From NCBI RefSeq assembly GCF_030811555.1, contig NZ_JAUSQZ010000001.1, positions 2,725,241 through 2,789,240 of the forward strand: DNA of 64,000 nucleotides. The letters are read 5' to 3'. Origin of the DNA: Kineosporia succinea (GTDB lineage Bacteria > Actinomycetota > Actinomycetes > Actinomycetales > Kineosporiaceae). Position 1 is the stretch's first letter, and every line of letters begins with the position of its first letter. Positions 1-64,000 of this stretch are shown here, piece after piece. A model generated the notes under the pieces. That model did not search any database. It was not told the DNA's origin and worked only from the letters and a program-made list of their open reading frames with translations. A program made the translations under genes and the position numbers.

Positions 1-1
1 C

Positions 2-2095
2 GCCTCCGGGCGCCGCGGTGAGGCGCTGCGTCTGCTGGTGCGGGCCCTCGCGGCGGGTGTGATGGGAGCGGCGATCGGCCTGCTGCCCGTGCTGTCGATC
101 AGCCGTGGTGAGGCCGTGCTGCCCGGCATCGTGCTCGGGCCCGGCCTGGTGGTCGGTTTCCATGCCTTCGCGATGCTGTCCGACCGGCACCACCGGCTGC
201 GGCGACTGTACGACCTGTCCGAGGCGCTGGCCCACGTGCCGGCCCCGGCGCGGGCCATCCCGCTGGTGCTCGAGCAGTCCGCCGACCTGCTGCGGGCGAG
301 GTACGCGGAACTGGTGCTGGAGGAGAACACCCTCAGTGCCGACCGCCGGCTCTGGAGCTTCCGGGCCGGTCAGGTCGTGGGGCCCCGCACCCCGGCCGAC
401 GACCTCCTCACCCTGCCGTTCCCGCCCGAGACGGGGCGGCTCGTGCGGGGCCGGGGCCGCGCCGAGCGCGAGTTCCTGCGGGCTCGCGGCGTGTGCCAGG
501 CGGTGCTGGTGCCGCTGCGTATCGACGACCGCGTGGTCGGGCACCTCCTGGTCGGCGAACGGGCCGGTGGCGAACGCGGATTCGCGGCCGCCGACCTGAC
601 CACCCTGGAGACCGTGGCCGCCCGCGCCGCCGTCGCGCTGGGCAACGGGCACCTGCTGGAGCGGTTGCAGTTCGAGGCCCGGCACGACGAGCTCACCGGG
701 CTGCCCAACCGCCTCGACTTCCGCGCCCAGCTCGACGAGTGCGTCGGTGACCTGATGTCGACCGGCCGCCCCTGCGCGGTCATGCTGCTCGACTTCAACG
801 GCTTCAAGGCGATCAACGACAGCCTCGGTCACCAGGCCGGTGACCAGCTGCTGCGGGAGCTGGCCGGACGGTTCCGCGAGGTCGCGGGCCGCGGCGTGAC
901 CATCGCCCGGCTCGGCGGCGACGAGTTCGCCGCCCTGGCGCCCGGCATGGGTGACGGCGCCGCCCGCGCGCTGGCGCGTCGCCTGCTCTCCGCCTTCGAC
1001 GAGCCGGTGCTGGTGGACGGCAACGAGCTGCGCGCGGCGGGCTCGCTCGGCGTGGCGGTCGGACCCGAGCAGGGCACGACCGGGGCCGAGCTGCTGCGCC
1101 GGGCCGACGTCGCGATGTACGTCGCCAAGTCGGCCGGCGGCGGGTACCGGATGTTCAACCGCACCATGGACCTCCCGGCCTCCCAGGTGCACACGCTGGC
1201 GACAGCGCTCGAGGTGGCGCTGCGCACCGACAGCATCCAGATCGCCGTGCAGCCGATGGTCGACCTGGTCACCGGCCGGGTGCACGCCCTCGAGGCGCTG
1301 GCCCGCTGGAAGCACCCGGAGCTCGGCGAGGTGCCGCCGGAGGACTTCTTCGCGGCGGCCGAGCGCAGCGGGATGGTCGGCGAGCTCTCCCGCCGGGTGC
1401 TCGACCAGGCCCTGTCCGCGGCCCGGGACTGGCTGGAGAACGGCCGTCAGGTGCGGGTCGCGATCAACCTGGCCCCGGGCTGGCTGGCCGACCCGACGCT
1501 GCCCGAGCAGATCACCACCGCGCTCGCGGTGCACGACCTGCCCGCCGAGCAGCTCTACCTGGAGTTCAGCGAGGGCGACGTGATCGACGAGCCCGACCAC
1601 GCGGTGACGGCCCTGGCCCGGTTGCGGGCGCTCGGGGTGCGGTTGTCGGTGGACGACTTCGGCACCGGCTACTCGTCCCTCACCTTCCTGAGCCGGTTGC
1701 CGGTCGACCAGATCAAGATCCACCAGTCGTTCGTGCAGGAGCTCCGCTCGGGCGGGCGCACCCGGGCGGTGGTGCAGTCGATCATCGACCTCGGGCGCAA
1801 CCTGGGGCTGGAGGTGGTGGCCGAGGGGGTCACCGACGCGCACACCCGGATCGAGCTCAAACGCATGGGCTGCGGATTCGGGCAGGGCTACTACTTCGAC
1901 GCGCCGATGGCCGTGGGGGAGCTGTCCTGGCTGGCCGGGCGCCGTCTGAACGGGTTCGGGCACATCGGCCAGGTCGCGTTCCCGCCGGCGCCGCGGGTGC
2001 TCGGTCGCCTCGACGCCCCGCTGGATACTCTGGCCGAATGCAGCCCACCGACATCGTCACCGGCGCCGTCCCCGGTCCCGCCCTCGGTCCCGTGA
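2..2095 (+). CDS. GAF-GGDEF-EAL cyclic-di-GMP signalling protein (5' end outside window)
   Basis: The reading frame is open to the left edge, so the N-terminus lies outside the window. Counting from the GTG at 38, hydrophobic segments fill residues 1-50, followed by a GAF-like domain (about 60-205), a GGDEF domain (about 215-375) with an intact LGGDEFA motif, and an EAL domain (about 385-630) with HALEALARW, DDFGTGYSSL and VVAEGV. The protein is probably a membrane-anchored enzyme that makes and/or degrades c-di-GMP. The inhibitory RxxD site five residues before GGDEF is absent (RGVT there), so product inhibition through it is unlikely. The last 58 bases overlap the start of pyrE. The domain call is firm; which activity dominates cannot be told from sequence. 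Confidence 0.93.
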   Translation, partial: ASGRRGEALRLLVRALAAGVMGAAIGLLPVLSISRGEAVLPGIVLGPGLVVGFHAFAMLSDRHHRLRRLYDLSEALAHVPAPARAIPLVLEQSADLLRARYAELVLEENTLSADRRLWSFRAGQVVGPRTPADDLLTLPFPPETGRLVRGRGRAEREFLRARGVCQAVLVPLRIDDRVVGHLLVGERAGGERGFAAADLTTLETVAARAAVALGNGHLLERLQFEARHDELTGLPNRLDFRAQLDECVGDLMSTGRPCAVMLLDFNGFKAINDSLGHQAGDQLLRELAGRFREVAGRGVTIARLGGDEFAALAPGMGDGAARALARRLLSAFDEPVLVDGNELRAAGSLGVAVGPEQGTTGAELLRRADVAMYVAKSAGGGYRMFNRTMDLPASQVHTLATALEVALRTDSIQIAVQPMVDLVTGRVHALEALARWKHPELGEVPPEDFFAAAERSGMVGELSRRVLDQALSAARDWLENGRQVRVAINLAPGWLADPTLPEQITTALAVHDLPAEQLYLEFSEGDVIDEPDHAVTALARLRALGVRLSVDDFGTGYSSLTFLSRLPVDQIKIHQSFVQELRSGGRTRAVVQSIIDLGRNLGLEVVAEGVTDAHTRIELKRMGCGFGQGYYFDAPMAVGELSWLAGRRLNGFGHIGQVAFPPAPRVLGRLDAPLDTLAECSPPTSSPAPSPVPPSVP
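2026..2031 (+). promoter_or_regulatory. -10 element TACTCT for leaderless pyrE transcript
   Basis: TACTCT fits the actinobacterial TANNNT -10 box and ends 6 bases before the pyrE ATG, leaving no room for a ribosome binding site. It lies inside the upstream GGDEF/EAL coding region. No convincing -35 box is visible. Confidence 0.5.
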
Positions 2096-2628
2096 GGGAC
2101 GAACTGCGTGACCTGATCCGCGAGCTCGCCGTCGTGCACGGCAAGGTCACCCTGGCCAGTGGCAAGGAGGCCGACTACTACGTCGACCTGCGCCGCATCA
2201 CCCTCGACGGGCAGGCCGCGCCGCTGGTCGGCCGGGTCATGCGCGATCTGGTGAAGGACTGGTCGTTCGAGGCCGCCGGGGGTCTGACGCTGGGTGCCGA
2301 CCCGGTCGCCGTCTCGATGCTGCACGCGGCCGCGGCCGTCGGTGAGCGGCTCGACACCTTCGTGGTGCGCAAGCAGGGCAAGGCGCACGGTCTTCAGCGT
2401 CAGATCGAGGGCAGCCCGGTCGAGGGCCGCCGCGTGCTGGCCGTCGAAGACACCTCCACCACCGGCGGTTCGGTGCTCACCGCGGTCGAGGCGCTGCGGG
2501 CCGCCGGGGCCGAGGTGGTCGGCGTGGCCGTGATCGTCGACCGCAACACCGGGGCCCGCGAGAAGGTGGAGGCCGAGGGGCTCCCGTACCGTTATGCGTA
2601 CGACCTGTCCGATCTCGGGCTTTCCTAG
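2038..2628 (+). CDS. pyrE: Orotate phosphoribosyltransferase
   Basis: PyrE joins orotate to PRPP to give orotidine 5'-phosphate, the fifth step of cytoplasmic pyrimidine synthesis. At 196 residues it has the family's usual size. Diagnostic features are the N-terminal GKEADYYVDLRR segment, the VRKQGKAHG catalytic loop (about 110-118) and the PRPP-binding motif VLAVEDTSTTGGS (133-145). The ATG at 2038 is preferred because TACTCT lies 6 bases upstream, a leaderless arrangement. A GTG at 2092 (residue 19) would give a length closer to some homologues and cannot be excluded. It overlaps the upstream gene by 58 bases and is followed 25 bases later by lemA. Confidence 0.95.
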   Translation: MQPTDIVTGAVPGPALGPVRDELRDLIRELAVVHGKVTLASGKEADYYVDLRRITLDGQAAPLVGRVMRDLVKDWSFEAAGGLTLGADPVAVSMLHAAAAVGERLDTFVVRKQGKAHGLQRQIEGSPVEGRRVLAVEDTSTTGGSVLTAVEALRAAGAEVVGVAVIVDRNTGAREKVEAEGLPYRYAYDLSDLGLS

Positions 2629-2653
2629 GTTTTCAGGGTAGGAGGAGCCGGAC

Positions 2654-3466
2654 GTGCTCATCGCGCTGATCGTCGTCGTGGTCCTGGTCGTGCTGGTCGG
2701 CCTGTGGCTGGCCAGTGCGTACAACGGGCTGGTCCGTAAGCGGAACCAGGTGCAGGAGGCCTGGAACCAGATCGACGTCGAGCTCACCCGGCGGCACGAC
2801 CTGATCCCGAACCTGGTGGAGACGGTCAAGGGCTACGCCGCGCACGAGCGCGACACCCTCGACGCGGTGGTGCACGCGCGTAACGCGGCCACCGGTGCGG
2901 CCACCGGTGCGGGTGCTTCGGTGGCTCAGCAGGCGCGGCAGGAGGGTGAGCTGTCGCAGGCCCTGGGGCGGCTGTTCGCGATCGCCGAGGCCTACCCCGA
3001 CCTGAAGGCGAACCAGAACTTCATGTCGCTGCAGGCCGAGCTGTCGGCCACCGAAGACCGGATCGCCGCCGGCCGCCGCTTCTACAACGCCAACGTGCGT
3101 GAGCTGAACACCGCGGTCGAGTCGATCCCGACCAACATCATCTCGGGTACGTTCAACTTCAGCCGGGCCGACTACTTCGAGGCCGAGAACGAGCAGGTCC
3201 GCAGCGCCCCCTCGGTGAACTTCGGCGGTCCCGGCCCCGCGGTCAGCTTCGGTGCTGCGGGCCCTGCCGGTGCTGCGGGCCCTGCCGGTGCTTCGAGTCC
3301 TGCCGGTGCTGGAGGAGTCTCGGGGCCGGGTTCCTCCACCGGTCAGGTCGAGCCGGGGGCTCCGCCCCTGCCGCCGGTGTCTCCGTCCCCTTCGCCGTCC
3401 CCTTCGCCGTCTCCGGCGCCGCTGACGCAGGACGACCCCGACTATGGCAGCCCGAACCAGCGCTGA
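2654..3466 (+). CDS. lemA: LemA family membrane protein with low-complexity tail
   Basis: LemA proteins have one N-terminal membrane segment and a long helical domain on the outside; their role is not settled. Here residues 1-20 form a Val/Leu-rich membrane segment followed by the hallmark YNGLVRKRNQVQEAW and DLIPNLVETVKGYAAHE. The fold ends near residue 190 (YFEAENEQ). The last 75 residues are a Gly-Pro-Ala run resembling collagen (GPAGAAGPAGA), then a Ser-Pro repeat (SPSPSPSPSP), encoded by short DNA repeats. The GTG start at 2654 has a strong GGAGGAG site at 2641. The 270-residue length exceeds the usual 185-200 because of the tail. A large palindrome follows 7 bases after the stop. Confidence 0.92.
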   Translation: MLIALIVVVVLVVLVGLWLASAYNGLVRKRNQVQEAWNQIDVELTRRHDLIPNLVETVKGYAAHERDTLDAVVHARNAATGAATGAGASVAQQARQEGELSQALGRLFAIAEAYPDLKANQNFMSLQAELSATEDRIAAGRRFYNANVRELNTAVESIPTNIISGTFNFSRADYFEAENEQVRSAPSVNFGGPGPAVSFGAAGPAGAAGPAGASSPAGAGGVSGPGSSTGQVEPGAPPLPPVSPSPSPSPSPSPAPLTQDDPDYGSPNQR

Positions 3467-3473
3467 CCTCATA

Positions 3474-3536
3474 AGCCCGAGAGCAGAGACACCCCCTATA
3501 CCGATTGGGTATAGGGGGTGTCTCTGCTCTCGGGCT
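3474..3536. terminator. 63-base perfect palindrome between lemA and dedA (probable bidirectional terminator)
   Basis: Bases 3474-3502 are the exact reverse complement of 3508-3536, giving a 29-bp stem with no mismatch around a 5-base loop (GATTG). It sits between the convergent lemA and dedA genes, where a symmetric terminator is expected. The stem is far longer than a normal intrinsic terminator and has no T-tract on either side, so another role such as a repeat element or RNA processing site is possible. Confidence 0.75.
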
Positions 3537-3577
3537 CAGATAGCGCCACCCAACGATGGCGGCCTGCCCTCGGGCGT

Positions 3578-4255
3578 TCAGGCCCCGGCGTCCAACCCGG
3601 CCGACGCAGACGGGCCAGAAGGGCCAGAACGACCAGAAGGACCGGAAGAGCCGGCCGCTTTCATCCGCCGCCGGTCGATCACCAGCGCCACGATCGTCGC
3701 CGAGATGGCGACTGCCGCGATCACGTAGGCGGCCCACTTCACCCACGGAACCTGGTGCGCCGCGTAGCCCAGCAGGATCATGCCGCTGCCCCAGATCAGG
3801 GCACCCAGCACGTTGGCCACGAAGAACTTCGGGTACGGCATGCGCCCGATGCCCGCGATGATCGGCGTGAACGTGCGCACCCAGGGGATGAACCGGGCGA
3901 TGATCACCGCCAGCGAGCCCCACCGCTCGTAGAACGCCTCGGCCCGCAGCACCCGGTCGGCATTGCGCCCGGCCCTGCGCAGGAGCCAGGGGCGGCCGAA
4001 ACGCCGGCCGGTCCAGTAGCCGACCGCGTCACCGGCGACCGCGAACACCGCGGTTCCACCGGCGAGCAGCCACAGGTGAAGGTCGCCCCCACGCTCCGCG
4101 GCCAGCAGACCGGCCGCGAAGAGCACGCTGTCACCGGGCAGGAAGAACCCGACAAGCAGACCGGACTCGACGAACACGAGGGCGAACACCACGACGTAGA
4201 CCGTCAGGGTGGTCATCGAGGAGACGTCGGACAGAGCCGTCCACCAGTGCGACAT
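3578..4255 (-). CDS. DedA family membrane protein (short paralogue)
   Basis: DedA/VTT-domain proteins are inner-membrane proteins linked to lipid carrier flipping and envelope homeostasis. The 225-residue sequence shows the family motifs VGFFLPGDSVLF (about 35-46), the FYERWG turn and the conserved ARFIPWVRTFTPIIAGIGRM segment, with several membrane helices. The C-terminus ends in a Gly/Ser/Pro-rich tail. It lies 12 bases downstream of a second DedA gene on the same strand and is probably co-transcribed with it; the pair looks like an old duplication. The substrate cannot be predicted. Confidence 0.92.
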   Translation of the reverse strand: MSHWWTALSDVSSMTTLTVYVVVFALVFVESGLLVGFFLPGDSVLFAAGLLAAERGGDLHLWLLAGGTAVFAVAGDAVGYWTGRRFGRPWLLRRAGRNADRVLRAEAFYERWGSLAVIIARFIPWVRTFTPIIAGIGRMPYPKFFVANVLGALIWGSGMILLGYAAHQVPWVKWAAYVIAAVAISATIVALVIDRRRMKAAGSSGPSGRSGPSGPSASAGLDAGA

Positions 4256-4267
4256 GAGAGGCGGAGT

Positions 4268-5110
4268 TTAGCGGCGGCCCTCGTAGCCCTGGTCGTAACC
4301 GGGTTGCTGGATGCCACCGGGGATGGTCGCGTCGTCGTCGGCGTAGGGCTGGCCGAACCCGTCGTGGGTGCGGGGCGCCGGGGCGAACGGGTCGCTGGTG
4401 GCGGGCGGCAGGAACGGCTCCTCGCCGGCCTCGTGCGCGGCCGCGGCCGTGGCCTCCGGCTCGGTGGCGGCCGGCTTGCGACGGTGCCTCCAGGCCTCGA
4501 AGCCCATCGGGATCACGGAGACCACGACGAGCAGCAGCAGCCCGGCCTCGATGTGGTCACGGAACAGCGGGATGTTGCCGAGCAGCTTGCCGAGCACGGT
4601 GATGCCCGCGGCCCAGAGCACGGCGCCGATGAAGCTGTAGGTCAGGTACTTGCGGCGGTCCATCTTGCCCACGCCCGCCGTGACCGTGATGAACGTGCGC
4701 ACCAGCGGCGTGAACCGGGCCAGGACGATGGCGATCGGACCGTAGTGGTCGAAGAACTCCATCGTCTTGTCGACGTACTCGCGCTTGAAGAGCTTCGAGT
4801 TCTCCTTGGTGAAGATCGCGGGCCCGGCGGCCCGGCCGATCTCGTACCCGACCACGTTGCCCAGGAAGGCGGCCGCGGTGAGCACCACGCAGGCCAGCCA
4901 GAGCGGGAAGTCGATGTCGCCGCGGCCGATGAACAGGCCGATCGTGAAGAGCAGCGAGTCTCCGGGCAGGAAGAAGCCCAGCAGGAGACCGCACTCGGCG
5001 AAGATGATGAGTGCGCCGACCCAGAGGGCGATCCCACCCAGGTCGGTGAGCAGGGTGTCCGGATTCAGCCACTCCGGCCCGAGGGCCAGGGGCACGCTTG
5101 TCAGCAGCAC
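4268..5110 (-). CDS. DedA family membrane protein
   Basis: This 280-residue DedA/VTT protein is the first gene of a two-gene DedA operon. It has LLGFFLPGDSLLF, FFDHYGPIAIVLARFTPLVRT and the Gly-rich TAGVGKMDRRKY stretch, matching the downstream paralogue motif for motif. The final 70 residues are a charged, Pro-rich cytoplasmic tail (many Glu, Ala and Asp). The GTG start at 5110 is supported by a TAGGCT element 7 bases upstream. The products are integral inner-membrane proteins; a role in lipid-linked precursor recycling is known for some family members but not shown here. Confidence 0.93.
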   Translation of the reverse strand: MLLTSVPLALGPEWLNPDTLLTDLGGIALWVGALIIFAECGLLLGFFLPGDSLLFTIGLFIGRGDIDFPLWLACVVLTAAAFLGNVVGYEIGRAAGPAIFTKENSKLFKREYVDKTMEFFDHYGPIAIVLARFTPLVRTFITVTAGVGKMDRRKYLTYSFIGAVLWAAGITVLGKLLGNIPLFRDHIEAGLLLLVVVSVIPMGFEAWRHRRKPAATEPEATAAAAHEAGEEPFLPPATSDPFAPAPRTHDGFGQPYADDDATIPGGIQQPGYDQGYEGRR

Positions 5111-5117
5111 GGCGCCC

Positions 5118-5123
5118 AGCCTA
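5118..5123 (-). promoter_or_regulatory. -10 element TAGGCT upstream of the dedA pair
   Basis: On the minus strand TAGGCT ends 7 bases before the GTG of the first dedA gene, a leaderless layout. No clear -35 element is visible. Confidence 0.45.
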
Positions 5124-5233
5124 CGGCGTCAGTCTGAACGTTATCTGTCGGTTCCCCGGGAGCGTGGTCCACGAGAGGGTCCAACGTGGCCCACCCCACA
5201 GGTCGTTCCCTCCGGTGCGGCAGGATCACCCGG

Positions 5234-5875
5234 GTGAACGAGCCGATGCCCGCACCCGCGCCGGAGATCGGGGTGGGGCCCTGGGAGGGGCCCTGGCCCG
5301 ACGACACCCGCTACGACCGGGAGCTGCTCGAGCAGGGCGACCGCCGCAACGTCCTCGACGAGTTCCGGTACTGGACCGTCGAGGCGATCGTGGCCGAGCT
5401 CGACACCCGCCGGCACCCGTTCCACGTGGCCATCGAGAACTGGGCTCACGACCTGAACATCGGCTCGGTCGTGCGCACGGCCAACGCCTTCAACGCGGCG
5501 GGCGTGCATGTCGTGGGCCGCCGCCGTTGGAACCGCAGAGGTGCGATGGTCACCGACCGCTACCTCCACGTCCACCATCACGAAGACGCCGAAGCCCTCA
5601 CCACCTGGGCCGGAGCGCACGACCTGACCGTGATCGGCATCGACAACACCCCCGGATCGGTGCCGATCGAGACGGCCACCCTGCCCCGCGACTGCCTGCT
5701 GGTGTTCGGCCAGGAAGGGCCGGGCCTGTCAGAGGCGACGCTCGGCGCGTGCTCCCAGGTGCTGTCGATCACCCAGTTCGGCTCGACCCGTTCGATCAAC
5801 GCCGGGGCGGCCGCCGCGATCGCGATGCACGCCTGGGTGCGGCAGCACGCGGTCATTCCTCCCGCAGCGCGCTGA
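5234..5875 (+). CDS. TrmH/SpoU-family RNA 2'-O-methyltransferase
   Basis: This enzyme should transfer a methyl group from S-adenosylmethionine to a ribose 2'-OH in tRNA or rRNA. SpoU motifs appear in order: ENWAHDLNIGSVVRTANAF (motif 1), LLVFGQEGPGLSE (motif 2) and SITQFGSTRSINAGAAAAIA (motif 3), the last two forming the trefoil-knot cofactor site. The GTG at 5234 is chosen over the open frame from 5186 because a CAGGAT element lies 7 bases upstream and the extra residues look non-coding. That gives 213 residues. The 3' end overlaps the convergent sigma-like fusion gene by 23 bases. The RNA target is unknown. Confidence 0.88.
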   Translation: MNEPMPAPAPEIGVGPWEGPWPDDTRYDRELLEQGDRRNVLDEFRYWTVEAIVAELDTRRHPFHVAIENWAHDLNIGSVVRTANAFNAAGVHVVGRRRWNRRGAMVTDRYLHVHHHEDAEALTTWAGAHDLTVIGIDNTPGSVPIETATLPRDCLLVFGQEGPGLSEATLGACSQVLSITQFGSTRSINAGAAAAIAMHAWVRQHAVIPPAAR

Positions 5876-6800
5876 TCTTCCCGTCCGGCCCCAGCCGGAT
5901 CCAGGCGTAGGTCTGGCCTCCGGGCGTGGAGCGGTTGAGGGTCTGCACGAGTTCCTCGGGGGCCGTGACGCCGGAGTCGTTCAGGGTCAGGGCGGCGTCG
6001 GGCCGGAACACCAGCTGCCGGGCCGGGTCGGTGGGCCCGTCACCGATGCGCGGGCGGCTGTCCGGATCGTAGACGTGCGGCTCGAACGTCAGCCGTACCG
6101 ATCCCTGCTCGCTGCGGCCCGCACTGATCCGGCCGAAGGCCAGGCCCGGGTCGGTCCACGGGGCGCTGCCGATCGGTGAGAGATCAATGGTGGACGTGGT
6201 GGTCGCCCGCGCGGGCACCGCCACCGGGGTGGGTTCCCGGGAGGACGGGGGCATCGAGTTGCCCAGCCCGATCGCGAGCAGGGCGGCCGCGACCACGCAC
6301 ACCGCGGCCACCACCCAGCCGGCCAGACGGCGCCGGCGCAGCCAGAGGCCGCGCCGGGTGACGGCGGCCAGGTCACCGGGAAGCGGGCCGGCCGCCCGCA
6401 GGTCACCGGGCCCACCAGGTGCGCCGGGTCCGGTCGGGTCGCCGAGCTCTTCGAGTTCCTCGTCGAGCAGCACGTCCCGGCTGCCGTCCGGACGACGCTG
6501 CAGCATCTCGAGCGCCTGGGTGCGGGCGGTCATCGAGGCCCAGACGACGGGCGAGTCACCACCGATACGCCGCCACCGGGCGTGGGCCCGGGCCAGCGCG
6601 CCGAGCGTGACCTCACGTGCGGCCGGCCGGCTGCCCAGCTCGGAGTACGCCGCCGACCAGGCCGCCCGGTAGAGCTCGGGGAAGAGCCCGGCGAACGCCT
6701 CGGGCCGGCGCCGGCCACCGGCGGAGGACCCACCCCCGGCACCCGCTGAACCTGTTGAGCCCGCTCGGCCTGCTGTGCGGGTCGATTCGGTGGTCGTCAT
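5853..6800 (-). CDS. Membrane protein with sigma-region-2-like domain fused to an extracytoplasmic domain
   Basis: I do not recognise a named family. Residues 34-102 (FAGLFPELYRAAWSAAYSEL, then ARAHARW and MTARTQALEMLQRR) align with region 2 of the neighbouring ECF sigma factor, but there is no region 4. An acidic Gly/Pro linker leads to one membrane helix (about 159-180). The outer part (181-315) contains LAFGRIS and ends YAWIRLGPDGKISALREE, matching the outer domains of the two proteins encoded at 7176-7838 and 8426-8992. The inferred topology is a cytoplasmic sigma2-like domain tethered to an outside sensor. It is separated from the sigma operon by 375 bases and converges on the methyltransferase gene. 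The function is unknown; regulating the ECF system is a reasonable guess. Confidence 0.8.
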   Translation of the reverse strand: MTTTESTRTAGRAGSTGSAGAGGGSSAGGRRRPEAFAGLFPELYRAAWSAAYSELGSRPAAREVTLGALARAHARWRRIGGDSPVVWASMTARTQALEMLQRRPDGSRDVLLDEELEELGDPTGPGAPGGPGDLRAAGPLPGDLAAVTRRGLWLRRRRLAGWVVAAVCVVAAALLAIGLGNSMPPSSREPTPVAVPARATTTSTIDLSPIGSAPWTDPGLAFGRISAGRSEQGSVRLTFEPHVYDPDSRPRIGDGPTDPARQLVFRPDAALTLNDSGVTAPEELVQTLNRSTPGGQTYAWIRLGPDGKISALREE

Positions 6801-7175
6801 CTCACCTGCCGTTTCCCGGTCCGTTCCGGTCGCTGCGCTCGTGCTCGCGCGTCACGCTACTGGTCGGAGGCCGGACATTTCCCGCGATCGCGGCACGCCG
6901 CCCGGCATGTCAGCCGCAGGGGCGAGGTGCCGCTCAGGTGTACCGGCGATGGTCTGCACCCTTTCCGGCCCTCACGACACCCTTTCCGGACCACCGCGTC
7001 CTGGGGAGAACCACCACCGGTGATCCAACCGCGTCCGCCCGGCACCTGTGAGCCCCCTCTGCCGGGCGATTGCCGACCGGCTGCCGAACGATGCGTTCCG
7101 GCGAACCGATTGCCGTGCCGCTACCGGCGTGTCGCCGAGGCCGCGGCCGCCCGCGGACGTAGGCCCGTACCGGCC
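6801..7175. other. 375-base intergenic region with 12-bp direct repeat
   Basis: No gene is visible. On the minus strand CCGGAAAGGGTG occurs twice, at 6989-6978 and 6968-6957, exactly 21 bases apart (two helical turns), about 160 bases upstream of the sigma2-fusion gene. This spacing suits a dimeric regulator, but no family can be assigned. Confidence 0.4.
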
Positions 7176-7838
7176 TCAGGAGACGAACTGCTCCGACAGC
7201 GAGCTGATCGAGCCGTCGGAGCTCCGGCGGAACCAGACGTCGGTCTCGGCGTTGCCGAACTCCTCCTGGTAGCCCTTCCAGTTCTTCACCATCTGCGCGA
7301 CGGTGATCTGCTTCCCCTCGGGGAAGGCGTCGCCGTCGGGCATGAAGAGCAGCACGTTCGCGCCCTTCACGGTGGCCTTCGGGTCGAGCCGGAACTCGGT
7401 CGGCTCGGTGCCCTCCTTCTTCCCGCTCAGGACGTCGCCCAGCGGGTACTCGCCGCCGTTCGCCTCCTTGGCCTCCTCGCCCTGCAGGAACCAGCCGGGC
7501 TGGATCAGCAGGGTCAGGGAGCCGTCGGCGTTCTCGGTGATGTCTTGCAGGTAGCCGAAACTCACGCCGTCTTTCTGCTCGGTCGGGTTCACCGGGATGA
7601 GCGAGTAGTCGGGCGGCGGCGTGGCCGTGACCGTCGCCGCCGGCACCACCGAGGGGGAGTCGGGGGTGCCGAACGGATTGCCCAGCACCACCACGATCCC
7701 CAGCACCACGGCCGCCGCCACACCGCCCGCCCAGGCGGCCCGGCGACGGCGCCGGATCCCCGTGCCCCGGTGCACGGCCTGCGCCATCGCACCGGGGGGA
7801 GGGGCCGGCACGTCGTGGGGCCTCAGGTCGTCGAACAT
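7176..7838 (-). CDS. Single-pass membrane protein paired with ECF sigma factor (putative anti-sigma/sensor)
   Basis: The 220-residue product has a short cytoplasmic part (1-33) ending in five arginines, one membrane helix (about 34-53) and an outer domain. The outer domain has YSLIPVNPTEQKDGVSFGYL and ends DVWFRRSSDGSISSLSEQF; it is clearly related to the secreted protein at 8426-8992 and to the outer part of the sigma2-fusion protein. Its ATG lies one base after the sigma factor stop (TGAcATG), so translation is almost certainly coupled. The position suggests control of the sigma factor, but the cytoplasmic part is too short for a normal anti-sigma domain and lacks the HxxxCxxC zinc motif. 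I therefore call it a putative sensor partner only. Confidence 0.85.
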   Translation of the reverse strand: MFDDLRPHDVPAPPPGAMAQAVHRGTGIRRRRRAAWAGGVAAAVVLGIVVVLGNPFGTPDSPSVVPAATVTATPPPDYSLIPVNPTEQKDGVSFGYLQDITENADGSLTLLIQPGWFLQGEEAKEANGGEYPLGDVLSGKKEGTEPTEFRLDPKATVKGANVLLFMPDGDAFPEGKQITVAQMVKNWKGYQEEFGNAETDVWFRRSSDGSISSLSEQFVS

Positions 7839-7839
7839 G

Positions 7840-8349
7840 TCAGACCTCCCGCACTTGCGTGGCGAGATGGCCGCCGAGTGTGGCCAGTCCCCGCTGGGCG
7901 TGTTTGCGCACGGTGGTGACCCGCATGCCCAGGGCCGACGCGGTGTCGGCCTCCGACTGGTCGGCCAGGTAGCGCAGCACGATCACCTCGCGCTGCCGCC
8001 GGGGCAACCGCTCGATCGCCGCGGTGAGGTCCATCCGGTCTTCCACCCGCGGGTCGCGCGAGGGGCGCTCCGGATCGTCCGCACCCAGCACCTCGCGGTG
8101 CCGGACCTGCCTGCGGGCGATGTCGATCGCTTGCGTGTAGGCGGTTTTCGCGACCCACCCGTGCGGGGACTTCCGGATACGTCCCCACCACGAGTAGGCC
8201 TTCGCCATCGCCTCCTGGGCGGCGTCCTCGGCCTGGGCCTGCGACCCGAGCACCTGGTAGGCGACGACGTACGCCTTGCGCCACAGCTCGGGGAAGAGCG
8301 ACTCGTAGTCGCCCGCCGCGCTGGGAGCCGCACTCCCGACGTCCGTCAT
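7840..8349 (-). CDS. ECF RNA polymerase sigma factor, SigE-like family
   Basis: This 169-residue group IV sigma factor directs RNA polymerase to a small regulon. Region 2 spans about 16-85 (SLFPELWRKAYVVAYQVLGS, then EDAAQEAMAKAYSWW) and region 4 about 104-158, with RLPRRQREVIVLRYLAD and the helix-turn-helix SALGMRVTTVRKHAQRGL. There is no region 3, as expected. It resembles the SigE-type ECF group common in Streptomyces. The next gene starts one base after its stop. A secreted protein gene lies 76 bases upstream on the same strand and shares a domain with the downstream membrane partner, so the three genes probably form one signalling unit. Confidence 0.93.
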   Translation of the reverse strand: MTDVGSAAPSAAGDYESLFPELWRKAYVVAYQVLGSQAQAEDAAQEAMAKAYSWWGRIRKSPHGWVAKTAYTQAIDIARRQVRHREVLGADDPERPSRDPRVEDRMDLTAAIERLPRRQREVIVLRYLADQSEADTASALGMRVTTVRKHAQRGLATLGGHLATQVREV

Positions 8350-8425
8350 CGCACCGCCGCTTCCCGCTTCTCCCCGTGAGCCCGGCGAGAACTCTAGTGG
8401 GGTTCGCGGCTTTTGCGGGCAAGCC

Positions 8426-8992
8426 TTACGGGATGAACTGCTCGGCCAGCGCGGTCACCGGGCCGCTGTTCGTGCTCGTGTCGGTGTGCCGCAGCCAGAC
8501 CGGCACCTCCTTCGTCTCGAGCTTGCTGAAGTTCTTGGCCAGCTGCTTCGCCGTGATCGCCTTGCGCCCCACCGTGTCGGGCTGCCCCAGCAGGTCGTAG
8601 GCGCCGATCAGGCTGGCCTTCCCCGCCACCGTGTAGGTCGAGGTGTCGAGCGACTCGTCTTCCGCGACGAACCAGTCGTTGGGCGGCGTGATGCCACCGT
8701 TGAGCAGCTTGGCGGCCTTGCCGTCGTAGAACTCGGCCTGCTTCACGGTGATCCGCAGCTTGTCGTTCTTCAGGCTCACCCGGGTGACGTAGCCGAACTC
8801 CAGGCCGGTCTTCGCGAAGCCGAGCGAGTCGGTGGCCTTGGCCGGGATCGCCGCGTAGGAAGTGGTTTTCGCGGGCGTCGAGACGGCGGCCGAGTCGTTG
8901 TCCAGGGCCTGGGCGGAAGAGCCCACGGCGGTGAGGGCGCCCGCTCCGAGAGCGACGGCGGCGACGGCGAGTGAGATACGCTTGACGGACAT
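8426..8992 (-). CDS. Secreted protein sharing the extracytoplasmic domain of the sigma partner
   Basis: The start at 8992 has a GGAGG site 6 bases upstream (CCGGAGGAAAACCATG) and opens a typical signal peptide (MSVKRISLAVAAVALGAGAL) with probable cleavage after SSAQA at residue 29. The mature 159 residues contain LEFGYVTRV, YDLLGQPDTVG, ITAKQLAKNFSKLE and the ending VPVWLRH..VTALAEQFIP. These match the outer domain of the membrane protein at 7176-7838 (VSFGYL, ITVAQMVKNW, DVWFRR, SLSEQF). The protein has no membrane anchor after cleavage. No enzymatic motif is visible. A soluble ligand, decoy or competitor for the sensor is my inference. Confidence 0.85.
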   Translation of the reverse strand: MSVKRISLAVAAVALGAGALTAVGSSAQALDNDSAAVSTPAKTTSYAAIPAKATDSLGFAKTGLEFGYVTRVSLKNDKLRITVKQAEFYDGKAAKLLNGGITPPNDWFVAEDESLDTSTYTVAGKASLIGAYDLLGQPDTVGRKAITAKQLAKNFSKLETKEVPVWLRHTDTSTNSGPVTALAEQFIP

Positions 8993-9268
8993 GGTTTTCC
9001 TCCGGGTATCGGTCAGCACTGGATCAGGACGGGAACCACTTCGCGAGGGCGGTGGCGGCAACCACCGCTCTCGCTGCTTTTGCCCTGCCGGGCAAGGTCT
9101 TCCGGTCGTGTTCCCAGCCGGACCTCGGCGGCCCCCATCGGGAGCTCCGGTGCGTCGGTGCCGACTGCGAAGACATCACTAAGACGTTCTGGGGCCCACC
9201 GAACAACGACACGACTTCGGTCACGAATCGGTCACGGTGATCCGGGCGCCTCTCGCCCCTCGGTGTTC

Positions 9269-9296
9269 TTGCTCCTCGACGCATACTCGGTATAGC
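9269..9296 (+). promoter_or_regulatory. Candidate padR promoter
   Basis: TTGCTC (9269-9274) and TATAGC (9291-9296) are separated by 16 bases. The -10 box overlaps the first candidate PadR operator, which suits autorepression. Confidence 0.45.
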
Positions 9297-9319
9297 TTCC
9301 TTCTCGCCATACCGGGTAT
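9283..9319. promoter_or_regulatory. Pair of ATACNNNGTAT palindromes, candidate PadR operator
   Basis: ATACTCGGTAT (9283-9293) and ATACCGGGTAT (9309-9319) share the same half-sites, lie 26 bases apart and sit 30 bases before the padR start. PadR repressors bind AT-rich dyads and usually repress themselves and the adjacent transporter. Confidence 0.6.
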
Positions 9320-9348
9320 GCACTCGAGCCAGGGGAAGGGGGTCCGGA

Positions 9349-9870
9349 ATGTCTGTGCGCCAGAGCCTGCTCGCGATCCTCGCGGAGGGTGAGCAGTACG
9401 GCTACCAGCTCCGGCACGAGTTCGAGGTGCGCACCGGGCGGACCTGGCCGATCAACATCGGGCAGGTCTACACCACCCTGAACCGCCTGGTGCGGGACGG
9501 GCTGGTGGAGGAGGCCAAGCGTCAGGACGACGGGTCGGTCACCTACCGGCTCACCTACGCCGGCCGCGAGGAGGTCGACAAGTGGTGGGGCACCGCCGTC
9601 GACCGGGCCTCGCCCGGCCGTGACGAGGTGGCCATCAAGATCGCCCTCGCGGTGGCGGCCCCCGGGGTCGATGCGCTCGCCGTGATCGCTCACCAGCGCT
9701 CCGAAACGCTGCGCGTGCTGCAGCTTTACACCAAGGAGAAGCGCTCGCTACCGGGGTCGCCGGAGGGCGAGGGGCTGTCCCGGCTGCTGGTGCTCGACCA
9801 CCTGATCTTCGTGACCGAGGCCGAGGCCCGCTGGCTCGAGCTGGTCGAGCAGCGCCTGCGCGCCCGTTGA
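9349..9870 (+). CDS. PadR family transcriptional regulator
   Basis: The 173-residue protein begins with a PadR winged helix: LLAILAEGEQYGYQLRHEFE, GQVYTTLNRLVRDGLVEE and VTYRLTYAGREEV (about 6-75), followed by a C-terminal helical dimerisation region. PadR proteins are ligand-responsive repressors, often of drug exporters. The ATG at 9349 has GGGGAAGG about 10 bases upstream. The ABC ATPase gene starts 35 bases after its stop and the permease overlaps that, so the three genes form an operon with the regulator first. Two ATACNNNGTAT sites just upstream are the probable operator. Confidence 0.93.
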   Translation: MSVRQSLLAILAEGEQYGYQLRHEFEVRTGRTWPINIGQVYTTLNRLVRDGLVEEAKRQDDGSVTYRLTYAGREEVDKWWGTAVDRASPGRDEVAIKIALAVAAPGVDALAVIAHQRSETLRVLQLYTKEKRSLPGSPEGEGLSRLLVLDHLIFVTEAEARWLELVEQRLRAR

Positions 9871-9905
9871 GAACGCGCCCGATGAGAAGTGGAGAGGCCA
9901 CGAAC

Positions 9906-10676
9906 ATGAGCGCCGACACCGAGTCCGCCGACACCGAGTCCGCCGACATGACCGGTCCGACCGGCCCGGCCGGCAGCGACGACCGCCGCCCGGTCCTGCT
10001 CAGCCTGCGCGACGCCACCCGCGTGCACGGGGCGGGCACCGCCGTGCCGGTGCAGGCCCTGAACGGGGTCGGGCTCGAGGTGCGCGTCGGCGAACTCGTC
10101 GCCGTGATGGGCCCTTCCGGCTCCGGCAAGTCCACGCTGCTGCACCTGGCCGGCGGCCTCGACACGCCCAGCTCGGGTGACGTGGTGGTCGACGGCGTGA
10201 GCATCGGCGGCCTCTCGGCGAAGGCCCGGGCCGCGATGCGCCGCCGCAGCGTGGGCTACGTGTTCCAGGACCTGAACCTGGTGCCGGCCCTGACCGCCGC
10301 CGAGAACGTCATGCTGCCGCGGGAACTCGACGGGGTCAGCACCCGCAAGGCCCGCGCGGAGGCCCGCGGGGCACTGGCCGAGGTCGGGGTGGAGGACCTG
10401 GCCGACCGGTTCCCCGAGGAGATGTCCGGCGGCCAGCAGCAGCGGGTGGCGATCGCCCGGGCCCTGATCGGCCCACGCCGCCTGGTGCTCGCCGACGAGC
10501 CCACGGGTGCCCTCGACTCGCTGACCGGCGAGGCGATCATGAAGGTGCTGCGCACCCGGGTCGACGCCGGGGCGGCCGGGCTGCTGGTCACGCACGACGC
10601 CCAGCACGCGGCCTGGGCCGACCGCATCGTCTACCTGCGCGACGGCCGGATCGTCGACGGCGGTTCCTTCCGGTGA
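9906..10676 (+). CDS. ABC transporter ATP-binding protein (MacB/LolD type)
   Basis: This is the ATPase of an exporter-like ABC system. Motifs are complete: Walker [14 protein letters not shown]-loop [14 protein letters not shown], signature [15 protein letters not shown], Walker [14 protein letters not shown] and H-loop [10 protein letters not shown]. The LNLVP after the Q-loop is typical of the MacB/LolD group, which pairs with FtsX-like permeases. The start at 9906 has GGAGAGG 9 bases upstream; the frame opens earlier but lacks a better site. The N-terminus carries a short duplicated segment ([13 protein letters not shown]). The stop overlaps the permease start by four bases (GTGA). The substrate is unknown; an antimicrobial compound is plausible given PadR control. 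Confidence 0.94.
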
Positions 10677-13414
10677 CCGGCTGGTTCCCGGCCGGGCGGG
10701 TGGCGCTGCGCCTGGCCCGGCGTGACGTGTGGCGCAACCGGGGGCGCAGTGCCCTGGTCGCCCTGATGATCGCGCTGCCGGTGCTCGGGATGTCCGCGGT
10801 GTCGGTGATCGCCCGCTCCGACGAGCTCGACCCCCAGGACCACGTCCGCGTCGCCCTGGGCGAGAAGGCCCAGGCGCTGGTCTACTACGGCGACGGCGAG
10901 CCGATCTCGCAGCGGCCCGACGACCCGCTGGACAACACCGCCGTCAGCCGCGACGAGGGCGAGCTGACCCGGGCCGAGTTCCTCGGGCGGGCCCGGCGGA
11001 TCGTCTCCGACCGCGACGTCCTGATCACCGACGACCGGCACTGGGGATCGCGCAGCATCCGCCGCGACGGCCGGCTGATCGATGCCCGCATGCGTGAACT
11101 CGACTACGACACACCCGGTCTCGGCGGCCTGATCGAACAGCGCGAGGGACGCGCGCCGCAGGCCGACGGCGAGGTCGTGGCCACCGGCACACTGGTGCGG
11201 GACTCCGGGGTGCGGGTCGGTGACGTGCTCACCTACCGGCCCCCGGGGTCCGGCGCCGACATCGTGCTCACCGTGGTCGGGATCGTCGGTGGCTACGACG
11301 TCGCCGACTCCTCCGAGCTGATCGGCCGCACCGGGGGGATCTTCCCGGCGGATCTGCGTGACGCCACCACCGGTCCGTTCTTCGAGCAGTGGGACGACCG
11401 CACCCTGCTGGTCACCGGCCCCGACCCGGTCACCTGGGACCAGGTGCTCGACCTCAACCAGCTCGGGTCGACCGTGCTCAGCCGGGCCGTGGTCGAAAAC
11501 CCGCCGCCCTCGAGCCAGGTGCCCCACGAGGACGACCTCGCCGACGACTACACCGACCGCAGTGGCGTCGGCATCGTGGCGGTCGTCGTCGGCCTGGTCC
11601 TGCTGCAGATCGCGCTGCTGGCCGGCCCGGCGATCGCCGTCGGCGCCCGCCGCAACCAGCGCTCGCTGGCGCTGCTCGCCGCAACCGGGGCCCAGGCCCG
11701 GCACCTGCGGGCCGTGCTGCTGGCCACCAACGGCCTGATCGGCCTGGTCAGCAGCCTGGTGGCGGCCGGCCTGGGAGTCGCCGTCGGGCGTCTGGCGATC
11801 GCCGGGCTGCGCTCGCGGGAGTGGACGCTGGTGCGCACCGACGTGCATCTGAGCGATCTGGCCGTGCTGGTCGTGGCCGGGGCGGGCACGGCGGTCGCGG
11901 CCTCGCTGGTGCCCGCCCGGCAGGCCGCCCGGATGGACGTGGTGGCTGCCCTCACCGGCCGCCGCGGGTACGCCCCGCCGAAGCTGCGGGTGTCCGCCGC
12001 GGCCTTCGGAGTCGCGGTGGCCGGCGTGGTCGTGGCACTGGTGGCGGCCGCCGGCGAGAGCGCGTTCCTGGCCGTGGCCGGGCTCGCGACGGCCGAGGTC
12101 GGCCTGGTCGCGGCGTCCGGCACGCTCATCGCCCTGGCGGCGCGCTCGGCCGTGCGGATGCCGTTCGCCGTCCGGTTCGCCCTGCGCGACGCCGCCCGGC
12201 AGCGTGCCCGCACCGCCCCGGCGGTGGCCGCCGTGCTGGCCGCGGTCGCCGGCGGCAGTACCGGCCTGGTCTTCCTGGCCGCGCAGAACCACCACGACGA
12301 CCTGATCTACCGGGCCAGTTCGGTGCCGGGCGGGGTGTGGGCGATGGCCGACACGGCCGACGGGCAGGGCCAGCCGGCGGCGGAGGCGGCGGAGGCCGAG
12401 GCCACGCTGAGGCGTGAGCTCCCGATCGACTCGGCGGCGGCGTTCTTCCGGCTGACCTACAGCGGTGACGTGTTCCTGCGCCCGACCCGCTCACCGGGAG
12501 CGCGGTGCCCCGACGACCAGACCGAGGGCATGGGCACCTACAACGGCATGGGTGAGGTCTGCTCGTTCCGCACCGACTCGAAGTTCCTGGCCCCCTACGG
12601 CGAGGTGCTCTTCGACGACGGCACTGCTCTGCGGGTGGTGACCGGTGGTCTGGCCGAGGCCGACTACCAGGCTCTGGCAGAGGGTTTCGCGGTCACAACC
12701 AGTCCGGAGCTGATCTGGCCCGACGGCACTGTGCACGTGGAGGTCGAGCGGATGAGCGCCGACGACCCGGACGCGGAGATCCCCGTGGTCCGGCTGAAGG
12801 CCGTCGAGGCCCAGGGGGCGGGCAGCCTGGCCGGCGTGGTCTACCCGATCGGTGCGGCGAAGGCCCTGGGGGTGGAGGCCGTCCGCGGCGGCGTGGTCGC
12901 CACCACCAGCCGGATGCCGACCTCCGAGGAGGAGGCCGCCGCCGAGAAGGAGCTGAAAGAGACGCTGGGCATGTACGTCACGGTGGAACGGGGTTACACG
13001 AACGATCTCGCCGTCGGTCTCGTCGCCCTGCTGATCGCGTCGTCCGTGGTGAGCCTGATCGGCACCTTCACCGCGGTCGGACTGGCCGCGGCCGAGTCCC
13101 GGGCCGACGTGTCCACGCTGGCGGCGGTCGGGGCCGGGCCGGGGGTGCGGCGCCGTCTGGCCGCGGCTCAGAGCGGTGTGATCGCCACGCTGGGAACGGT
13201 TCTCGGGGTGTTCAGCGGGGTGGTCGGCGGCTGGGTGCTGGTCCTGGTGCAGCAGGACAACGAGTTCCCGGGGGAGACCCGCAGCTACTGGGAACTGGTG
13301 CTGCCCTGGGAGCTGCTGCTCACCGTCGGCGTCGGGATCCCGTTGCTGGCCGGGCTGATCGCCTTCGCGGGCACCCGGTCGCGTCTGCCGCTGGCGCGCC
13401 GGATCGGCCAGTAG
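10673..13414 (+). CDS. FtsX-like ABC transporter permease
   Basis: The 913-residue product is the membrane partner of the preceding ATPase. It begins with ALRLARRDVWRNRGRSALVA and a first membrane helix near residue 30, then a large outer domain (about 50-300), a block of three helices (about 300-410), further helices (about 440-540), a second outer domain and C-terminal helices (about 780-905). This duplicated MacB/FtsX layout fits long actinobacterial exporters. The ALVAATGAQ-like ALLAATGAQARHLR and TLAAVGAGPGVRRRLAAAQ segments are the coupling helices expected in each half. Translation is coupled to the ATPase by a GTGA overlap. A short hairpin follows the stop. Confidence 0.92.
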   Translation: MTGWFPAGRVALRLARRDVWRNRGRSALVALMIALPVLGMSAVSVIARSDELDPQDHVRVALGEKAQALVYYGDGEPISQRPDDPLDNTAVSRDEGELTRAEFLGRARRIVSDRDVLITDDRHWGSRSIRRDGRLIDARMRELDYDTPGLGGLIEQREGRAPQADGEVVATGTLVRDSGVRVGDVLTYRPPGSGADIVLTVVGIVGGYDVADSSELIGRTGGIFPADLRDATTGPFFEQWDDRTLLVTGPDPVTWDQVLDLNQLGSTVLSRAVVENPPPSSQVPHEDDLADDYTDRSGVGIVAVVVGLVLLQIALLAGPAIAVGARRNQRSLALLAATGAQARHLRAVLLATNGLIGLVSSLVAAGLGVAVGRLAIAGLRSREWTLVRTDVHLSDLAVLVVAGAGTAVAASLVPARQAARMDVVAALTGRRGYAPPKLRVSAAAFGVAVAGVVVALVAAAGESAFLAVAGLATAEVGLVAASGTLIALAARSAVRMPFAVRFALRDAARQRARTAPAVAAVLAAVAGGSTGLVFLAAQNHHDDLIYRASSVPGGVWAMADTADGQGQPAAEAAEAEATLRRELPIDSAAAFFRLTYSGDVFLRPTRSPGARCPDDQTEGMGTYNGMGEVCSFRTDSKFLAPYGEVLFDDGTALRVVTGGLAEADYQALAEGFAVTTSPELIWPDGTVHVEVERMSADDPDAEIPVVRLKAVEAQGAGSLAGVVYPIGAAKALGVEAVRGGVVATTSRMPTSEEEAAAEKELKETLGMYVTVERGYTNDLAVGLVALLIASSVVSLIGTFTAVGLAAAESRADVSTLAAVGAGPGVRRRLAAAQSGVIATLGTVLGVFSGVVGGWVLVLVQQDNEFPGETRSYWELVLPWELLLTVGVGIPLLAGLIAFAGTRSRLPLARRIGQ

Positions 13415-13425
13415 ACGTCCGCGGC

Positions 13426-13446
13426 GCCGGGGTGGAGGGCCCCGGC
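13426..13446. terminator. Hairpin between convergent permease and HAD genes
   Basis: GCCGGGG (13426-13432) pairs with CCCCGGC (13440-13446) around a 7-base loop. Neither side has a T-tract, so it is a weak bidirectional terminator candidate. Confidence 0.45.
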
Positions 13447-13471
13447 GGCGCGGATCACGCCGGATCGACGC

Positions 13472-14248
13472 TCACACGAGGTCGATGAGGCTCTCGATCG
13501 AGGGCACGATGTGGGACGGGCGGAACGGGTACTGCTGCACGTCGTCCCGGGTGGTGGAACCGGTGAGCACCAGGAAGGTCTCCAGGCCCGCCTCCATCCC
13601 GGCGATGACGTCGGTGTCCATCCGGTCGCCGATCATCGCGGTGTACTCCGAGTGCGCGTCGATCTTGTTCAGCGCGCTACGGAACATCATCGGGTTCGGC
13701 TTGCCCACGATGTACGGCTCCCGCTTGGTGGCCCGGCTGATGAGAGCCGCCACCGCACCGCAGGCCGGCAGCGGGCCCTCGGCCGACGGGCCGGTCGGGT
13801 CGGGGTTGGTGGCGATGAACCGCGCGCCGCCCTCGATCAGCCGGATCGCCTTGGTGATGGCCTCGAACGAGTAGGTGCGGGTCTCGCCGAGCACCACGAA
13901 GTCCGGGTCGGTGTCGGTGAGCACGTATCCGGCCTCGTGCAGCGCGGTGGTGAGCCCGGCCTCGCCGATCACGTAGGCCTTGCCGCCGGGCAGCTGGTCG
14001 GCCAGGAACTGGGCGGTGGCCAGCGCCGACGTCCAGATCGCGGACTCCGGCACGTCGAGCCCGGAGGCCGCCAGCCGGGCCCGCAGGTCACGTGCGGTGT
14101 AGATGGAGTTGTTGGTCAGCACCAGGAAGGGGCGCTCGTTCTCCTGCAGTTTCTGCAGGAACTCGGCGGCTCCCGGAAGGGCCGTGCCCTCGTGGACCAG
14201 AACGCCGTCCATGTCGGTCAGCCAGCAGCGGATCTCCCGCGTGTTCAT
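13472..14248 (-). CDS. HAD-IIA family hydrolase (NagD-like phosphatase)
   Basis: This 258-residue HAD phosphatase has the catalytic WLTDMDGVL motif (nucleophile Asp12, acid Asp14), motif II in FLVLTNNSIYTARDL, the motif III lysine in IVGKPNP and motif IV MIGDRMDTDVIAGMEAGL. The cap between motifs II and III is of class IIA, as in NagD and other sugar or nucleotide phosphatases. The ATG at 14248 has an AGGAGAAGG site directly upstream; the frame stays open much further, but that part is antisense to the SGNH gene. The substrate cannot be assigned. It stands alone between a convergent permease gene and an upstream SGNH hydrolase on the same strand. Confidence 0.92.
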   Translation of the reverse strand: MNTREIRCWLTDMDGVLVHEGTALPGAAEFLQKLQENERPFLVLTNNSIYTARDLRARLAASGLDVPESAIWTSALATAQFLADQLPGGKAYVIGEAGLTTALHEAGYVLTDTDPDFVVLGETRTYSFEAITKAIRLIEGGARFIATNPDPTGPSAEGPLPACGAVAALISRATKREPYIVGKPNPMMFRSALNKIDAHSEYTAMIGDRMDTDVIAGMEAGLETFLVLTGSTTRDDVQQYPFRPSHIVPSIESLIDLV

Positions 14249-14391
14249 CCTTCTCCTAGTTGCTCGTGCCTCGCTCGGCCGTTCCGTCCGGATCCGGCCC
14301 TGCGCGGAATGCCCCCGACCGGAACCGTACTGCCGCAGACCCCTGAGGACCCGGCGGCGCACGATCCGATCCTCGTCGACGGGGCCCGGGA

Positions 14392-15759
14392 TCAGCTCCC
14401 GGCCAGCGCGTCGAGGTCGAAAGCGGCGGCCATCGCGGCCATGCCGGCGTCGCTGGGGTGCAGGTGGTCGCCCGAGTCGTAGGTCGCCAGCAGGCGTTCG
14501 GGCCGCGCCGGGTCGCGGACCGCCGCGTCGAAGTCGACCACCGCGTCGAACTCCGGGGCGGTGCGAACCCAGTCGTTCACCAGAGTTCTCTGCTGCTCCT
14601 TCTCCGGTGTGAGACAGCGCTTCTCGCACGAGAACGGGGTCACAGTGGCGCCGACCACGCGCAGGCCGTGGCGGTGGGCCTGGTCGGCCAGCTGGGTCAG
14701 GCCGTCGATCACGGTGGCCGCCGGGGTGCCCGAGCCGATGTCGTTGATGCCGAGGGCGATCACCACCACCCGCACGTCGGGCCGGTCGAGCACGTCGTGC
14801 TGGAACCGGCGCAGGCCGGAGGCGCTGGGCGAGGCGCACGCGAGGTTCTCGGACACCACCCGGTTGCCACCGATGCCCTCGTTCAGCACGCCCAGCGCGG
14901 CCGTGGACGCGTGGGTGCGCATCCGGCCGGAGAGCAGGTCGGGCCAGCGCCGGTTGGCGTCGCGCGTGGAGCTGGCGCCCTCGGTGATCGAATCGCCGAA
15001 CATGCTGATCGTGCCGGTGCCCGCCGGGTCGGGCACGTCGACGCCCTCCAGCCAGAACCACGACGGCACCGACCGGTCGAACGCACTGCCGGTGACCTGC
15101 CCGGCGTGGTCACCGTCGGCCAGGTAGGAGGTGGCGATCGGCCGGCTGTGCCCGGAACCGGCCGGGGCCGGGCCCCGGGGCACCAGATCGATGGCCAGGG
15201 ACTGGCCGAAGGCGAACGAGAGGGGCACCGGATCGCTGACCATCCGCCCGCCGGGCGGGATCTCGACCTCGGCGGAGCCCTCGAACATCACCTCCCGGGC
15301 CGTGCCCGGCCGCAGCGCCGGAGCCTCGGCCGACACCGCCGCGGTGACGTGCGCCAGACGCAGTGGCTCGGTGCCGAAGGTGTTGGCCAGCCGCAGCCGC
15401 ACGCTGTCGCCGCCGATGCTGGGACGTACCACCTGGCGCAGTGTCCGGCCGATCAGGTCGGGGCCGTCGAGGTCCTGGCTCGCCGTGCTCCAGGCACCGC
15501 TCCAGCCCGGCTCCACCGCCTCGATGCGGGCGGTGGGCACCGGCGTCGGGGTGGGCGCGGGAGTGGGGACGTCGATGGACGGGGTGGGCGCGACGGTGAC
15601 CGTCTCACCCGGGAAGGCGGCGGTGACGCAGCGCGCGGTGCCCGCCGTGGGCGTGGCGGCCAGGCCCCGGTCGTCGGTGACCGCCATCAGCACGGTGGCC
15701 CCGGTGACGGCCGCCGCGGCGGCCAGCACCAGGGAAGCGGTGACAGCAGGTCTCTTCAC
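14392..15759 (-). CDS. Secreted SGNH/GDSL hydrolase with N-terminal carbohydrate-binding-like region
   Basis: The 455-residue product starts with a signal peptide (about 1-27) and a Pro/Thr linker rich in PTPAPTPTPVP. A beta-rich region (about 85-245, SVRLRLANTFGTEPLRLAHV) precedes the SGNH domain, which has block I MFGDSITEG (Ser257), block II GIGGNRV, block III ALGINDIG and block V GDHLHP with the catalytic Asp and His. It is probably an exported esterase or acetylxylan-type deacylase. The GTG start at 15759 has GGGGAG 7 bases upstream. The next gene downstream is the HAD phosphatase, 143 bases away. The substrate is unknown. Confidence 0.9.
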   Translation of the reverse strand: MKRPAVTASLVLAAAAAVTGATVLMAVTDDRGLAATPTAGTARCVTAAFPGETVTVAPTPSIDVPTPAPTPTPVPTARIEAVEPGWSGAWSTASQDLDGPDLIGRTLRQVVRPSIGGDSVRLRLANTFGTEPLRLAHVTAAVSAEAPALRPGTAREVMFEGSAEVEIPPGGRMVSDPVPLSFAFGQSLAIDLVPRGPAPAGSGHSRPIATSYLADGDHAGQVTGSAFDRSVPSWFWLEGVDVPDPAGTGTISMFGDSITEGASSTRDANRRWPDLLSGRMRTHASTAALGVLNEGIGGNRVVSENLACASPSASGLRRFQHDVLDRPDVRVVVIALGINDIGSGTPAATVIDGLTQLADQAHRHGLRVVGATVTPFSCEKRCLTPEKEQQRTLVNDWVRTAPEFDAVVDFDAAVRDPARPERLLATYDSGDHLHPSDAGMAAMAAAFDLDALAGS

Positions 15760-15825
15760 TGCTTCTCCCCACGGGACGTGTGAACACAGTTCGGCACGTC
15801 CGTGGGCCGGCTGAAGAGATCAACT

Positions 15826-15843
15826 CCCCGGCGGGCGCCGGGG
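15826..15843 (-). terminator. GC-rich hairpin downstream of the racemase-like gene
   Basis: CCCCGGCG (15826-15833) pairs exactly with CGCCGGGG (15836-15843). It lies 20 bases after the stop of the minus-strand racemase-like gene. No T-tract follows, so the terminator call is moderate. Confidence 0.45.
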
Positions 15844-15862
15844 TTCCGCCGTGCGGGCTACG

Positions 15863-16963
15863 TCAGGAGGCGGCCGGAAACGTGGCACCCGGCGCGAACT
15901 CCTGCCCGGGAAGGGCCGGGCTGACGACGACCTCGTCGAACGTGCTGATCGTCATCCGCACGTCGCAGTTCAGGCGCTCGCCCACGGCCGGCGGGTTGAC
16001 CCCGGCCGGCACGATGAGCATCGAGACCTGCATGTGCACGACGTCGGCGTAGTGCAGGCGCTTGCCGGCCCAGCGGAACGGCGAGGGGGTCCAGCCGACA
16101 CCGTGCGCAGCGCCCATCAGGGCGCCCTTGAGCACGTCTTTCAGGCCGCCGCGGGCCGAGCTGCCCTGCAGGCCGACGCCGTGCGCGGTGCCGCCCGTGA
16201 CCACGACCAGTGTGCCTCCGTGCAGCCGGCGCTGGCGGTAGCCGACGGCCTCGCGGTGCGGCACCGGCCGGGCGTCGAGCACCGTTCCGGTGACCGTGAA
16301 GGTGCTGCGGTCGGCCAGCCACAGACCGGTGCCGACCCGGGGGCGCACGGTCAGACGGGGCTCGGCCTCGCCCAGCTCGCGCAGCTCACGGGCGTTCAGG
16401 TGCGACACCCACAGCGTGTCGAACTCGACCCGGGCCCGGCGCAGCTCGTACAGCGCGGTGTGCACCGACTTCACCGCGTGGGCGCGGTCGCCGGTGCTGG
16501 GCAGGTGCATCGCGATCCCGGCCAGGCGCACCGAGCTCAGCGGGGCGGCCAGCTCGGCCAGCTCGGCCAGCTGCACGCCGTGCCGGTGCACCGGGGAGTC
16601 GAGCTCGAGGATGACCTCGAGGTCGGGGCTGTTCGGCTCGGCCAGCCGGTGCACCACGTCGGCCTGCGCGACCGTGCGGATCACCCGGCCGGTGGTCGGG
16701 TGCAGCCGGTTCAGCTCTTCCTGGGTGAGAGGCGCCAGCACCACGATGGTGCCGTCGAAACCCTCGCGCACCGAAGCGATCTCGGCCTCCGTGCCGACCG
16801 CCACCGTGTCCACGCCGAGGCGGGTCGACATCCGGGCCAGGCGCTCGCGCCCGAACCCGTAGCCGTTGCCCTTGATCACGGGCACCACGGTGGGGAACTG
16901 CTCGGCGGCCGTGCGGACGCTGGCGTCCCAGCGGGGTTCGTCGATCGTCAGGGTGAACGTCAT
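15863..16963 (-). CDS. Alanine racemase-like PLP enzyme (fold type III)
   Basis: The 366-residue protein looks like an alanine racemase: the PLP lysine lies in VVPVIKGNGYGFG (Lys31), followed by a TIM-barrel-like region with VDTVAVGTEAEIASV, LEVILELDSP, GIAMHLPSTGD and RPRVGTGLW, and a C-terminal beta domain. The start at 16963 overlaps the FemAB stop by four bases (ATGA), so the two are translationally coupled. It probably interconverts L- and D-amino acids for cell-wall use. The C-terminal part differs from classical Alr, so it may act on another amino acid or be a specialised paralogue rather than the housekeeping enzyme. Confidence 0.82.
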   Translation of the reverse strand: MTFTLTIDEPRWDASVRTAAEQFPTVVPVIKGNGYGFGRERLARMSTRLGVDTVAVGTEAEIASVREGFDGTIVVLAPLTQEELNRLHPTTGRVIRTVAQADVVHRLAEPNSPDLEVILELDSPVHRHGVQLAELAELAAPLSSVRLAGIAMHLPSTGDRAHAVKSVHTALYELRRARVEFDTLWVSHLNARELRELGEAEPRLTVRPRVGTGLWLADRSTFTVTGTVLDARPVPHREAVGYRQRRLHGGTLVVVTGGTAHGVGLQGSSARGGLKDVLKGALMGAAHGVGWTPSPFRWAGKRLHYADVVHMQVSMLIVPAGVNPPAVGERLNCDVRMTISTFDEVVVSPALPGQEFAPGATFPAAS

Positions 16964-18156
16964 GACCGCGCCGCCTGCACCTTCTGATAGGTCTGGAAAG
17001 CCTTGTTCCACATCGGCGAGAGCGTGTACTCCCACTCGCCCACGGTCTCCACCACGTGGCCGCCCGCGCCCAGCTTGAAGCGCAGCAGGCCGGAGAGCCG
17101 CTCGTTCTCGTCGAGGGTGTCGGCGATGCCGCGGAAGTCGTACGTCCACATGCCACGCCCGAGCGCGGCCCGCATCGACGTCCACTGCATCGCGGTCGGG
17201 GCCTGCACCTCACGCTTGCGTGAGGTCGAGGCGCCGTAGGTGTACCAGCAGGTGCGGTCGACGTCGACGGTCAGCGCGGCCGACAGCGGCTCGCCCTCGT
17301 GCTCGCTGATCCACAGCCGCAGCACCGGGTCCGGACCGCTGTTGAGCGCCTTCCACATGGTGGTGAAGTAGTTGGCCGGACGCGGCGTGAACTCGTCGCG
17401 CTCACCGGTCTCGACGTAGAGCTCGTGGAAGATCGGCAGGTCTTCGACACCGCCCTGCCGCACCACCACGCCTTCCTTGTCGGCGCGCTTGACGTTGCGC
17501 CGCCACTGCTGGTTCATGCTCTTCAGCAGCATCTCGGGCGTCTTGTCACGCAGGTCGGCGCGCACGCCCAGACGCGGCTGGCCGGCGGTGAACTGCCCGG
17601 ACTCGTTCTCCAGCGACACCCAGCCGTGGGCCTTGAGCACGTTGCGCAGCGCCAGGCCGTCGTCGTAGGTCTCGTCCGGCTCGAGCTGCGAGAACCGGGT
17701 CACGCCGTCCGTGGACATGCCCTTCTTCGCCGTCGCCGTGCTCCAGTACTTGACCGGCTGGGTCGGGCCGATGCGCACCGCGAACGCGTGCTCGGCGCGC
17801 AGGTGGTCGAGCAGCGGGGTCAGCCAGGAGGAGGGAGCGGCCAGCACCCGGTCCCACGGGAGGGTGGGGCCCTCGGGGATGTAGGCGAGGCTGCGGTTGG
17901 TGCCGGGGATGGGGACCGGCCGGTACAGCACGAGTGCGGTGCCGACGATCTCGCCGTCCACGATCCAGCCGATGCTCTGGTTGCGCCAGGCCTGCTTCAC
18001 GCCGCCCCACATCGGGGTCATCGTGATGCTGGCGCCGTGGCTCACGGCGTGGTGCAGGTGCTCGGCCGCCGAGATCGGCTGCACCGTGAGGCCCGGCTGC
18101 TTCGCCGGCCACAGGGCTGAGCCGGAGCGTGCGGAGCGGACGTCTGTTCCAGGCAT
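16960..18156 (-). CDS. FemAB-type aminoacyl transferase (peptidoglycan interpeptide bridge)
   Basis: FemX/A/B proteins add amino acids from aminoacyl-tRNA to the peptide of lipid II. This 398-residue protein has two GNAT-like halves, with SMNQQWRRNVKRADKEGVVV in the middle and a C-terminal GLLRFKLGAGGHVVETVGEW, both typical of the family. MPGTD at 18156 is taken as start; a weak CACTCT element lies 6 bases upstream. An ATG 36 bases further upstream lacks support. Coupling to a racemase-like gene suggests that the pair supplies and attaches a specific amino acid in the cross-bridge; this is inference. Confidence 0.87.
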   Translation of the reverse strand: MPGTDVRSARSGSALWPAKQPGLTVQPISAAEHLHHAVSHGASITMTPMWGGVKQAWRNQSIGWIVDGEIVGTALVLYRPVPIPGTNRSLAYIPEGPTLPWDRVLAAPSSWLTPLLDHLRAEHAFAVRIGPTQPVKYWSTATAKKGMSTDGVTRFSQLEPDETYDDGLALRNVLKAHGWVSLENESGQFTAGQPRLGVRADLRDKTPEMLLKSMNQQWRRNVKRADKEGVVVRQGGVEDLPIFHELYVETGERDEFTPRPANYFTTMWKALNSGPDPVLRLWISEHEGEPLSAALTVDVDRTCWYTYGASTSRKREVQAPTAMQWTSMRAALGRGMWTYDFRGIADTLDENERLSGLLRFKLGAGGHVVETVGEWEYTLSPMWNKAFQTYQKVQAARS

Positions 18157-18270
18157 GTGTAGAGAGTGCTTCCTGTGGCGGTGTCGCCACATCAGGCCAC
18201 AGGATGGTCCCGTGGTGGTTTTGGGCGTCTTTTCTCATCCTTGAGTACGAGAGCAGATCGTCTTTTCGTT

Positions 18271-18290
18271 CATCCTCTGGAAGGAGGATG
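18271..18290. promoter_or_regulatory. 7-bp inverted repeat in the femAB/histidine kinase divergent promoter
   Basis: CATCCTC (18271-18277) and GAGGATG (18284-18290) flank a 6-base spacer. The dyad ends 18 bases before the kinase -10 box, in the -35 position, which suits an operator. The AAGGAGG inside it is too close to the following ATG to be a useful ribosome binding site. Confidence 0.4.
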
Positions 18291-18308
18291 CCGGTCCGGC
18301 ACGGGGTT

Positions 18309-18314
18309 TATCGT
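18309..18314 (+). promoter_or_regulatory. -10 element TATCGT for leaderless histidine kinase mRNA
   Basis: TATCGT fits TANNNT and ends 6 bases before the GTG at 18321. It decides the start of the kinase in favour of 18321. Confidence 0.5.
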
Positions 18315-18320
18315 CGTAGG

Positions 18321-19718
18321 GTGACCAGTCAGCCACCCACCGGTGTCACACACCGTGCCGGGGCGAGTGCGGTCTGGGGGTTCCTCCGCGAACGGGTACT
18401 ACCTCCGGTCCCCGCCGCGATCGTCGCCGCCGTGCTGTTCGCCGCCACCTTCGGCGGCCTGCTCTGGCTGACCGCCCTGGGCTGGGAACCGATGAACCCG
18501 GACAGCTATCTCTGGCTGTCGGCCGTGGTCACCGTGGTGCTGCTGACCCGCGACCGGTTCCCCCGCAGCACGCTGGTGCTGCTGGTGCTGCTGTACCCCC
18601 AGGCCTACGGCGGCTGGCTCAACACCGACCTCCACGTGCTCCCCTTCCTGCTGGCCGGCTACACGGTCGCGTCGCAGGGGGCGATGGCCGTGGGCTGGAC
18701 CCTGCTGCTGTGCGAGGCCGGAGTACTGCACGACTCGCTGTTCTACGGCCTCGACCCCCAATGGTGGACGATCTGGACACTGTTCGATGACCCACAGAAC
18801 CTCTGGGGCCTCAACGTCTCGCGCATCCTCACGCTTTCCGCGGTGGTGACTGCCACCGTTCTGCTCGGCGCCGCGTCTTACCGTCAGAGGCGGGCGAACG
18901 AGGAGCTCCGCCACCGGCAGGAGGAGCTGGAGCGGTTGCGTCAGATCGAGACCGATCAGATGGTGGCGGCCGAGCGCACCCGGATCGCGCGGGAGCTGCA
19001 CGACGTGGTCGCCCACCACATCAGCGCGGTCGTGCTGCGCGCCCAGGCCGCCGACCGGGTGGCCGACGCGCGCCCCGAGCAGCTGCGCGAGGCCGTGCGC
19101 TGGATCGCCGTCGACGGGCAGCAGACCCTGGCCGCCATGCGCCAGGTGGTGAAGGTGCTGCGCTCCGCCGACTCCGCCGCCTCGCTGGTGCCGCAGACCA
19201 CGCTGGCCGAGATCCCCGAGATCGCCGGGCGGATGGAGGCCGTGGGCATGCCGGTCGAGCTGCGTCTGCCCCCGCTCCAGCCGATCCTGCCCGCCGCGGT
19301 CGAGCTCGCGGCGGTGCGCATCATCCAGGAGTCCCTGACCAACGCCCTGGTGCACGCCCGGGCCGGGCGCGCGATGGTGGTGCTCCAGCTGGCGGGCGAC
19401 AGCCTGCTCATCGAGGTGCACGACGACGGCGGTCCCGGGGCCGGGGCCGACGAGTCGTCGGCGGTGAGCCGCTGGACCCGCCGGGGCGTCGCGACGCCGC
19501 GGGGCATCGCGGTCGCCGGAGACCCGCCGGAGACCCGCCGCTCGTCCACCTTCGGCTCCGGCCACGGCCTGGTCGGCATGCGCGAGCGGGCCGCGTCCTG
19601 CTCGGGCACGCTCGAGATCGGCCACTCCTCGCTCGGCGGCTGGCTGGTGCGGGCCCGCCTGAGCATCACCGTGGGCCGGGAGACGCCGGCCCCGCGGATC
19701 CTGCCCCAGGCGGTCTGA
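18321..19718 (+). CDS. Two-component sensor histidine kinase (HisKA_3, NarL-partner type)
   Basis: From the GTG at 18321 the protein has 465 residues. Four or five membrane helices occupy about 30-190, then a coiled coil (ANEELRHRQEELERLRQ) leads to the HisKA_3 box ERTRIARELHDVVAHHISAV with phospho-acceptor His227. The ATPase domain has the N-box IIQESLTNALVHA and G-box GSGHGLVGMRERA. An insertion of about 45 residues rich in Arg, Ser and Pro separates the two ATPase boxes, longer than usual. No outer sensor domain is present, so the membrane segment itself may sense. The response regulator follows 133 bases downstream. Confidence 0.93.
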   Translation: MTSQPPTGVTHRAGASAVWGFLRERVLPPVPAAIVAAVLFAATFGGLLWLTALGWEPMNPDSYLWLSAVVTVVLLTRDRFPRSTLVLLVLLYPQAYGGWLNTDLHVLPFLLAGYTVASQGAMAVGWTLLLCEAGVLHDSLFYGLDPQWWTIWTLFDDPQNLWGLNVSRILTLSAVVTATVLLGAASYRQRRANEELRHRQEELERLRQIETDQMVAAERTRIARELHDVVAHHISAVVLRAQAADRVADARPEQLREAVRWIAVDGQQTLAAMRQVVKVLRSADSAASLVPQTTLAEIPEIAGRMEAVGMPVELRLPPLQPILPAAVELAAVRIIQESLTNALVHARAGRAMVVLQLAGDSLLIEVHDDGGPGAGADESSAVSRWTRRGVATPRGIAVAGDPPETRRSSTFGSGHGLVGMRERAASCSGTLEIGHSSLGGWLVRARLSITVGRETPAPRILPQAV

Positions 19719-19851
19719 TCCCGCACCGGCCGGGCCTCGGGTCCCGAGGGCCAGGCCGGTCCGGAGGCCGGCCTGAAGCCCGGCAGGAGGCGCCGGGCGC
19801 CGGATCCGTGCGAGAGTGCGTCGGTCAACCGACGCCGAGCAGGAACCCACC

Positions 19852-20631
19852 GTGACCCAGACGTTCAACGATGCCCCAGGCGCGCCGATCCGGGTCGCCG
19901 TGGTGGACGACCAGGGCGTCATCCGCGCCGGTCTGACGATGATCCTCGACCACGAGCCCGACCTGACCGTCGTCGGTGAGGCCGGTGACGGCGCGCGGGC
20001 CCTCGAGATGGTCGCCACCGTGCGGCCCGACGTGGTGCTCATGGACATCCGGATGCCGGTGCTGGACGGGATCGAGGCCACCCGGCGGATCCTGGCCGGC
20101 GGCGAGAACGGCGAGAAGGTACCCGCCGTGCTGGTTCTCACCACGTTCGACGACGAGGAGTACGTGCTCGGCGCGATCCGGGCCGGGGCCAGCGGCTTCC
20201 TGCTCAAGGACGCCGGGCCGGACGTGCTGGTCTCGGCCGTGCGCACGGTGCACGGCGGCAACTCGCTCGTCGACCCGGTGGTCACGAACACGCTGATCGC
20301 GCACTGCCTGGAACTCGAGCGCGCCCTGCCGAAACCGGTCTCCGAACTCACCGCCACGTCCGCCGTCACCCAGCCGGCCCGGGACCGCTGGGCCCCCCGG
20401 CTGGCCACACTCAGCGATCGGGAGCGCCAGATCCTGGTCGGCATGGCCCGCGGGCTGTCGAACACCGACCTGGCCGAGCACCTCGTGGTCAGCGAGACCA
20501 CAGTGAAGTCGCACGTCAGCTCGGTGCTGGCGAAACTCGGCCTGCGCAACCGGGTCCAGGCGGTGGTGGTGGCCTACGAGACCGGAGTGGTGGCCCCCGG
20601 CGAGCAGGCCGCACCGGACTGGCGGAGCTGA
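19852..20631 (+). CDS. NarL/FixJ-family response regulator
   Basis: This 259-residue regulator is the partner of the upstream kinase. The receiver domain (about 14-130) has the acidic pair VVDDQ (Asp19-Asp20), phospho-acceptor Asp65 in VVLMDIRMPVLDG, and the conserved Thr and Lys in VLTTFDDEEY and FLLKDAGPD. The LuxR helix-turn-helix (about 190-245) contains LSDRERQILVGMARGLSNTD and TVKSHVSSVLAKLGLRNRVQ. The GTG at 19852 has an AGGAA site 7 bases upstream, better than the earlier in-frame start. The linker between domains is about 45 residues long. Targets are unknown. Confidence 0.94.
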   Translation: MTQTFNDAPGAPIRVAVVDDQGVIRAGLTMILDHEPDLTVVGEAGDGARALEMVATVRPDVVLMDIRMPVLDGIEATRRILAGGENGEKVPAVLVLTTFDDEEYVLGAIRAGASGFLLKDAGPDVLVSAVRTVHGGNSLVDPVVTNTLIAHCLELERALPKPVSELTATSAVTQPARDRWAPRLATLSDRERQILVGMARGLSNTDLAEHLVVSETTVKSHVSSVLAKLGLRNRVQAVVVAYETGVVAPGEQAAPDWRS

Positions 20632-20674
20632 CGTAGCCTGGATCACTGGGTTGTGTGGATCACGTCCGCGAGAA

Positions 20675-20692
20675 CGGGCAGAACGCCCTTTT
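20675..20692 (+). terminator. Short intrinsic terminator after the response regulator
   Basis: GGGC (20676-20679) pairs with GCCC (20685-20688) around AGAAC and is followed by TTTT. The stem is short, so the call is moderate. Confidence 0.45.
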
Positions 20693-21016
20693 CCAGACCC
20701 GCAGCCGTTGCCTTGATCACGTCAGTCGCCTGAGTCACGCCACGTGTCCGGACAAGTGGGACACGACTCCGCGCAGAAATTTTTCCGGGATGCCCAAACG
20801 TTGACACGAGGCAGTGCAAGTGGGAATTCCCTCTCGGGACAATGACTCAGAGCCTCACGTAAGCGCACGACCGGAGGCCGTTCGCGTGCAAGGATCGCCG
20901 TAGCGAGAGCGACATGAAGGTCCGCAGGGCTTCCTATCGACGACGTGCGCCGGTGTGGTCGGTCCTGGACGGGCACCCGCTGTTGAACGCACGACGAACC
21001 GCACAGGAGCGCACCG
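20693..21016. other. Intergenic region upstream of fba
   Basis: No gene is visible. A perfect -35 box TTGACA lies at 20801-20806, but the matching -10 position (GAATTC at 17 bases) is poor. GTGTCC and GGACAC form a loose dyad near 20746-20764. These may contain the fba promoter and its control sites. Confidence 0.35.
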
Positions 21017-22039
21017 ATGCCGATTGCAACCCCCGAGGTCTACGCGGAGATGATCGACCGCGCGAAGGCCGGGTCGTTCGCCTACCCCGCCATCAACGTC
21101 ACCTCGTCCCAGACGCTGAACGCCGCGATCCGCGGTTTCGCCGAGGCGGGCAGCGACGGCATCGTGCAGATCTCCACGGGCGGGGCCGAGTACGCCTCCG
21201 GCCCGACGATCAAGAACATGATCACCGGTGCGGTGGCCCTGGCCGAGTACGCGCACATCGTGGCGAAGAACTACGACGTCAACATCGCCGTGCACACCGA
21301 CCACTGCCCGAAGGACAAGCTCGACGGTTACGTGCGCCCGCTGCTGGCGATCAGCGCCGAGCGCGTGGCCCGCGGTGAGAACCCGCTGTTCCAGTCGCAC
21401 ATGTGGGACGGCTCGGCCGTGCCCCTCGACGAGAACCTGAAGATCGCCGCCGAGCTGATCGAGCTGACGCACGCCGCGAAGATCATCCTCGAGGTCGAGA
21501 TCGGCGTCGTCGGTGGCGAGGAAGACGGCGTCGCCAACGAGATCAACGACAAGCTCTACACCACGGTGGACGACGCGGTCGCCACCGTCGAGGCTCTCGG
21601 CCTGGGCGAGAAGGGCCGCTACCTCACGGCTCTCACGTTCGGCAACGTGCACGGCGTCTACAAGCCGGGCAACGTGAAGCTGCGCCCGGAGATCCTCAAG
21701 GAGATCCAGGACGCGGTGGGTTCCCGCTACGGCAAGGAAAAGCCGTTCGACCTGGTCTTCCACGGTGGCTCGGGCTCGCTGCCGGAAGAGATCTCGGCGG
21801 CCGTCGACTTCGGTGTGATCAAGATGAACGTCGACACCGACACCCAGTACGCCTTCACCCGGCCCGTGGTCGAGCACATGTTCAAGAACTACGACGGGGT
21901 GCTCAAGATCGACGGCGAGGTCGGCAACAAGAAGGCCTACGACCCGCGCGCCTGGGGCAAGGCGGCCGAGGCCGGCCTGGCCGCCCGGGTGGTCGAGGCC
22001 TGCGAGGCGCTGCGCAGCGCCGGTACCCGCATCAAGTAG
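21017..22039 (+). CDS. fba: Class II fructose-bisphosphate aldolase
   Basis: Fba reversibly cleaves fructose 1,6-bisphosphate to dihydroxyacetone phosphate and glyceraldehyde 3-phosphate in glycolysis and gluconeogenesis. At 340 residues it fits the zinc-dependent class IIA form. The zinc and catalytic motifs are present: VHTDHCPKDKL (zinc His and catalytic Asp), LEVEIGVVGGEEDG, LTFGNVHGVYKPG and VFHGGSGS, then NVDTDTQYAF. The ATG at 21017 has CAGGAG 9 bases upstream. It is a single-gene unit closed by a strong intrinsic terminator. Confidence 0.97.
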   Translation: MPIATPEVYAEMIDRAKAGSFAYPAINVTSSQTLNAAIRGFAEAGSDGIVQISTGGAEYASGPTIKNMITGAVALAEYAHIVAKNYDVNIAVHTDHCPKDKLDGYVRPLLAISAERVARGENPLFQSHMWDGSAVPLDENLKIAAELIELTHAAKIILEVEIGVVGGEEDGVANEINDKLYTTVDDAVATVEALGLGEKGRYLTALTFGNVHGVYKPGNVKLRPEILKEIQDAVGSRYGKEKPFDLVFHGGSGSLPEEISAAVDFGVIKMNVDTDTQYAFTRPVVEHMFKNYDGVLKIDGEVGNKKAYDPRAWGKAAEAGLAARVVEACEALRSAGTRIK

Positions 22040-22052
22040 TTCCGATCGAGAG

Positions 22053-22088
22053 GCTCCTCCGCGGCGGTCGGTCGCGGGGGAGCTTTTT
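22053..22088 (+). terminator. Intrinsic terminator of fba
   Basis: GCTCCTCCGCG (22053-22063) pairs with CGCGGGGGAGC (22073-22083) with one G-T wobble, followed by TTTTT. It lies 14 bases after the fba stop. Confidence 0.85.
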
Positions 22089-22203
22089 CGTGCTTGAGGA
22101 CGCGTCGGCACCCTCTGGTCCCAGGGGCGCCTCGAGAGGGACGCGGTCTCACCGAACCCGCACGCCGCGCGTCCGGGCCGCTGCCTGAGGCAGACTGACC
22201 TCC

Positions 22204-22638
22204 GTGACGCATCCGAACCTCCTGAACTCGCCGCCGCCCACCCTGCTCCCCGACGACGCGGTGTCGCGCGACGCGATCGCGGCCGGTGCCCCGCTGGAGA
22301 ACGTGGCCGCGACCACCCCGTCGCACTGCCTGCCCTGGGCCGCGCTGGCCGAGCGCGCCCACGAGGGTGGCCGCGACATCGAGGCCTACGCCTACGCCCG
22401 CACCGGCTACCACCGCGGCCTCGACGCGCTGCGCCGCAACGGCTGGAAGGGCCACGGCCCGGTGCCGTGGTCGCACGTGCCGAACCAGGGCTTCCTGCGC
22501 GCCCTCGCGGCCCTCGGCCAGGCCGCCGCCGCGATCGGTGAGGACGAGGAGCGCGACCGCATCGCCCAGTTCGTCGCCGACTGCGACCCCGAGGCCGCGC
22601 ACGCCCTCAACGTGCTCAGCTGGGCGGTTCAGCGCTGA
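22204..22638 (+). CDS. DUF3151 family protein
   Basis: The 144-residue protein matches the actinobacterial DUF3151 family, whose function is unknown. Conserved parts include CLPWAALAERAHEGG, AYAYARTGYHRGLDALRRNG and WSHVPNQGFLRALAALG. It appears soluble and helical, with no signal peptide. The GTG at 22204 follows a CAGACT element by 7 bases, possibly a leaderless start. In many actinobacteria this gene lies close to fba, and here it follows it by 164 bases. The next gene overlaps or abuts its stop, so the two are co-transcribed. Confidence 0.88.
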   Translation: MTHPNLLNSPPPTLLPDDAVSRDAIAAGAPLENVAATTPSHCLPWAALAERAHEGGRDIEAYAYARTGYHRGLDALRRNGWKGHGPVPWSHVPNQGFLRALAALGQAAAAIGEDEERDRIAQFVADCDPEAAHALNVLSWAVQR

Positions 22639-22658
22639 GCCGTTCCGCCCCGGTCGTC

Positions 22659-23651
22659 GTGGTGGGGGCCGGGATCGCGGGAATCGCCTGCGCCCGGCGC
22701 CTTCACGACGCCGGGGTCCGGGTGCGCGTCTACGAGCGCGGTCGCCGAATCGGTGGCCGGATGGCCGTGAAGACGGAGTACGTGGGGCCGGTCTCGTCGC
22801 TGTCGGTCGGGCACGCGGTCGACATCGGCGCGCCCTACTTCACCGTGCGGGAAGCACTTTTCGCGCACGTGGTGGCGGCCTGGCGGGAAGCCGGACTGGC
22901 CCAGCCCTGGACCGACCACTTCTCGATTCTCGACGCCGACGGCCTGCGCCCGGGTGATCCCGGCCCGCAGCGCTGGTCGACCGTGCCCGGGGCCGGAGGT
23001 CTGCGCGGTCTGGTCGAGAACCTGGCCGCCGGGTTGCGGGTCGAGACCGCGCACCTGGTCGGCGGGGTGACGATCGAGAACGGGCACGCGCTGGTCGACG
23101 GGGAGCCGGCCGCGGCCGTGGTGCTGGCCATGCCCGACGCCCAGGCCGAGCGGTTGCTCCCCACCGGCACCGCCGCGGAACTGGGGGTGGCCGACTCCGG
23201 CCAGCACCCCGTCCTCACGCTCTGGGCCTCCTGGAGTGCGCGCTGGTGGCCCGCGTTCGACGGGGTGTTCGTCAACGACTCCGACGTGCTCACCTGGATC
23301 ACCGACAGCGGGCGCAGCCACGCCGACGGGGTACCCGTGCTGGTCGCCCACAGCACCAGCGACTTCGCGCGTCCCCGCCTGAACGACCCGTCGTCGGGCA
23401 TCGAGCCGATGCTCACCGAGCTCGGCCGGCTGCTCGGGGCCGACCCGACCCCGCCCGGCGAGTGGGCCCGGGTGCACCGCTGGTCGTTCGCCGCGCCGGT
23501 GCGCACCCATCTGGAACCGTTCGGGCTGACCGGTCCGGAAAGGCCGCTCATCGGTGTCTGCGGTGACGCCTGGGGTCCGCGGTCCCGGGTCGAGCAGGCC
23601 TGGATGTCGGGCAACGGACTGGCCGAGCAACTCCTGAAACAGCTGGACTAG
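22659..23651 (+). CDS. FAD/NAD(P)-binding oxidoreductase, renalase-like
   Basis: The N-terminus carries the Rossmann dinucleotide motif VVGAGIAGIACARRLHDAG followed by VYERGRRIGGRM, the FAD-binding signature of the amine oxidase/renalase group. The C-terminal GVCGDAWGPRSRVEQAWMSG is the second FAD contact. About 330 residues is usual for renalase-like proteins. The GTG at 22659 cuts into the first beta strand; a CTG at 22635, overlapping the DUF3151 stop, would give the fuller VVVVGAG strand and may be the true start. The substrate is unknown. Confidence 0.85.
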   Translation: MVGAGIAGIACARRLHDAGVRVRVYERGRRIGGRMAVKTEYVGPVSSLSVGHAVDIGAPYFTVREALFAHVVAAWREAGLAQPWTDHFSILDADGLRPGDPGPQRWSTVPGAGGLRGLVENLAAGLRVETAHLVGGVTIENGHALVDGEPAAAVVLAMPDAQAERLLPTGTAAELGVADSGQHPVLTLWASWSARWWPAFDGVFVNDSDVLTWITDSGRSHADGVPVLVAHSTSDFARPRLNDPSSGIEPMLTELGRLLGADPTPPGEWARVHRWSFAAPVRTHLEPFGLTGPERPLIGVCGDAWGPRSRVEQAWMSGNGLAEQLLKQLD

Positions 23652-23704
23652 CACCGACGGGCGCATCCGGCGGGGGGCCTCCGGGCAGAACGGTGCCGTC
23701 GCGG

Positions 23705-25048
<1,344 letters not shown>

Positions 25049-25051
25049 GAC

Positions 25052-25519
25052 CTACGGCGTGTAGGCGGAAGCCCGCGCCGGGTAGTACTTCTCGAAGTCG
25101 TCCGGAACCTCGCCGCCGTCCAGAACGGCGGCGAGGCGGTCGAGGTAGAACTCCCAGCCGGGGCCGATGCTGCTCGCGTCGACCGGCGTCGGCAGCTCGT
25201 GGGTGAAGGTCAGGCTGCTGCCCACCGCGGTGCTGCTGAGAATCATCCGCAGCACCCAGGGCTCGCCCTCGGCCGGGGTGGTGACGGCGAGAACGTAGGG
25301 CTCCGAACAACTGTCGATCCGCACCGGGCTGGCCGGGGTGCCCTCCTCGGCCGACATGTGCAGCTGCACGGTGCCGGACGCCGGATCACCCTCCCACCGC
25401 CCGATCCACCGGGCCGTGAGATCAGGATCGGTCAGCGCGGCCCAGAGCTCCTTCACCGGCACCGCGAAGGCCCGGGTGAAGATCAGCTGGTTGCCGGTGA
25501 GCCGGCCTGTGGGGTCCAT
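25052..25519 (-). CDS. SRPBCC (AHSA1-like) family protein
   Basis: The 155-residue protein shows the START/SRPBCC fold used for hydrophobic ligands: FTRAFAVPVKELWAALTDPD at the start, then LTARWIGRWEGDP, a central beta sheet and a C-terminal helix GWEFYLDRLAAVLDGG. It resembles activator-of-Hsp90-like and polyketide cyclase-like proteins; the ligand is unknown. Its ATG follows the sigma factor stop directly (TAGATG), so translation is coupled to the stress sigma operon, which suggests a role linked to that response. It converges with purA. Confidence 0.88.
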   Translation of the reverse strand: MDPTGRLTGNQLIFTRAFAVPVKELWAALTDPDLTARWIGRWEGDPASGTVQLHMSAEEGTPASPVRIDSCSEPYVLAVTTPAEGEPWVLRMILSSTAVGSSLTFTHELPTPVDASSIGPGWEFYLDRLAAVLDGGEVPDDFEKYYPARASAYTP

Positions 25520-26560
25520 CTACAGCTCCTGGGTCAGCCCGCTGCGCAGGATGTTGAGGCTCTTGGTGAGCAGCCGGGACACGTGCATCTGCGACACCCC
25601 GACCTCGGCCGCGATCTGCGACTGGGACAGGCCCTTGCCGAAACGCAGCTCCAGGATGCGGCGTTCGCGGGCCGGCAGCCGGGCCAGCAACGGCCCCAGC
25701 GTGGCCCGCTGCTCGACCAGTTCCAGCCCGGCGTCTTCGAAGACCTTGCCCATCCGGTCGGACTCTTCGGACGTGGTCTGCAGCGGCACGGTGATGTAGG
25801 CGCTCGCGGTCTCCAGCGCCTCGAGCACGAGATCCGCGTCCACGTCGAGGTACTGGGCGATCTCGCGCACCGTGGGGGAGCGGTCGAGGGTGTGGGTGAG
25901 GGTTTCGCGGGCTTCGGAGACGCGGCGGCCGAGGTCTTGGATGCGGCGGGGGATGCGCATGGCCCAGCCGCGGTCGCGGAAGTGGCGGCGGATCTCTCCG
26001 ACGATGGTGGGGACGGCGAAGGCGGCGAAGGCTCCGCGGGTGGGATCGAAGCGGTCGACGGCGTGCAGGAGGCCGATGGTTCCGACTTGTACGAGGTCGT
26101 CGTAGGGTTCGCCGCGGCCCTTGAAGCGCTGGGCGAGGTGGTGCACCAGGGGGAGGTGGCACTCGATCACGGTGCGGCGCAGGTGCTGGTACTGCGGGTG
26201 GCTCGGAGACATCGAGGCCAGGCGGTGCAGGTCCGGATCGGACAGGGGCACGGCGCTGTCGGGGTCACTCGTGTCGTATCCGCCGGGCCCGTGCGGATCT
26301 TCGGCGTCGGGCGGGCTGTCGGCGTCGGTAGGACTGTCGACGTCGGACGGGGTGCTGAGGTCGGCGCTGTTCAGGTCGGCGCTGTTCAGGTCGGCGCTGT
26401 TCAGGTCGGCGCTGTTCAGGTCGGAAGGACTGCCCAGCGCCTCGAGTTCGTCGGGCCCCGGAACCCCGCGCAGGGGCTGACCCGGATGACGCACGACCTC
26501 GGGCTGGCTGCTGCGCGGCAGGACCCGCAGGCGGGCGTCGGCGTCGTGCTGCAGGCTCAC
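25520..26560 (-). CDS. SigB/SigF/SigG-type stress or developmental sigma factor
   Basis: This 346-residue group III sigma factor has region 2 (about 125-195, PYDDLVQVGTIGLLHAVDRF and GAFAAFAVPTIVGEIRRHFR), region 3 (about 205-280) and region 4 (about 290-340, LPARERRILELRFGKGLSQS and VGVSQMHVSRLLTKSL). The order anti-sigma kinase, sigma factor, with an ATGA overlap, is typical. Unusual is an acidic N-terminal extension of about 110 residues that contains four exact SADLN pentapeptides (47-66) encoded by a 15-bp tandem repeat. SigB-type factors in actinobacteria govern osmotic stress or sporulation genes; which applies here is unknown. Confidence 0.93.
   Translation of the reverse strand: MSLQHDADARLRVLPRSSQPEVVRHPGQPLRGVPGPDELEALGSPSDLNSADLNSADLNSADLNSADLSTPSDVDSPTDADSPPDAEDPHGPGGYDTSDPDSAVPLSDPDLHRLASMSPSHPQYQHLRRTVIECHLPLVHHLAQRFKGRGEPYDDLVQVGTIGLLHAVDRFDPTRGAFAAFAVPTIVGEIRRHFRDRGWAMRIPRRIQDLGRRVSEARETLTHTLDRSPTVREIAQYLDVDADLVLEALETASAYITVPLQTTSEESDRMGKVFEDAGLELVEQRATLGPLLARLPARERRILELRFGKGLSQSQIAAEVGVSQMHVSRLLTKSLNILRSGLTQEL
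26360..26419. repeat. Four exact 15-bp tandem repeats inside the sigma factor gene
   Basis: GTCGGCGCTGTTCAG occurs four times in a row on the plus strand. Read on the coding strand it gives the pentapeptide SADLN four times. Being a multiple of three, gain or loss of units keeps the frame. Confidence 0.95.
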
Positions 26561-27075
26561 CTCTCGGCCCGCCCCGGGGTGGTTGGCACGCTCAGCTTGA
26601 TCCAGGCGCCGTCGGGGTCGGCCCCGGTGATCACGTCACCGGCCAGGGCTCGCAGCACCGACCACGAGAAGCTGGCCTCCCGAGGCAGTTCGGCGACCGG
26701 GCCGGTGATGGTGACGGCCAGGCTCTGGCTGCCGATCAGGCCGACCTCGAAGGCCGCGTCGAGGGTGCGGCCCGGGTGCGCGCGCCCCGCGAGCAGCAGG
26801 GAACAGGCCTCGTCGACGGCGATGCGCAGGTCTTCGATCTCGTCGAGCGTGAGATCGAGGCGGGTGCCGAGTCCGGCGGCCGCCGTGCGAACCACGGCCA
26901 GATAGGCGGGGTCGGCCGGTACCCGCAGATCCACGGTGTCGAGCCGACGTGCCTGCTCGACCACGTCGGACCGCTGCTTGCCCCGAATCGTGCTCACATC
27001 CCCCCGTGACGCTGACCGGCCCTGGTCGTTGCGGTGCGCGGATCGTCCGTCACGGAACGATACCAATGTCACCAT
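26557..27075 (-). CDS. RsbW-like anti-sigma factor (GHKL serine kinase fold)
   Basis: RsbW-type proteins bind SigB-type sigma factors and phosphorylate their antagonists. The 172-residue product has LTLDEIEDLRIAVDEACSLL, the N-box region of the GHKL ATPase, and a C-terminal FSWSVLRALAGDV segment. The G-box is weak, as in some actinobacterial partners, so kinase activity is uncertain. The ATG at 27075 is chosen because TACCCT lies exactly 6 bases upstream; a GTG at 26997 would shorten it to 146 residues. The stop overlaps the sigma factor ATG (ATGA). No RsbV-type antagonist gene is adjacent. Confidence 0.85.
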   Translation of the reverse strand: MVTLVSFRDGRSAHRNDQGRSASRGDVSTIRGKQRSDVVEQARRLDTVDLRVPADPAYLAVVRTAAAGLGTRLDLTLDEIEDLRIAVDEACSLLLAGRAHPGRTLDAAFEVGLIGSQSLAVTITGPVAELPREASFSWSVLRALAGDVITGADPDGAWIKLSVPTTPGRAER

Positions 27076-27081
27076 CGGAAC

Positions 27082-27087
27082 AGGGTA
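27082..27087 (-). promoter_or_regulatory. -10 element TACCCT for leaderless rsbW-sigma operon
   Basis: On the minus strand TACCCT ends 6 bases before the rsbW ATG. I looked for the GTTT/GGGTAT promoter of SigB-type factors here and found no convincing match. Confidence 0.5.
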
Positions 27088-27451
27088 GTGCACTCAGAGT
27101 TGTAGTTGTCCAGGCCTCAAGACGAGGCCAAGCCACGGAACTCACCTGACCGGTCACGGGTGGTGAAGCCCTGACCCGTTCGGTCGTATGGGTAATTCTG
27201 CCCGTCCGGGGGCGCATCGTCCGCCGTTTCGGGGCCGGTCACGCGGATTGTTGAGTGAGTTGCGGCGCCTCGGGCGTTCTGCAGCACGGGTGCAGTACCG
27301 CATATCCGGCGATAGGTGTGAAACGGGCAGGATCAGCGGAAAGATCAGATGCCCCAGGAATGTTCACCTTCAAACAAAACGCCGGCGGGCGACGCGTTGA
27401 CTCCCCGCGCCGCCCTCCGCCGCTCGTCCGCCGGGTCGTCCGCCGGGTCGT
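27088..27451. other. Intergenic region between rsbW and the MFS gene
   Basis: No gene is visible in 364 bases. A two-part dyad lies at 27148-27185: GACCG/CGGTC outside and ACGGGT/ACCCGT inside. Near 27425-27450 a 12-base unit containing CGCCGGGTCGTC is repeated just after the MFS stop codon. Confidence 0.4.
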
Positions 27452-28717
27452 CTACTGATCGGCGAGTGCGTCCTGACGGGAGTGGTCCGCTCCGGTGACC
27501 GACGCGTCCGCCATCGGCGTTCTGGTGGTGCGCACGACCTGGACGCCCGAACCCTGCGTGGCCCCCGCGTACACCGCGATCGCGACGCCAAGCAGACCCA
27601 GGCCGACCGCCACCAGGTTGGGCGAGTTGTAGCCCCAGCCGGCCGCGATGGTCAGGCCACCCAGCCAGGCGCCGAGGGAGTTGGCGATGTTGAAGGCCGC
27701 GTGCATGCTCGACGCGGCCAGGTTCGGGGCGCCGCCGGCCATGCTGATGATGCGGTTCTGCAGGGCCGGGAAGGCCATCGTGTTGCAGAACGGGAAGAGG
27801 AAGATCAGCACCGCCGAGGCGATCTTGTTGCTCGAGGCGAAGTAGAAGGTGGCCGCGACCACGGCGTTGGCGCTCATCGCGCCGTAGACGACGCGCGTGG
27901 TGTCGTAGCGGTCGGCCAGCCGGGCGCCGATCAGGTTGCCGAAGGTCATGCCCAGCCCGAACAGCACCAGCAGTGGCGTGATGCTCGACTCGGCGTAGCC
28001 CGCCACCTCGGTCATCATCGGGGCGATGTAGCTGAAGGTCGCGAAGGTGGCGCCACCACCGATCGTGGCCACGCCCAGCGACAGCCAGATCTGCCGGTTC
28101 CTGAACGCGTTCAGCTCGTGACGCAGGTGCGGGGCGTCGGGTGAGCTCGGGTCGACGCGCTCGCTGCGGGGAACGGCGGCCAGCACGCCCAGGGCGCCGA
28201 TCAGCTCGACCACGGCGACGAGCACGAACACCAGCCGCCAGGAGGTGTTCTGGCCGATGAAGGTGGTCATCGGCACGCCGACCACGTTGGCGATGGTGAG
28301 GCCGGCGAAGACCACGGCCATGGCCTGGCTCTTCTTGTTGCTGGTGACGAGCTTGCCGGCCTGCACCGCGGCCACGCCGAAGAACGCGCCGTGCGGGAGC
28401 CCGGACAGGAACCGCATCACCAGCAGTGCCCAGAAGCCGGGCATGAACGCGGAGATCACGTTGCCCAGGGCGAGGGCCACGACCAGGCTGATCAGCAGGC
28501 CCTTGCGCGGGAACCGCACGGACGCCGCGGTGAGCAGCGGCGCGCCGATCACCACGCCGATCGCGTAGGCCGAGATCAGGTTGCCCGCCTGGGGCACGCT
28601 GACGTCGAGATCGCCCGCGATGTCGGGCAGCAGGCCGAGAGCGACGAATTCGCCCGTACCGAGCCCGAAACTGCAGATTGCCAGTACCAGTAGCGCACGC
28701 CGCACCGGTGTGAACAC
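27452..28717 (-). CDS. MFS transporter, chloramphenicol/arabinose efflux-like (DHA1)
   Basis: The 421-residue protein is a 12-helix major facilitator, with the motif A-like ASVRFPRKGLLIS between helices 2 and 3, LPHGAFFGVAA near helix 4 and a symmetric second half (GARLADRYDTTRVV). It is closest in style to the AraJ/Cmx drug efflux group. The GTG at 28717 is preferred: it has AAGGGGG upstream and aligns with the start of the duplicate gene upstream. Its tail after the last helix is short (about 35 residues). The two MFS genes are tandem duplicates on one strand. The substrate is unknown. Confidence 0.9.
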   Translation of the reverse strand: MFTPVRRALLVLAICSFGLGTGEFVALGLLPDIAGDLDVSVPQAGNLISAYAIGVVIGAPLLTAASVRFPRKGLLISLVVALALGNVISAFMPGFWALLVMRFLSGLPHGAFFGVAAVQAGKLVTSNKKSQAMAVVFAGLTIANVVGVPMTTFIGQNTSWRLVFVLVAVVELIGALGVLAAVPRSERVDPSSPDAPHLRHELNAFRNRQIWLSLGVATIGGGATFATFSYIAPMMTEVAGYAESSITPLLVLFGLGMTFGNLIGARLADRYDTTRVVYGAMSANAVVAATFYFASSNKIASAVLIFLFPFCNTMAFPALQNRIISMAGGAPNLAASSMHAAFNIANSLGAWLGGLTIAAGWGYNSPNLVAVGLGLLGVAIAVYAGATQGSGVQVVRTTRTPMADASVTGADHSRQDALADQ

Positions 28718-28896
28718 GGGCCGCCGCCCCCTTCGTTCGTCAGGATGTTCGTGACCAGGGCGCGGCTGCGGACCGTCGGTATTTACTCCGGGAACGAGCA
28801 AAAATGCGACGGTTCGAAAAGATTGAGGGGCGGCGTCATTGAGCCCAAGGCGGTCGAGCGGTTGGCCCGACTGCGTACGCCACTGGCTGATTCACA

Positions 28897-28926
28897 GAAT
28901 ACAACCGGTGACCCGGTCGCGTATTC
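28897..28926 (-). terminator. Hairpin downstream of the long MFS gene
   Basis: GAATAC (28897-28902) pairs with GTATTC (28921-28926), and inside ACCGG (28904-28908) pairs with CCGGT (28913-28917) around TGAC. It lies 6 bases after the stop of the upstream MFS gene. No T-tract is present. Confidence 0.5.
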
Positions 28927-28932
28927 CCCTCG

Positions 28933-31269
28933 TCACTCCTGGCTGCGGCGCAGGATCCGGGCGAGGTCTTCGGGGGTGGCCCAGCCGGCCGGGTTCTCGG
29001 GGGTCTCGTGGCTTGAGGACGCTGTGGTCGCCTGGGAGCCCGTCCGCGGCTCGGTCGGGTGGCTGGCGGACGTGACGCTCGCGTGGGTGCCCGCGTAGGG
29101 CTTGGCGGGGTGGCCGGGGGACGTGTCGGTCGCCTGGGTGCCCACGTGCGGCGGGGCGGGTTGGCTGGGGGGCGCGGTGGTTGCGTGCGCGGTGTCGGGC
29201 GGCTGGGGGTCGGCGACGGGGGACACGCCGACCGGGGAGGACTGGCCGGCCGCCGTGGTGGGCTGCACCGGAGGGTTCGGTTGCGTGCGGTCGGCCGGGT
29301 GGACGGGGCCAGCCGGCCGTGGGTCGGTGACCGGGTGCGTCGGCTGGGTCTGGTCCGTGGGGTGGGGCTGAGCGGTGGACGGGGCCGGTTCGGGGGATGA
29401 CGTCGCGGCCGAGAGGACGGCGGAGATGGCGTCGAGGGTGACGGCGGGTACCGGGAGCGCGGGGGCGACGGGAGCGGCGGGGGCCGGGGGCGTCGGGGTG
29501 GCGGTCCGAGGGGCTGTGGTGATCCCGGTGGAGGGGGAGTCGGCGGCCGAGATCGCGGCCGAGATGGCATCCAGGGTGAGCGCCGGCACCGGGCCGGATT
29601 CCCGGAGAGGACGCTGCGAGGTGGGGGTACTGACGTCAGCAGGCGTGCCCGTCGGGGTGGCGAGCGGCGTCGGGCCGGTGGGCGGCGGACGGCGTGCGCC
29701 GGGAGCGGCCGGGAGAGAGCCGGTGTCGCGGGTGACGGTCGGGGTCGGGCCGGCCGGCCGGCGGGTGTGGGCGCCGGGGCGGTCGGTGTGGCCGGCGGCC
29801 GGCATCGGGCCGGTGGGCCACGACGGGCCGGGGACCATCGGCGTCGAGGAGGTGTGGCGGGTGGCGGAGTGCAGGGGGACCTCGACCGGCCCGGTTTCCC
29901 AGGGCAGGCGGACGACCGGGGTCGGGCTGGTCGCCGGGCCGAGCGGGATGCCGGCGGTGGCGTCGGAGTTGCTGTAGCGCCCGACGATCGGGATCGGGTT
30001 GGTGTTCAGCCCGACGACGGGGATGCGGATCGGGGCGGTGGCCGGGCCGCTGCCGGGAGGACGCATCGGGTTGCCGCCGGGCACCGAGGTGGGCAGCGGC
30101 AGCACGGTGGTGAGCGAGTACTGGGTGCGGGCCGCGTAGAGCGCGATCAGCAGCGCGAGCACGCCGAGACCGACGGCCACCAGGTTCGGCGAGTTGTAGC
30201 CCAGGCCGGACGCGATGGTGATGCCGCCGAGCCAGGCGCCGAGGGAGTTCGCGATGTTGAAGGCCGCGTGCATGCCGGCCGCGGCCAGGTTGGGCGCACC
30301 ACCGGCCTGGCTGATGATCCGGTTCTGCAGGGCCGGGAAGGCCATCGTGTTGCAGAACGGGAAGAGGAAGATCAGCACGGCCGAGGCGATCCGGTCGGAG
30401 GCGGCGAAGTAAAACGCGGCGGCCACGACCACCTGGGCCGCCATCACGCCGTAGATCACCTGGGCGCCGTTGTAGCGGTCGGCCAGCTGCGCACCGATCA
30501 GGTTGCCGAAGGTCATGCCCAGCCCGAACAGCACCAGCAGCGGGGTGATGTCGCTCTGCCGGTAGCCGGCGACCTCGGTCATCATCGGCGCGATGTAGCT
30601 GAACGTGGCGTGGATACCGCCGCAGCCGATCACCGCCACCGCGAGCGACAGCCAGATCTGCCGGTTGCGGAACGCCCCGAGTTCCTCGCGCAGTCGCTGC
30701 CTCTCGGACCGGGGGCTGCGCGGCACCGCGGCCAGCACTCCCAGCACCCCGATCAGCTCGACCCCGGCGATCAGGACGAACACCGTGCGCCAGCTCGCCT
30801 GCTGGCCGATGTAGGTGGTCAGCGGCACGCCGATGACGTTCGCGATGGTGAGCCCGGCGAACACCACGGCCATCGCCTGGCTCCGGCGTCCGGCCGAGAC
30901 CATGTTCGCGGCCTGCACCGACGCCAGGCCGAAGAACGCGCCGTGCGGCAGGCCGGACAGGAAGCGCATGCCGAGCAGGGTGTTGTAGTCGGGCATCGCG
31001 GCCGAGGCCAGGTTGCCCAGGGCCAGGGCCACGACCAGGCTGATCAGCAGGCCCTTGCGCGGGAACCGCACCGAGGCGGCGGCCAGCAGCGGCGCCCCGA
31101 TCACCACGCCCAGCGCGTAGGCGGACACCAGGTGCCCGACCGCGGGCACGCTGACGCCGAGGTCGCTCGCCATGCCGGGCAGCAGCCCGACGACGACGTA
31201 CTCACCCGTCCCGAGCCCGAAACTGCAGATGGCCAGCACCAGCAGCGCGCGCCGCACCGGATCGCGCAT
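28933..31269 (-). CDS. MFS transporter with 390-residue disordered Pro/Thr-rich C-terminal tail
   Basis: Residues 1-385 form a 12-helix MFS transporter highly similar to the neighbouring one (shared ALLVLAICSFGLGTGE, RFPRKGLLISLVVALALGN, FLFPFCNTMAFPALQNRIIS). The remaining 393 residues are Pro, Thr, Ala and Ser-rich and probably disordered in the cytoplasm. Within the tail a short helix-like motif is repeated: LTLDAISAAISAA (564-576) and VTLDAISAVLSAA (610-622), and the protein ends TPEDLARILRRSQE. The frame is unbroken and GC-rich at codon position 3, so the tail is real coding sequence. The ATG at 31269 has AAAGGAC upstream. Substrate and role of the tail are unknown. Confidence 0.87.
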   Translation of the reverse strand: MRDPVRRALLVLAICSFGLGTGEYVVVGLLPGMASDLGVSVPAVGHLVSAYALGVVIGAPLLAAASVRFPRKGLLISLVVALALGNLASAAMPDYNTLLGMRFLSGLPHGAFFGLASVQAANMVSAGRRSQAMAVVFAGLTIANVIGVPLTTYIGQQASWRTVFVLIAGVELIGVLGVLAAVPRSPRSERQRLREELGAFRNRQIWLSLAVAVIGCGGIHATFSYIAPMMTEVAGYRQSDITPLLVLFGLGMTFGNLIGAQLADRYNGAQVIYGVMAAQVVVAAAFYFAASDRIASAVLIFLFPFCNTMAFPALQNRIISQAGGAPNLAAAGMHAAFNIANSLGAWLGGITIASGLGYNSPNLVAVGLGVLALLIALYAARTQYSLTTVLPLPTSVPGGNPMRPPGSGPATAPIRIPVVGLNTNPIPIVGRYSNSDATAGIPLGPATSPTPVVRLPWETGPVEVPLHSATRHTSSTPMVPGPSWPTGPMPAAGHTDRPGAHTRRPAGPTPTVTRDTGSLPAAPGARRPPPTGPTPLATPTGTPADVSTPTSQRPLRESGPVPALTLDAISAAISAADSPSTGITTAPRTATPTPPAPAAPVAPALPVPAVTLDAISAVLSAATSSPEPAPSTAQPHPTDQTQPTHPVTDPRPAGPVHPADRTQPNPPVQPTTAAGQSSPVGVSPVADPQPPDTAHATTAPPSQPAPPHVGTQATDTSPGHPAKPYAGTHASVTSASHPTEPRTGSQATTASSSHETPENPAGWATPEDLARILRRSQE

Positions 31270-31420
31270 GCGTGCCGTCCTTTGGGGTACAGCTGCCCGG
31301 CGTCGGCCGGACAGGTTGCGGGGCACCAACATTGAGGCCCGACAGCGGGCACTGTGCCACACAAACTCCCCGGCCGCCAGATCTCGGAGAGCTACCGGAC
31401 GACCACTGAATGTTGTTGCC

Positions 31421-32362
31421 TCAGGCGGACTTGCGGGCCGGGGTCTTCTTCGCGGCGGTCTTCTTGGCCGCGGTCTTCTTCGTGGTGGACGCCGAAGTGG
31501 ACGACGAGCTCTTCTTGGCCGCCGTCTTCTTCGTGCCCGACGACGCCGACTTGCGGGCCGCGCCGCCCGACGACGGCTTCTCGCCCCGCGCCTCCTTGGC
31601 CCGGTCGACGCTCGCCTGCAGGGCCGACAGCAGGTCGACGACCTCGGTCTGGGCCTCTTCCGCCGCCTCCACCGGAGCCGGTGCCGCGCCCTCGAGCTTG
31701 GCCTCGACCAGCTGCACCAGGGCCTGCTGGTAGTCGTCCTCGTACTGGTCGGGCTCGAAGTCGGCGGCCATCGAGTCGACCAGCGACGCGGCCATCCGCA
31801 GCTCCTGCGGGCGCAGGTCGACATCCTCTTCCAGCACCGGGAACTCGGCCGCGCGGATCTCGTCGGGCCACATCAGTGTCTGCATCATGATCACCCGGTC
31901 GCGGACCCGCAGCACCGCCAGTGACTCCCGCTGACGCAGGGCCACCTTCACCACGGCCACCCGGTCGGTGGCCTCGAGCGCCTCACGCAGCAGGGCGTAG
32001 GGCTTGGCCGCGCGCGCGTCGGGCTCCAGGTAGTAGGCCTTGCCGTAGAGGATCGGGTCGACCTGGCCGGTGGGCACGAACTCGACCACGTCGATCTCGC
32101 GGCCGGTGCTCAGCGGCAGCTGGTCGAAGTCCTCGTCGGTCAGCACCACGAGCCGCCCGTCCTCGGCCTCGTAGCCCTTGGCCAGCTGGTCCCACGCGAC
32201 CTCTTCACCGCAGGCGCTGCAGATGCGCTTCATCCGGATGCGCCCGCCGTCTTCCCGGTGGACCTGATGGAACCGGATGTCGTGCTCCTGGGTCGCCGAG
32301 AACAACCGGACCGGCACGTTGACGAGGCCGAAGGAGACCGCGCCCTTCCAGATCGCCCGCAT
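31421..32362 (-). CDS. ku: Bacterial Ku, non-homologous end-joining protein
   Basis: Ku binds broken DNA ends as a dimer and recruits the LigD-type ligase and polymerase. The 313-residue product begins MRAIWKGAVSFGLVNVPVRL, the classic Ku start, and keeps the core beta-barrel (RFHQVHREDGGRIRMKRIC, DRVIMMQTLMWPDEIR) up to about residue 210. The C-terminal 60 residues are Lys/Ala-rich (KKTAAKKTAAKKTPARKSA), like the DNA-binding tails of mycobacterial Ku. The ATG at 32362 has GAGGAG 8 bases upstream. It is divergent from the ligase and polymerase genes, separated by 250 bases; together they form a full NHEJ set. Confidence 0.96.
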   Translation of the reverse strand: MRAIWKGAVSFGLVNVPVRLFSATQEHDIRFHQVHREDGGRIRMKRICSACGEEVAWDQLAKGYEAEDGRLVVLTDEDFDQLPLSTGREIDVVEFVPTGQVDPILYGKAYYLEPDARAAKPYALLREALEATDRVAVVKVALRQRESLAVLRVRDRVIMMQTLMWPDEIRAAEFPVLEEDVDLRPQELRMAASLVDSMAADFEPDQYEDDYQQALVQLVEAKLEGAAPAPVEAAEEAQTEVVDLLSALQASVDRAKEARGEKPSSGGAARKSASSGTKKTAAKKSSSSTSASTTKKTAAKKTAAKKTPARKSA

Positions 32363-32612
32363 TCGTCTGCTCCTCAGTCGTGGTCAAACCGGTCGACCCT
32401 GGCTCTCGCGCCAATTCCGGCATCGCTGTCAAGTCGGACACGCCGGGAGCCTGTCACCCAGCATGACCTCCCGATCACGCCGACGCCAGGGCAAGTACCG
32501 TGCCCATCCGTGTTGACCTGCGTCTACGCCAAAAGTCATCGGTTCGGCCGAGCTCGTGATTGAGGGCGCTCCAGGGGGAGTGATCTGCGCGACTCTGTGC
32601 TCTGATGAGCCC

Positions 32613-33554
32613 ATGCGACCCATGCTCGCCACCTCGGCGGACGCCGAACGCGGGCTCCCGGCCGACGGCGAACGGTGGGCCTACGAGGTCAAGTGGGACG
32701 GATGGCGGGTGATCGCCGATCTGGGAGACGGCCGGGCCCGGCTCTGGAGCCGCTCCGAACGCGAGATCACCGCGGCCTTCCCCGAGCTGGCCCAGCCCCC
32801 GAACCCGGCCACCGCGCTCCTCGACGGCGAGGTCGTCATCCTCGTGAACGGCGTCCCCTCGTTCACCGCACTCGCCGACCGCATCCACGTGACCGACCCG
32901 CGCAAGGCCCGGGCGCTCGCGGCCCGGAACCCGGCCACCCTGATCGCCTTCGACGTCCTCCGCCACGACGGCGCCGACCTGATGCGGCGCAGCTGGCAGG
33001 AGCGGCGTGAGGTGCTGGAAGGACTGGACCCGGGCGGGAGGTGGCAGATCTCCCCGGTCTACGACGACGTCGGGCTGCTGGTCCACGCCACCCTGGAGCA
33101 AGGGCTGGAGGGAGTCGTGGCCAAGCGCCGCGGCTCCGAGTACCGGCCGGGCGTGCGCAGCAGCGACTGGCGCAAGCTGGCCCACCGCCGGGTGCAGTCG
33201 GTGGTGGTGGGCGGCTGGCGCCCGGAGATCAACGACCGCGGCACGATCGGGGCCCTGCTGATCGGGGTCCCGGGCGACGACGGCCGGCTGCGGTTCGCCG
33301 GGCGGATGGGCAGCGGCCTGACCGCCGCCGGGCCGCAGGCCGAGCTGCGCGAACGGCTGGGGCCCCTACAACTGGAGAGGTCGCCGTTCGGCGACGCCGT
33401 GCCGAGGGCGGACGCGAAGGGCGCGACCTGGGTGGAGCCGGTCGTCGTGGTGGACGCGCGGCACCTGGGGCGCACCGAGAACGGAAGGCTGCGGCAGCCG
33501 GTCTTCCGCGGCATCCGGTCCGACCTGCGCGCCGAAGACGTCCGGTACGAGTAG
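32613..33554 (+). CDS. ATP-dependent DNA ligase for NHEJ (stand-alone LigD ligase domain)
   Basis: The 313-residue enzyme seals DNA ends using ATP. The adenylation lysine is Lys27 in YEVKWDGWR, followed by RLWSRSERE, LDGEVVIL, LIAFDVLRHDG, GLEGVVAKRRGSEYRPG and the motif V WRKLAHRR, then an OB-fold part. It lacks polymerase and phosphoesterase domains, which in other actinobacteria may be fused to it in LigD. The start at 32613 (MRPMLATS) follows a weak TCTGAT element by 6 bases; upstream in-frame codons look non-coding. The polymerase gene starts 9 bases after its stop. Confidence 0.94.
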   Translation: MRPMLATSADAERGLPADGERWAYEVKWDGWRVIADLGDGRARLWSRSEREITAAFPELAQPPNPATALLDGEVVILVNGVPSFTALADRIHVTDPRKARALAARNPATLIAFDVLRHDGADLMRRSWQERREVLEGLDPGGRWQISPVYDDVGLLVHATLEQGLEGVVAKRRGSEYRPGVRSSDWRKLAHRRVQSVVVGGWRPEINDRGTIGALLIGVPGDDGRLRFAGRMGSGLTAAGPQAELRERLGPLQLERSPFGDAVPRADAKGATWVEPVVVVDARHLGRTENGRLRQPVFRGIRSDLRAEDVRYE

Positions 33555-33563
33555 GGGAGAGCG

Positions 33564-34499
33564 ATGCCGGCGAACGAGCAGCTCGTCGACGTGGGCGGTC
33601 GCACCTTGCGGCTGCGGAACCTGGACAAGGTGCTCTATCCCTCGACCGGCACCACCAAGGGCGAGCTGCTGCACTACCTCACCAGCGTGTCCGGGTTGCT
33701 GCTGCCGCATCTGAAAGACCGCCCGGCGACGCGTAAGCGCTGGCCCGACGGGGTGGAGTCGAGCACCACCTTCTTCGAGAAGAACGTGCCCCGGGGCGCC
33801 CCGTCGTGGCTGCGGGACGTCACCCTGCCCGCGCCCGGCAGCACCAAGGACCGCGAGATGGTCACCTACCCGCTCATCGACGACCTGGCCGGTCTGGTCT
33901 GGGCCGCCAACCTGGCCGCGCTCGAGCTGCACGTGCCGCAGTGGCGGGTGGGCCCGCGCGGGGCCGCGAAGGATCCCGACCTGCTCGTCATCGACCTGGA
34001 CCCGGGGGCTCCGGCGGGGCTCCCGCAGTGCGCCGAGGTCGCCTGGGCGGTGCGGGAGAAGCTGGAGGACGACGGTCTGGTCGCCTTCCCGGTCACCTCC
34101 GGCGGCAAGGGGATGCAGCTGTACGCGGCGGTCTCGGGCAAGCAGGACGCGACCACGGTGCGGGAGTACGCCCACCGCCTGGCTGAGGGGCTGGAACGGG
34201 AGATGCCGCGCCTCGTGGTGTCGCGGATGGCGAAGGCGCTGCGCAAGAACAAGGTTCTGCTCGACTGGAGCCAGAATCACTCGGCCAAGACCACGATCTG
34301 CCCGTTCTCGCCGAGAGGGCGCGAGCGTCCCACGGTGGCGGCGCCCAGAACGTGGGACGAGCTGGACGACCCGGGTGCCTTGCGGCAACTCGAGTTCGGG
34401 GAGGTTCTGGATCGGGTGCCCGACCTCGGTGACCCGCTCGCCGAGCTGCTGCCGACGGGGAACCGGGCCGGTAAGGGGCCGCGGGTGCCGACGTCCTGA
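33564..34499 (+). CDS. LigD-type polymerase/primase for NHEJ
   Basis: This 311-residue archaeo-eukaryotic primase-type enzyme fills gaps and adds nucleotides at broken ends before ligation. The fold markers are LDKVLYPSTGTTKGEL, YPLIDDLAGLVWAANLAALE, ELHVPQW, the catalytic pair in LLVIDLDPG (Asp144, Asp146), SGGKGMQLY and the third acidic site region LLDWSQNHSAKTTI. GGAGAG lies directly upstream of its ATG. It is co-transcribed with the ligase and divergent from ku. The usual fusion LigD is thus split into two chains here, in the order ligase then polymerase, and no phosphoesterase domain is encoded nearby. Confidence 0.94.
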   Translation: MPANEQLVDVGGRTLRLRNLDKVLYPSTGTTKGELLHYLTSVSGLLLPHLKDRPATRKRWPDGVESSTTFFEKNVPRGAPSWLRDVTLPAPGSTKDREMVTYPLIDDLAGLVWAANLAALELHVPQWRVGPRGAAKDPDLLVIDLDPGAPAGLPQCAEVAWAVREKLEDDGLVAFPVTSGGKGMQLYAAVSGKQDATTVREYAHRLAEGLEREMPRLVVSRMAKALRKNKVLLDWSQNHSAKTTICPFSPRGRERPTVAAPRTWDELDDPGALRQLEFGEVLDRVPDLGDPLAELLPTGNRAGKGPRVPTS

Positions 34500-34500
34500 G

Positions 34501-34506
34501 TATGGT
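34501..34506 (+). promoter_or_regulatory. -10 element TATGGT upstream of mobA leader ORF
   Basis: TATGGT begins just after the polymerase stop and lies 7 bases before the ATG at 34514, suggesting a leaderless transcript that starts at the short ORF rather than at mobA. Confidence 0.45.
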
Positions 34507-34513
34507 CGTGATC

Positions 34514-34543
34514 ATGACGGACGCGTGTGGTGACCAGGTATGA
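34514..34543 (+). CDS. Putative 9-residue leader peptide overlapping mobA
   Basis: The sequence from 34514 reads MTDACGDQV and stops at TGA 34541-34543, overlapping the mobA ATG at 34540 (ATGA). A TATGGT box 7 bases upstream would make it leaderless. Since mobA has no ribosome site of its own, its translation may depend on ribosomes ending here. The single Cys is the only striking residue. A GTG at 34508 in the same frame is an alternative start. Short length makes coincidence possible. Confidence 0.4.
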   Translation: MTDACGDQV

Positions 34544-35148
34544 CGGCCTTCGCGACGGTGGTGCTCGCCGGGGGCACCGGGGAACGGCTCGGCGGGGTGG
34601 ACAAGGCGGCCATCGAGGTGGCCGGGGTCTCGCTGCTCGACGGCGTGCTGCTGGCGACGACCGCGGCGGAGACCACCGTCATCGTCGGGCAGGCCCGCCC
34701 CACCGTGCGCGACGTCGCCTGGGCCCGGGAGGACCCACCCGGAACCGGGCCGCTCGCCGGGCTGTTCGCGGGGGTCGAGGCCCTCGGCCCCGATGCGCCC
34801 GGGCTCACCGCGGTCTTCGCGACCGACCTGACCCGGCTGGGCGCCGCGGACGTGCGCCGGCTCGTGAACGCCCTGGCGACCACCCCCGAGGCCGAGGCCG
34901 ATGCCGCCCTCTTCGTCGATGCCGAGGGCCGTCGTCAGCCCCTGGCCGCGGTGTACCGCACCGCCGTGCTGACCCGCGTCCTCCGTTCACTGCTGCCCCT
35001 CGACGGAAAACCGGTGCGGGCCCTGGTGAAGCTGCTCGGCGTGGTCGAGGTGCCGGATCACGGAGCCTCGCAAGACTGTGACACGCCGGAGCAACTGGCC
35101 CGGCTGAAGTCCGACGAGCCCGACCAGCCCGACGAGCCCGACGATTAG
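34540..35148 (+). CDS. mobA: MobA-like molybdenum cofactor guanylyltransferase
   Basis: MobA-type enzymes attach GMP to molybdopterin to make the dinucleotide cofactor. The 202-residue protein opens with the nucleotidyltransferase signature VVLAGGTGERLGGVDKAA (about 7-24) and has PGTGPLAGLFAGVEAL and the metal-site Asp in VFATDLTRL, where most MobA proteins have a CDxP sequence. The tail is Asp/Pro-rich (DEPDQPDEPDD). It has no ribosome site but overlaps the stop of a possible 9-codon leader. A DUF6457 gene follows 10 bases later, a pairing common in actinobacteria. Specificity for the Mo cofactor is inferred. Confidence 0.83.
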   Translation: MTAFATVVLAGGTGERLGGVDKAAIEVAGVSLLDGVLLATTAAETTVIVGQARPTVRDVAWAREDPPGTGPLAGLFAGVEALGPDAPGLTAVFATDLTRLGAADVRRLVNALATTPEAEADAALFVDAEGRRQPLAAVYRTAVLTRVLRSLLPLDGKPVRALVKLLGVVEVPDHGASQDCDTPEQLARLKSDEPDQPDEPDD

Positions 35149-35158
35149 GAGCGCAGAC

Positions 35159-35422
35159 ATGCTGGAGAACTGGGTCGACGAGGTCGGCGAACGGCTCTCG
35201 CTGTCCACCGCCGACGTGCAGGTGGCCGAGATCCTCGACCTGGCCAAGGAGGCGGCTCACAACGTGGCCCGCCCGGCCGCGCCGCTCACCACCTTCCTGG
35301 TCGGCTACGCGGCGGGCCTGAAAGGCGGCGGCCGCGACGAGATCGCGACCGCCGTGGGCGAGGTGCTGCGCCTGATCGAGACCCGCCCGCAGGAGCCCCA
35401 GCCGGACGCGCCCACCGACTGA
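35159..35422 (+). CDS. DUF6457 family small protein
   Basis: The 87-residue protein matches the small actinobacterial DUF6457 family found next to mobA-like genes. Recognisable parts are LENWVDEVGERLSL and DLAKEAAHNVARPAAPLTTF, with a predicted helical fold and a Pro-rich end. The ATG at 35159 has TAGGAG 9 bases upstream that overlaps the mobA stop. A role in molybdenum cofactor synthesis is suggested only by gene order. Its stop abuts the end of the convergent FUSC gene. Confidence 0.8.
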   Translation: MLENWVDEVGERLSLSTADVQVAEILDLAKEAAHNVARPAAPLTTFLVGYAAGLKGGGRDEIATAVGEVLRLIETRPQEPQPDAPTD

Positions 35423-36529
35423 TCACCCCGGCAGCAGAGTGCGGGCCTGCTGCTCGTCCATGCCGGTCGCACCCAGCAGGTCGACCACCACCGAGCGCAC
35501 CTGCGCGACCACCACGTTGGCCGAGAGCGACTGCGCGCCGAGCTGTTCCGGGTCGAGCCGGGCGGCGAGGGTGGCCAGTGCGGTGGTGGAGACCATGCGC
35601 TCCGGGGCCGTGCCCACCTCGCCCTCCAGCATGTGCAGGATCTCGGCGAGGTGGTCGAAGACGTCGGCCAGCGGCATCGGCATCTCCTGACCGGTGTCCA
35701 GGGCGGCCGCGATCCGGCGCACGGCCACGCGCAGGTTGCGGGTGGCCCGGTCGAGGCCGACGAGACCCCTTCGGTAGCGCAGGAGTTCGGGCATGTGGCG
35801 GCGCCGCAGCGGGGAGATCCGGCTGATCTCCTCGCCCCCGCGCAGCGCGTCGGTCCAGCTCTGGATGTCGTCCTGGGTGGCCCGGGCCCGGTCGAGCACG
35901 GCGTCCGCCCGCTGGGAGTCGCCGCTGCGCAGCACCGCCGCCGACTCCGACGAGATCGCGGCCAGCTCGCGGATCAGGTCCTGTGCCTCGCGCCGCACGA
36001 ACCGGCCCGGGTCGGCGGGCAGGAAGGCGACCACGAGAAGCGCCACGGTGCCGCCGATCAGGGCGTCCTCCCAGCGGTAGAGGCCTCCGCCGGGGGTCTG
36101 CGGCAGGGCGGCGAGGAAGATGCCCTGCACCGCCGACTGGGTGGTCATCAGCGCGCCGCCGCCCACCAGCTGGGCGATCGACATCCCGATCAGCACCACC
36201 AGAGTGATCTGCCACCAGCCGTTTCCGAGCTGGTTCACCAGGATCTCGGCGATGCCGACGCCGATCGAGACGCCCAGGGCGAGTTCTCCCATCCGGCGCA
36301 GGCGCTGGTTGTTGGACAGGCCCAGGCACACCACGGCGGCGATCGGGGCGAAGAACGGACGCGGGTGGCCGAGCAGGTTCTCGGCGACCAGCCAGGCCAC
36401 CGCGGCGGCGATCCCGCACTGCCAGATCGCGAACGCGTTGAGCCGCACCCGCAGCAGCGCGGCCCGTACCCCCGAGCCCCGTACCTGCGCGAAGCGATCC
36501 CGGACAGCCGAACCCGACGGATGTATCAC
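35423..36529 (-). CDS. FUSC family membrane protein (aromatic acid exporter-like)
   Basis: The 368-residue protein has two groups of membrane helices at about 28-185 (AFAIWQCGIAAAVAWLVAEN, FFAPIAAVVCLGLSNNQRLR) followed by a cytoplasmic helical domain with RRRHMPELLRYRRGLVGLD. The FFAPIAAVV motif and layout fit FUSC/YccS/AaeB-type exporters, which export aromatic acids in some bacteria. The GTG at 36529 has AGGA about 8 bases upstream; starting earlier would overlap the divergent aminotransferase. The substrate is unknown. Confidence 0.87.
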   Translation of the reverse strand: MIHPSGSAVRDRFAQVRGSGVRAALLRVRLNAFAIWQCGIAAAVAWLVAENLLGHPRPFFAPIAAVVCLGLSNNQRLRRMGELALGVSIGVGIAEILVNQLGNGWWQITLVVLIGMSIAQLVGGGALMTTQSAVQGIFLAALPQTPGGGLYRWEDALIGGTVALLVVAFLPADPGRFVRREAQDLIRELAAISSESAAVLRSGDSQRADAVLDRARATQDDIQSWTDALRGGEEISRISPLRRRHMPELLRYRRGLVGLDRATRNLRVAVRRIAAALDTGQEMPMPLADVFDHLAEILHMLEGEVGTAPERMVSTTALATLAARLDPEQLGAQSLSANVVVAQVRSVVVDLLGATGMDEQQARTLLPG

Positions 36530-36555
36530 GGGGTCAATCCTGCGGCCGATCCCCG

Positions 36556-36561
36556 TACGCT
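36556..36561 (+). promoter_or_regulatory. -10 element TACGCT for leaderless aminotransferase mRNA
   Basis: TACGCT fits TANNNT and ends 6 bases before the ATG at 36568. The divergent FUSC start is only 38 bases away, so the two promoters share this space. Confidence 0.5.
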
Positions 36562-36567
36562 GCCACC

Positions 36568-38001
36568 ATGACGAGCACGCGTCCCGCCCTTCCGTCCACC
36601 GCCCCGGCCGTTCCCGTCGATCCGGATCGGGCGGAAAGGGCGAAGCGGGCACTGGAACTCGACCTCGAGTACGTCTTCCACTCGTGGCTCGCGCAGGACG
36701 GCCGGGCGCCCTTCACCGCCGACGGCGCGCAGGGCTCGTGGCTGTGGGACGGTGCCGGCACCCCCTACCTCGACTTCTCCGGCCAGCTCGTCTTCACGAA
36801 CATCGGTTTCTCCGAGCCCCGCGTGGTGAAGGCGATCGCCGACCAGGCCGCGCGCCTGGCCACGATCGCGCCGCAGCACGCCAACGACGCCCGGTCGGAG
36901 GCCGCCCGGCTGATCGTCGAGCGCGCACCCGGAGACTGGTTCCGCAAGGTCTTCTTCACCAACGGCGGAGCCGACGCGATCGAGAACGCGGTGCGGATGG
37001 CCCGGGTGCACACCGGCCGTCGCAAGGTGCTCAGCCGCTACCGCAGCTACCACGGCAACACCACGACGGCGATCAACCTCACCGGTGACCCGCGGCGCTG
37101 GCCGAACGACTACGGCGCCGAGGGTGTGGTGCACACGTTCGGTCCCTTCCTCTACCGCTCCGCCTTCCACGCCACCACCGAGGAGGAGGAGTGCGCGCGG
37201 GCGCTGGAGCACCTGGAGCAGGTGATCGCGCTCGAGGGACCGGCCACCATCGCGGCGATCGTGCTGGAGTCGATCCCGGGCACGGCCGGGATCATGGTGC
37301 CGCCCGCCGGTTACCTGCGCGGGGTGCGGGAGATCTGTGACCGCCACGGCATTCTCTGGATCGCCGACGAGGTGATGTCCGGTTTCGGACGCGCGGGGCG
37401 GTGGTTCGCGGCGGAACTCGCCAACGAGGCGCCCACCGGGGTGCCGGGCGAGTGGAAGCCCGCTCCCGGCCCGCAGGCCGTTCCCGACCTGATCACCTTC
37501 GCCAAGGGCGTGAACTCGGGCTACGTGCCGCTGGGCGGTGTGCTGGTGAGCGAGCACGTCGGCGCGACGTTCGGCTCCCGGGCGTTCCCGGGCGGCCTGA
37601 CCTACTCCGGGCACCCGCTCGCCTGTGCCGCGGCGGTCGCGAACATCGGTGTGCTGACCGATGACTCGCTGATCGAGAACGCCGACCGGCTGGGACGCGA
37701 GGTGCTGGGACCGGGCCTTCACGCCCTGGCGGCCACGTCGTCCATCATCGGGGAGGTTCGCGGCGCCGGGGCCTTCTGGGCGGTGGAGCTGGTGCGCGAC
37801 AAGCAGACTCGCGAACCCCTGGTGGCCGGTGGGGCACCCGTGGCCGCGCTCACGAAGGCGTGCATGAGCCGGGGACTGATCCCGTTCGTCAACGGCTCAC
37901 GCACGCACGTGGTGCCGGCGCTCAACATCACCGACGAGGAGGCCCGTTACGGGCTCGCGCTGCTCGGTGAGGCGATCGCCGAGGTGGAGAGCAGCCTGTA
38001 G
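36568..38001 (+). CDS. Class III PLP-dependent aminotransferase
   Basis: The 477-residue enzyme is an omega- or acetylornithine-type aminotransferase. It has FFTNGGADAIENAVRMARVH for cofactor phosphate binding, the Asp pair in LWIADEVMSGFGRAG (Asp267) and the PLP lysine Lys313 in ITFAKGVNSGYVPLGGV. The C-terminus RTHVVPALNITDEEARYG is also typical. It transfers an amino group between an amine or amino acid and a keto acid or aldehyde; the substrate is not evident, and no neighbouring pathway gene helps. The start is supported by a leaderless -10 box. It converges with a lipoprotein gene one base away. Confidence 0.93.
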   Translation: MTSTRPALPSTAPAVPVDPDRAERAKRALELDLEYVFHSWLAQDGRAPFTADGAQGSWLWDGAGTPYLDFSGQLVFTNIGFSEPRVVKAIADQAARLATIAPQHANDARSEAARLIVERAPGDWFRKVFFTNGGADAIENAVRMARVHTGRRKVLSRYRSYHGNTTTAINLTGDPRRWPNDYGAEGVVHTFGPFLYRSAFHATTEEEECARALEHLEQVIALEGPATIAAIVLESIPGTAGIMVPPAGYLRGVREICDRHGILWIADEVMSGFGRAGRWFAAELANEAPTGVPGEWKPAPGPQAVPDLITFAKGVNSGYVPLGGVLVSEHVGATFGSRAFPGGLTYSGHPLACAAAVANIGVLTDDSLIENADRLGREVLGPGLHALAATSSIIGEVRGAGAFWAVELVRDKQTREPLVAGGAPVAALTKACMSRGLIPFVNGSRTHVVPALNITDEEARYGLALLGEAIAEVESSL

Positions 38002-38002
38002 A

Positions 38003-38710
38003 TCAGGACAGCTCGTCGGCGGTGATCACCTTCTTCGGGGCCTTCACCCGGACCGGCTCGTTCCAGTCCGACCAGGTGATGTCGCCGTCGGGCGCCTGGA
38101 TCGCGACCAGTTCGGCGGAGCCGTCGGCCGCGACGTAGATGATGCTGTCGCTGCCCTGCTCCTCGAGGCCGACGGTCTTGCGGCCGTCGAACTCCTTGCC
38201 GGTGACGAAGGTGACCTCGCCTCCGGTGGGCTCGAGCACCATCTTGCTGAGCTCGTCCATGTCGGCCAGGTCCATGATGCCCTGGGAGTCGGCGTCCTGG
38301 CCGAGTTCCATCCACTTGCCGTCGAGGTACTTCAGCACCTCGGCGTCGCCGCCCGAGAGCGTCTTGAGCATGTCTTTCCCGGGCAGCATGAACCCGGTGC
38401 CGTCGACCACGAGCAGCTTCAGCGAGCCCTGGGAGCCCATCGACAGCGACCCGGAGACGTTGCCGGCGCGGGCGATGCGCAGGTCCATCACGACCTTGTC
38501 GCTGCCCTCGACCAGGTCGCCCTTGATCCGGACCGAGGCGGCCTCCGCGGCCTGCTTCCGGGTGGTGTCGTAGACGTCCTTGGGGGTCTTGCCCGCGTAG
38601 GGGCCGGACTGCGAGGCGCCCTCCGGCTGGGCGTCGCTGCTGCCGCCGCAACCGCTGAGGACGAGAGCGGCGCCGATCAGGGCAGCGGTGAGCAGTTTGG
38701 TCGTGCGCAT
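38003..38710 (-). CDS. LppX/LprAFG-like lipoprotein
   Basis: The 235-residue protein starts with a lipoprotein signal (MRTTKLLTAALIGAALVLSG) ending in the lipobox cysteine Cys21. The mature part resembles the mycobacterial LppX/LprF/LprG family, which carries lipids in a hydrophobic cavity: PYAGKTPKDVYDTTRKQAAE, then VRIKGDLVEG, FDGRKTVGLEE and a repeated beta pattern. The ATG at 38710 has GGAA 7 bases upstream; an ATG 15 bases earlier is less likely. The cell location is the outer face of the membrane. The cargo is unknown. Confidence 0.88.
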   Translation of the reverse strand: MRTTKLLTAALIGAALVLSGCGGSSDAQPEGASQSGPYAGKTPKDVYDTTRKQAAEAASVRIKGDLVEGSDKVVMDLRIARAGNVSGSLSMGSQGSLKLLVVDGTGFMLPGKDMLKTLSGGDAEVLKYLDGKWMELGQDADSQGIMDLADMDELSKMVLEPTGGEVTFVTGKEFDGRKTVGLEEQGSDSIIYVAADGSAELVAIQAPDGDITWSDWNEPVRVKAPKKVITADELS

Positions 38711-38899
38711 GTGGTTTCCGTTCATGGCGTGAGGGGACGGACGCTCGCACCACAGGTCGGGGGAGCGCCGCGCGCATGCCGGGGATCTCCCGAATACGGT
38801 GATCAGCTTAGAGTTTCTTGTGAACGTTTCGCGGTGAATTTTCGGAAACGGGTGATTTGGGTGTTCCCGGGTCTGAACCGGCCACCGGTCCGGACCGAT

Positions 38900-38905
38900 T
38901 ACCCT
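38900..38905 (+). promoter_or_regulatory. -10 element TACCCT for leaderless purD mRNA
   Basis: TACCCT ends 8 bases before the GTG at 38914 and decides that start. Several bases upstream are AT-rich (38810-38860) compared with the rest of the window. Confidence 0.5.
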
Positions 38906-38913
38906 CGTGCCCC

Positions 38914-40227
38914 GTGAAGGTTCTTGTGGTCGGGCCGGGCGCCCGCGAGCACGCGCTGGTCCGTTCTCTCGCCACCGACCCGGGGGTGACGGGGCTGTTC
39001 GCGGCCCCCGGCAACCCGGGTATCGCCGGGCTGATCGGTGAGCGCAACTGCTTCGCCGTCGACGCTCTCGACCCGGCCGCGGTCACCGGACTGGCCGGTG
39101 AGCTGGGGGCCGACCTGGTCGTCGTCGGGCCCGAGGCGCCGCTGGTGGCCGGGGTGTCCGACGCCGTGCGGGCCGCGGGCATCCCGTGCTTCGGCCCGTC
39201 GGCCGCCGCCGCCCGGCTGGAGGGCAGCAAGGCCTTCGCGAAAGACGTGATGGCCGCCGCCGGGGTCCCGACCGGTGAATCGGCCACCTGCGCCACGCTC
39301 GACGAGGTGCGTGAGGCCCTGGTCCGGTTCGGCGCCCCGCACGTGGTGAAGGACGACGGCCTCGCCGCGGGCAAGGGTGTCGTCGTCACCGACGACCCGG
39401 AGGCCGCGCTGGCCCACGCCGCCGCCTGCCTGGAGCGCGAGGGCGCCCGGGTGGTCATCGAGGAGTTCCTCGACGGCCCGGAGGTCTCGCTGTTCTGTGT
39501 CACTGACGGCGTGACCGTGCTGCCGCTCGAGCCGGCGCAGGACTTCAAGCGCGCGCTCGACGGTGACCTCGGCCCGAACACCGGTGGTATGGGCGCGTAC
39601 TCGCCGCTGCCGTGGGCGCCCGAGGGCCTGGTGGACGAGGTGCTGGAGCGGGTCGCCCGCCCGACCGTGGCCGAGATGGCCCGCCGCGGAGCGCCTTTCG
39701 TGGGTGTGCTGTACTGCGGTCTGGCGCTGACCAGCCGCGGCGTGAAGGTGATCGAGTTCAACGCGCGCTTCGGCGACCCGGAGACCCAGGTGGTGCTGGC
39801 CCGGCTGGCCACGCCGCTGGGCATGCTGCTGCGGGCCGCCGCGGTGCAGCACCTGGAGCACGTGCCGGAGCTGGAGTGGCACGAGAAGGCCGCCGTCACG
39901 GTGGTTCTGGCGTCCGAGAACTACCCGGACACGCCGGTCAAGGGCGACGTCCTCACCGGGGTCGACGAGGCCGGCAGCCGGCCCGACGCCTGGGTCCTGC
40001 ACGCCGGCACGGCCGTCGAGGACGGCAAGCTGGTCGCGGCCGGTGGGCGGGTGCTGTCGGTGGTGGGCACCGGCGCCGACCTGACCGCCGCGCGCACGGC
40101 CGTCTACGGAGCGCTCGAGCAGATCGGGCTGCGGGGCGGGCAGTTCCGCACCGACATCGCCGAGGCCGCGGCCGCCGCCGACCTGACGGAACGTCTGGCG
40201 CACCCGGTGGCCCCGGGCGAGAGCTGA
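38914..40227 (+). CDS. purD: Phosphoribosylamine-glycine ligase
   Basis: PurD joins phosphoribosylamine and glycine with ATP, the second step of purine synthesis. The 437-residue protein has the N-terminal KVLVVGPGAREHALVRSL, the ATP-grasp core with HVVKDDGLAAGKGVVVTDD, EFLDGPEVSLF and the signature NTGGMGAYSPLPW, and the metal-binding VIEFNARFGDPETQVV. The GTG at 38914 is placed by homology (KVLVVG is the usual start) and by the TACCCT box 8 bases upstream. A 13-bp perfect hairpin ends the gene. It lies 5.3 kb upstream of purSQL. Confidence 0.97.
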   Translation: MKVLVVGPGAREHALVRSLATDPGVTGLFAAPGNPGIAGLIGERNCFAVDALDPAAVTGLAGELGADLVVVGPEAPLVAGVSDAVRAAGIPCFGPSAAAARLEGSKAFAKDVMAAAGVPTGESATCATLDEVREALVRFGAPHVVKDDGLAAGKGVVVTDDPEAALAHAAACLEREGARVVIEEFLDGPEVSLFCVTDGVTVLPLEPAQDFKRALDGDLGPNTGGMGAYSPLPWAPEGLVDEVLERVARPTVAEMARRGAPFVGVLYCGLALTSRGVKVIEFNARFGDPETQVVLARLATPLGMLLRAAAVQHLEHVPELEWHEKAAVTVVLASENYPDTPVKGDVLTGVDEAGSRPDAWVLHAGTAVEDGKLVAAGGRVLSVVGTGADLTAARTAVYGALEQIGLRGGQFRTDIAEAAAAADLTERLAHPVAPGES

Positions 40228-40232
40228 CCGGC

Positions 40233-40263
40233 CCGGGACGGACCCCGAACGGGTCCGTCCCGG
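40233..40263 (+). terminator. Strong hairpin terminator of purD
   Basis: CCGGGACGGACCC (40233-40245) pairs exactly with GGGTCCGTCCCGG (40251-40263) around CGAAC. It lies 5 bases after the purD stop. No long T-tract follows. Confidence 0.75.
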
Positions 40264-40297
40264 CGGAAAGTCCCGTGCCCCGGACCGGGCCGCCGGG

Positions 40298-40303
40298 TAA
40301 CGT
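40298..40303 (+). promoter_or_regulatory. -10 element TAACGT for leaderless Eis-like gene
   Basis: TAACGT ends 8 bases before the GTG at 40312, just after the purD terminator. Confidence 0.5.
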
Positions 40304-40311
40304 CCCGCCGT

Positions 40312-41571
40312 GTGAGCGCTCCGAGGATCGAGATCAGCCCCGTCGGTGACGACCACCTGCGGGCCTGGGTCTCCATGGTGAACCGCGGCTTCCTGCACCC
40401 GCGCCAGGCGTCGTCCGTACGGCTCGATCTGCTGCGCAAGCAGGCCCTCGACCGCCGGCTGCGGATGAGCCGGATCGACGGCGTGCTCTGCGGCAGCTTC
40501 CAGCACTGGGACGCCGACCTGCCGGTTCCCGGGGGCACCGCGCCGGCCCTGGCCATCACCTCGGTGGCCGTGCTCGCCAGTCACCGGCGCCGGGGTGTCG
40601 CGAGCGCCCAGATGCGCTCGGCCCTGGCCGAGGGCCGCGAGCTCGGGCACGCGCTCGGGCTGCTGATCGCCAGCGAGAGCGCCATCTACGGCCGCTACGG
40701 GTTCGGCGCCGCGTCCGAGATCGTGCGCTGGACCGTGCACAGCCCGCGGGTGCGCTTCGCCGGCACCGGTTCCGAGGGCATCCAGCTTTCCGAGGGCATC
40801 CAGCTGGAGAGCACCGACGACGCCGCGGTGCGTCAGGTGGGCCCGGAGCTGTACCGGGCGGCTTCGGCGGGTCTGCCGGGGGCACTCCCGCGCACCGACC
40901 TGAACTGGGACTTCGGCTGCGGCGTGATCGCCGAGGCCGCCGACGCGGACCTCGACCGCCCCGCCGTGATCGCGCGGGACGCCTCGGGCACCCCGGTCGG
41001 CTACGCCAGCTACCGGTTCTCCGGTGAGTGGACGCTGCAGGAGAAGGCCTCCGTCGAGCTGGTGGACCTGGTCGCCGTCACCCCCGCCGCCTACCGCGCG
41101 CTGTGGCGCTACCTGGCCGAGCTCGACCTGACCGACCGGATCGTGGCCGACAACCGCACGCCGCACGAGCTGCTGCCGGCGATGCTCGTCGACCGGCGGG
41201 CCGCGGTGGAGTCGCACCGGGCCGACTTCCACTGGGTGCGCCTGCTCGACGTGCCCGCCGCGTTCGGCGCCCGCTCGGCGCAGAGCCCGGGCCGGGTGGT
41301 CGTGGAGGTCACCGATCCGGAGGGGTACGCGAACGGACGCTGGCAGGTGGACGCCGACGAGTCCGGCACGGTGGCGGTCACGTCGAGCCGGGAGAGCGCC
41401 GACCTGACGCTGCCCGTGTCCACGCTGGGGTCGGTCTACCTGGGGCAGCAGCCGCTCACCCGGCTGCACGCGGCCGGGCTGGCCGACGAGCACCGGGCCG
41501 GGGCGGTGCGGCGGTTCGAGGCGATGACGACGTGGACGCCGACCGGGATGGTGGGCCACACCTGGTTCTAG
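40312..41571 (+). CDS. Eis-like GNAT acetyltransferase
   Basis: The 419-residue protein follows the Eis layout: an N-terminal GNAT domain with acetyl-CoA loop AVLASHRRRGVASAQM (RRRGVA at 92-97), a second GNAT-like domain, and a C-terminal SCP2-like domain. It ends in GHTWF; a C-terminal Phe whose carboxylate acts as base is a hallmark of Eis enzymes, which acetylate aminoglycosides and other amines. The middle carries a repeat, SEGIQLSEGIQL, from an 18-bp duplication (40771-40806). The start is a leaderless GTG. The physiological substrate is unknown; drug acetylation is possible. Confidence 0.9.
   Translation: MSAPRIEISPVGDDHLRAWVSMVNRGFLHPRQASSVRLDLLRKQALDRRLRMSRIDGVLCGSFQHWDADLPVPGGTAPALAITSVAVLASHRRRGVASAQMRSALAEGRELGHALGLLIASESAIYGRYGFGAASEIVRWTVHSPRVRFAGTGSEGIQLSEGIQLESTDDAAVRQVGPELYRAASAGLPGALPRTDLNWDFGCGVIAEAADADLDRPAVIARDASGTPVGYASYRFSGEWTLQEKASVELVDLVAVTPAAYRALWRYLAELDLTDRIVADNRTPHELLPAMLVDRRAAVESHRADFHWVRLLDVPAAFGARSAQSPGRVVVEVTDPEGYANGRWQVDADESGTVAVTSSRESADLTLPVSTLGSVYLGQQPLTRLHAAGLADEHRAGAVRRFEAMTTWTPTGMVGHTWF
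40771..40806. repeat. 18-bp tandem duplication in the Eis-like gene
   Basis: TCCGAGGGCATCCAGCTT at 40771-40788 is followed by a copy differing only in the last base (40789-40806). It adds six residues in frame. Confidence 0.9.
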
Positions 41572-41698
41572 GGCGCACGCCTGGTCGTGGGGCTTGCTGA
41601 GGGCTGGGCGTACCGCGCGGCGCACTCACCGAACGTGACCCTTTACCGACGCAGCGACAGGTGCGAGGCTCGGGGGGTCGTCCTCGGGGGAGGTTCGC

Positions 41699-42850
41699 GT
41701 GGTCCGCAAAACGGTGCTCGGCGGGTTGCTGGTGGCGATCCTGGCCGCTGCCCTCATGGTCCCGGCCTCGGCGGAGGCGAGCCCGCCGCCGGGTGACCCG
41801 GTCGTGGTCAGTCTCGGCGACAGCTACATCTCCGGCACCGCCGGGCGCTGGGCGGGCAACTCCGACGACTTCCTGTTCGACCGCGGCGGCACCGACCGGG
41901 CCTGGTCCCGCCAGAAGGGCGAGCTGTTCGGTGACTCCGACCCGGCCCTGATCTACGCGAAGACCGCGAGCAGCGGGTGCTTCCGGTCCGACTCGGCGCC
42001 GATCGCGAGTGCCGTGCGGGCCGGGCTGAAGGGCCGGGCGGTCAACCTGGCCTGTTCCGGGGCGCACGCGGCCAACGTGCTGCGCGCGAGCGAGGGCGGG
42101 GTCGGGATGCGCGGTGAGAAACCGCAGAACGACCAGCTCGCGGCCCTCGCCCGCACCAGCCGGGTCAAGCTCGTGGTGCTCTCGATCGGTGGCAACGACC
42201 TGAGCTTCCCCGAGGTGGCGTTCCGCTGCATCCGCGCCTACACGCTGCGCGACGACCCGTGCCGCACCGAGCAGCAGCGCCTTCTCGACGTCCGGCTGCC
42301 CGCGATGGGTGCGGCCGTGGGTGCGGTGCTCGACGACGTGCACGCCACCCTGGCCGGCTCCGGGTACGCGCGGGGCGACTACCGGCTGATCCTGCAGTCG
42401 TACCCGGCCCCGTTGCCCAGCGCCTCGGAAGACAAGTACGACGGCCACTGGCGGGCGTTCAAATGGACCGGAGGGCGCTGCCCGTTCACCGATCCCGACC
42501 TGACCTGGACCGCGAAAGAACTCACGCCCACGATCACGAGCACGCTGCGCCGCACCGCGCAGCGGCACGGCGCCACCTTCCTCGACCTGAGCAACGCCTT
42601 CGACGGGCACGAGCTGTGCGCCGACGGCACCACCCACCCCAAGGGCTCGCCGACCTCGGCCGACGTCGAGTGGGTGCGCTTCGTCGACTACACCGGCCAG
42701 GGGGAGTACGCCGAGTCGTTGCACCCGAACTACTACGGGCAGCGGGCGCTCGGCATCTGCCTGGCGAAAGCGGCCGCAGTGCGCGGCGACTCGACCTGCA
42801 CGGCCACCCCGGAGAAGGGGCTGGCCGGGCTGCGGCTGCGCACGCCGTGA
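41699..42850 (+). CDS. Secreted SGNH/GDSL lipase-like hydrolase
   Basis: The 383-residue product has a signal peptide (about 1-27) and an SGNH domain of the actinobacterial lipase/esterase type: block I VVVSLGDSYISG (Ser42), block II LACSGAHAANVLR, block III LSIGGNDLSF and a C-terminal SLHPNYYGQ holding the catalytic His. Several paired cysteines suggest disulphides. The GTG at 41699 has GGGGGAGG upstream. It is a second secreted SGNH enzyme in this window, unlike the one at 14392-15759 outside the catalytic blocks. The lipid or sugar ester substrate is unknown. Confidence 0.91.
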   Translation: MVRKTVLGGLLVAILAAALMVPASAEASPPPGDPVVVSLGDSYISGTAGRWAGNSDDFLFDRGGTDRAWSRQKGELFGDSDPALIYAKTASSGCFRSDSAPIASAVRAGLKGRAVNLACSGAHAANVLRASEGGVGMRGEKPQNDQLAALARTSRVKLVVLSIGGNDLSFPEVAFRCIRAYTLRDDPCRTEQQRLLDVRLPAMGAAVGAVLDDVHATLAGSGYARGDYRLILQSYPAPLPSASEDKYDGHWRAFKWTGGRCPFTDPDLTWTAKELTPTITSTLRRTAQRHGATFLDLSNAFDGHELCADGTTHPKGSPTSADVEWVRFVDYTGQGEYAESLHPNYYGQRALGICLAKAAAVRGDSTCTATPEKGLAGLRLRTP

Positions 42851-42859
42851 CGCCGAGGA

Positions 42860-42880
42860 GCGGGCCGAGGTCCGGCCCGC
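42860..42880. terminator. Bidirectional hairpin between SGNH and MBL genes
   Basis: GCGGGCCG (42860-42867) pairs with CGGCCCGC (42873-42880) around AGGTC. It is centred between two convergent stops. Confidence 0.6.
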
Positions 42881-42889
42881 CGTCGCGCC

Positions 42890-43540
42890 TCACACCTCGG
42901 TGGCGCCCTGCCCGGCCAGATCCATCAACTGCGAGTGCTCCGGCAGCAAGCCGGACAGATTGCGCAGGTACACCTCGCGCCCGGTCGGCTTGAGCAGGCT
43001 GTCGTGGATCGGGAAGAGCCGGCCCGGGCCGATCGCCCGCACGAAGTTGGCCGTCTCGCTGAACTTGGCCCACGGTGCGTTGAGCGGCACGGCCAGCAGG
43101 TCGATGTCGTCGGGCTGGGCGCCGTAGGAGTCGCCCGGGTGGAACAGCGTCGGGTCACCGGGGGCGCCGATGCGCAGCCCGACGTTGCCGATCAGCGGGA
43201 TGTCGGCGTGGATCTCGGCGTGCACCCCACCCAGCGCGGTGAGCGTCGCCTCCTTCAGCGCGACCGGCTCGTCGAGCGTCAGCGGCAGCGCGGGGATCCC
43301 CGACCGGGCCAGCACCGCCGCCGTCTCGGGCTCGGCCAGCACCACGGCCTCGGGGTTCTTCGCGAGCAGGGCCGGCAGCCGGTCGACGTCGAGGTGGTCG
43401 AGGTGCTGGTGGGTGACGGCGATCGCGTCGATTTCGGTCAGGTCCTCGAAACCCTCGGTGAACGCGCCCGGGTCGGTCAGGATGCGGGCGCCGCCGGTCT
43501 CGACCAGCAGGCACGAGTGCCCGATATGAGTGATCCGCAT
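42890..43540 (-). CDS. MBL-fold metallo-hydrolase
   Basis: The 216-residue protein is a metallo-beta-lactamase fold hydrolase of the UlaG/YtnP-like small type. The metal site is AVTHQHLDHLDVD (His44, His46, Asp48, His49), preceded by the usual THIGHSCLLVE start and ILTDPGAF. Later metal ligands lie in LFHPGDSYG and IPIHDS-like FPIHDSLL. The ATG at 43540 is supported by a CAGTGT element 7 bases upstream; a GTG nine bases earlier is possible. The substrate is unknown. It is divergent from the deaminase gene. Confidence 0.9.
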   Translation of the reverse strand: MRITHIGHSCLLVETGGARILTDPGAFTEGFEDLTEIDAIAVTHQHLDHLDVDRLPALLAKNPEAVVLAEPETAAVLARSGIPALPLTLDEPVALKEATLTALGGVHAEIHADIPLIGNVGLRIGAPGDPTLFHPGDSYGAQPDDIDLLAVPLNAPWAKFSETANFVRAIGPGRLFPIHDSLLKPTGREVYLRNLSGLLPEHSQLMDLAGQGATEV

Positions 43541-43631
43541 TCCGTCCACACTGGCACGGGCGAGGGGGTGACGCACCCGGGACACGGGCGTACTCACGGG
43601 GACTTGTGATGTCTCCGCAACACCTGGTGAG

Positions 43632-43637
43632 TAGCCT
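43632..43637 (+). promoter_or_regulatory. -10 element TAGCCT for leaderless deaminase mRNA
   Basis: TAGCCT fits TANNNT and ends 6 bases before the GTG at 43644. Confidence 0.5.
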
Positions 43638-43643
43638 CCCGGG

Positions 43644-44120
43644 GTGAGCACGAGAACCGAAAGCGACTGGCTCGACCAGGCGATCTCCCTGGCCGCCGAG
43701 AACGTCGAAAGGGGCGGTGGCCCCTTCGGTGCCCTGATCGTCCGCAATCACGAACTGGTCGCGACCGGCACCAACCAGGTGACCCCCACGCTCGACCCGA
43801 CGGCGCACGCCGAGGTGGTCGCGATCCGCGCCGCCTGCCAGGCCCTGGGCACGTTCAAGCTCGACGGCTGCCTCCTGGTGGCCTCGTGCGAGCCCTGCCC
43901 GATGTGCTTCGCCTCGTCGATGTGGGCGCGGGTCGACCGCATCGTCTACGCCGCCGACCGCGACGACGCCGCCCGGGCCGGATTCGACGACCGGGCGTTC
44001 TACGAGGTGTTCGCGAACGATTCGTCCACCTGGCCCCTCACCCTCGCCCAGGTACCGGTGCCGGACGCCACCCTCCCGTTCTCGAAGTGGGAGCACAAGG
44101 CCGACCGAACGGACTACTGA
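43644..44120 (+). CDS. Nucleobase deaminase, guanine deaminase-like (CDA fold)
   Basis: The 158-residue enzyme has the cytidine deaminase fold zinc site: THAEVV-type motif TAHAEVVAIRAA (His55, proton shuttle Glu57) and SCEPCPMC (Cys85, Cys88). The sequence around it (LGTFKLDGCLLVASCEPCPM and WARVDRIVYAADRDDAARAG) and the C-terminus are closer to bacterial guanine deaminase (GuaD of Bacillus) than to tRNA adenosine deaminase. It would convert guanine to xanthine. Its position 85 bases upstream of purS fits purine salvage or turnover, but a separate promoter for purS is present between them. Confidence 0.88.
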   Translation: MSTRTESDWLDQAISLAAENVERGGGPFGALIVRNHELVATGTNQVTPTLDPTAHAEVVAIRAACQALGTFKLDGCLLVASCEPCPMCFASSMWARVDRIVYAADRDDAARAGFDDRAFYEVFANDSSTWPLTLAQVPVPDATLPFSKWEHKADRTDY

Positions 44121-44154
44121 AAAGGCACGATGCGGCCCTGGTGTGGAGGTCGGG

Positions 44155-44160
44155 TAGCGT
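44155..44160 (+). promoter_or_regulatory. -10 element TAGCGT upstream of purSQL
   Basis: TAGCGT lies 45 bases before the purS ATG. The short leader includes the ribosome site TAGGAG. No riboswitch-like structure is visible. Confidence 0.45.
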
Positions 44161-44205
44161 TTGCCGCGGCAATCCGCCCCCTCTCTCCACCTAGGAGCAC
44201 ACGCC

Positions 44206-44463
44206 ATGGGTCGCGTCGTGATCGACGTCATGCCGAAGCCGGAGATTCTCGATCCGCAGGGCAAGGCGGTCGTCGGGGCTCTCGCCCGTCTGGGCTTCTC
44301 CGAGTTCGACGGAGCCCGGCAGGGCAAGCGTTTCGAGCTCGAGGTCGAGGGTGAGGTCGACCAGGCCGTTCTCGACCGCGCCCGCGAGGCAGCGGTGACG
44401 CTGCTCTCCAACCCGGTCATCGAAGACGTCGTGGCCGTCCGGGCCGCCTCGAACCAGGAGTGA
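44206..44463 (+). CDS. purS: Phosphoribosylformylglycinamidine synthase subunit PurS
   Basis: PurS is the small structural subunit of the three-part FGAM synthase (PurS, PurQ, PurL) used by Gram-positive bacteria. The 85-residue protein shows [20 protein letters not shown] and [20 protein letters not shown], both standard. The ATG at 44206 has TAGGAG 9 bases upstream. PurS dimers bridge PurQ and PurL so ammonia can move between them. Its stop overlaps the purQ start by four bases (GTGA), so the three subunits are made together. Confidence 0.97.
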
Positions 44464-45163
44464 CCGTGCGCATCGGCGTCGTCACCTTCCCCGGCACCCT
44501 CGACGACCGGGACGCCTTGCGCGCGATCCGGATCGCCGGCGGCACCCCCGTCTCCCTCTGGCACGGTGACGACGACATCCAGGGTGTCGACGCCGTCGTC
44601 CTCCCCGGTGGGTTCTCGTACGGCGACTACCTGCGCTGCGGGGCCATCGCCCGGTTCGCGCCGGTCATGAACACGATCGCGAAGCTGGCCGGCCCGCCCG
44701 ACCAGGTCGCGCCCGGTCTGCCGGTTCTCGGCATCTGCAACGGCTTCCAGGTGCTCACCGAGTCGCACCTGCTGCCCGGTGCCCTGGTGCGCAACGAGAA
44801 GCAGCAGTTCGTGTGCCGCGACCAGAAGCTGCGCATCGAGCGCACCAGCACCTCGTGGACCAACGCCTACAGCCAGAACGACGAGATCGTCGTCCCGCTG
44901 AAGAACGGCGAGGGTGGCTTCGTGGCCGACGAGCCCACGCTCGACCGGCTCGAGGGCGAGGGGCGCGTGGTCGCCCGCTACCTCGAGGGCAACCCCAACG
45001 GCTCGTACCGCGACATCGCCGGCATCAGCAACGCCTCCGGCACCGTCGTCGGCCTGATGCCGCACCCGGAGCACGCCACCGAGGCCCTCTACGGCCCGGA
45101 AGGCACCGACGGCTGTGACGGCCTGCCTTTCTTCACCAGCGCACTGCAGGGAGTGCTCTCCGC

Positions 45164-45167
<4 letters not shown>
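44460..45167 (+). CDS. purQ: Phosphoribosylformylglycinamidine synthase subunit PurQ (glutaminase)
   Basis: PurQ is the class I glutamine amidotransferase subunit that releases ammonia for FGAM synthesis. The 235-residue protein has the nucleophile elbow [12 protein letters not shown] (Cys93) and the His-Glu pair in [11 protein letters not shown] near the C-terminus. The [12 protein letters not shown] segment is also diagnostic. Start and stop both overlap neighbouring genes by four bases (GTGA each), a tightly coupled operon. Nothing is missing compared with the family. Confidence 0.97.
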
Positions 45168-47512
<2,345 letters not shown>

Positions 47513-47519
47513 CGTGTGT

Positions 47520-47553
47520 CGGGGGCGTGATCCGGGTCCGGGTCACGCCCCCG
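47520..47553 (+). terminator. Hairpin terminator of purSQL, adjoining the next promoter
   Basis: CGGGGGCGTGA (47520-47530) pairs exactly with TCACGCCCCCG (47543-47553) around a 12-base loop. The TAGCGT box of the next gene starts 2 bases later, so the stem also covers that gene's -35 region. Confidence 0.7.
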
Positions 47554-47554
47554 A

Positions 47555-47560
47555 TAGCGT
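47555..47560 (+). promoter_or_regulatory. -10 element TAGCGT for leaderless IspD-like gene
   Basis: TAGCGT ends 8 bases before the ATG at 47569; there is no ribosome binding site. Confidence 0.5.
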
Positions 47561-47568
47561 TTGCGCCC

Positions 47569-48222
47569 ATGAGTGTGTGGGGCGTGGTTCTGGCCGGTGG
47601 AGGTGGCACCCGGTTCGGCGGGCTGAAGCAGTTCGCCCGGCTCGGCGGGCAGAGCCTGCTCGAGCGGGTGGTCTCGGTGGCCCTGGCGAGCTGTGACGGC
47701 GTGGTGGTGGTGCTTCCTGCCGGTCACGACTGGAACGGCCCGGGTATCCGCGCCACCGGCGGTTCCACCCGCGCCGAGTCGGTGCGCGCGGGCCTCGCGG
47801 CCCTGCCCGGCGACGCCTCGATCGTCTGCATCACCGACGCCGCGCACCCCCTGGCCGGTTCCGTGCTCTACGAGCGGGTCATCGGGGCCGTGCGCGCCGG
47901 GGCTGATGCGGCGCTGCCCGGCCTGCCGCTCACCGATGCGGTCAAGAGGGTGCAAATGGTAAACGACGAACCGCACCTTCTCGGGGTCGCGGGAGCGACC
48001 ACCCCGGCCGGTGGCCACGTGTCGGCCCAGATGCCGATGGCGTTCAGCCTGCCCGTGCTGCTGCGGGCGCACCGCGAGATCGCCGACGCGGTCGAGGATT
48101 CCGCGATGGTCGGTGCGGCCGGGGGCCGGGTCGTGGTGGTGCCCGGCGAGCCCACCAACGTCCATGTCACCACACCGGACGAGCTCGTGGTGGCGCAGGC
48201 CCTGCTACCCCTGACGCACTAG
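47569..48222 (+). CDS. IspD-like cytidylyltransferase (divergent)
   Basis: The 217-residue protein has the IspD/TarI nucleotidyltransferase fold: VVLAGGGGTRFGGLKQFARL (about 6-25), GGSTRAESVRAGLAAL, the metal-site ITDAAHPLA and a C-terminal VVVVPGEPTNVHVTTPDEL. IspD makes CDP-methylerythritol in the isoprenoid MEP pathway. Two signature positions differ from the usual sequences: PKQ is LKQ and the HDAARP box is TDAAHP. No ispF or CarD gene is adjacent, unlike the usual context. It may be a paralogue with another sugar or polyol phosphate substrate. The start is leaderless; a short frame extension upstream is not supported. Confidence 0.78.
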   Translation: MSVWGVVLAGGGGTRFGGLKQFARLGGQSLLERVVSVALASCDGVVVVLPAGHDWNGPGIRATGGSTRAESVRAGLAALPGDASIVCITDAAHPLAGSVLYERVIGAVRAGADAALPGLPLTDAVKRVQMVNDEPHLLGVAGATTPAGGHVSAQMPMAFSLPVLLRAHREIADAVEDSAMVGAAGGRVVVVPGEPTNVHVTTPDELVVAQALLPLTH

Positions 48223-48323
48223 TCGCGTCAAGATCTGGACTCCTCTCGATATGCGGGGTTGGTCCGTTCGTGCGACTTTGGATCATGTTCAGCCGCGTGA
48301 GCGAGTGAAAGGGTCTGACGACG

Positions 48324-49169
48324 ATGGCCAGTTCCACCCCCACGCACAACGGTGCCTCGGGCAGCGCCGAAGGTGCGAAGAACACTGCCGAAGGGCTGGC
48401 CCGCCAGGCCAACTCGAAATGGCTGAAACGTCTCGGGCAGGTCGGGGTCGCGGCCATCGGCGTGGTCTACCTGCTGCTGGCCTGGATCTCCCTGCAGGTT
48501 GCCTGGGGCGGCTCGGAAGAGAGCGCCGACAACTCCGGGGCACTCTCCGAGATCGCCGAGAAGCCGTTCGGTCAGGTGCTTCTCGTGGTCATGGGCATCG
48601 GCCTGGTCGGCTACGCGGTCTGGCAGTTCCTGCTCAGCATCATCGGCCCGCCGAGCGACGACAGCGCCTTCAAGCGCGCGAGTGCCGCCGGTAAGGGCGT
48701 TTTCGGTGCGGCGCTCGCCGTGCAGTCGCTGCGTCTCGGTTTCGGCGGCGGCGGTTCGAGCTCCAGCAGCAAGACCACCGACTGGACCTCCTCGCTGATG
48801 GAGGCGCCCGCCGGCCGCGTGCTGGTGGTCATCCTCGGTCTCGCCGTCATCGCCTGGGCCGGGTACATGGCCTACAAGGGCGTGAAGAAGAAGTTCCTGG
48901 AGAAGCTCGAAGGCCACCCGGGCCAGGGCGTCGTGCGTCTGGGCCAGGCCGGCTGGATCTCTCGCGGTGTCGCGTTCGGGGTGCTGGGCATCCTGTTCAT
49001 CGTGGCCGGGGTGCAGTCGCAGCCCGAGGAGGCCGCGGGCCTCGACGCCGCGCTGAAGACCCTCGCCGAGCAGCCCTTCGGCCAGTGGATCCTCACCCTG
49101 GTCGCGCTGGGCCTGGCCTGCTACGCGGTCTTCCAGCTGGTGACGGCCCGCATCCACAAGGAAGGCTGA
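48324..49169 (+). CDS. DUF1206 membrane protein
   Basis: The 281-residue integral membrane protein consists of three repeats of a two-helix unit, each with a pattern like GQVGVAAIGVVYLLLAWISL followed by PFGQVLLVVMGIGLVGYAVW; the third ends PFGQWILTLVALGLACYAVF. This triple layout is the DUF1206 family, whose function is unknown. The N-terminal 35 residues are hydrophilic, and a Gly/Ser-rich linker (GGGGSSSSSK) separates repeats one and two. The ATG at 48324 has AAAGGG upstream. A strong hairpin follows the stop. No operon partner is evident. Confidence 0.9.
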   Translation: MASSTPTHNGASGSAEGAKNTAEGLARQANSKWLKRLGQVGVAAIGVVYLLLAWISLQVAWGGSEESADNSGALSEIAEKPFGQVLLVVMGIGLVGYAVWQFLLSIIGPPSDDSAFKRASAAGKGVFGAALAVQSLRLGFGGGGSSSSSKTTDWTSSLMEAPAGRVLVVILGLAVIAWAGYMAYKGVKKKFLEKLEGHPGQGVVRLGQAGWISRGVAFGVLGILFIVAGVQSQPEEAAGLDAALKTLAEQPFGQWILTLVALGLACYAVFQLVTARIHKEG

Positions 49170-49183
49170 GACCCGGCCTCTTC

Positions 49184-49222
49184 CGTTCGCCCCTCCCCGT
49201 CGATCGTGGGGAGGGGCGAACG
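49184..49222 (+). terminator. 15-bp hairpin terminator after the DUF1206 gene
   Basis: CGTTCGCCCCTCCCC (49184-49198) pairs exactly with GGGGAGGGGCGAACG (49208-49222) around a 9-base loop, followed by CGTTTG. It lies 14 bases after the stop. Confidence 0.75.
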
Positions 49223-49275
49223 CGTTTGTCCGGGCCGATGTCACCCACATCCCCACCCGGACCGGGCCCAGGTAC

Positions 49276-49281
49276 TACGAT
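49276..49281 (+). promoter_or_regulatory. -10 element TACGAT upstream of the degenerate ABC protein
   Basis: TACGAT lies 48 bases before the ATG at 49330, giving a leader of about 40 bases with a GGGGGAGG ribosome site. Confidence 0.4.
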
Positions 49282-49329
49282 GGCGCAACACCGCAGGTGG
49301 GAGCGGTGCCACGGCTCGGGGGAGGCGCG

Positions 49330-50400
49330 ATGGCCGGCACACGTCTGTCGTACGTGCACAGCCTGCGCCCGCGCACCACGGCGCTGCTCACCGTCACCGG
49401 TCTGCGCAAGTCCTACCGTTCGCGGGCCGGGCAGGCCACGGCCGTCGACAGCATCAGCCTGGCCGTCGAGGCGGGCCAGGTGCTCAGCCTGCTCGGCCCG
49501 GCCCGGGCCGGTAAGTCGGTGGCCCTCTCGCTGATCGCCGGGCGGGAGCGGCCCGACGCGGGCCGCATCCAGCTCTCCGGGCACGACGTCCCCCGCGGTC
49601 GGCACGACATCGGCCACGTCGCCACCGGTTTCGGCTTCACCGCCCGTCAGAGCGTGCGTGAGGTCATGACCGCCGCGTTGCGTACCGGGGGCTCCGGCCG
49701 CCGGGGGCTCGACGACGAGCTGGCCACGGTGCTGGCCCGTCTCACCTTCGACGGCGATCCGGACGCCCGGGTCGCCGAACTGCCCGCCCGCGAGCAGCTT
49801 CTCGTGGCGATCGGGCGGGAGGCCGTGGCCGGCGCCCGGGTGCTGCTGCTCGACGAGCCGCTCGAACCGGTCGAGCGGCCGCTGCGCGACCAGGCCCAGG
49901 ACGACATCCTGGCGTTGCGCCAGGAGTTCGGCCTCACACTCGTCATCGCCACCCGGAACCCGCGCCAGGCCATGAATCTCAGCGAACGGGTGGCCGTGAT
50001 GATCAACGGCCGGCTGGAACAGACCGGCGCCCCGATCGAGGTCTACGAGCGTCCGGCGACCGAGGAGGTGGCCGCGCTGGGAGGTGCCGTGAATCTCCTC
50101 GGCCCCGCCGCGTCCGTGCAGTTGCTCAACCAGACGGCCACGTTCAGCGTGCGCCCGGAGAAGATCCGCATCGTCGAGACCGGTTACGAGGCGGCGCCCG
50201 ACGAGGTGCTGGCGATCGGGACGGTGCTCACCGTGGTCTACGGCGGGGCCACCACGCGCATCACGATCCAGCTCGATGCCGACGCCGCCGTGATCCGGGT
50301 GCTGCGGATGAACAGCGCCGCCCCGGAAGACCTTCCGGCTTCACCTGGGCAGCGCGTGACCCTGATCTGGCCACGCCGGGACGCAACCCGGTTCGTCTGA
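49330..50400 (+). CDS. ABC-type ATPase homologue (PotA/MalK-like) with eroded catalytic motifs
   Basis: The 356-residue protein has the layout of an importer ATPase with a C-terminal TOBE domain (FSVRPEKIRIVE at 272-283). Walker A is GPARAGKS (56-63), keeping Gly-Lys-Ser but with Arg and Ala in place of the usual Gly-Ser. Walker B VLLLDEP (171-177) is intact. The Q-loop glutamine is replaced (VATGFGF), the LSGGQ signature reads LPARE (151-155), the D-loop is lost and the H-loop histidine is Arg209 (ATRNPRQA). It may bind ATP but should hydrolyse it poorly. No permease or binding protein gene is near. The frame is intact, so it is not a decaying pseudogene. The role is unknown. Confidence 0.85.
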   Translation: MAGTRLSYVHSLRPRTTALLTVTGLRKSYRSRAGQATAVDSISLAVEAGQVLSLLGPARAGKSVALSLIAGRERPDAGRIQLSGHDVPRGRHDIGHVATGFGFTARQSVREVMTAALRTGGSGRRGLDDELATVLARLTFDGDPDARVAELPAREQLLVAIGREAVAGARVLLLDEPLEPVERPLRDQAQDDILALRQEFGLTLVIATRNPRQAMNLSERVAVMINGRLEQTGAPIEVYERPATEEVAALGGAVNLLGPAASVQLLNQTATFSVRPEKIRIVETGYEAAPDEVLAIGTVLTVVYGGATTRITIQLDADAAVIRVLRMNSAAPEDLPASPGQRVTLIWPRRDATRFV

Positions 50401-50478
<78 letters not shown>

Positions 50479-50496
50479 CCAGGCCGACCCGGCCCG

Positions 50497-51573
50497 CTAA
50501 CGCAGGTTGCTACCCGGCCGGATCTCGCCCGACCCCCGGGTGATCAGCTTCGTCGGCACCACGTGCGTGGCCGGAGGTGAGTCGCTGCCCCCGATCCGGT
50601 CGAACAGCACCGTCGCCGCCAGCCGCCCGATCGCCGTCGGGTCCTGCGCCACCACCGTGACGCCCGGATCCAGCAGGTCGGCGAGCGGGAAGTCGTCGAA
50701 ACCGACCAGCGCGACGCCGCGTTCGCGCCCCAGCTGCCGCAGCGCCCGGGCCACGCCGATGGTGACCAGGTTCTGCGCCGCGAACACCGCGGTCGGCGGA
50801 TCGTCACCCCGGAGCAGCTCGGCCGCGGCCGCCTGGGCGAGTGCCTGACTGGTCAGGTCGCTCAGCACGATGCCGGTGTCGACCGGCAGGCCGGCCGTGG
50901 TCAGCGCCTGGGTGTACCCCTCGTAGCGCTGCTGGGCCGTGGTGATGTCGGCCCGGTCACCGAGGAACGCGATGCGCCGGTGGCCGTGATCGATCAGATG
51001 TTTCACCCCGGCGGAGGCCCCGGCCACGTTGGTGGTGAGCACCGAGTCGACCTCGAGGTGCCGGGCCTCGCGGTCGATGCAGACGATGGCGGTGCCCGCC
51101 CGCAGCTCGCTCTCCAGGTACGACTGGTCGTTGCTGGCCGGCGCGATGATCAGCCCGTCCGCCCGGCGCGCGCTGAAGGCGCGCGTGAGCTCCCGCTCGC
51201 GCTGCGGGTCTTCGTCGAGGCTGGCCGTGAACACCATGACCCCGCGGGGGATCGCCACGTCCTCGACCGCCCGTTGCAGCGCCGACGAGAACGGGTTCGA
51301 GACGTCTTCGAGCAGCAGACCGACCGTGGCCGTACGGCCCCCGGCCCGCCGCAGACTCCGGGCCCCGATGTTGGGCCGGAAGTCGAGCTCGTCGATCGCG
51401 TCGCGCACCCGCCGGCCGAGAGTGCTGGAGACCCCCGGCTCGCCGTTCACCACCCTTGAAACCGTTTTGAGGCTGACCCCCGCGAGCGCCGCGACGTCAC
51501 GCATCGTCGGGCGCCGCCCCAGGTGCGCTCCCCGGTTCAGCGGTCCTGCAGTCTCCGGCAGCTGGCTGTCCAT
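50497..51573 (-). CDS. LacI family transcriptional regulator
   Basis: The 358-residue repressor has a LacI helix-turn-helix at the N-terminus, TMRDVAALAGVSLKTVSRVV (hinge helix included), followed by a periplasmic-binding-protein-like sugar sensor domain with TVGLLLEDVSNPFSSALQRA and a C-terminal VALVGFDDFPLADLLDPGVT. The start at 51573 has GGGGAG about 10 bases upstream; the frame extends further but without support. It is divergent from the frcBCA-like sugar importer, which it very likely represses in the absence of sugar. Two dyads in the shared upstream region are candidate operators. Confidence 0.93.
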   Translation of the reverse strand: MDSQLPETAGPLNRGAHLGRRPTMRDVAALAGVSLKTVSRVVNGEPGVSSTLGRRVRDAIDELDFRPNIGARSLRRAGGRTATVGLLLEDVSNPFSSALQRAVEDVAIPRGVMVFTASLDEDPQRERELTRAFSARRADGLIIAPASNDQSYLESELRAGTAIVCIDREARHLEVDSVLTTNVAGASAGVKHLIDHGHRRIAFLGDRADITTAQQRYEGYTQALTTAGLPVDTGIVLSDLTSQALAQAAAAELLRGDDPPTAVFAAQNLVTIGVARALRQLGRERGVALVGFDDFPLADLLDPGVTVVAQDPTAIGRLAATVLFDRIGGSDSPPATHVVPTKLITRGSGEIRPGSNLR

Positions 51574-51703
51574 GCCTGCCGCTCCCCTCGTGACCGAGAT
51601 CGACATCCCCCCTGCCGAGAACCTACCGCGCGGTTGTGTGGCGAGGAGGGGGTTCCGCGAACTGGCGCCCAGCGGTGACCGGGCGGTTACCGAATCCACA
51701 GAT

Positions 51704-51751
51704 CTGACGTAACTTTGTCAGGGTTGATCCAGGATCCGACAAGGATGTCGG
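51704..51751. promoter_or_regulatory. Two inverted repeats upstream of the sugar importer (candidate LacI operators)
   Basis: CTGAC (51704-51708) and GTCAG (51717-51721) form one dyad, and CCGACA-AGGA-TGTCGG (51736-51751) a second, perfect one. Both lie between the divergent LacI-type regulator and the binding-protein gene. Confidence 0.45.
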
Positions 51752-51795
51752 GCGCCTGTTCGCGGGTGGCCGGCACTGATCGTCAGGAGCCGCCC

Positions 51796-52818
51796 GTGAA
51801 ACGTCCCGTCCGGCTGGTCGCCGTCGCGCTGGCCGCCTCCGCCCTCGTTCTGGCCGCCTGCTCCGGTGGCAACGACGGTCGTCCGATCATCGGGCTCATC
51901 ACCAAGACCGACACCAACCCGTTCTTCGTCACGATGAAGAAGGGCGCGCAGGAGCAGGCCACGAAAGACGGCATCGACCTGCGCACGTTCGCGGGCCGCA
52001 TCGACGGCGACAACGAGTCGCAGGTGACGGCCATCGAGAACCTGATGGCCCTGGGTGCCGAGGGCTTCATGATCACCCCGAACGATTCGCGCGCCATCGT
52101 GCCCGCGATCGAGCGGGCCAAGGAGGCCGGGCTGGCCGTGATCGCGCTCGACACCCAGCTCGATCCGGCCGACGCCGCCGATTCCACCTACGCCACCGAC
52201 AACTTCGAGGCCGGGAGACTCGTGGGGGAGTGGGCCCGGGCCAAGGTGGGTGAAGACGCGCGCATCGCCTTCCTCGACCTGACGCCCGACCAGGTCTCCG
52301 TCGACGTGCAGCGTGACCAGGGCTTCATGGAGGGCTTCGGCATCGACACCGGCGACCCGAACCGCATCGGTGACGAGGACGACCCGCGCATCTCCGGCCA
52401 CGACGTCACCGACGGGGCCGCCGAGGGCGGGCGCACGGCGATGGAGAACCTGCTGCAGCGCGACCCCGGCATCACCCTCGTCTACACGATCAACGAGCCG
52501 GCCGCGGCGGGTGCCTACGAGGCGCTGAAGGCGGCGGGCAAGGCCGAGACGGTCACTCTGGTCTCGGTCGACGGTGGCTGCCCGGGCGTGCAGAGCGTGA
52601 AAGACGGCCAGCTGGGCGCCACCTCGCAGCAGTACCCGCTGAAGATGGCCGCCTCCGGGGTCACCGCCATCGCCGAGTTCGAGAAGACCGGCCAGAAACC
52701 GGGCAACCCCGGGGGCCAGGACTTCACCGACACCGGGGTCACCCTGATCACCGACGATCCGCAGCCCGGCGTGGACTCGGAAGACACCACGTTCGGCACC
52801 GAGAACTGCTGGGGGTAG
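51796..52818 (+). CDS. Sugar ABC transporter substrate-binding lipoprotein (FrcB/RbsB type)
   Basis: The 340-residue lipoprotein has signal [20 protein letters not shown] ending in lipobox Cys22. The mature protein is a type I periplasmic binding protein: [20 protein letters not shown] at the start, then [20 protein letters not shown] and [20 protein letters not shown]. Gene order binding protein, permease, ATPase matches the fructose importer FrcBCA of rhizobia, so fructose or a related monosaccharide is a reasonable guess. The GTG at 51796 has CAGGAG 7 bases upstream. It is the first gene of the operon divergent from the LacI regulator. Confidence 0.93.
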
Positions 52819-52822
52819 GGGC

Positions 52823-53815
52823 ATGACCACAGGTTTCGAAGAGTCGCGGCAAGACCGGATCCAGCACGCGCTGCACCGTCGGCCCACCCTCGGCCCCCTG
52901 GCCGTGCTGGTTCTGGCCGTGATCGTGTTCTCGATCATCAACACCCGGTTCCTCAATCCGGAGAACCTCAGCCTGGTGCTGCAGCAGGTCACCGTGATCG
53001 CGCTGCTCGCGCTCGGGCAGACCCTGATCATCCTGACCGCGGGCATCGACCTGTCGGCCGGGGCGATCGCCGTGTTCTCGTCGATCCTGATGGCGAACCT
53101 GGCCTACGACGCGGGTTCTCCCGGCCTGCTCGCCATCGTGGCCGGCCTGGCCTTCGGCACCGGAATGGGCGCGGTCAACGGCTTCCTGGTCACGAGGATC
53201 AAGCTCCCGCCCTTCATCGTCACCCTCGGAACGCTGTCCATCTTCTTCGCCCTGAACTCGGTCGTCTCCAACAGCGAGACCGTGCGCGGCACCGACATGC
53301 CCGCGATCATGACCTGGACCGGCGAGACCATCCCGATCGGCAGCTTCCGCCTCACCTACGGCTCGATCATCATGCTGCTGCTGTTCGGGCTGTTCTTCTA
53401 CCTGCTCGCGCACACCGCCTGGGGCAAGCACGTGCGGGCCACCGGTGACGACGCCGAGGCCGCCCGGCTGGCCGGTATCCGCACCGGACGTGTGCTTCTC
53501 AGCGTCTACACGGTGGCCGGGGCGATCTACGGGGTGGCCGCCTGGGTGCTCATGGGCCGTCTGGCGAGTGCCGACCCGAACGTCGGCACCGACTACAACC
53601 TCGACTCGATCACGGCCGTGGTGCTCGGTGGCACCAGCCTTTTCGGTGGTCGCGGCGGGGTGGTGGGCACCCTGGTCGGTGCGCTGATCGTCGGTGTTTT
53701 CCGTAACGGGCTGGTGCTGGCCGGGGTTCAGGTGGTCTGGCAGGGCTTCGCGGTCGGCCTGCTGGTGCTGCTCGCGGTCACGATCGACCAATGGATCCGG
53801 AAGGTGAGGGCATGA
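52823..53815 (+). CDS. Sugar ABC transporter permease (FrcC/RbsC type)
   Basis: The 330-residue integral membrane protein has about nine helices and the RbsC-family motifs TLIILTAGIDLSAGAIAVFS, GAVNGFLVTRIKLPPFIVTL and the cytoplasmic coupling loop RATGDDAEAARLAGIRTGRV, followed by AVVLGGTSLFGGRGGVVGTL. It forms the channel of the sugar importer. Its ATG lies 4 bases after the binding protein stop with GGGG upstream, and its own stop overlaps the ATPase ATG (ATGA). Confidence 0.95.
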   Translation: MTTGFEESRQDRIQHALHRRPTLGPLAVLVLAVIVFSIINTRFLNPENLSLVLQQVTVIALLALGQTLIILTAGIDLSAGAIAVFSSILMANLAYDAGSPGLLAIVAGLAFGTGMGAVNGFLVTRIKLPPFIVTLGTLSIFFALNSVVSNSETVRGTDMPAIMTWTGETIPIGSFRLTYGSIIMLLLFGLFFYLLAHTAWGKHVRATGDDAEAARLAGIRTGRVLLSVYTVAGAIYGVAAWVLMGRLASADPNVGTDYNLDSITAVVLGGTSLFGGRGGVVGTLVGALIVGVFRNGLVLAGVQVVWQGFAVGLLVLLAVTIDQWIRKVRA

Positions 53816-54600
53816 GGGTGGAGATGTCGGACCGGCAGCCGGTGATGCGGGCACGGGGACTGGTCAAGCGCTACGGCCGGGTCACCGCGCTGGACGGTTC
53901 CGACCTGGAGCTGTACCCGGGCGAGATCCTGGCGGTGATCGGCGACAACGGGGCGGGCAAGTCCAGCCTGATCAAGGCGCTGTCGGGTGCGCTGGTGCCG
54001 GACAGCGGCGAGATCTGGCTGGAGGGCGAGCCGGTGCACTTCCGCACCCCGATGGACGCGCGCGAGGCCGGCATCGAGACGGTCTACCAGACGCTGGCCG
54101 TGGCCCCGGGGCTGAACATCGCCGACAACCTGTTCCTGGGGCGGGAGCGGCGCCGTCCGGGGCCGCTCGGCTCGGTGCTGCGCATGCTCGACCACCAGCA
54201 CATGCGATCGGAGGCCCGGCGGCACATGAGCGAGCTCGGCATCGCGACCCTGCAGGACATCGGTCAGGCGGTCGAAAGCCTTTCCGGTGGGCAGAGACAG
54301 GGTGTGGCGGTGGCCCGGTCGGCGGCCTTCGGCAGCAAGGTGGTGATTCTCGACGAGCCCACGGCCGCTCTCGGGGTGAAGGAGGGCAACCGGGTGCTGC
54401 AGCTGATCCGCGACGTGCGCGACCGGGGCCTGCCGGTGATCCTGATCAGTCACAACATGCCGCACGTGTTCGAGGTCGCCGACCGCATCCACGTGCAGCG
54501 CCTGGGGCGTCGCGTCGCCGTCGTCACTCCGTCGTCGCACTCGATGTCCGACACGGTGGCGATCATGACCGGCGCCGCCCCGCCTCCACCCGTCGAATAG
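53812..54600 (+). CDS. Sugar ABC transporter ATP-binding protein (FrcA type, single domain)
   Basis: The 262-residue ATPase completes the importer. Motifs are intact: Walker A GDNGAGKSSLIKALSG, Q-loop ETVYQTLAVAPGLNIADN, signature SLSGGQRQGVAVARSA, Walker B VVILDEPTAALGVKEG and H-loop VILISHNMPH. It has one ATPase domain, like FrcA, whereas RbsA has two, so two copies would act together. Translation is coupled to the permease through ATGA. Contrast this with the motif-poor ABC protein 3.4 kb upstream, which cannot replace it. Confidence 0.95.
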   Translation: MRVEMSDRQPVMRARGLVKRYGRVTALDGSDLELYPGEILAVIGDNGAGKSSLIKALSGALVPDSGEIWLEGEPVHFRTPMDAREAGIETVYQTLAVAPGLNIADNLFLGRERRRPGPLGSVLRMLDHQHMRSEARRHMSELGIATLQDIGQAVESLSGGQRQGVAVARSAAFGSKVVILDEPTAALGVKEGNRVLQLIRDVRDRGLPVILISHNMPHVFEVADRIHVQRLGRRVAVVTPSSHSMSDTVAIMTGAAPPPPVE

Positions 54601-54659
54601 GGCACCACTGGCGGTCTCCCTGCAGCTTCGGCGCCTCGAGCGGTCGGGCCCGGCATCCG

Positions 54660-54665
54660 TAGGGT
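54660..54665 (+). promoter_or_regulatory. -10 element TAGGGT for leaderless methyltransferase mRNA
   Basis: TAGGGT ends 6 bases before the ATG at 54672. Confidence 0.5.
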
Positions 54666-54671
54666 GTCGGC

Positions 54672-55445
54672 ATGACGTGGGAACAGCAGCGGGTCTCGTT
54701 CGGCGCCAACGCGTCCACCTACGACAGCATGCGGCCGGGGTGGCCCGCCGACACAGCGCGCTGGCTCACCGGAGACGCCGAAGGTGCGCTCGACGTCCTC
54801 GATCTGGGGGCCGGTACCGGAAAGCTCACGAGCACCCTGGTCGAGCTGGGGCACCGCGTCACCGCGGTCGAGCCCGACGAGGGCATGCTGGCGGTGCTGA
54901 GCGCGAAGCTGCCCGGGGCGGAAGCGAGAGCGGGCTCGGCCGAGCGGATCCCGCTGCCCGACGGCAGCGTCGACGTGGTCACGGTGGCCCAGGCCTGGCA
55001 CTGGATGGAGCAACCGGCGGCGGCGCTCGAGGTCGCGCGCGTGCTGCGGCCGGGCGGGCTGCTGGCCGTGGCCTGGCACCAGCGCGACGTCTCGGTGCCC
55101 TGGGTGGGCGCGCTGAACGACGTGGCCGGCGGCCCCGAGTGGACCGAGACCGGCGGCGACCCGAACGCGCCGCGCCGTCAGGTGCACGCCGGGCACACCA
55201 AGATCGAGCTGCCCACGCAGTACGCGGCCCTCGAGGCCGCCACCTTCACCTACACGCTGCACATCCCGCCCGCGGCCCTGGCCGACCTGGCCTCGAGCTG
55301 GTCGTACGTGGCCACCCGGCCCGACCGTGACGAGGTGCTGCAGCGTATCCGGGAGCTGGGCGAACGGGTGGCCGCCGAGCAGGGCACGCCCGATCTCCTC
55401 GGTCTTCCCCACCTGACCCACGCCTACCGGGCCCGTACGCACTGA
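54672..55445 (+). CDS. Class I SAM-dependent methyltransferase
   Basis: The 257-residue protein has the class I fold: motif I VLDLGAGTGKLTSTLVELGH with AVEPDEGMLAVL after it, IPLPDGSVDVVTVAQAWHW as motif II region and LEVARVLRPGGLLAVAWHQR as motif III. It is of the UbiE/COQ5-like type (methyltransferase domain 11), which acts on small molecules. The substrate cannot be told; the neighbouring genes give no hint. The ATG is supported by a leaderless -10 box. Confidence 0.92.
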   Translation: MTWEQQRVSFGANASTYDSMRPGWPADTARWLTGDAEGALDVLDLGAGTGKLTSTLVELGHRVTAVEPDEGMLAVLSAKLPGAEARAGSAERIPLPDGSVDVVTVAQAWHWMEQPAAALEVARVLRPGGLLAVAWHQRDVSVPWVGALNDVAGGPEWTETGGDPNAPRRQVHAGHTKIELPTQYAALEAATFTYTLHIPPAALADLASSWSYVATRPDRDEVLQRIRELGERVAAEQGTPDLLGLPHLTHAYRARTH

Positions 55446-55547
55446 CGCGACCCCACTGGGGGCACCTCCCCAGGCCGAAGGTCCAGGGGGACCACCATCG
55501 GCCAGTGAGGGCAACCACCCGGGCGGCCCATCAGGCACCCCGGACGG

Positions 55548-56987
55548 ATGCCGACAGGCACGCCGATGGACGCCCAGACCCTGCTTCTCCTGCGCCGGGC
55601 CAGCTATGGCCCGACCCCCGCGCTGCTGACCGAGGCCGACCGACTCGGGGCCCGGGCCTGGCTGGAACGTCAGCTCGCCCCGGCCTCGATCAAGGACGCC
55701 TACACGGACGGCGTGCTCAAGCGCTTTCCCCGGGTGACCTGGCCGATCGCCAAGGTCCGCCAGCAGTTCGCGGACGACTTCGGCACCTGGGCGGTGATGA
55801 TGGACCTCACCCGCGCCACTCTGGTGCGGGCGATCTGGAGCGAACGCCAGCTGTTCGAGCTGATGGTCGAGTTCTGGTCCAACCACCTGAACGTGACCTG
55901 CCCGTCAGGCGACGTGTGGGACTCCCGAGCCGACTACGACCGGGTGGTGCGCAAGCACGCCCTGGGCAGGTTCGCCGACCTGCTGGTGGAGGCGAGCCTG
56001 CACCCGGCGATGCAGGCCTACCTCGACAACGCCTCGTCCACCAAGGAGCACCCGAACGAGAACCAGGGCCGTGAGCTGCTGGAACTGCACACGGTCGGGG
56101 TCGCCACGGGCTACAGCGAAGACGACGTGAAGAACAGTGCCCGCATTCTCACCGGCCTCGGCACCGACGGGACGGGCGAGGCCACCTACCGTGCGAACCG
56201 GCACTGGACCGGGCCGGTGCAGGTGCTCGACTTCAGCGACCCAAACGAGAGTGCCTCCGGTGGAAAGGATCTCGCGGTCCGCTACCTGAACCACCTGGCG
56301 CGGCACGAGAACACGGCCCGGCAGATCGCGACCAAGCTGTGCCTGCGCTTCGTCAGCGACAACCCGCCCGAGTCGCTGGTGTCCCGCCTGACCTCGATCT
56401 ACCTGGAGGGTGACACCGCGGTCGTGCCGATGCTGCGAGAACTGTTCACCAGCCGGGAGTTCGCGACCTCGGCGGGGCAGAAGGTGCGGCGCCCGTACGA
56501 AGACCTGGTCGCCACGGTGCGCATTCTCGGGCTGAAGGCTGACACCTCCGGTACCAAGGGCATCGAGAACCTGCACTGGATGGTTCTCGACATGGGCCAG
56601 GCCCCGCTGTACTGGGGGCCGCCGAACGGGTACCCGGACGTGGCCGCCGCCTGGCAGTCCCCGGCCGGCACCCTGGCCCGCTGGAACGCGCACCAGAACG
56701 TGGTGGAGCGCTGGTCGGTGAAAACCCTGACCGGTCCCGCGATCACGACGCTGATCCCGAAACCCCGGCCGGCCACGCACGGGGCGCTGATCGACGCGCT
56801 CTCGCAGCGCCTGCTGCAGCAGAGGGCCACCGCGGCACAGCAGAAGGCGATCTGCGACTTCCTCACCGACCGCTGGAACAAGATCGCGCCGTCCACCCCG
56901 CTGAAGAGCGACAGTGTGGCGCTCACCTGGCGGTTCGCGCACGTGGTGGGTCTGTTGCTCGACTCCCCGGCGCACGCGTTGCGGTAA
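55548..56987 (+). CDS. DUF1800 family protein
   Basis: The 479-residue protein belongs to DUF1800, a family of unknown function usually found next to DUF1501 genes, as here. Markers are LLRRASYGPTPALLTEADRL, FWSNHLNVTCPSGDVWD, NENQGRELLELHTVGV (the most conserved part) and ILTGLGTDGTGEATY. No signal peptide is visible; in this pair the DUF1501 partner carries the Tat signal, so the two may be exported as a complex. The ATG at 55548 is used; one at 55566 is possible. Confidence 0.9.
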   Translation: MPTGTPMDAQTLLLLRRASYGPTPALLTEADRLGARAWLERQLAPASIKDAYTDGVLKRFPRVTWPIAKVRQQFADDFGTWAVMMDLTRATLVRAIWSERQLFELMVEFWSNHLNVTCPSGDVWDSRADYDRVVRKHALGRFADLLVEASLHPAMQAYLDNASSTKEHPNENQGRELLELHTVGVATGYSEDDVKNSARILTGLGTDGTGEATYRANRHWTGPVQVLDFSDPNESASGGKDLAVRYLNHLARHENTARQIATKLCLRFVSDNPPESLVSRLTSIYLEGDTAVVPMLRELFTSREFATSAGQKVRRPYEDLVATVRILGLKADTSGTKGIENLHWMVLDMGQAPLYWGPPNGYPDVAAAWQSPAGTLARWNAHQNVVERWSVKTLTGPAITTLIPKPRPATHGALIDALSQRLLQQRATAAQQKAICDFLTDRWNKIAPSTPLKSDSVALTWRFAHVVGLLLDSPAHALR

Positions 56988-57145
56988 ATGGGGGACGTTG
57001 CGGTCGCCTCCGGCTCTCGGCTCAAGTTCCCGGGGCGAGGGCCGACCGGGGGCTGGAAGTTGAGCCCGCTGACCACATCCTGCCGCCTGACGACGACCCG
57101 ATGCCCGGCCCGCCCGGCCCGACGCCCTGAGGACTTCACGCCTGC

Positions 57146-58426
57146 ATGAGCACCTCTGACTGCCTCTGCCCCTCTTCGTCCGGTCTTTCCCGTCGTACGC
57201 TGCTGAGGGGTCTGGCCTCGGTCGGTGCCCTGGGTGGCGTGCTGACGGCCGTGGAGGGGTTCAGCGGCCAGTACGCCTTCGCCGCCTCGCCCGCCGCCTA
57301 CAACGGTGACGTGCTCGTGGTGCTCTCGCTGCGCGGAGGTTTCGACGGCCTGAACGCGATCGTGCCCGTGGGTGACCCGGGCTACCTCGAGGCCCGCCCG
57401 ACCATCGGCATCCAGGAGCGCTCGCTGATCCCGGCCGGCGGCATCTTCGGCCTGCACCCGGCGCTGAAGCCGCTGAAGAAGTTCTGGGACGCGGGCACTT
57501 TCGGGGCGGTGCACGCCGTCGGCCAGGACAACCCGACGCGGTCGCACTTCCAGGCCATGCAGGAGCTGGAGCGGGCCGCGCCCGGTTCCAGCCTGCGCAC
57601 CGGCTGGCTCGACCGCACGCTCGGCAGCCGGGCGCGGGGCACGGTGTTCCAGGCGTCGCAGGTCGGCTCGGCCGACGTGTCGTTGTCACTGGCCGGGCCC
57701 AACCCGGAAATGGCTCTCTCCAGCGTGGACTCGTTCCGGATCGGCGCCGCGGCCGACACCGCGGAAGACCGGGCCCGGTGGACGAAGGCGCTGTCCGGCC
57801 TGCACGCCGGCGCTCCCTCCGCGATCGCCGCCCCGGCCGCCGCCACCCTGAGCGCGACCGCCACCACGGCGAAGATGGGGGCGTACAAGCCCGCGAACGG
57901 CGCTGTCTACCCGAAGAACTCGGCCGTCGGCGACTCCCTGCGTGACGTGGCCCGCATGATCAAGGCCGGGGTCGGTCTGCAGGTCGCCTGCGTCGACGAG
58001 GGGGACTGGGACATGCACGCCGGGATGGGCACCGCCGACAAGGGGTGGATGCATGACCACCTGAACGACCTGGCACTGGCCCTGGCCGCTTTCGCCACCG
58101 ACCTGGGCTCCCGGTTCCGCAAGGTGACCGTCGTGACGCTGTCCGAGTTCGGCCGCCGGGTGGGCGAGAACGGTTCGGGCGGAGTGGATCACGGGCACGG
58201 CAACGCGGTGCTGCTGCTCGGTGGGGGCGTGAACGGCGGCAAGGTGCACGGTCGCTGGCCCGGCCTCTCGTCGTCGCAGCTGGTCGACGGAGACCTGGCC
58301 GGCACCACCGACTACCGTGCCGTGCTGGGGGAGATCCTGCAGAAACGGTGCGGCGCGGGGTCGCTGACGGGGATCTTCCCGGGCTTCAAGGGCGCGCCGG
58401 CGATGGGACTGGTCAAGGCGGGCTGA
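57146..58426 (+). CDS. DUF1501 family protein with Tat signal
   Basis: The 426-residue protein starts with a twin-arginine signal (LSRRTLLRGLASVGALGG) and probable cleavage after QYAFAAS near residue 47. The body has the alkaline-phosphatase-like DUF1501 pattern: VLSLRGGFDGLNAIVPVGDP, HPALKPLKKFW and VVTLSEFGRRVGENGSGGVD with GHGNAVLLLGGGVNGGK. The family is distantly related to sulfatases and phosphatases and is exported folded. It follows the DUF1800 partner by 158 bases. The stop codon lies inside the first unit of a tandem repeat array. Confidence 0.91.
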   Translation: MSTSDCLCPSSSGLSRRTLLRGLASVGALGGVLTAVEGFSGQYAFAASPAAYNGDVLVVLSLRGGFDGLNAIVPVGDPGYLEARPTIGIQERSLIPAGGIFGLHPALKPLKKFWDAGTFGAVHAVGQDNPTRSHFQAMQELERAAPGSSLRTGWLDRTLGSRARGTVFQASQVGSADVSLSLAGPNPEMALSSVDSFRIGAAADTAEDRARWTKALSGLHAGAPSAIAAPAAATLSATATTAKMGAYKPANGAVYPKNSAVGDSLRDVARMIKAGVGLQVACVDEGDWDMHAGMGTADKGWMHDHLNDLALALAAFATDLGSRFRKVTVVTLSEFGRRVGENGSGGVDHGHGNAVLLLGGGVNGGKVHGRWPGLSSSQLVDGDLAGTTDYRAVLGEILQKRCGAGSLTGIFPGFKGAPAMGLVKAG

Positions 58427-58620
58427 ACCGGGGCTGGGCCCGGGATGAATCGGGACTGGGCCGGGTCTGAATCGGGACTGGGCCGGGGCGGGCCTGAATC
58501 GGGACTGGGCCGGGGCGGGCCTGAATCGGGACTGGGCCGGAGCGGCCCTGAATCGGGACTGGGCCGGGGGTGGGCCTGAATCGGGACTGCGCCGGGCCTG
58601 AATCGGGCCGGGGCGGTGCG
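58424..58620. repeat. Degenerate 22/27-bp tandem repeat array after the DUF1501 gene
   Basis: The unit TGAATCGGGACTGGGCCGG starts at 58446, 58468, 58495, 58522, 58549 and 58577, with diverged copies at 58424 (which includes the gene's TGA) and 58599. Spacings are 22 or 27-28 bases, the longer ones adding GGCGGGCC-like filler. No spacers are unique, so it is not a CRISPR array. Every unit carries a TGA. Confidence 0.9.
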
Positions 58621-58728
58621 GGGGCGTTCATGGGCCTCAACCTTTGGCCCGGTGCGCCGTGTTCTCCCCGGGTGGGTGGGCCTTGTCCGGCGCTGAACCG
58701 AGAGCCCGCCGCCCGGCATGATGGTCAC

Positions 58729-59118
58729 GTGGTGGTCAGACGACGCAAGATCGACATCGACGTGGGCCGCGGCGCCCTGCGGGACTGGGCGTCCGATCCC
58801 GCGGGTGCCGCGCGTCCCACCTTGGCCGACGCGGTCAGGTTCACGCTCGAGGAACTGGCGGAACGGGCCCCGGGCCCGACCACCGAGGTACGGGTCCCGC
58901 CGTTCGGGGCCGTGCAGTGCATGGACGGGCCGCGCCACACCCGGGGCACCCCGCCCAACGTCGTCGAGACCGACGCGCAGACCTGGCTGGAACTCGTCAC
59001 CGGGCGGCTGACCTGGGCCGACGCCGCCTACAACGGGCGCGTGCGGGCCAGCGGCCAGCGCGCCGACCTGTCCGGGTTGCTGCCCTTGGGCGGACTGCCC
59101 GGCACCGCCCCCGGTTAG
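58729..59118 (+). CDS. Sterol carrier family (SCP2-like) protein
   Basis: The 129-residue protein belongs to the small actinobacterial sterol carrier family, with the conserved [20 protein letters not shown] and [20 protein letters not shown] followed by [12 protein letters not shown]. Proteins of this fold bind lipids in a hydrophobic tunnel; the ligand is unknown. The GTG at 58729 (a second GTG follows at once) lies 6 bases after a CATGAT element and is preferred over the long upstream frame, which only translates the repeat region. The next gene starts 16 bases after its stop. Confidence 0.87.
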
Positions 59119-59122
59119 TCGG

Positions 59123-59128
59123 TACCGT
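59123..59128 (+). promoter_or_regulatory. -10 element TACCGT for leaderless membrane protein gene
   Basis: TACCGT ends 6 bases before the GTG at 59135, within the gap after the SCP-like gene. Confidence 0.5.
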
Positions 59129-59134
59129 CGTGGA

Positions 59135-59458
59135 GTGGCCGAGAGCAAGGAACTCACCGTGAGCCCCGTCGACGACGAGCACACCGCACCTGCCGAGGAC
59201 CCGGGCGAGCCCGACAGCCCGAGAACTCCCGAAGGCCCGGCTTCGTACCGGTTGCGCCGGGCGCCTCGTTACCGGGCGTTCGGATTCACAGGCGGTTTCC
59301 TCGGCCTGGTCGTGGGGATCGTGCTGGCGCTGTCGTTCGATGCCGCCGGCAACTACTCGGCGCAGACCATTCTGGGCTATTTCATGGCCATTTTCGGGCT
59401 CGTCGGCGCTCTGCTGGGAGCCGGTGTGGCAGTTCTGCTCGACCGTCGCAAAGACTGA
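59135..59458 (+). CDS. Small two-helix membrane protein
   Basis: I do not recognise a named family. The 107-residue protein has an acidic, Pro-rich N-terminus (about 1-40), a conserved-looking RRAPRYRAFGFTGGFLG entry, and two membrane helices at about 48-68 (GFTGGFLGLVVGIVLALSF) and 80-102, ending in RRKD. Small membrane proteins of this kind occur just upstream of purF in other actinobacteria, so the position is probably conserved. The start is a leaderless GTG. The function is unknown. Confidence 0.85.
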   Translation: MAESKELTVSPVDDEHTAPAEDPGEPDSPRTPEGPASYRLRRAPRYRAFGFTGGFLGLVVGIVLALSFDAAGNYSAQTILGYFMAIFGLVGALLGAGVAVLLDRRKD

Positions 59459-59555
59459 ATCCCGAGGTCATGGCCAGGGCGCCGCGCCGTGAGGGGCCAG
59501 GTCCGACCTTCCGGCCGATGCTGCGACCTCCTCCGGATGTGCGACACTCGACGAC

Positions 59556-61127
59556 GTGGCGCGCGGCGACGGACGGCTTTCGCACGAACTGCTCCCCGGC
59601 GAGAAGGGCCCGCAAGATGCTTGCGGAGTCTTCGGAGTCTGGGCCCCCGGTGAAGAAGTGGCGAAACTGGCCTATTACGGCCTGTACGCACTTCAGCACC
59701 GCGGTCAGGAAGCAGCGGGCATTGCTGTCAGCAACGGCAAACAACTACTGGTCTACAAGGACATCGGCCTGGTCTCCCAGGTCTTCGACGAGACCTCTCT
59801 CGAATCCCTCCGTGGGCACATCGCGGTCGGTCATGCCCGCTACAGCACCACCGGCGGCTCGACCTGGCAGAACGCGCAGCCCACGCTGGGCGACACGGCG
59901 GCCGGCACGGTGGCCCTGGCCCACAACGGCAACCTGGTCAACGGCCACGAGCTGCGTGAGCTGGTCGAGGAGCGTTACGGCGAGCCCGACCGCGGCGAGA
60001 TCCAGCAGGGCAACACCACCGACACCGCCCTGGTCACGGCTCTCCTGCAGGGTGATCCCGACCACACCCTCGAGGCGACCGCCCTGGAGGTGCTCCCGCA
60101 CCTGCGCGGCGCCTTCAGCTTCGTCTTCATGGACGAGCACACCCTCTACGGTGCGCGTGACGCCAACGGTGTCCGCCCGCTGGTGATCGGCAAGCTCGAG
60201 ACCGGCTGGGTCATCGCCAGCGAGACCGCCGCCCTCGACATCGTGGGTGCAGCGTTCGTGCGCGAGGTCGAGCCCGGCGAGTTCATCGCGATCGACTCCG
60301 AGGGCCTGCGGTCGAAGCGCTTCGCCGAGGCGAAGCCGACCGGCTGCATCTTCGAGTACGTCTACCTGGCCCGGCCCGACACCACCATCAACGGCAAGGT
60401 CGTGCACGAGGCCCGGGTCGACATGGGCCGCAAGCTGGCCGTGGAGCACCCGGTCGACGCCGACCTGGTCATCCCCGTCCCGGAGTCCGGCACGCCGGCC
60501 GCGGTCGGTTACGCCCAGGAGTCGGGCATCCCGTTCAGCCAGGGCCTGGTGAAGAACGCCTACGTCGGGCGCACCTTCATCCAGCCCAGCCAGACGATCC
60601 GCCAGCTGGGCATCCGGCTGAAGCTGAACCCGCTGAAGAACGTGATCAAGGGCAAGCGCCTGGTCGTGGTCGACGACTCGATCGTGCGCGGCAACACCCA
60701 GCGGGCCCTGGTCCGCATGCTGCGTGAGGCCGGCGCCGCCGAGATCCACGTGCGCATCTCCTCGGCCCCGGTCACCTGGCCCTGCTTCTACGGCATCGAC
60801 TTCGCCAGCCGGGCCGAGCTGATCGCCAACGGTCTCGGGCTCGAGGAGATCCGCGCCAGCATCGGCGCCGACACCCTGGGCTACATCTCCCTCGACGGCA
60901 TGGTCGCGGCCACCGAGCAGAAGCGTGAGCGGCTCTGCACCGCCTGCTTCACCGGTGAGTACCCGATCGAGCTGCCCGACTCCGAGCACCTGGGCAAGCA
61001 CGCCCTGGAGCAGTCGCAGCTGCCGCTCGGCCTGGAGATCACCCCGCGCCCGGCCGGGCACCGTGACGCCGAGGGCGTGTCCACCGGGATGTCCGGTGGC
61101 GCCGTCGACGCTCTCACCCGTCCCTGA
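59556..61127 (+). CDS. purF: Amidophosphoribosyltransferase
   Basis: PurF makes phosphoribosylamine from PRPP and glutamine, the first committed step of purine synthesis. The 523-residue protein starts ARGDGRLSHELLPGEKGPQD, close to Streptomyces PurF. The N-terminal nucleophile Cys23 (DACGVFGVWAPGEE) is exposed by removal of a propeptide. Further motifs are ALQHRGQEAAGIAVS, ARYSTTGGSTWQNAQP, the PRPP-binding RLVVVDDSIVRGNTQRALV and the cluster-type RERLCTACFTGEYPIELP. A weak GACACT box lies 7 bases before the GTG at 59556. purM follows 51 bases later. Confidence 0.97.
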   Translation: MARGDGRLSHELLPGEKGPQDACGVFGVWAPGEEVAKLAYYGLYALQHRGQEAAGIAVSNGKQLLVYKDIGLVSQVFDETSLESLRGHIAVGHARYSTTGGSTWQNAQPTLGDTAAGTVALAHNGNLVNGHELRELVEERYGEPDRGEIQQGNTTDTALVTALLQGDPDHTLEATALEVLPHLRGAFSFVFMDEHTLYGARDANGVRPLVIGKLETGWVIASETAALDIVGAAFVREVEPGEFIAIDSEGLRSKRFAEAKPTGCIFEYVYLARPDTTINGKVVHEARVDMGRKLAVEHPVDADLVIPVPESGTPAAVGYAQESGIPFSQGLVKNAYVGRTFIQPSQTIRQLGIRLKLNPLKNVIKGKRLVVVDDSIVRGNTQRALVRMLREAGAAEIHVRISSAPVTWPCFYGIDFASRAELIANGLGLEEIRASIGADTLGYISLDGMVAATEQKRERLCTACFTGEYPIELPDSEHLGKHALEQSQLPLGLEITPRPAGHRDAEGVSTGMSGGAVDALTRP

Positions 61128-61165
61128 GACCGGTCTGCACACACGGCCTGTCCGCATTTCTTGAG

Positions 61166-61171
61166 TAGGGT
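61166..61171 (+). promoter_or_regulatory. -10 element TAGGGT for leaderless purM mRNA
   Basis: TAGGGT ends 7 bases before the GTG at 61179 and favours that start over the TTG at 61161 and GTG at 61170. Confidence 0.5.
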
Positions 61172-61178
61172 GATCTCT

Positions 61179-62300
61179 GTGGCTTCAGCCGAGCCGGTTT
61201 CCCCGGCCCTGACCTATGCCTCTGCCGGTGTCGACACCGAAGCGGGTGACCGCGCGGTCGAGTTGATGAAGGCCTCCGTCAAGCGCACGCACGGCCCCGA
61301 GGTCCTCGGTGGCCTGGGTGGCTTCGCCGGGCTCTACGACGCGAGCTTCCTCACGTCGTACCGCCGGCCGCTGCTGGCGACCAGCACCGACGGTGTGGGC
61401 ACCAAGATCGGCATCGCGCGGGCGCTCGACGTCCACGACACGATCGGCATCGACCTGGTCGGCATGGTGGTCGACGACATCGTTGTGTGCGGCGCCCGTC
61501 CGCTCTTCATGACCGACTACATCGCCGTCGGCAAGGTCGTGCCCGAGCGCATCGCCGCGATCGTCAGCGGCATCGCCAAGGGCTGTGAGCTGTCCGGCAC
61601 GGCCCTGGTCGGCGGTGAGACGGCCGAGCATCCCGGTCTGATGGCCCCCGACGAGTACGACGTGGCCGGCGCCGCGACCGGCGTGGTCGAGGCCGACGCG
61701 ATGATCTCGCCCGACCGCGTGCGTCCCGGTGACGTGGTCATCGGCCTGCCCTCGTCGGGTATCCACTCCAACGGCTACTCGCTCGTGCGCGGGGTGCTCA
61801 AGCAGGCCGGCTGGTCGCTCGAGCGGGACGTGCCCGAGCTGGGCCGCACCATCGGCGAGGAACTGCTCGAGCCCACCCGGATCTACACGCTCGACGTGCT
61901 GGCCGCGGTCGAGGCGCTCGGCACCGAGCTGCACGCTGTGTCACACGTCACGGGCGGCGGCCTGGCCGCCAACCTGGCCCGGGTCCTCCCGGCGGGCACC
62001 AGCGCCGTGCTCGACCGCTCCACCTGGAGCCCGCAGCCGGTGTTCGGTCTGCTGACCCGGCTCGGATCGGTGCCCCGGGCGGACGCCGAGGGCACGTTCA
62101 ACCTGGGCGTCGGCATGGTGCTCGTGGTCGACGCGGCAGCGGTCAACCGCACCCTGGAGCTCTTCGCCGGCCGCAACCTGGCGGCCTGGGTGCTCGGTGA
62201 GGTCGGGAAGCACGACGGTACGGCCACTGAGGGCAGCGTGCAGGGCACCAAGGGTGTCGATGGTGGTTCGGTGCGCCTGGTCGGGGAGTACCGCGCCTGA
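61179..62300 (+). CDS. purM: Phosphoribosylformylglycinamidine cyclo-ligase
   Basis: PurM closes the imidazole ring to give aminoimidazole ribotide, the fifth purine step. The 373-residue protein has YASAGVDTEAGDRAVELMK near its start, LLATSTDGVGTKIGIARAL, GIDLVGMVVDDIVVCGARPL, LVGGETAEHPGLM and the C-terminal VSHVTGGGLAANLARVLP. All are standard. The GTG at 61179 is chosen from the TAGGGT box 7 bases upstream. It lies downstream of purF and may also be read from that promoter. A hairpin follows at 62342. Confidence 0.96.
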   Translation: MASAEPVSPALTYASAGVDTEAGDRAVELMKASVKRTHGPEVLGGLGGFAGLYDASFLTSYRRPLLATSTDGVGTKIGIARALDVHDTIGIDLVGMVVDDIVVCGARPLFMTDYIAVGKVVPERIAAIVSGIAKGCELSGTALVGGETAEHPGLMAPDEYDVAGAATGVVEADAMISPDRVRPGDVVIGLPSSGIHSNGYSLVRGVLKQAGWSLERDVPELGRTIGEELLEPTRIYTLDVLAAVEALGTELHAVSHVTGGGLAANLARVLPAGTSAVLDRSTWSPQPVFGLLTRLGSVPRADAEGTFNLGVGMVLVVDAAAVNRTLELFAGRNLAAWVLGEVGKHDGTATEGSVQGTKGVDGGSVRLVGEYRA

Positions 62301-62341
62301 GGCGCTGGTGGGCCGACATGAACCGCTCGAGGGCACGGCAA

Positions 62342-62379
62342 ACGGCGGACCCGGCAGGTGTAGCTGCTGGGTCCGCCGT
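62342..62379 (+). terminator. Hairpin after purM
   Basis: ACGGCGGACCC (62342-62352) pairs exactly with GGGTCCGCCGT (62369-62379), with GCA/TGC inside extending the stem. No T-tract follows. Confidence 0.6.
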
Positions 62380-62499
62380 GAGCACGGAAACGACTCGGCA
62401 CTTCTTCGTGACGGGCCGGCATGCATCTAGCTCTTGCTCGCCGCCCGGCCTGAACTGCCGTGCGGTGGATGACGATGTTCGACCGGAGTCACCTTGACA

Positions 62500-62540
62500 G
62501 ACTTGGTCCCCGGTACCCGTGGGGCACCGGGGACCAAGTC
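62500..62540. terminator. Hairpin terminator downstream of the DUF3073 gene
   Basis: GACTTGGTCCCCGGT (62500-62514) pairs exactly with ACCGGGGACCAAGTC (62526-62540). It lies 5 bases after the stop of the minus-strand DUF3073 gene and could also stop read-through from purM. Confidence 0.75.
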
Positions 62541-62545
62541 TTCAG

Positions 62546-62755
62546 TCAATGATGACGACCGTTCGATGCCCAATCGGCGTACTCGTCGTACTCATCGTCG
62601 TCTCGACCGGCATCCGTGTCCTCGACAGGCATGCTCGGCCGGCGATCATGAGTGCCGAGCTCTTGCTGCAAGGCGTCATAGTCGGTGCTGGGGCTGAAGT
62701 ACTTCAGCTCCCTCGCGACCTTCGTCTGCTTGGCCTTCTGACGGCCGCGCCCCAT
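62546..62755 (-). CDS. DUF3073 family small protein
   Basis: The 69-residue protein matches DUF3073, a short actinobacterial family of unknown function. The conserved start is MGRGRQKAKQTKVARELKYF, followed by a helix (STDYDALQQELG) and an acidic tail (DDDEYDEYADW). The ATG at 62755 has AAGGGGG 10 bases upstream, better than the earlier ATG in frame. The basic head and acidic tail suggest nucleic acid or protein binding, but nothing is shown. Its place between purM and bldC is the same in Streptomyces. Confidence 0.9.
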   Translation of the reverse strand: MGRGRQKAKQTKVARELKYFSPSTDYDALQQELGTHDRRPSMPVEDTDAGRDDDEYDEYADWASNGRHH

Positions 62756-63619
62756 GGCGTCGACCCCCTTAAACGTCGACCCGGCGCAGGCGCACATGGC
62801 GCGGCCCCGGAGTGGTCATCAGTCTCTCGTGACGCCAAACGCTACATCGTCTGGTGCGGTTCCGGCATCCCGGTTGGAACGGCTGACCCGACCAGGGGGT
62901 AGCCGTAACCCGTTTGCCGACCGCGGTCTTACGGGATCCATCCTACGTGCAACCTGCGTGCGGCGCTTACCCCGCCGCTCCGGGAGACATTTTCCGGACC
63001 CCGGAATGCCCCTGTGTGCAGTGGCCGGTCTCACATGACGGTCACGGGAACCAATGATGCGGCCCGCGTGGTTTGATAGCTATGTCCCAATCGTAGGTAA
63101 CACGCCCGTGAAGAATTTTCGCGATCGCCGGGGGGTCGGCTCGTGGTCACGAGGGATGGACCGGGAGTAGGCGTCACTGTGAGATACGACCTCACTCAGA
63201 AGTCGTACCGTGACGCTTCGTCCTCATCAGATCTGAGAATATGGATCTGGGTGCTTCGGGGGTGCTCCACACAGTGATGGCTGGTTTAGTGGGGCACGCG
63301 CCGTCCTCGAGGGGGTTTGATGTGTTCTGGGCGATACCGCATGGTCCGATTGAGGGTCATACATCCGGTGTTCGGCGGGCACATCGGCTATCGAGGGAGT
63401 GCTCACGAGAGCGAAGGTTAGAACCGACCCGCGAGGCGTGTCGGATGGGCCACATTCGTGGTTCGATCACTGTAAGGTGCCATGCCGTGACCGTACGTAC
63501 ACAACCAACGTCATGCTTCCTCCTGATGGGGGATCATCCGTCTGGATTGTTCCCGCGACGTGTCCTAACAAGGCACGATGTCGGAAGCCGGGGTATCCGC
63601 CCCGTTCATGGAGGCTGAC
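62756..63619. other. 864-base region upstream of bldC without a clear gene
   Basis: Frames here are short and lack family matches or normal codon patterns. It contains CTCGTG-GT-CACGAG (63140-63153), a compound dyad at 63171-63216, and a weak promoter-like TTGATA (63073-63078)/TAGGTA (63094-63099) pair with 15-base spacing. It is less GC-rich than neighbouring coding DNA. Long upstream regions are expected for a developmental regulator; a small RNA is possible but unsupported. Confidence 0.45.
63171..63216. promoter_or_regulatory. Compound inverted repeat upstream of bldC
   Basis: GCGTCAC (63171-63177) pairs with GTGACGC (63210-63216), and inside it TACGAC (63185-63190) pairs with GTCGTA (63202-63207). 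It could be an RNA hairpin in the leader or two nested operator sites. Confidence 0.4.
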
Positions 63620-63829
63620 ATGACCACCCGATCGCCCGACGCCGAGCCGCTGCTGACACCGGCTGAGGTTGCCGCGCTATTCCGTGTCGATCCGAAGACC
63701 GTCACCCGGTGGGCGAAGGCCGGCAAGCTCTCTTCGATCCGAACGCTTGGTGGCCATCGCCGCTACCGCGAGTCGGAAGTTCGGGCTTTGCTTGCTGGAA
63801 TCCCACAGCAGAGGCTCGACGAGGACTGA
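63620..63829 (+). CDS. bldC: BldC, MerR-type developmental DNA-binding protein
   Basis: BldC is a small MerR-like winged-helix protein that controls the timing of development in Streptomyces, binding direct repeats cooperatively without an effector domain. The 69-residue protein has LLTPAEVAALFRVDPKTVTR followed by WAKAGKLSSIRTLGGHRRYR and RESEVRALLAG, practically the full BldC fold. The ATG at 63620 has GGAGG 6 bases upstream; two in-frame ATGs further upstream are less suitable. It is a single-gene unit closed by a strong terminator. Confidence 0.96.
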   Translation: MTTRSPDAEPLLTPAEVAALFRVDPKTVTRWAKAGKLSSIRTLGGHRRYRESEVRALLAGIPQQRLDED

Positions 63830-63853
63830 GTTCCTGACGACCCGAAATCCGTG

Positions 63854-63886
63854 ACCGCCGAGGCCCACCGTGGCCTCGGCGGTTTT
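63854..63886 (+). terminator. Intrinsic terminator of bldC
   Basis: CCGCCGAGGCC (63855-63865) pairs exactly with GGCCTCGGCGG (63872-63882), extended by A63854-T63883, and is followed by TTTT. It lies 25 bases after the stop. Confidence 0.85.
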
Positions 63887-64000
63887 CGGCTTTCCAGGAT
63901 CAGACTAGTGGAAAACACCCAACTATGGTGAGTTTTTGATCGTGGTTGACCGAGTTCGCCGCAACTGCAACGCAGTCGGGCGGGCTCATGGTGACTTCCG
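63887..64000. other. Right-end non-coding sequence
   Basis: No gene start is recognisable. AAAACACC and GGTG..TTTT (about 63911-63936) form a weak bulged hairpin followed by Ts, perhaps a terminator for a gene beyond the edge or a second stop for bldC. Confidence 0.3.

Follow-up and report, generated by a model that had tools for sequence, protein, structure and literature searches.

Why is one extracytoplasmic domain encoded three times around an ECF sigma factor gene, and what could each copy bring to signaling? The question is raised by four genes, in the order D, S, B and A, on the minus strand of the window, i.e. the stretch of 64,000 nucleotides analysed here, which is held by an 8.07-Mb single-contig genome (G000) of the soil actinomycete Kineosporia succinea. 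D (8426–8992, minus strand) encodes a signal peptide and a free outer domain; S (7840–8349, minus strand) an ECF sigma factor, SigE-like, with sigma2 and sigma4; B (7176–7838, minus strand) a single-pass protein made of a 33-residue tail, a transmembrane segment (TM) and an outer domain; and A (5853–6800, minus strand) a chain in which a sigma2-like region (residues ~34–113) is followed by a B-like cytoplasmic tail (~114–162), a TM (~163–182), a stalk and a shortened outer domain (~220–315), without sigma4. The cluster is flanked by a PadR gene past D and by a gene for a SpoU-type methyltransferase past A; no RNA element was found between 5100 and 9700, where Rfam gave no match at E ≤ 1. Comparisons within the genus cover five congeners, G001 (K. 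rhizophila), G002 (K. mesophila), G003, G004 (K. babensis) and G005. Note that the home-made gene caller behind the neighbourhoods and partner counts given below did not recover A at its full length, either in the window or in locus L053, and left some sigma genes uncalled.

An earlier note on this DNA had proposed that A, B and D carry the same outer domain, on the basis of an early motif (LAFGRI, VSFGYL and LEFGYV) and a late one (YAWIRLGPDG, DVWFRRSSDG and PVWLRHTDTS), and the open reading frames and all these motifs are indeed read in the sequence where it had placed them. Pairwise alignment is enough to relate B to D (score 154, the largest of 1000 shuffles reaching 59) but not to place A, whose alignments with B (score 55; 1 of 1000 shuffles as high) and D (score 45; 12 of 1000) are weak, so that the homology of A was settled with profiles, for which sequences of congeners and of relatives from the same family were used, to the exclusion of K_G11, a near-copy of K_G9. 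Profile against profile, B versus D-type gave 99.5% (P = 3e-22), A versus B 89.6%, A versus D-type 91.1%, and A versus all others 97.0% (P = 1e-10); the three scores obtained for A were 62.9, 40.4 and 41.5, compared to maxima of 19.4, 19.2 and 19.5 over 40 column-shuffled targets each. Shuffles and profiles rule out a chance likeness: the outer domains of A, B and D are homologous. The profile comparison, a check that the note itself had named, thus upholds the idea of a shared domain for B and D, the copy in A being homologous but shortened.

Structure prediction, another check named in the note, came out likewise. The AlphaFold model of the D outer domain is a confident β-barrel (pLDDT 87.4, pTM 0.84; 7 sequences) and that of whole A, in which the tail is poorly ordered, is weak (pLDDT 66.7, pTM 0.39); the order of strands and helices is the same in the two outer parts, except for one helix–strand piece (H47–53/E63–67) that A does not have. 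The motif FGRISAGRS.QGSVR is conserved in the outer domains of all six A proteins; the outer-domain tryptophan is gone from A in two genomes. The search for a solved relative or a known fold gave no significant match, the best PDB sequence-profile hit reaching 0.037 over 22 positions and the best fold match E = 0.2, with OB folds recurring among the weak matches. With the A model, the best fold match had an E-value of 0.021, and the best 50 of 872 matches are, judged by their titles, mostly OB-fold and NTF2-like chains, with no sigma factor among them. Pfam contains no match to B or D at E ≤ 1, NCBIfam none to D and one weak match to B (0.063), located in the tail and TM, and no description of the domain was found in a literature search of limited coverage.

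S is an ECF sigma factor, both sigma regions scoring above their Pfam cut-offs (34.9 bits versus 24 for Sigma70 region 2 and 56.2 bits versus 25.7 for region 4_2). We term it SigE-like only, because its best NCBIfam match, TIGR02983 (SigE family), scores 120.4 bits, under the curated cut-off of 141.55. A single base separates the stop codon of S from the start codon of B, the single-pass protein that the note had described as coupled to the sigma factor; the 33 cytoplasmic residues it had counted are found in the sequence, and the zinc anti-sigma motif (Hx3Cx2C) is indeed absent, B containing no cysteine at all. Class I anti-sigma domains are described as four-helix domains of 101 residues on average, those of less than 50 residues having been set aside (PMC7406223); with its 33-residue tail and no Pfam match, B falls outside this class, and no anti-sigma family of Pfam or NCBIfam was matched by sequence. 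With 33 residues before the TM, the tail does lie within the length of class II (<50 residues), whose member CnrY is described as an example of a short tail able to hold a sigma factor, the first helix contacting sigma4 and the second sigma2 (PMC7406223). By this analogy, B is a candidate anti-sigma factor of a class II-like (CnrY-like) kind.

The note had found the module to be of a type it could not name. As far as the S–B core is concerned, it can be named: short-tail single-pass proteins are common beside SigE-like sigma genes. Of the 14 SigE-like loci that score highest in G000 (L079–L092), 13 include, next to the sigma gene and on the same strand, a gene for a protein whose single predicted TM begins at residue 29–54, L084 being the exception and L088 having its partner upstream. 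Elsewhere in the class, a downstream short-tail neighbour (TM start at 39–64, mostly with an overlap of a few bases) is present at 13 of 26 sigma loci and absent from the other 13, the 26 being the best locus of each of 27 genomes minus L161, where the sigma gene was uncalled, and including two near-copies from one genus (L167 and L169). Overall, the partner tails are about 28–63 residues long, with the TM predicted in all these counts by a simple hydropathy window. A literature search of limited coverage found no test of these short-tail partners as anti-sigma factors. A separate observation is that, in L079–L091 of G000, where 12 of 13 loci have short-tail single-pass partners, the domain search (E ≤ 1e-3) found no further copy of the outer domain.

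A descends from S and B. The note had described it as a sigma2/TM fusion; both elements are present, but it missed that S and B are joined in A without sigma4. More specifically, the A profile aligns with S plus B from end to end in a single alignment of 259 columns (P = 3e-28), interrupted by one large gap of 79 residues, from residue 94 of S to residue 3 of B, that spans sigma4 and the stop codon, and by smaller gaps, chiefly the piece absent from the outer domain of A. The best matches of A, besides A itself, are S genes. In a sigma2 tree of 34 rows, the six A and the S rows (three plus a duplicate) form one group (100/99), and A alone another (100/97), with a long-branch warning that extends to the point where the A–S group joins the rest. 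The sigma2.1 stretch LFPEL[WY]R is present in 3 of 3 S and 5 of 6 A, and in none of 24 other sigma rows. As to the tails, none of 500 shuffles was as good as the A–B match in any of 18 pairs; among 12 other partner tails of G000, those of L080 and L086 match the A_G5 tail and that of L080 alone matches the B_G2 tail (0 of 300 shuffles). Read from these alignments, A is S and B joined, minus sigma4 and the intervening stop, at a junction whose exact position they do not fix.

Lacking both sigma4 and the region 2.2 glutamine, which is retained by most relatives (26 of the 28 rows other than A, 27 of these 28 being distinct, versus none of six A rows), A probably does not work as a sigma factor. 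Its sigma2 match (12.3 bits) lies under the cut-off of 24, which together with the missing sigma4 sets it apart from ECF sigma factors, and its incomplete sigma part sets it apart from working fused sigma/anti-sigma ECFs. A sigma2.1 stretch that is kept and a 2.2 glutamine that is gone would be expected of a part retained for protein contact rather than for transcription. The sigma2 helices are modelled at a block pLDDT of 64–88; docking of sigma2 on the tail is unsupported by the model (pTM 0.39). A search for A-type fusions across the phylum, with the best five candidates per genome scored, returned matches to A_G1 at E ≤ 0.001 in 40 of 396 genomes. Fourteen of these loci were viewed and showed no such fusion, a weak negative given that scoring; each of the five on which the sigma profile was run (L130, L132, L134, L137 and L141) contains a sigma ORF (E ≤ 8.2e-33). 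A sigma2-only fusion was not found described in a literature search of limited coverage.

The A reading frame is open in all six Kineosporia genomes. D, S, B and A are found together in G000, K. mesophila and G003, the only genomes with S at 88–100% identity, the best match in the other congeners being 32–41% identical. K. rhizophila and K. babensis have A alone at the locus and D-like genes elsewhere (two and one, respectively, 42–56% identical to D), apart from sigma genes. In G005, which has no D-like match, a B remnant lies beside the open A frame (L060, about 6993–7232), so that a block loss is visible there. This remnant establishes that the S–B–D block was lost in at least one lineage; for K. 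rhizophila and K. babensis, we infer that it was lost as well, rather than gained late elsewhere. Three genomes retain A without having an S ortholog, so that whatever A does in them must be independent of S. Simple Nei–Gojobori dN/dS values, computed on GC-rich genes, indicate tight constraint on S (0.11–0.22) and faster evolution of A, B and D (0.54–0.71), still below 1, three neighbouring genes giving 0.02–0.33. Over whole-gene pairs, A is unevenly constrained (0.27–0.68): its sigma2 part reaches 1.03 in the closest pair, which differs by very few changes, and its TM exceeds 1 in two pairs. The stalk and the tail of A vary in length between genomes.

Conserved elements, all read on the minus strand, precede three of the genes. 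Upstream of S, CCACTAGAGTTC (8389–8400) is shared by all three genomes that have S, but is not seen at the loci fetched from the other three. Upstream of D lie GAACGTCTTAG (9179–9189), a candidate promoter part found in the three S-bearing genomes only, and GACCGAAGTCGTGTCG (9207–9222), exact copies of which occur only in these three genomes, one in each. With up to two mismatches, the D upstream block gave 61 matches versus 34 for a control pattern, but 30 of them in the three S-bearing genomes versus 31 in the others, so that no S-linked regulon was seen. A promoter motif shared by D, S and A was dropped as a candidate, no convincing one having been found by eye. A is preceded by three SGCA direct repeats with an 11-bp period (7060–7085) in all six Kineosporia genomes, which are related to one another; such a triple occurred in 0 to 9 of 2000 first-order random sequences of like make-up. 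What makes it telling is its conservation rather than its count, as the window contains one triple where 0.27 would be expected, and one or more turn up in 25 of 100 shuffles. OmpR/PhoB-type regulators bind repeats with a spacing of this kind. Finally, two near-palindromes, GCATACTCGGTATAG and CATACCGGGTATGC, are found at 9281–9321, between D and the PadR gene, and also in the alignments of congeners; they are likely PadR operators.

The outer domain is sparse outside Kineosporia. At E ≤ 0.001, B and D used as queries each hit 9 of 58 relatives, a count that includes the own genome; several of these matches span just the tail and TM or the N-terminus. A domain profile matched 5 of 394 genomes of the class, own included, with at most the ten best candidates per genome scored; in G000, this profile recovers B and D and misses A. 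The three G000 copies at E ≤ 1e-3 all lie within this cluster, and a search of named genomes with two narrow patterns returned four loci, all from Kineosporia. The note had tied the domain to sigma factors, named a search beside SigE-type ECF genes of other genomes as a check, and taken occurrence mainly away from sigma factors as refuting its reading. That is the situation outside the genus: none of seven loci (L061–L063 and L071–L074), chosen because the match spans the outer domain, contains an ORF of at least 40 residues matching the SigE-like sigma profile at E ≤ 1e-3, L062 ending 0.6 kb past the gene. As a control, the same profile recovers S and A wherever a locus contains them; it detects no sigma gene in L054, L055 and L059, which carry the separate D-like genes of Kineosporia. 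Outside the genus, the domain is part of lipoprotein-like, secreted or single-pass proteins. In two same-family genomes (L061, 5404–6351; L062, 5443–6573), it ends single-pass proteins with long N-terminal parts made of QGGYP repeats.

Altogether, the explanation that we favor, with a probability of about one half, combines an S–B sigma/anti-sigma pair, a secreted tuner, D, and a membrane-held pseudo-sigma, A. S would be the ECF sigma factor and B its membrane anti-sigma partner, whose short tail would hold S at the membrane, as described for the class II factor CnrY. The B outer domain, a predicted β-barrel with weak, mostly OB, fold matches, would act as the sensor, and a change in what it binds would set S free. 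D would be a second, secreted version of this sensor domain, its production probably controlled by S, that competes for or carries the same ligand as B and thereby tunes the signal; the evidence for this control is the conserved upstream blocks. A would have arisen from a tandem S–B copy through loss of the segment encoding sigma4 and of the stop codon that separates the two genes. Held at the membrane, it would compete in sigma/anti-sigma contacts through its sigma2 face and tail, its outer domain reading a related signal. A more specific proposal, which we put forward tentatively, is that A is a functional pseudo-sigma, a sigma/anti-sigma chimera formed when sigma4 was excised from a tandem S–B copy, which has persisted beyond its parents in half of the species sampled and now controls other SigE-like switches from its place in the membrane, with a promoter of its own.

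A could instead be a decaying relic of the fusion, in which sigma2 is left over and just the outer domain, or nothing, still works. Its uneven constraint, its sigma2 score under the cut-off, the changing length of its stalk and tail and the missing tryptophan in two genomes are consistent with decay; however, six open frames out of six, sigma2 helices that are still modelled, the FGRISAGRS.QGSVR motif and the upstream repeats retained in all six genomes, and the roughly equal evolutionary rates of A, B and D make us regard this explanation as rather unlikely. More improbable still is a tethered regulator whose sigma2 part, once cut free, would act at RNA polymerase or promoters in the manner of IutY. 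Against it stand the missing sigma4 and the loss of the 2.2 glutamine from all six A proteins, and IutY is described as a sigma factor that becomes active upon removal of its extension (PMC8999054); in its favor, A resembles the fused ECFs described there in combining a sigma part, a tail, a TM and an outer part in one chain.

The sensing role of the outer domain is also open to another explanation, namely an envelope-binding or structural module without sensing, with D being a secreted protein that merely adjoins S. We consider it doubtful, as all three G000 copies sit in this cluster and B directly follows S, although the kinds of proteins that carry the domain outside the genus, with a sigma gene nearby in none of seven cases, and the D-like genes located apart from sigma genes in K. 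rhizophila (two) and K. babensis (one) would suit such a module.

The cluster lends itself to natural tests of a common arrangement, short-tail single-pass proteins adjoining many SigE-like sigma genes: species with and without the S–B–D block can be compared, and in the fusion sigma2 and the tail are preserved while sigma4 is gone. A looks like a natural experiment in the evolution of sigma/anti-sigma signaling pairs. Among known systems, S and B resemble the TIGR02983-type SigE-like sigma factors of Actinomycetes and their short-tail partners in gene order, coupling, tail length and, in many cases, an arginine-rich end before the TM; what sets the cluster apart from them is the outer domain that B carries, the free copy of it encoded by D, and the fused gene A. 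The likeness of B to CnrY lies in a short tail, encoded beside an ECF sigma factor gene. The fused sigma/anti-sigma ECFs (IutY; ECF48, ECF52 and ECF53) are described as containing a sigma part, a TM and a further part in one chain (PMC8999054), a layout that A shares, whereas it has neither sigma4 nor a zinc domain. Finally, the SigE–CseABC system of Streptomyces is described as comprising a SigE-type sigma factor and an extracytoplasmic protein, CseA, and as working through a two-component system (PMC8999054); the present cluster is similar in associating a SigE-type sigma factor with an extracytoplasmic protein, but differs in that the genes called between positions 1 and 16000 include no two-component system.
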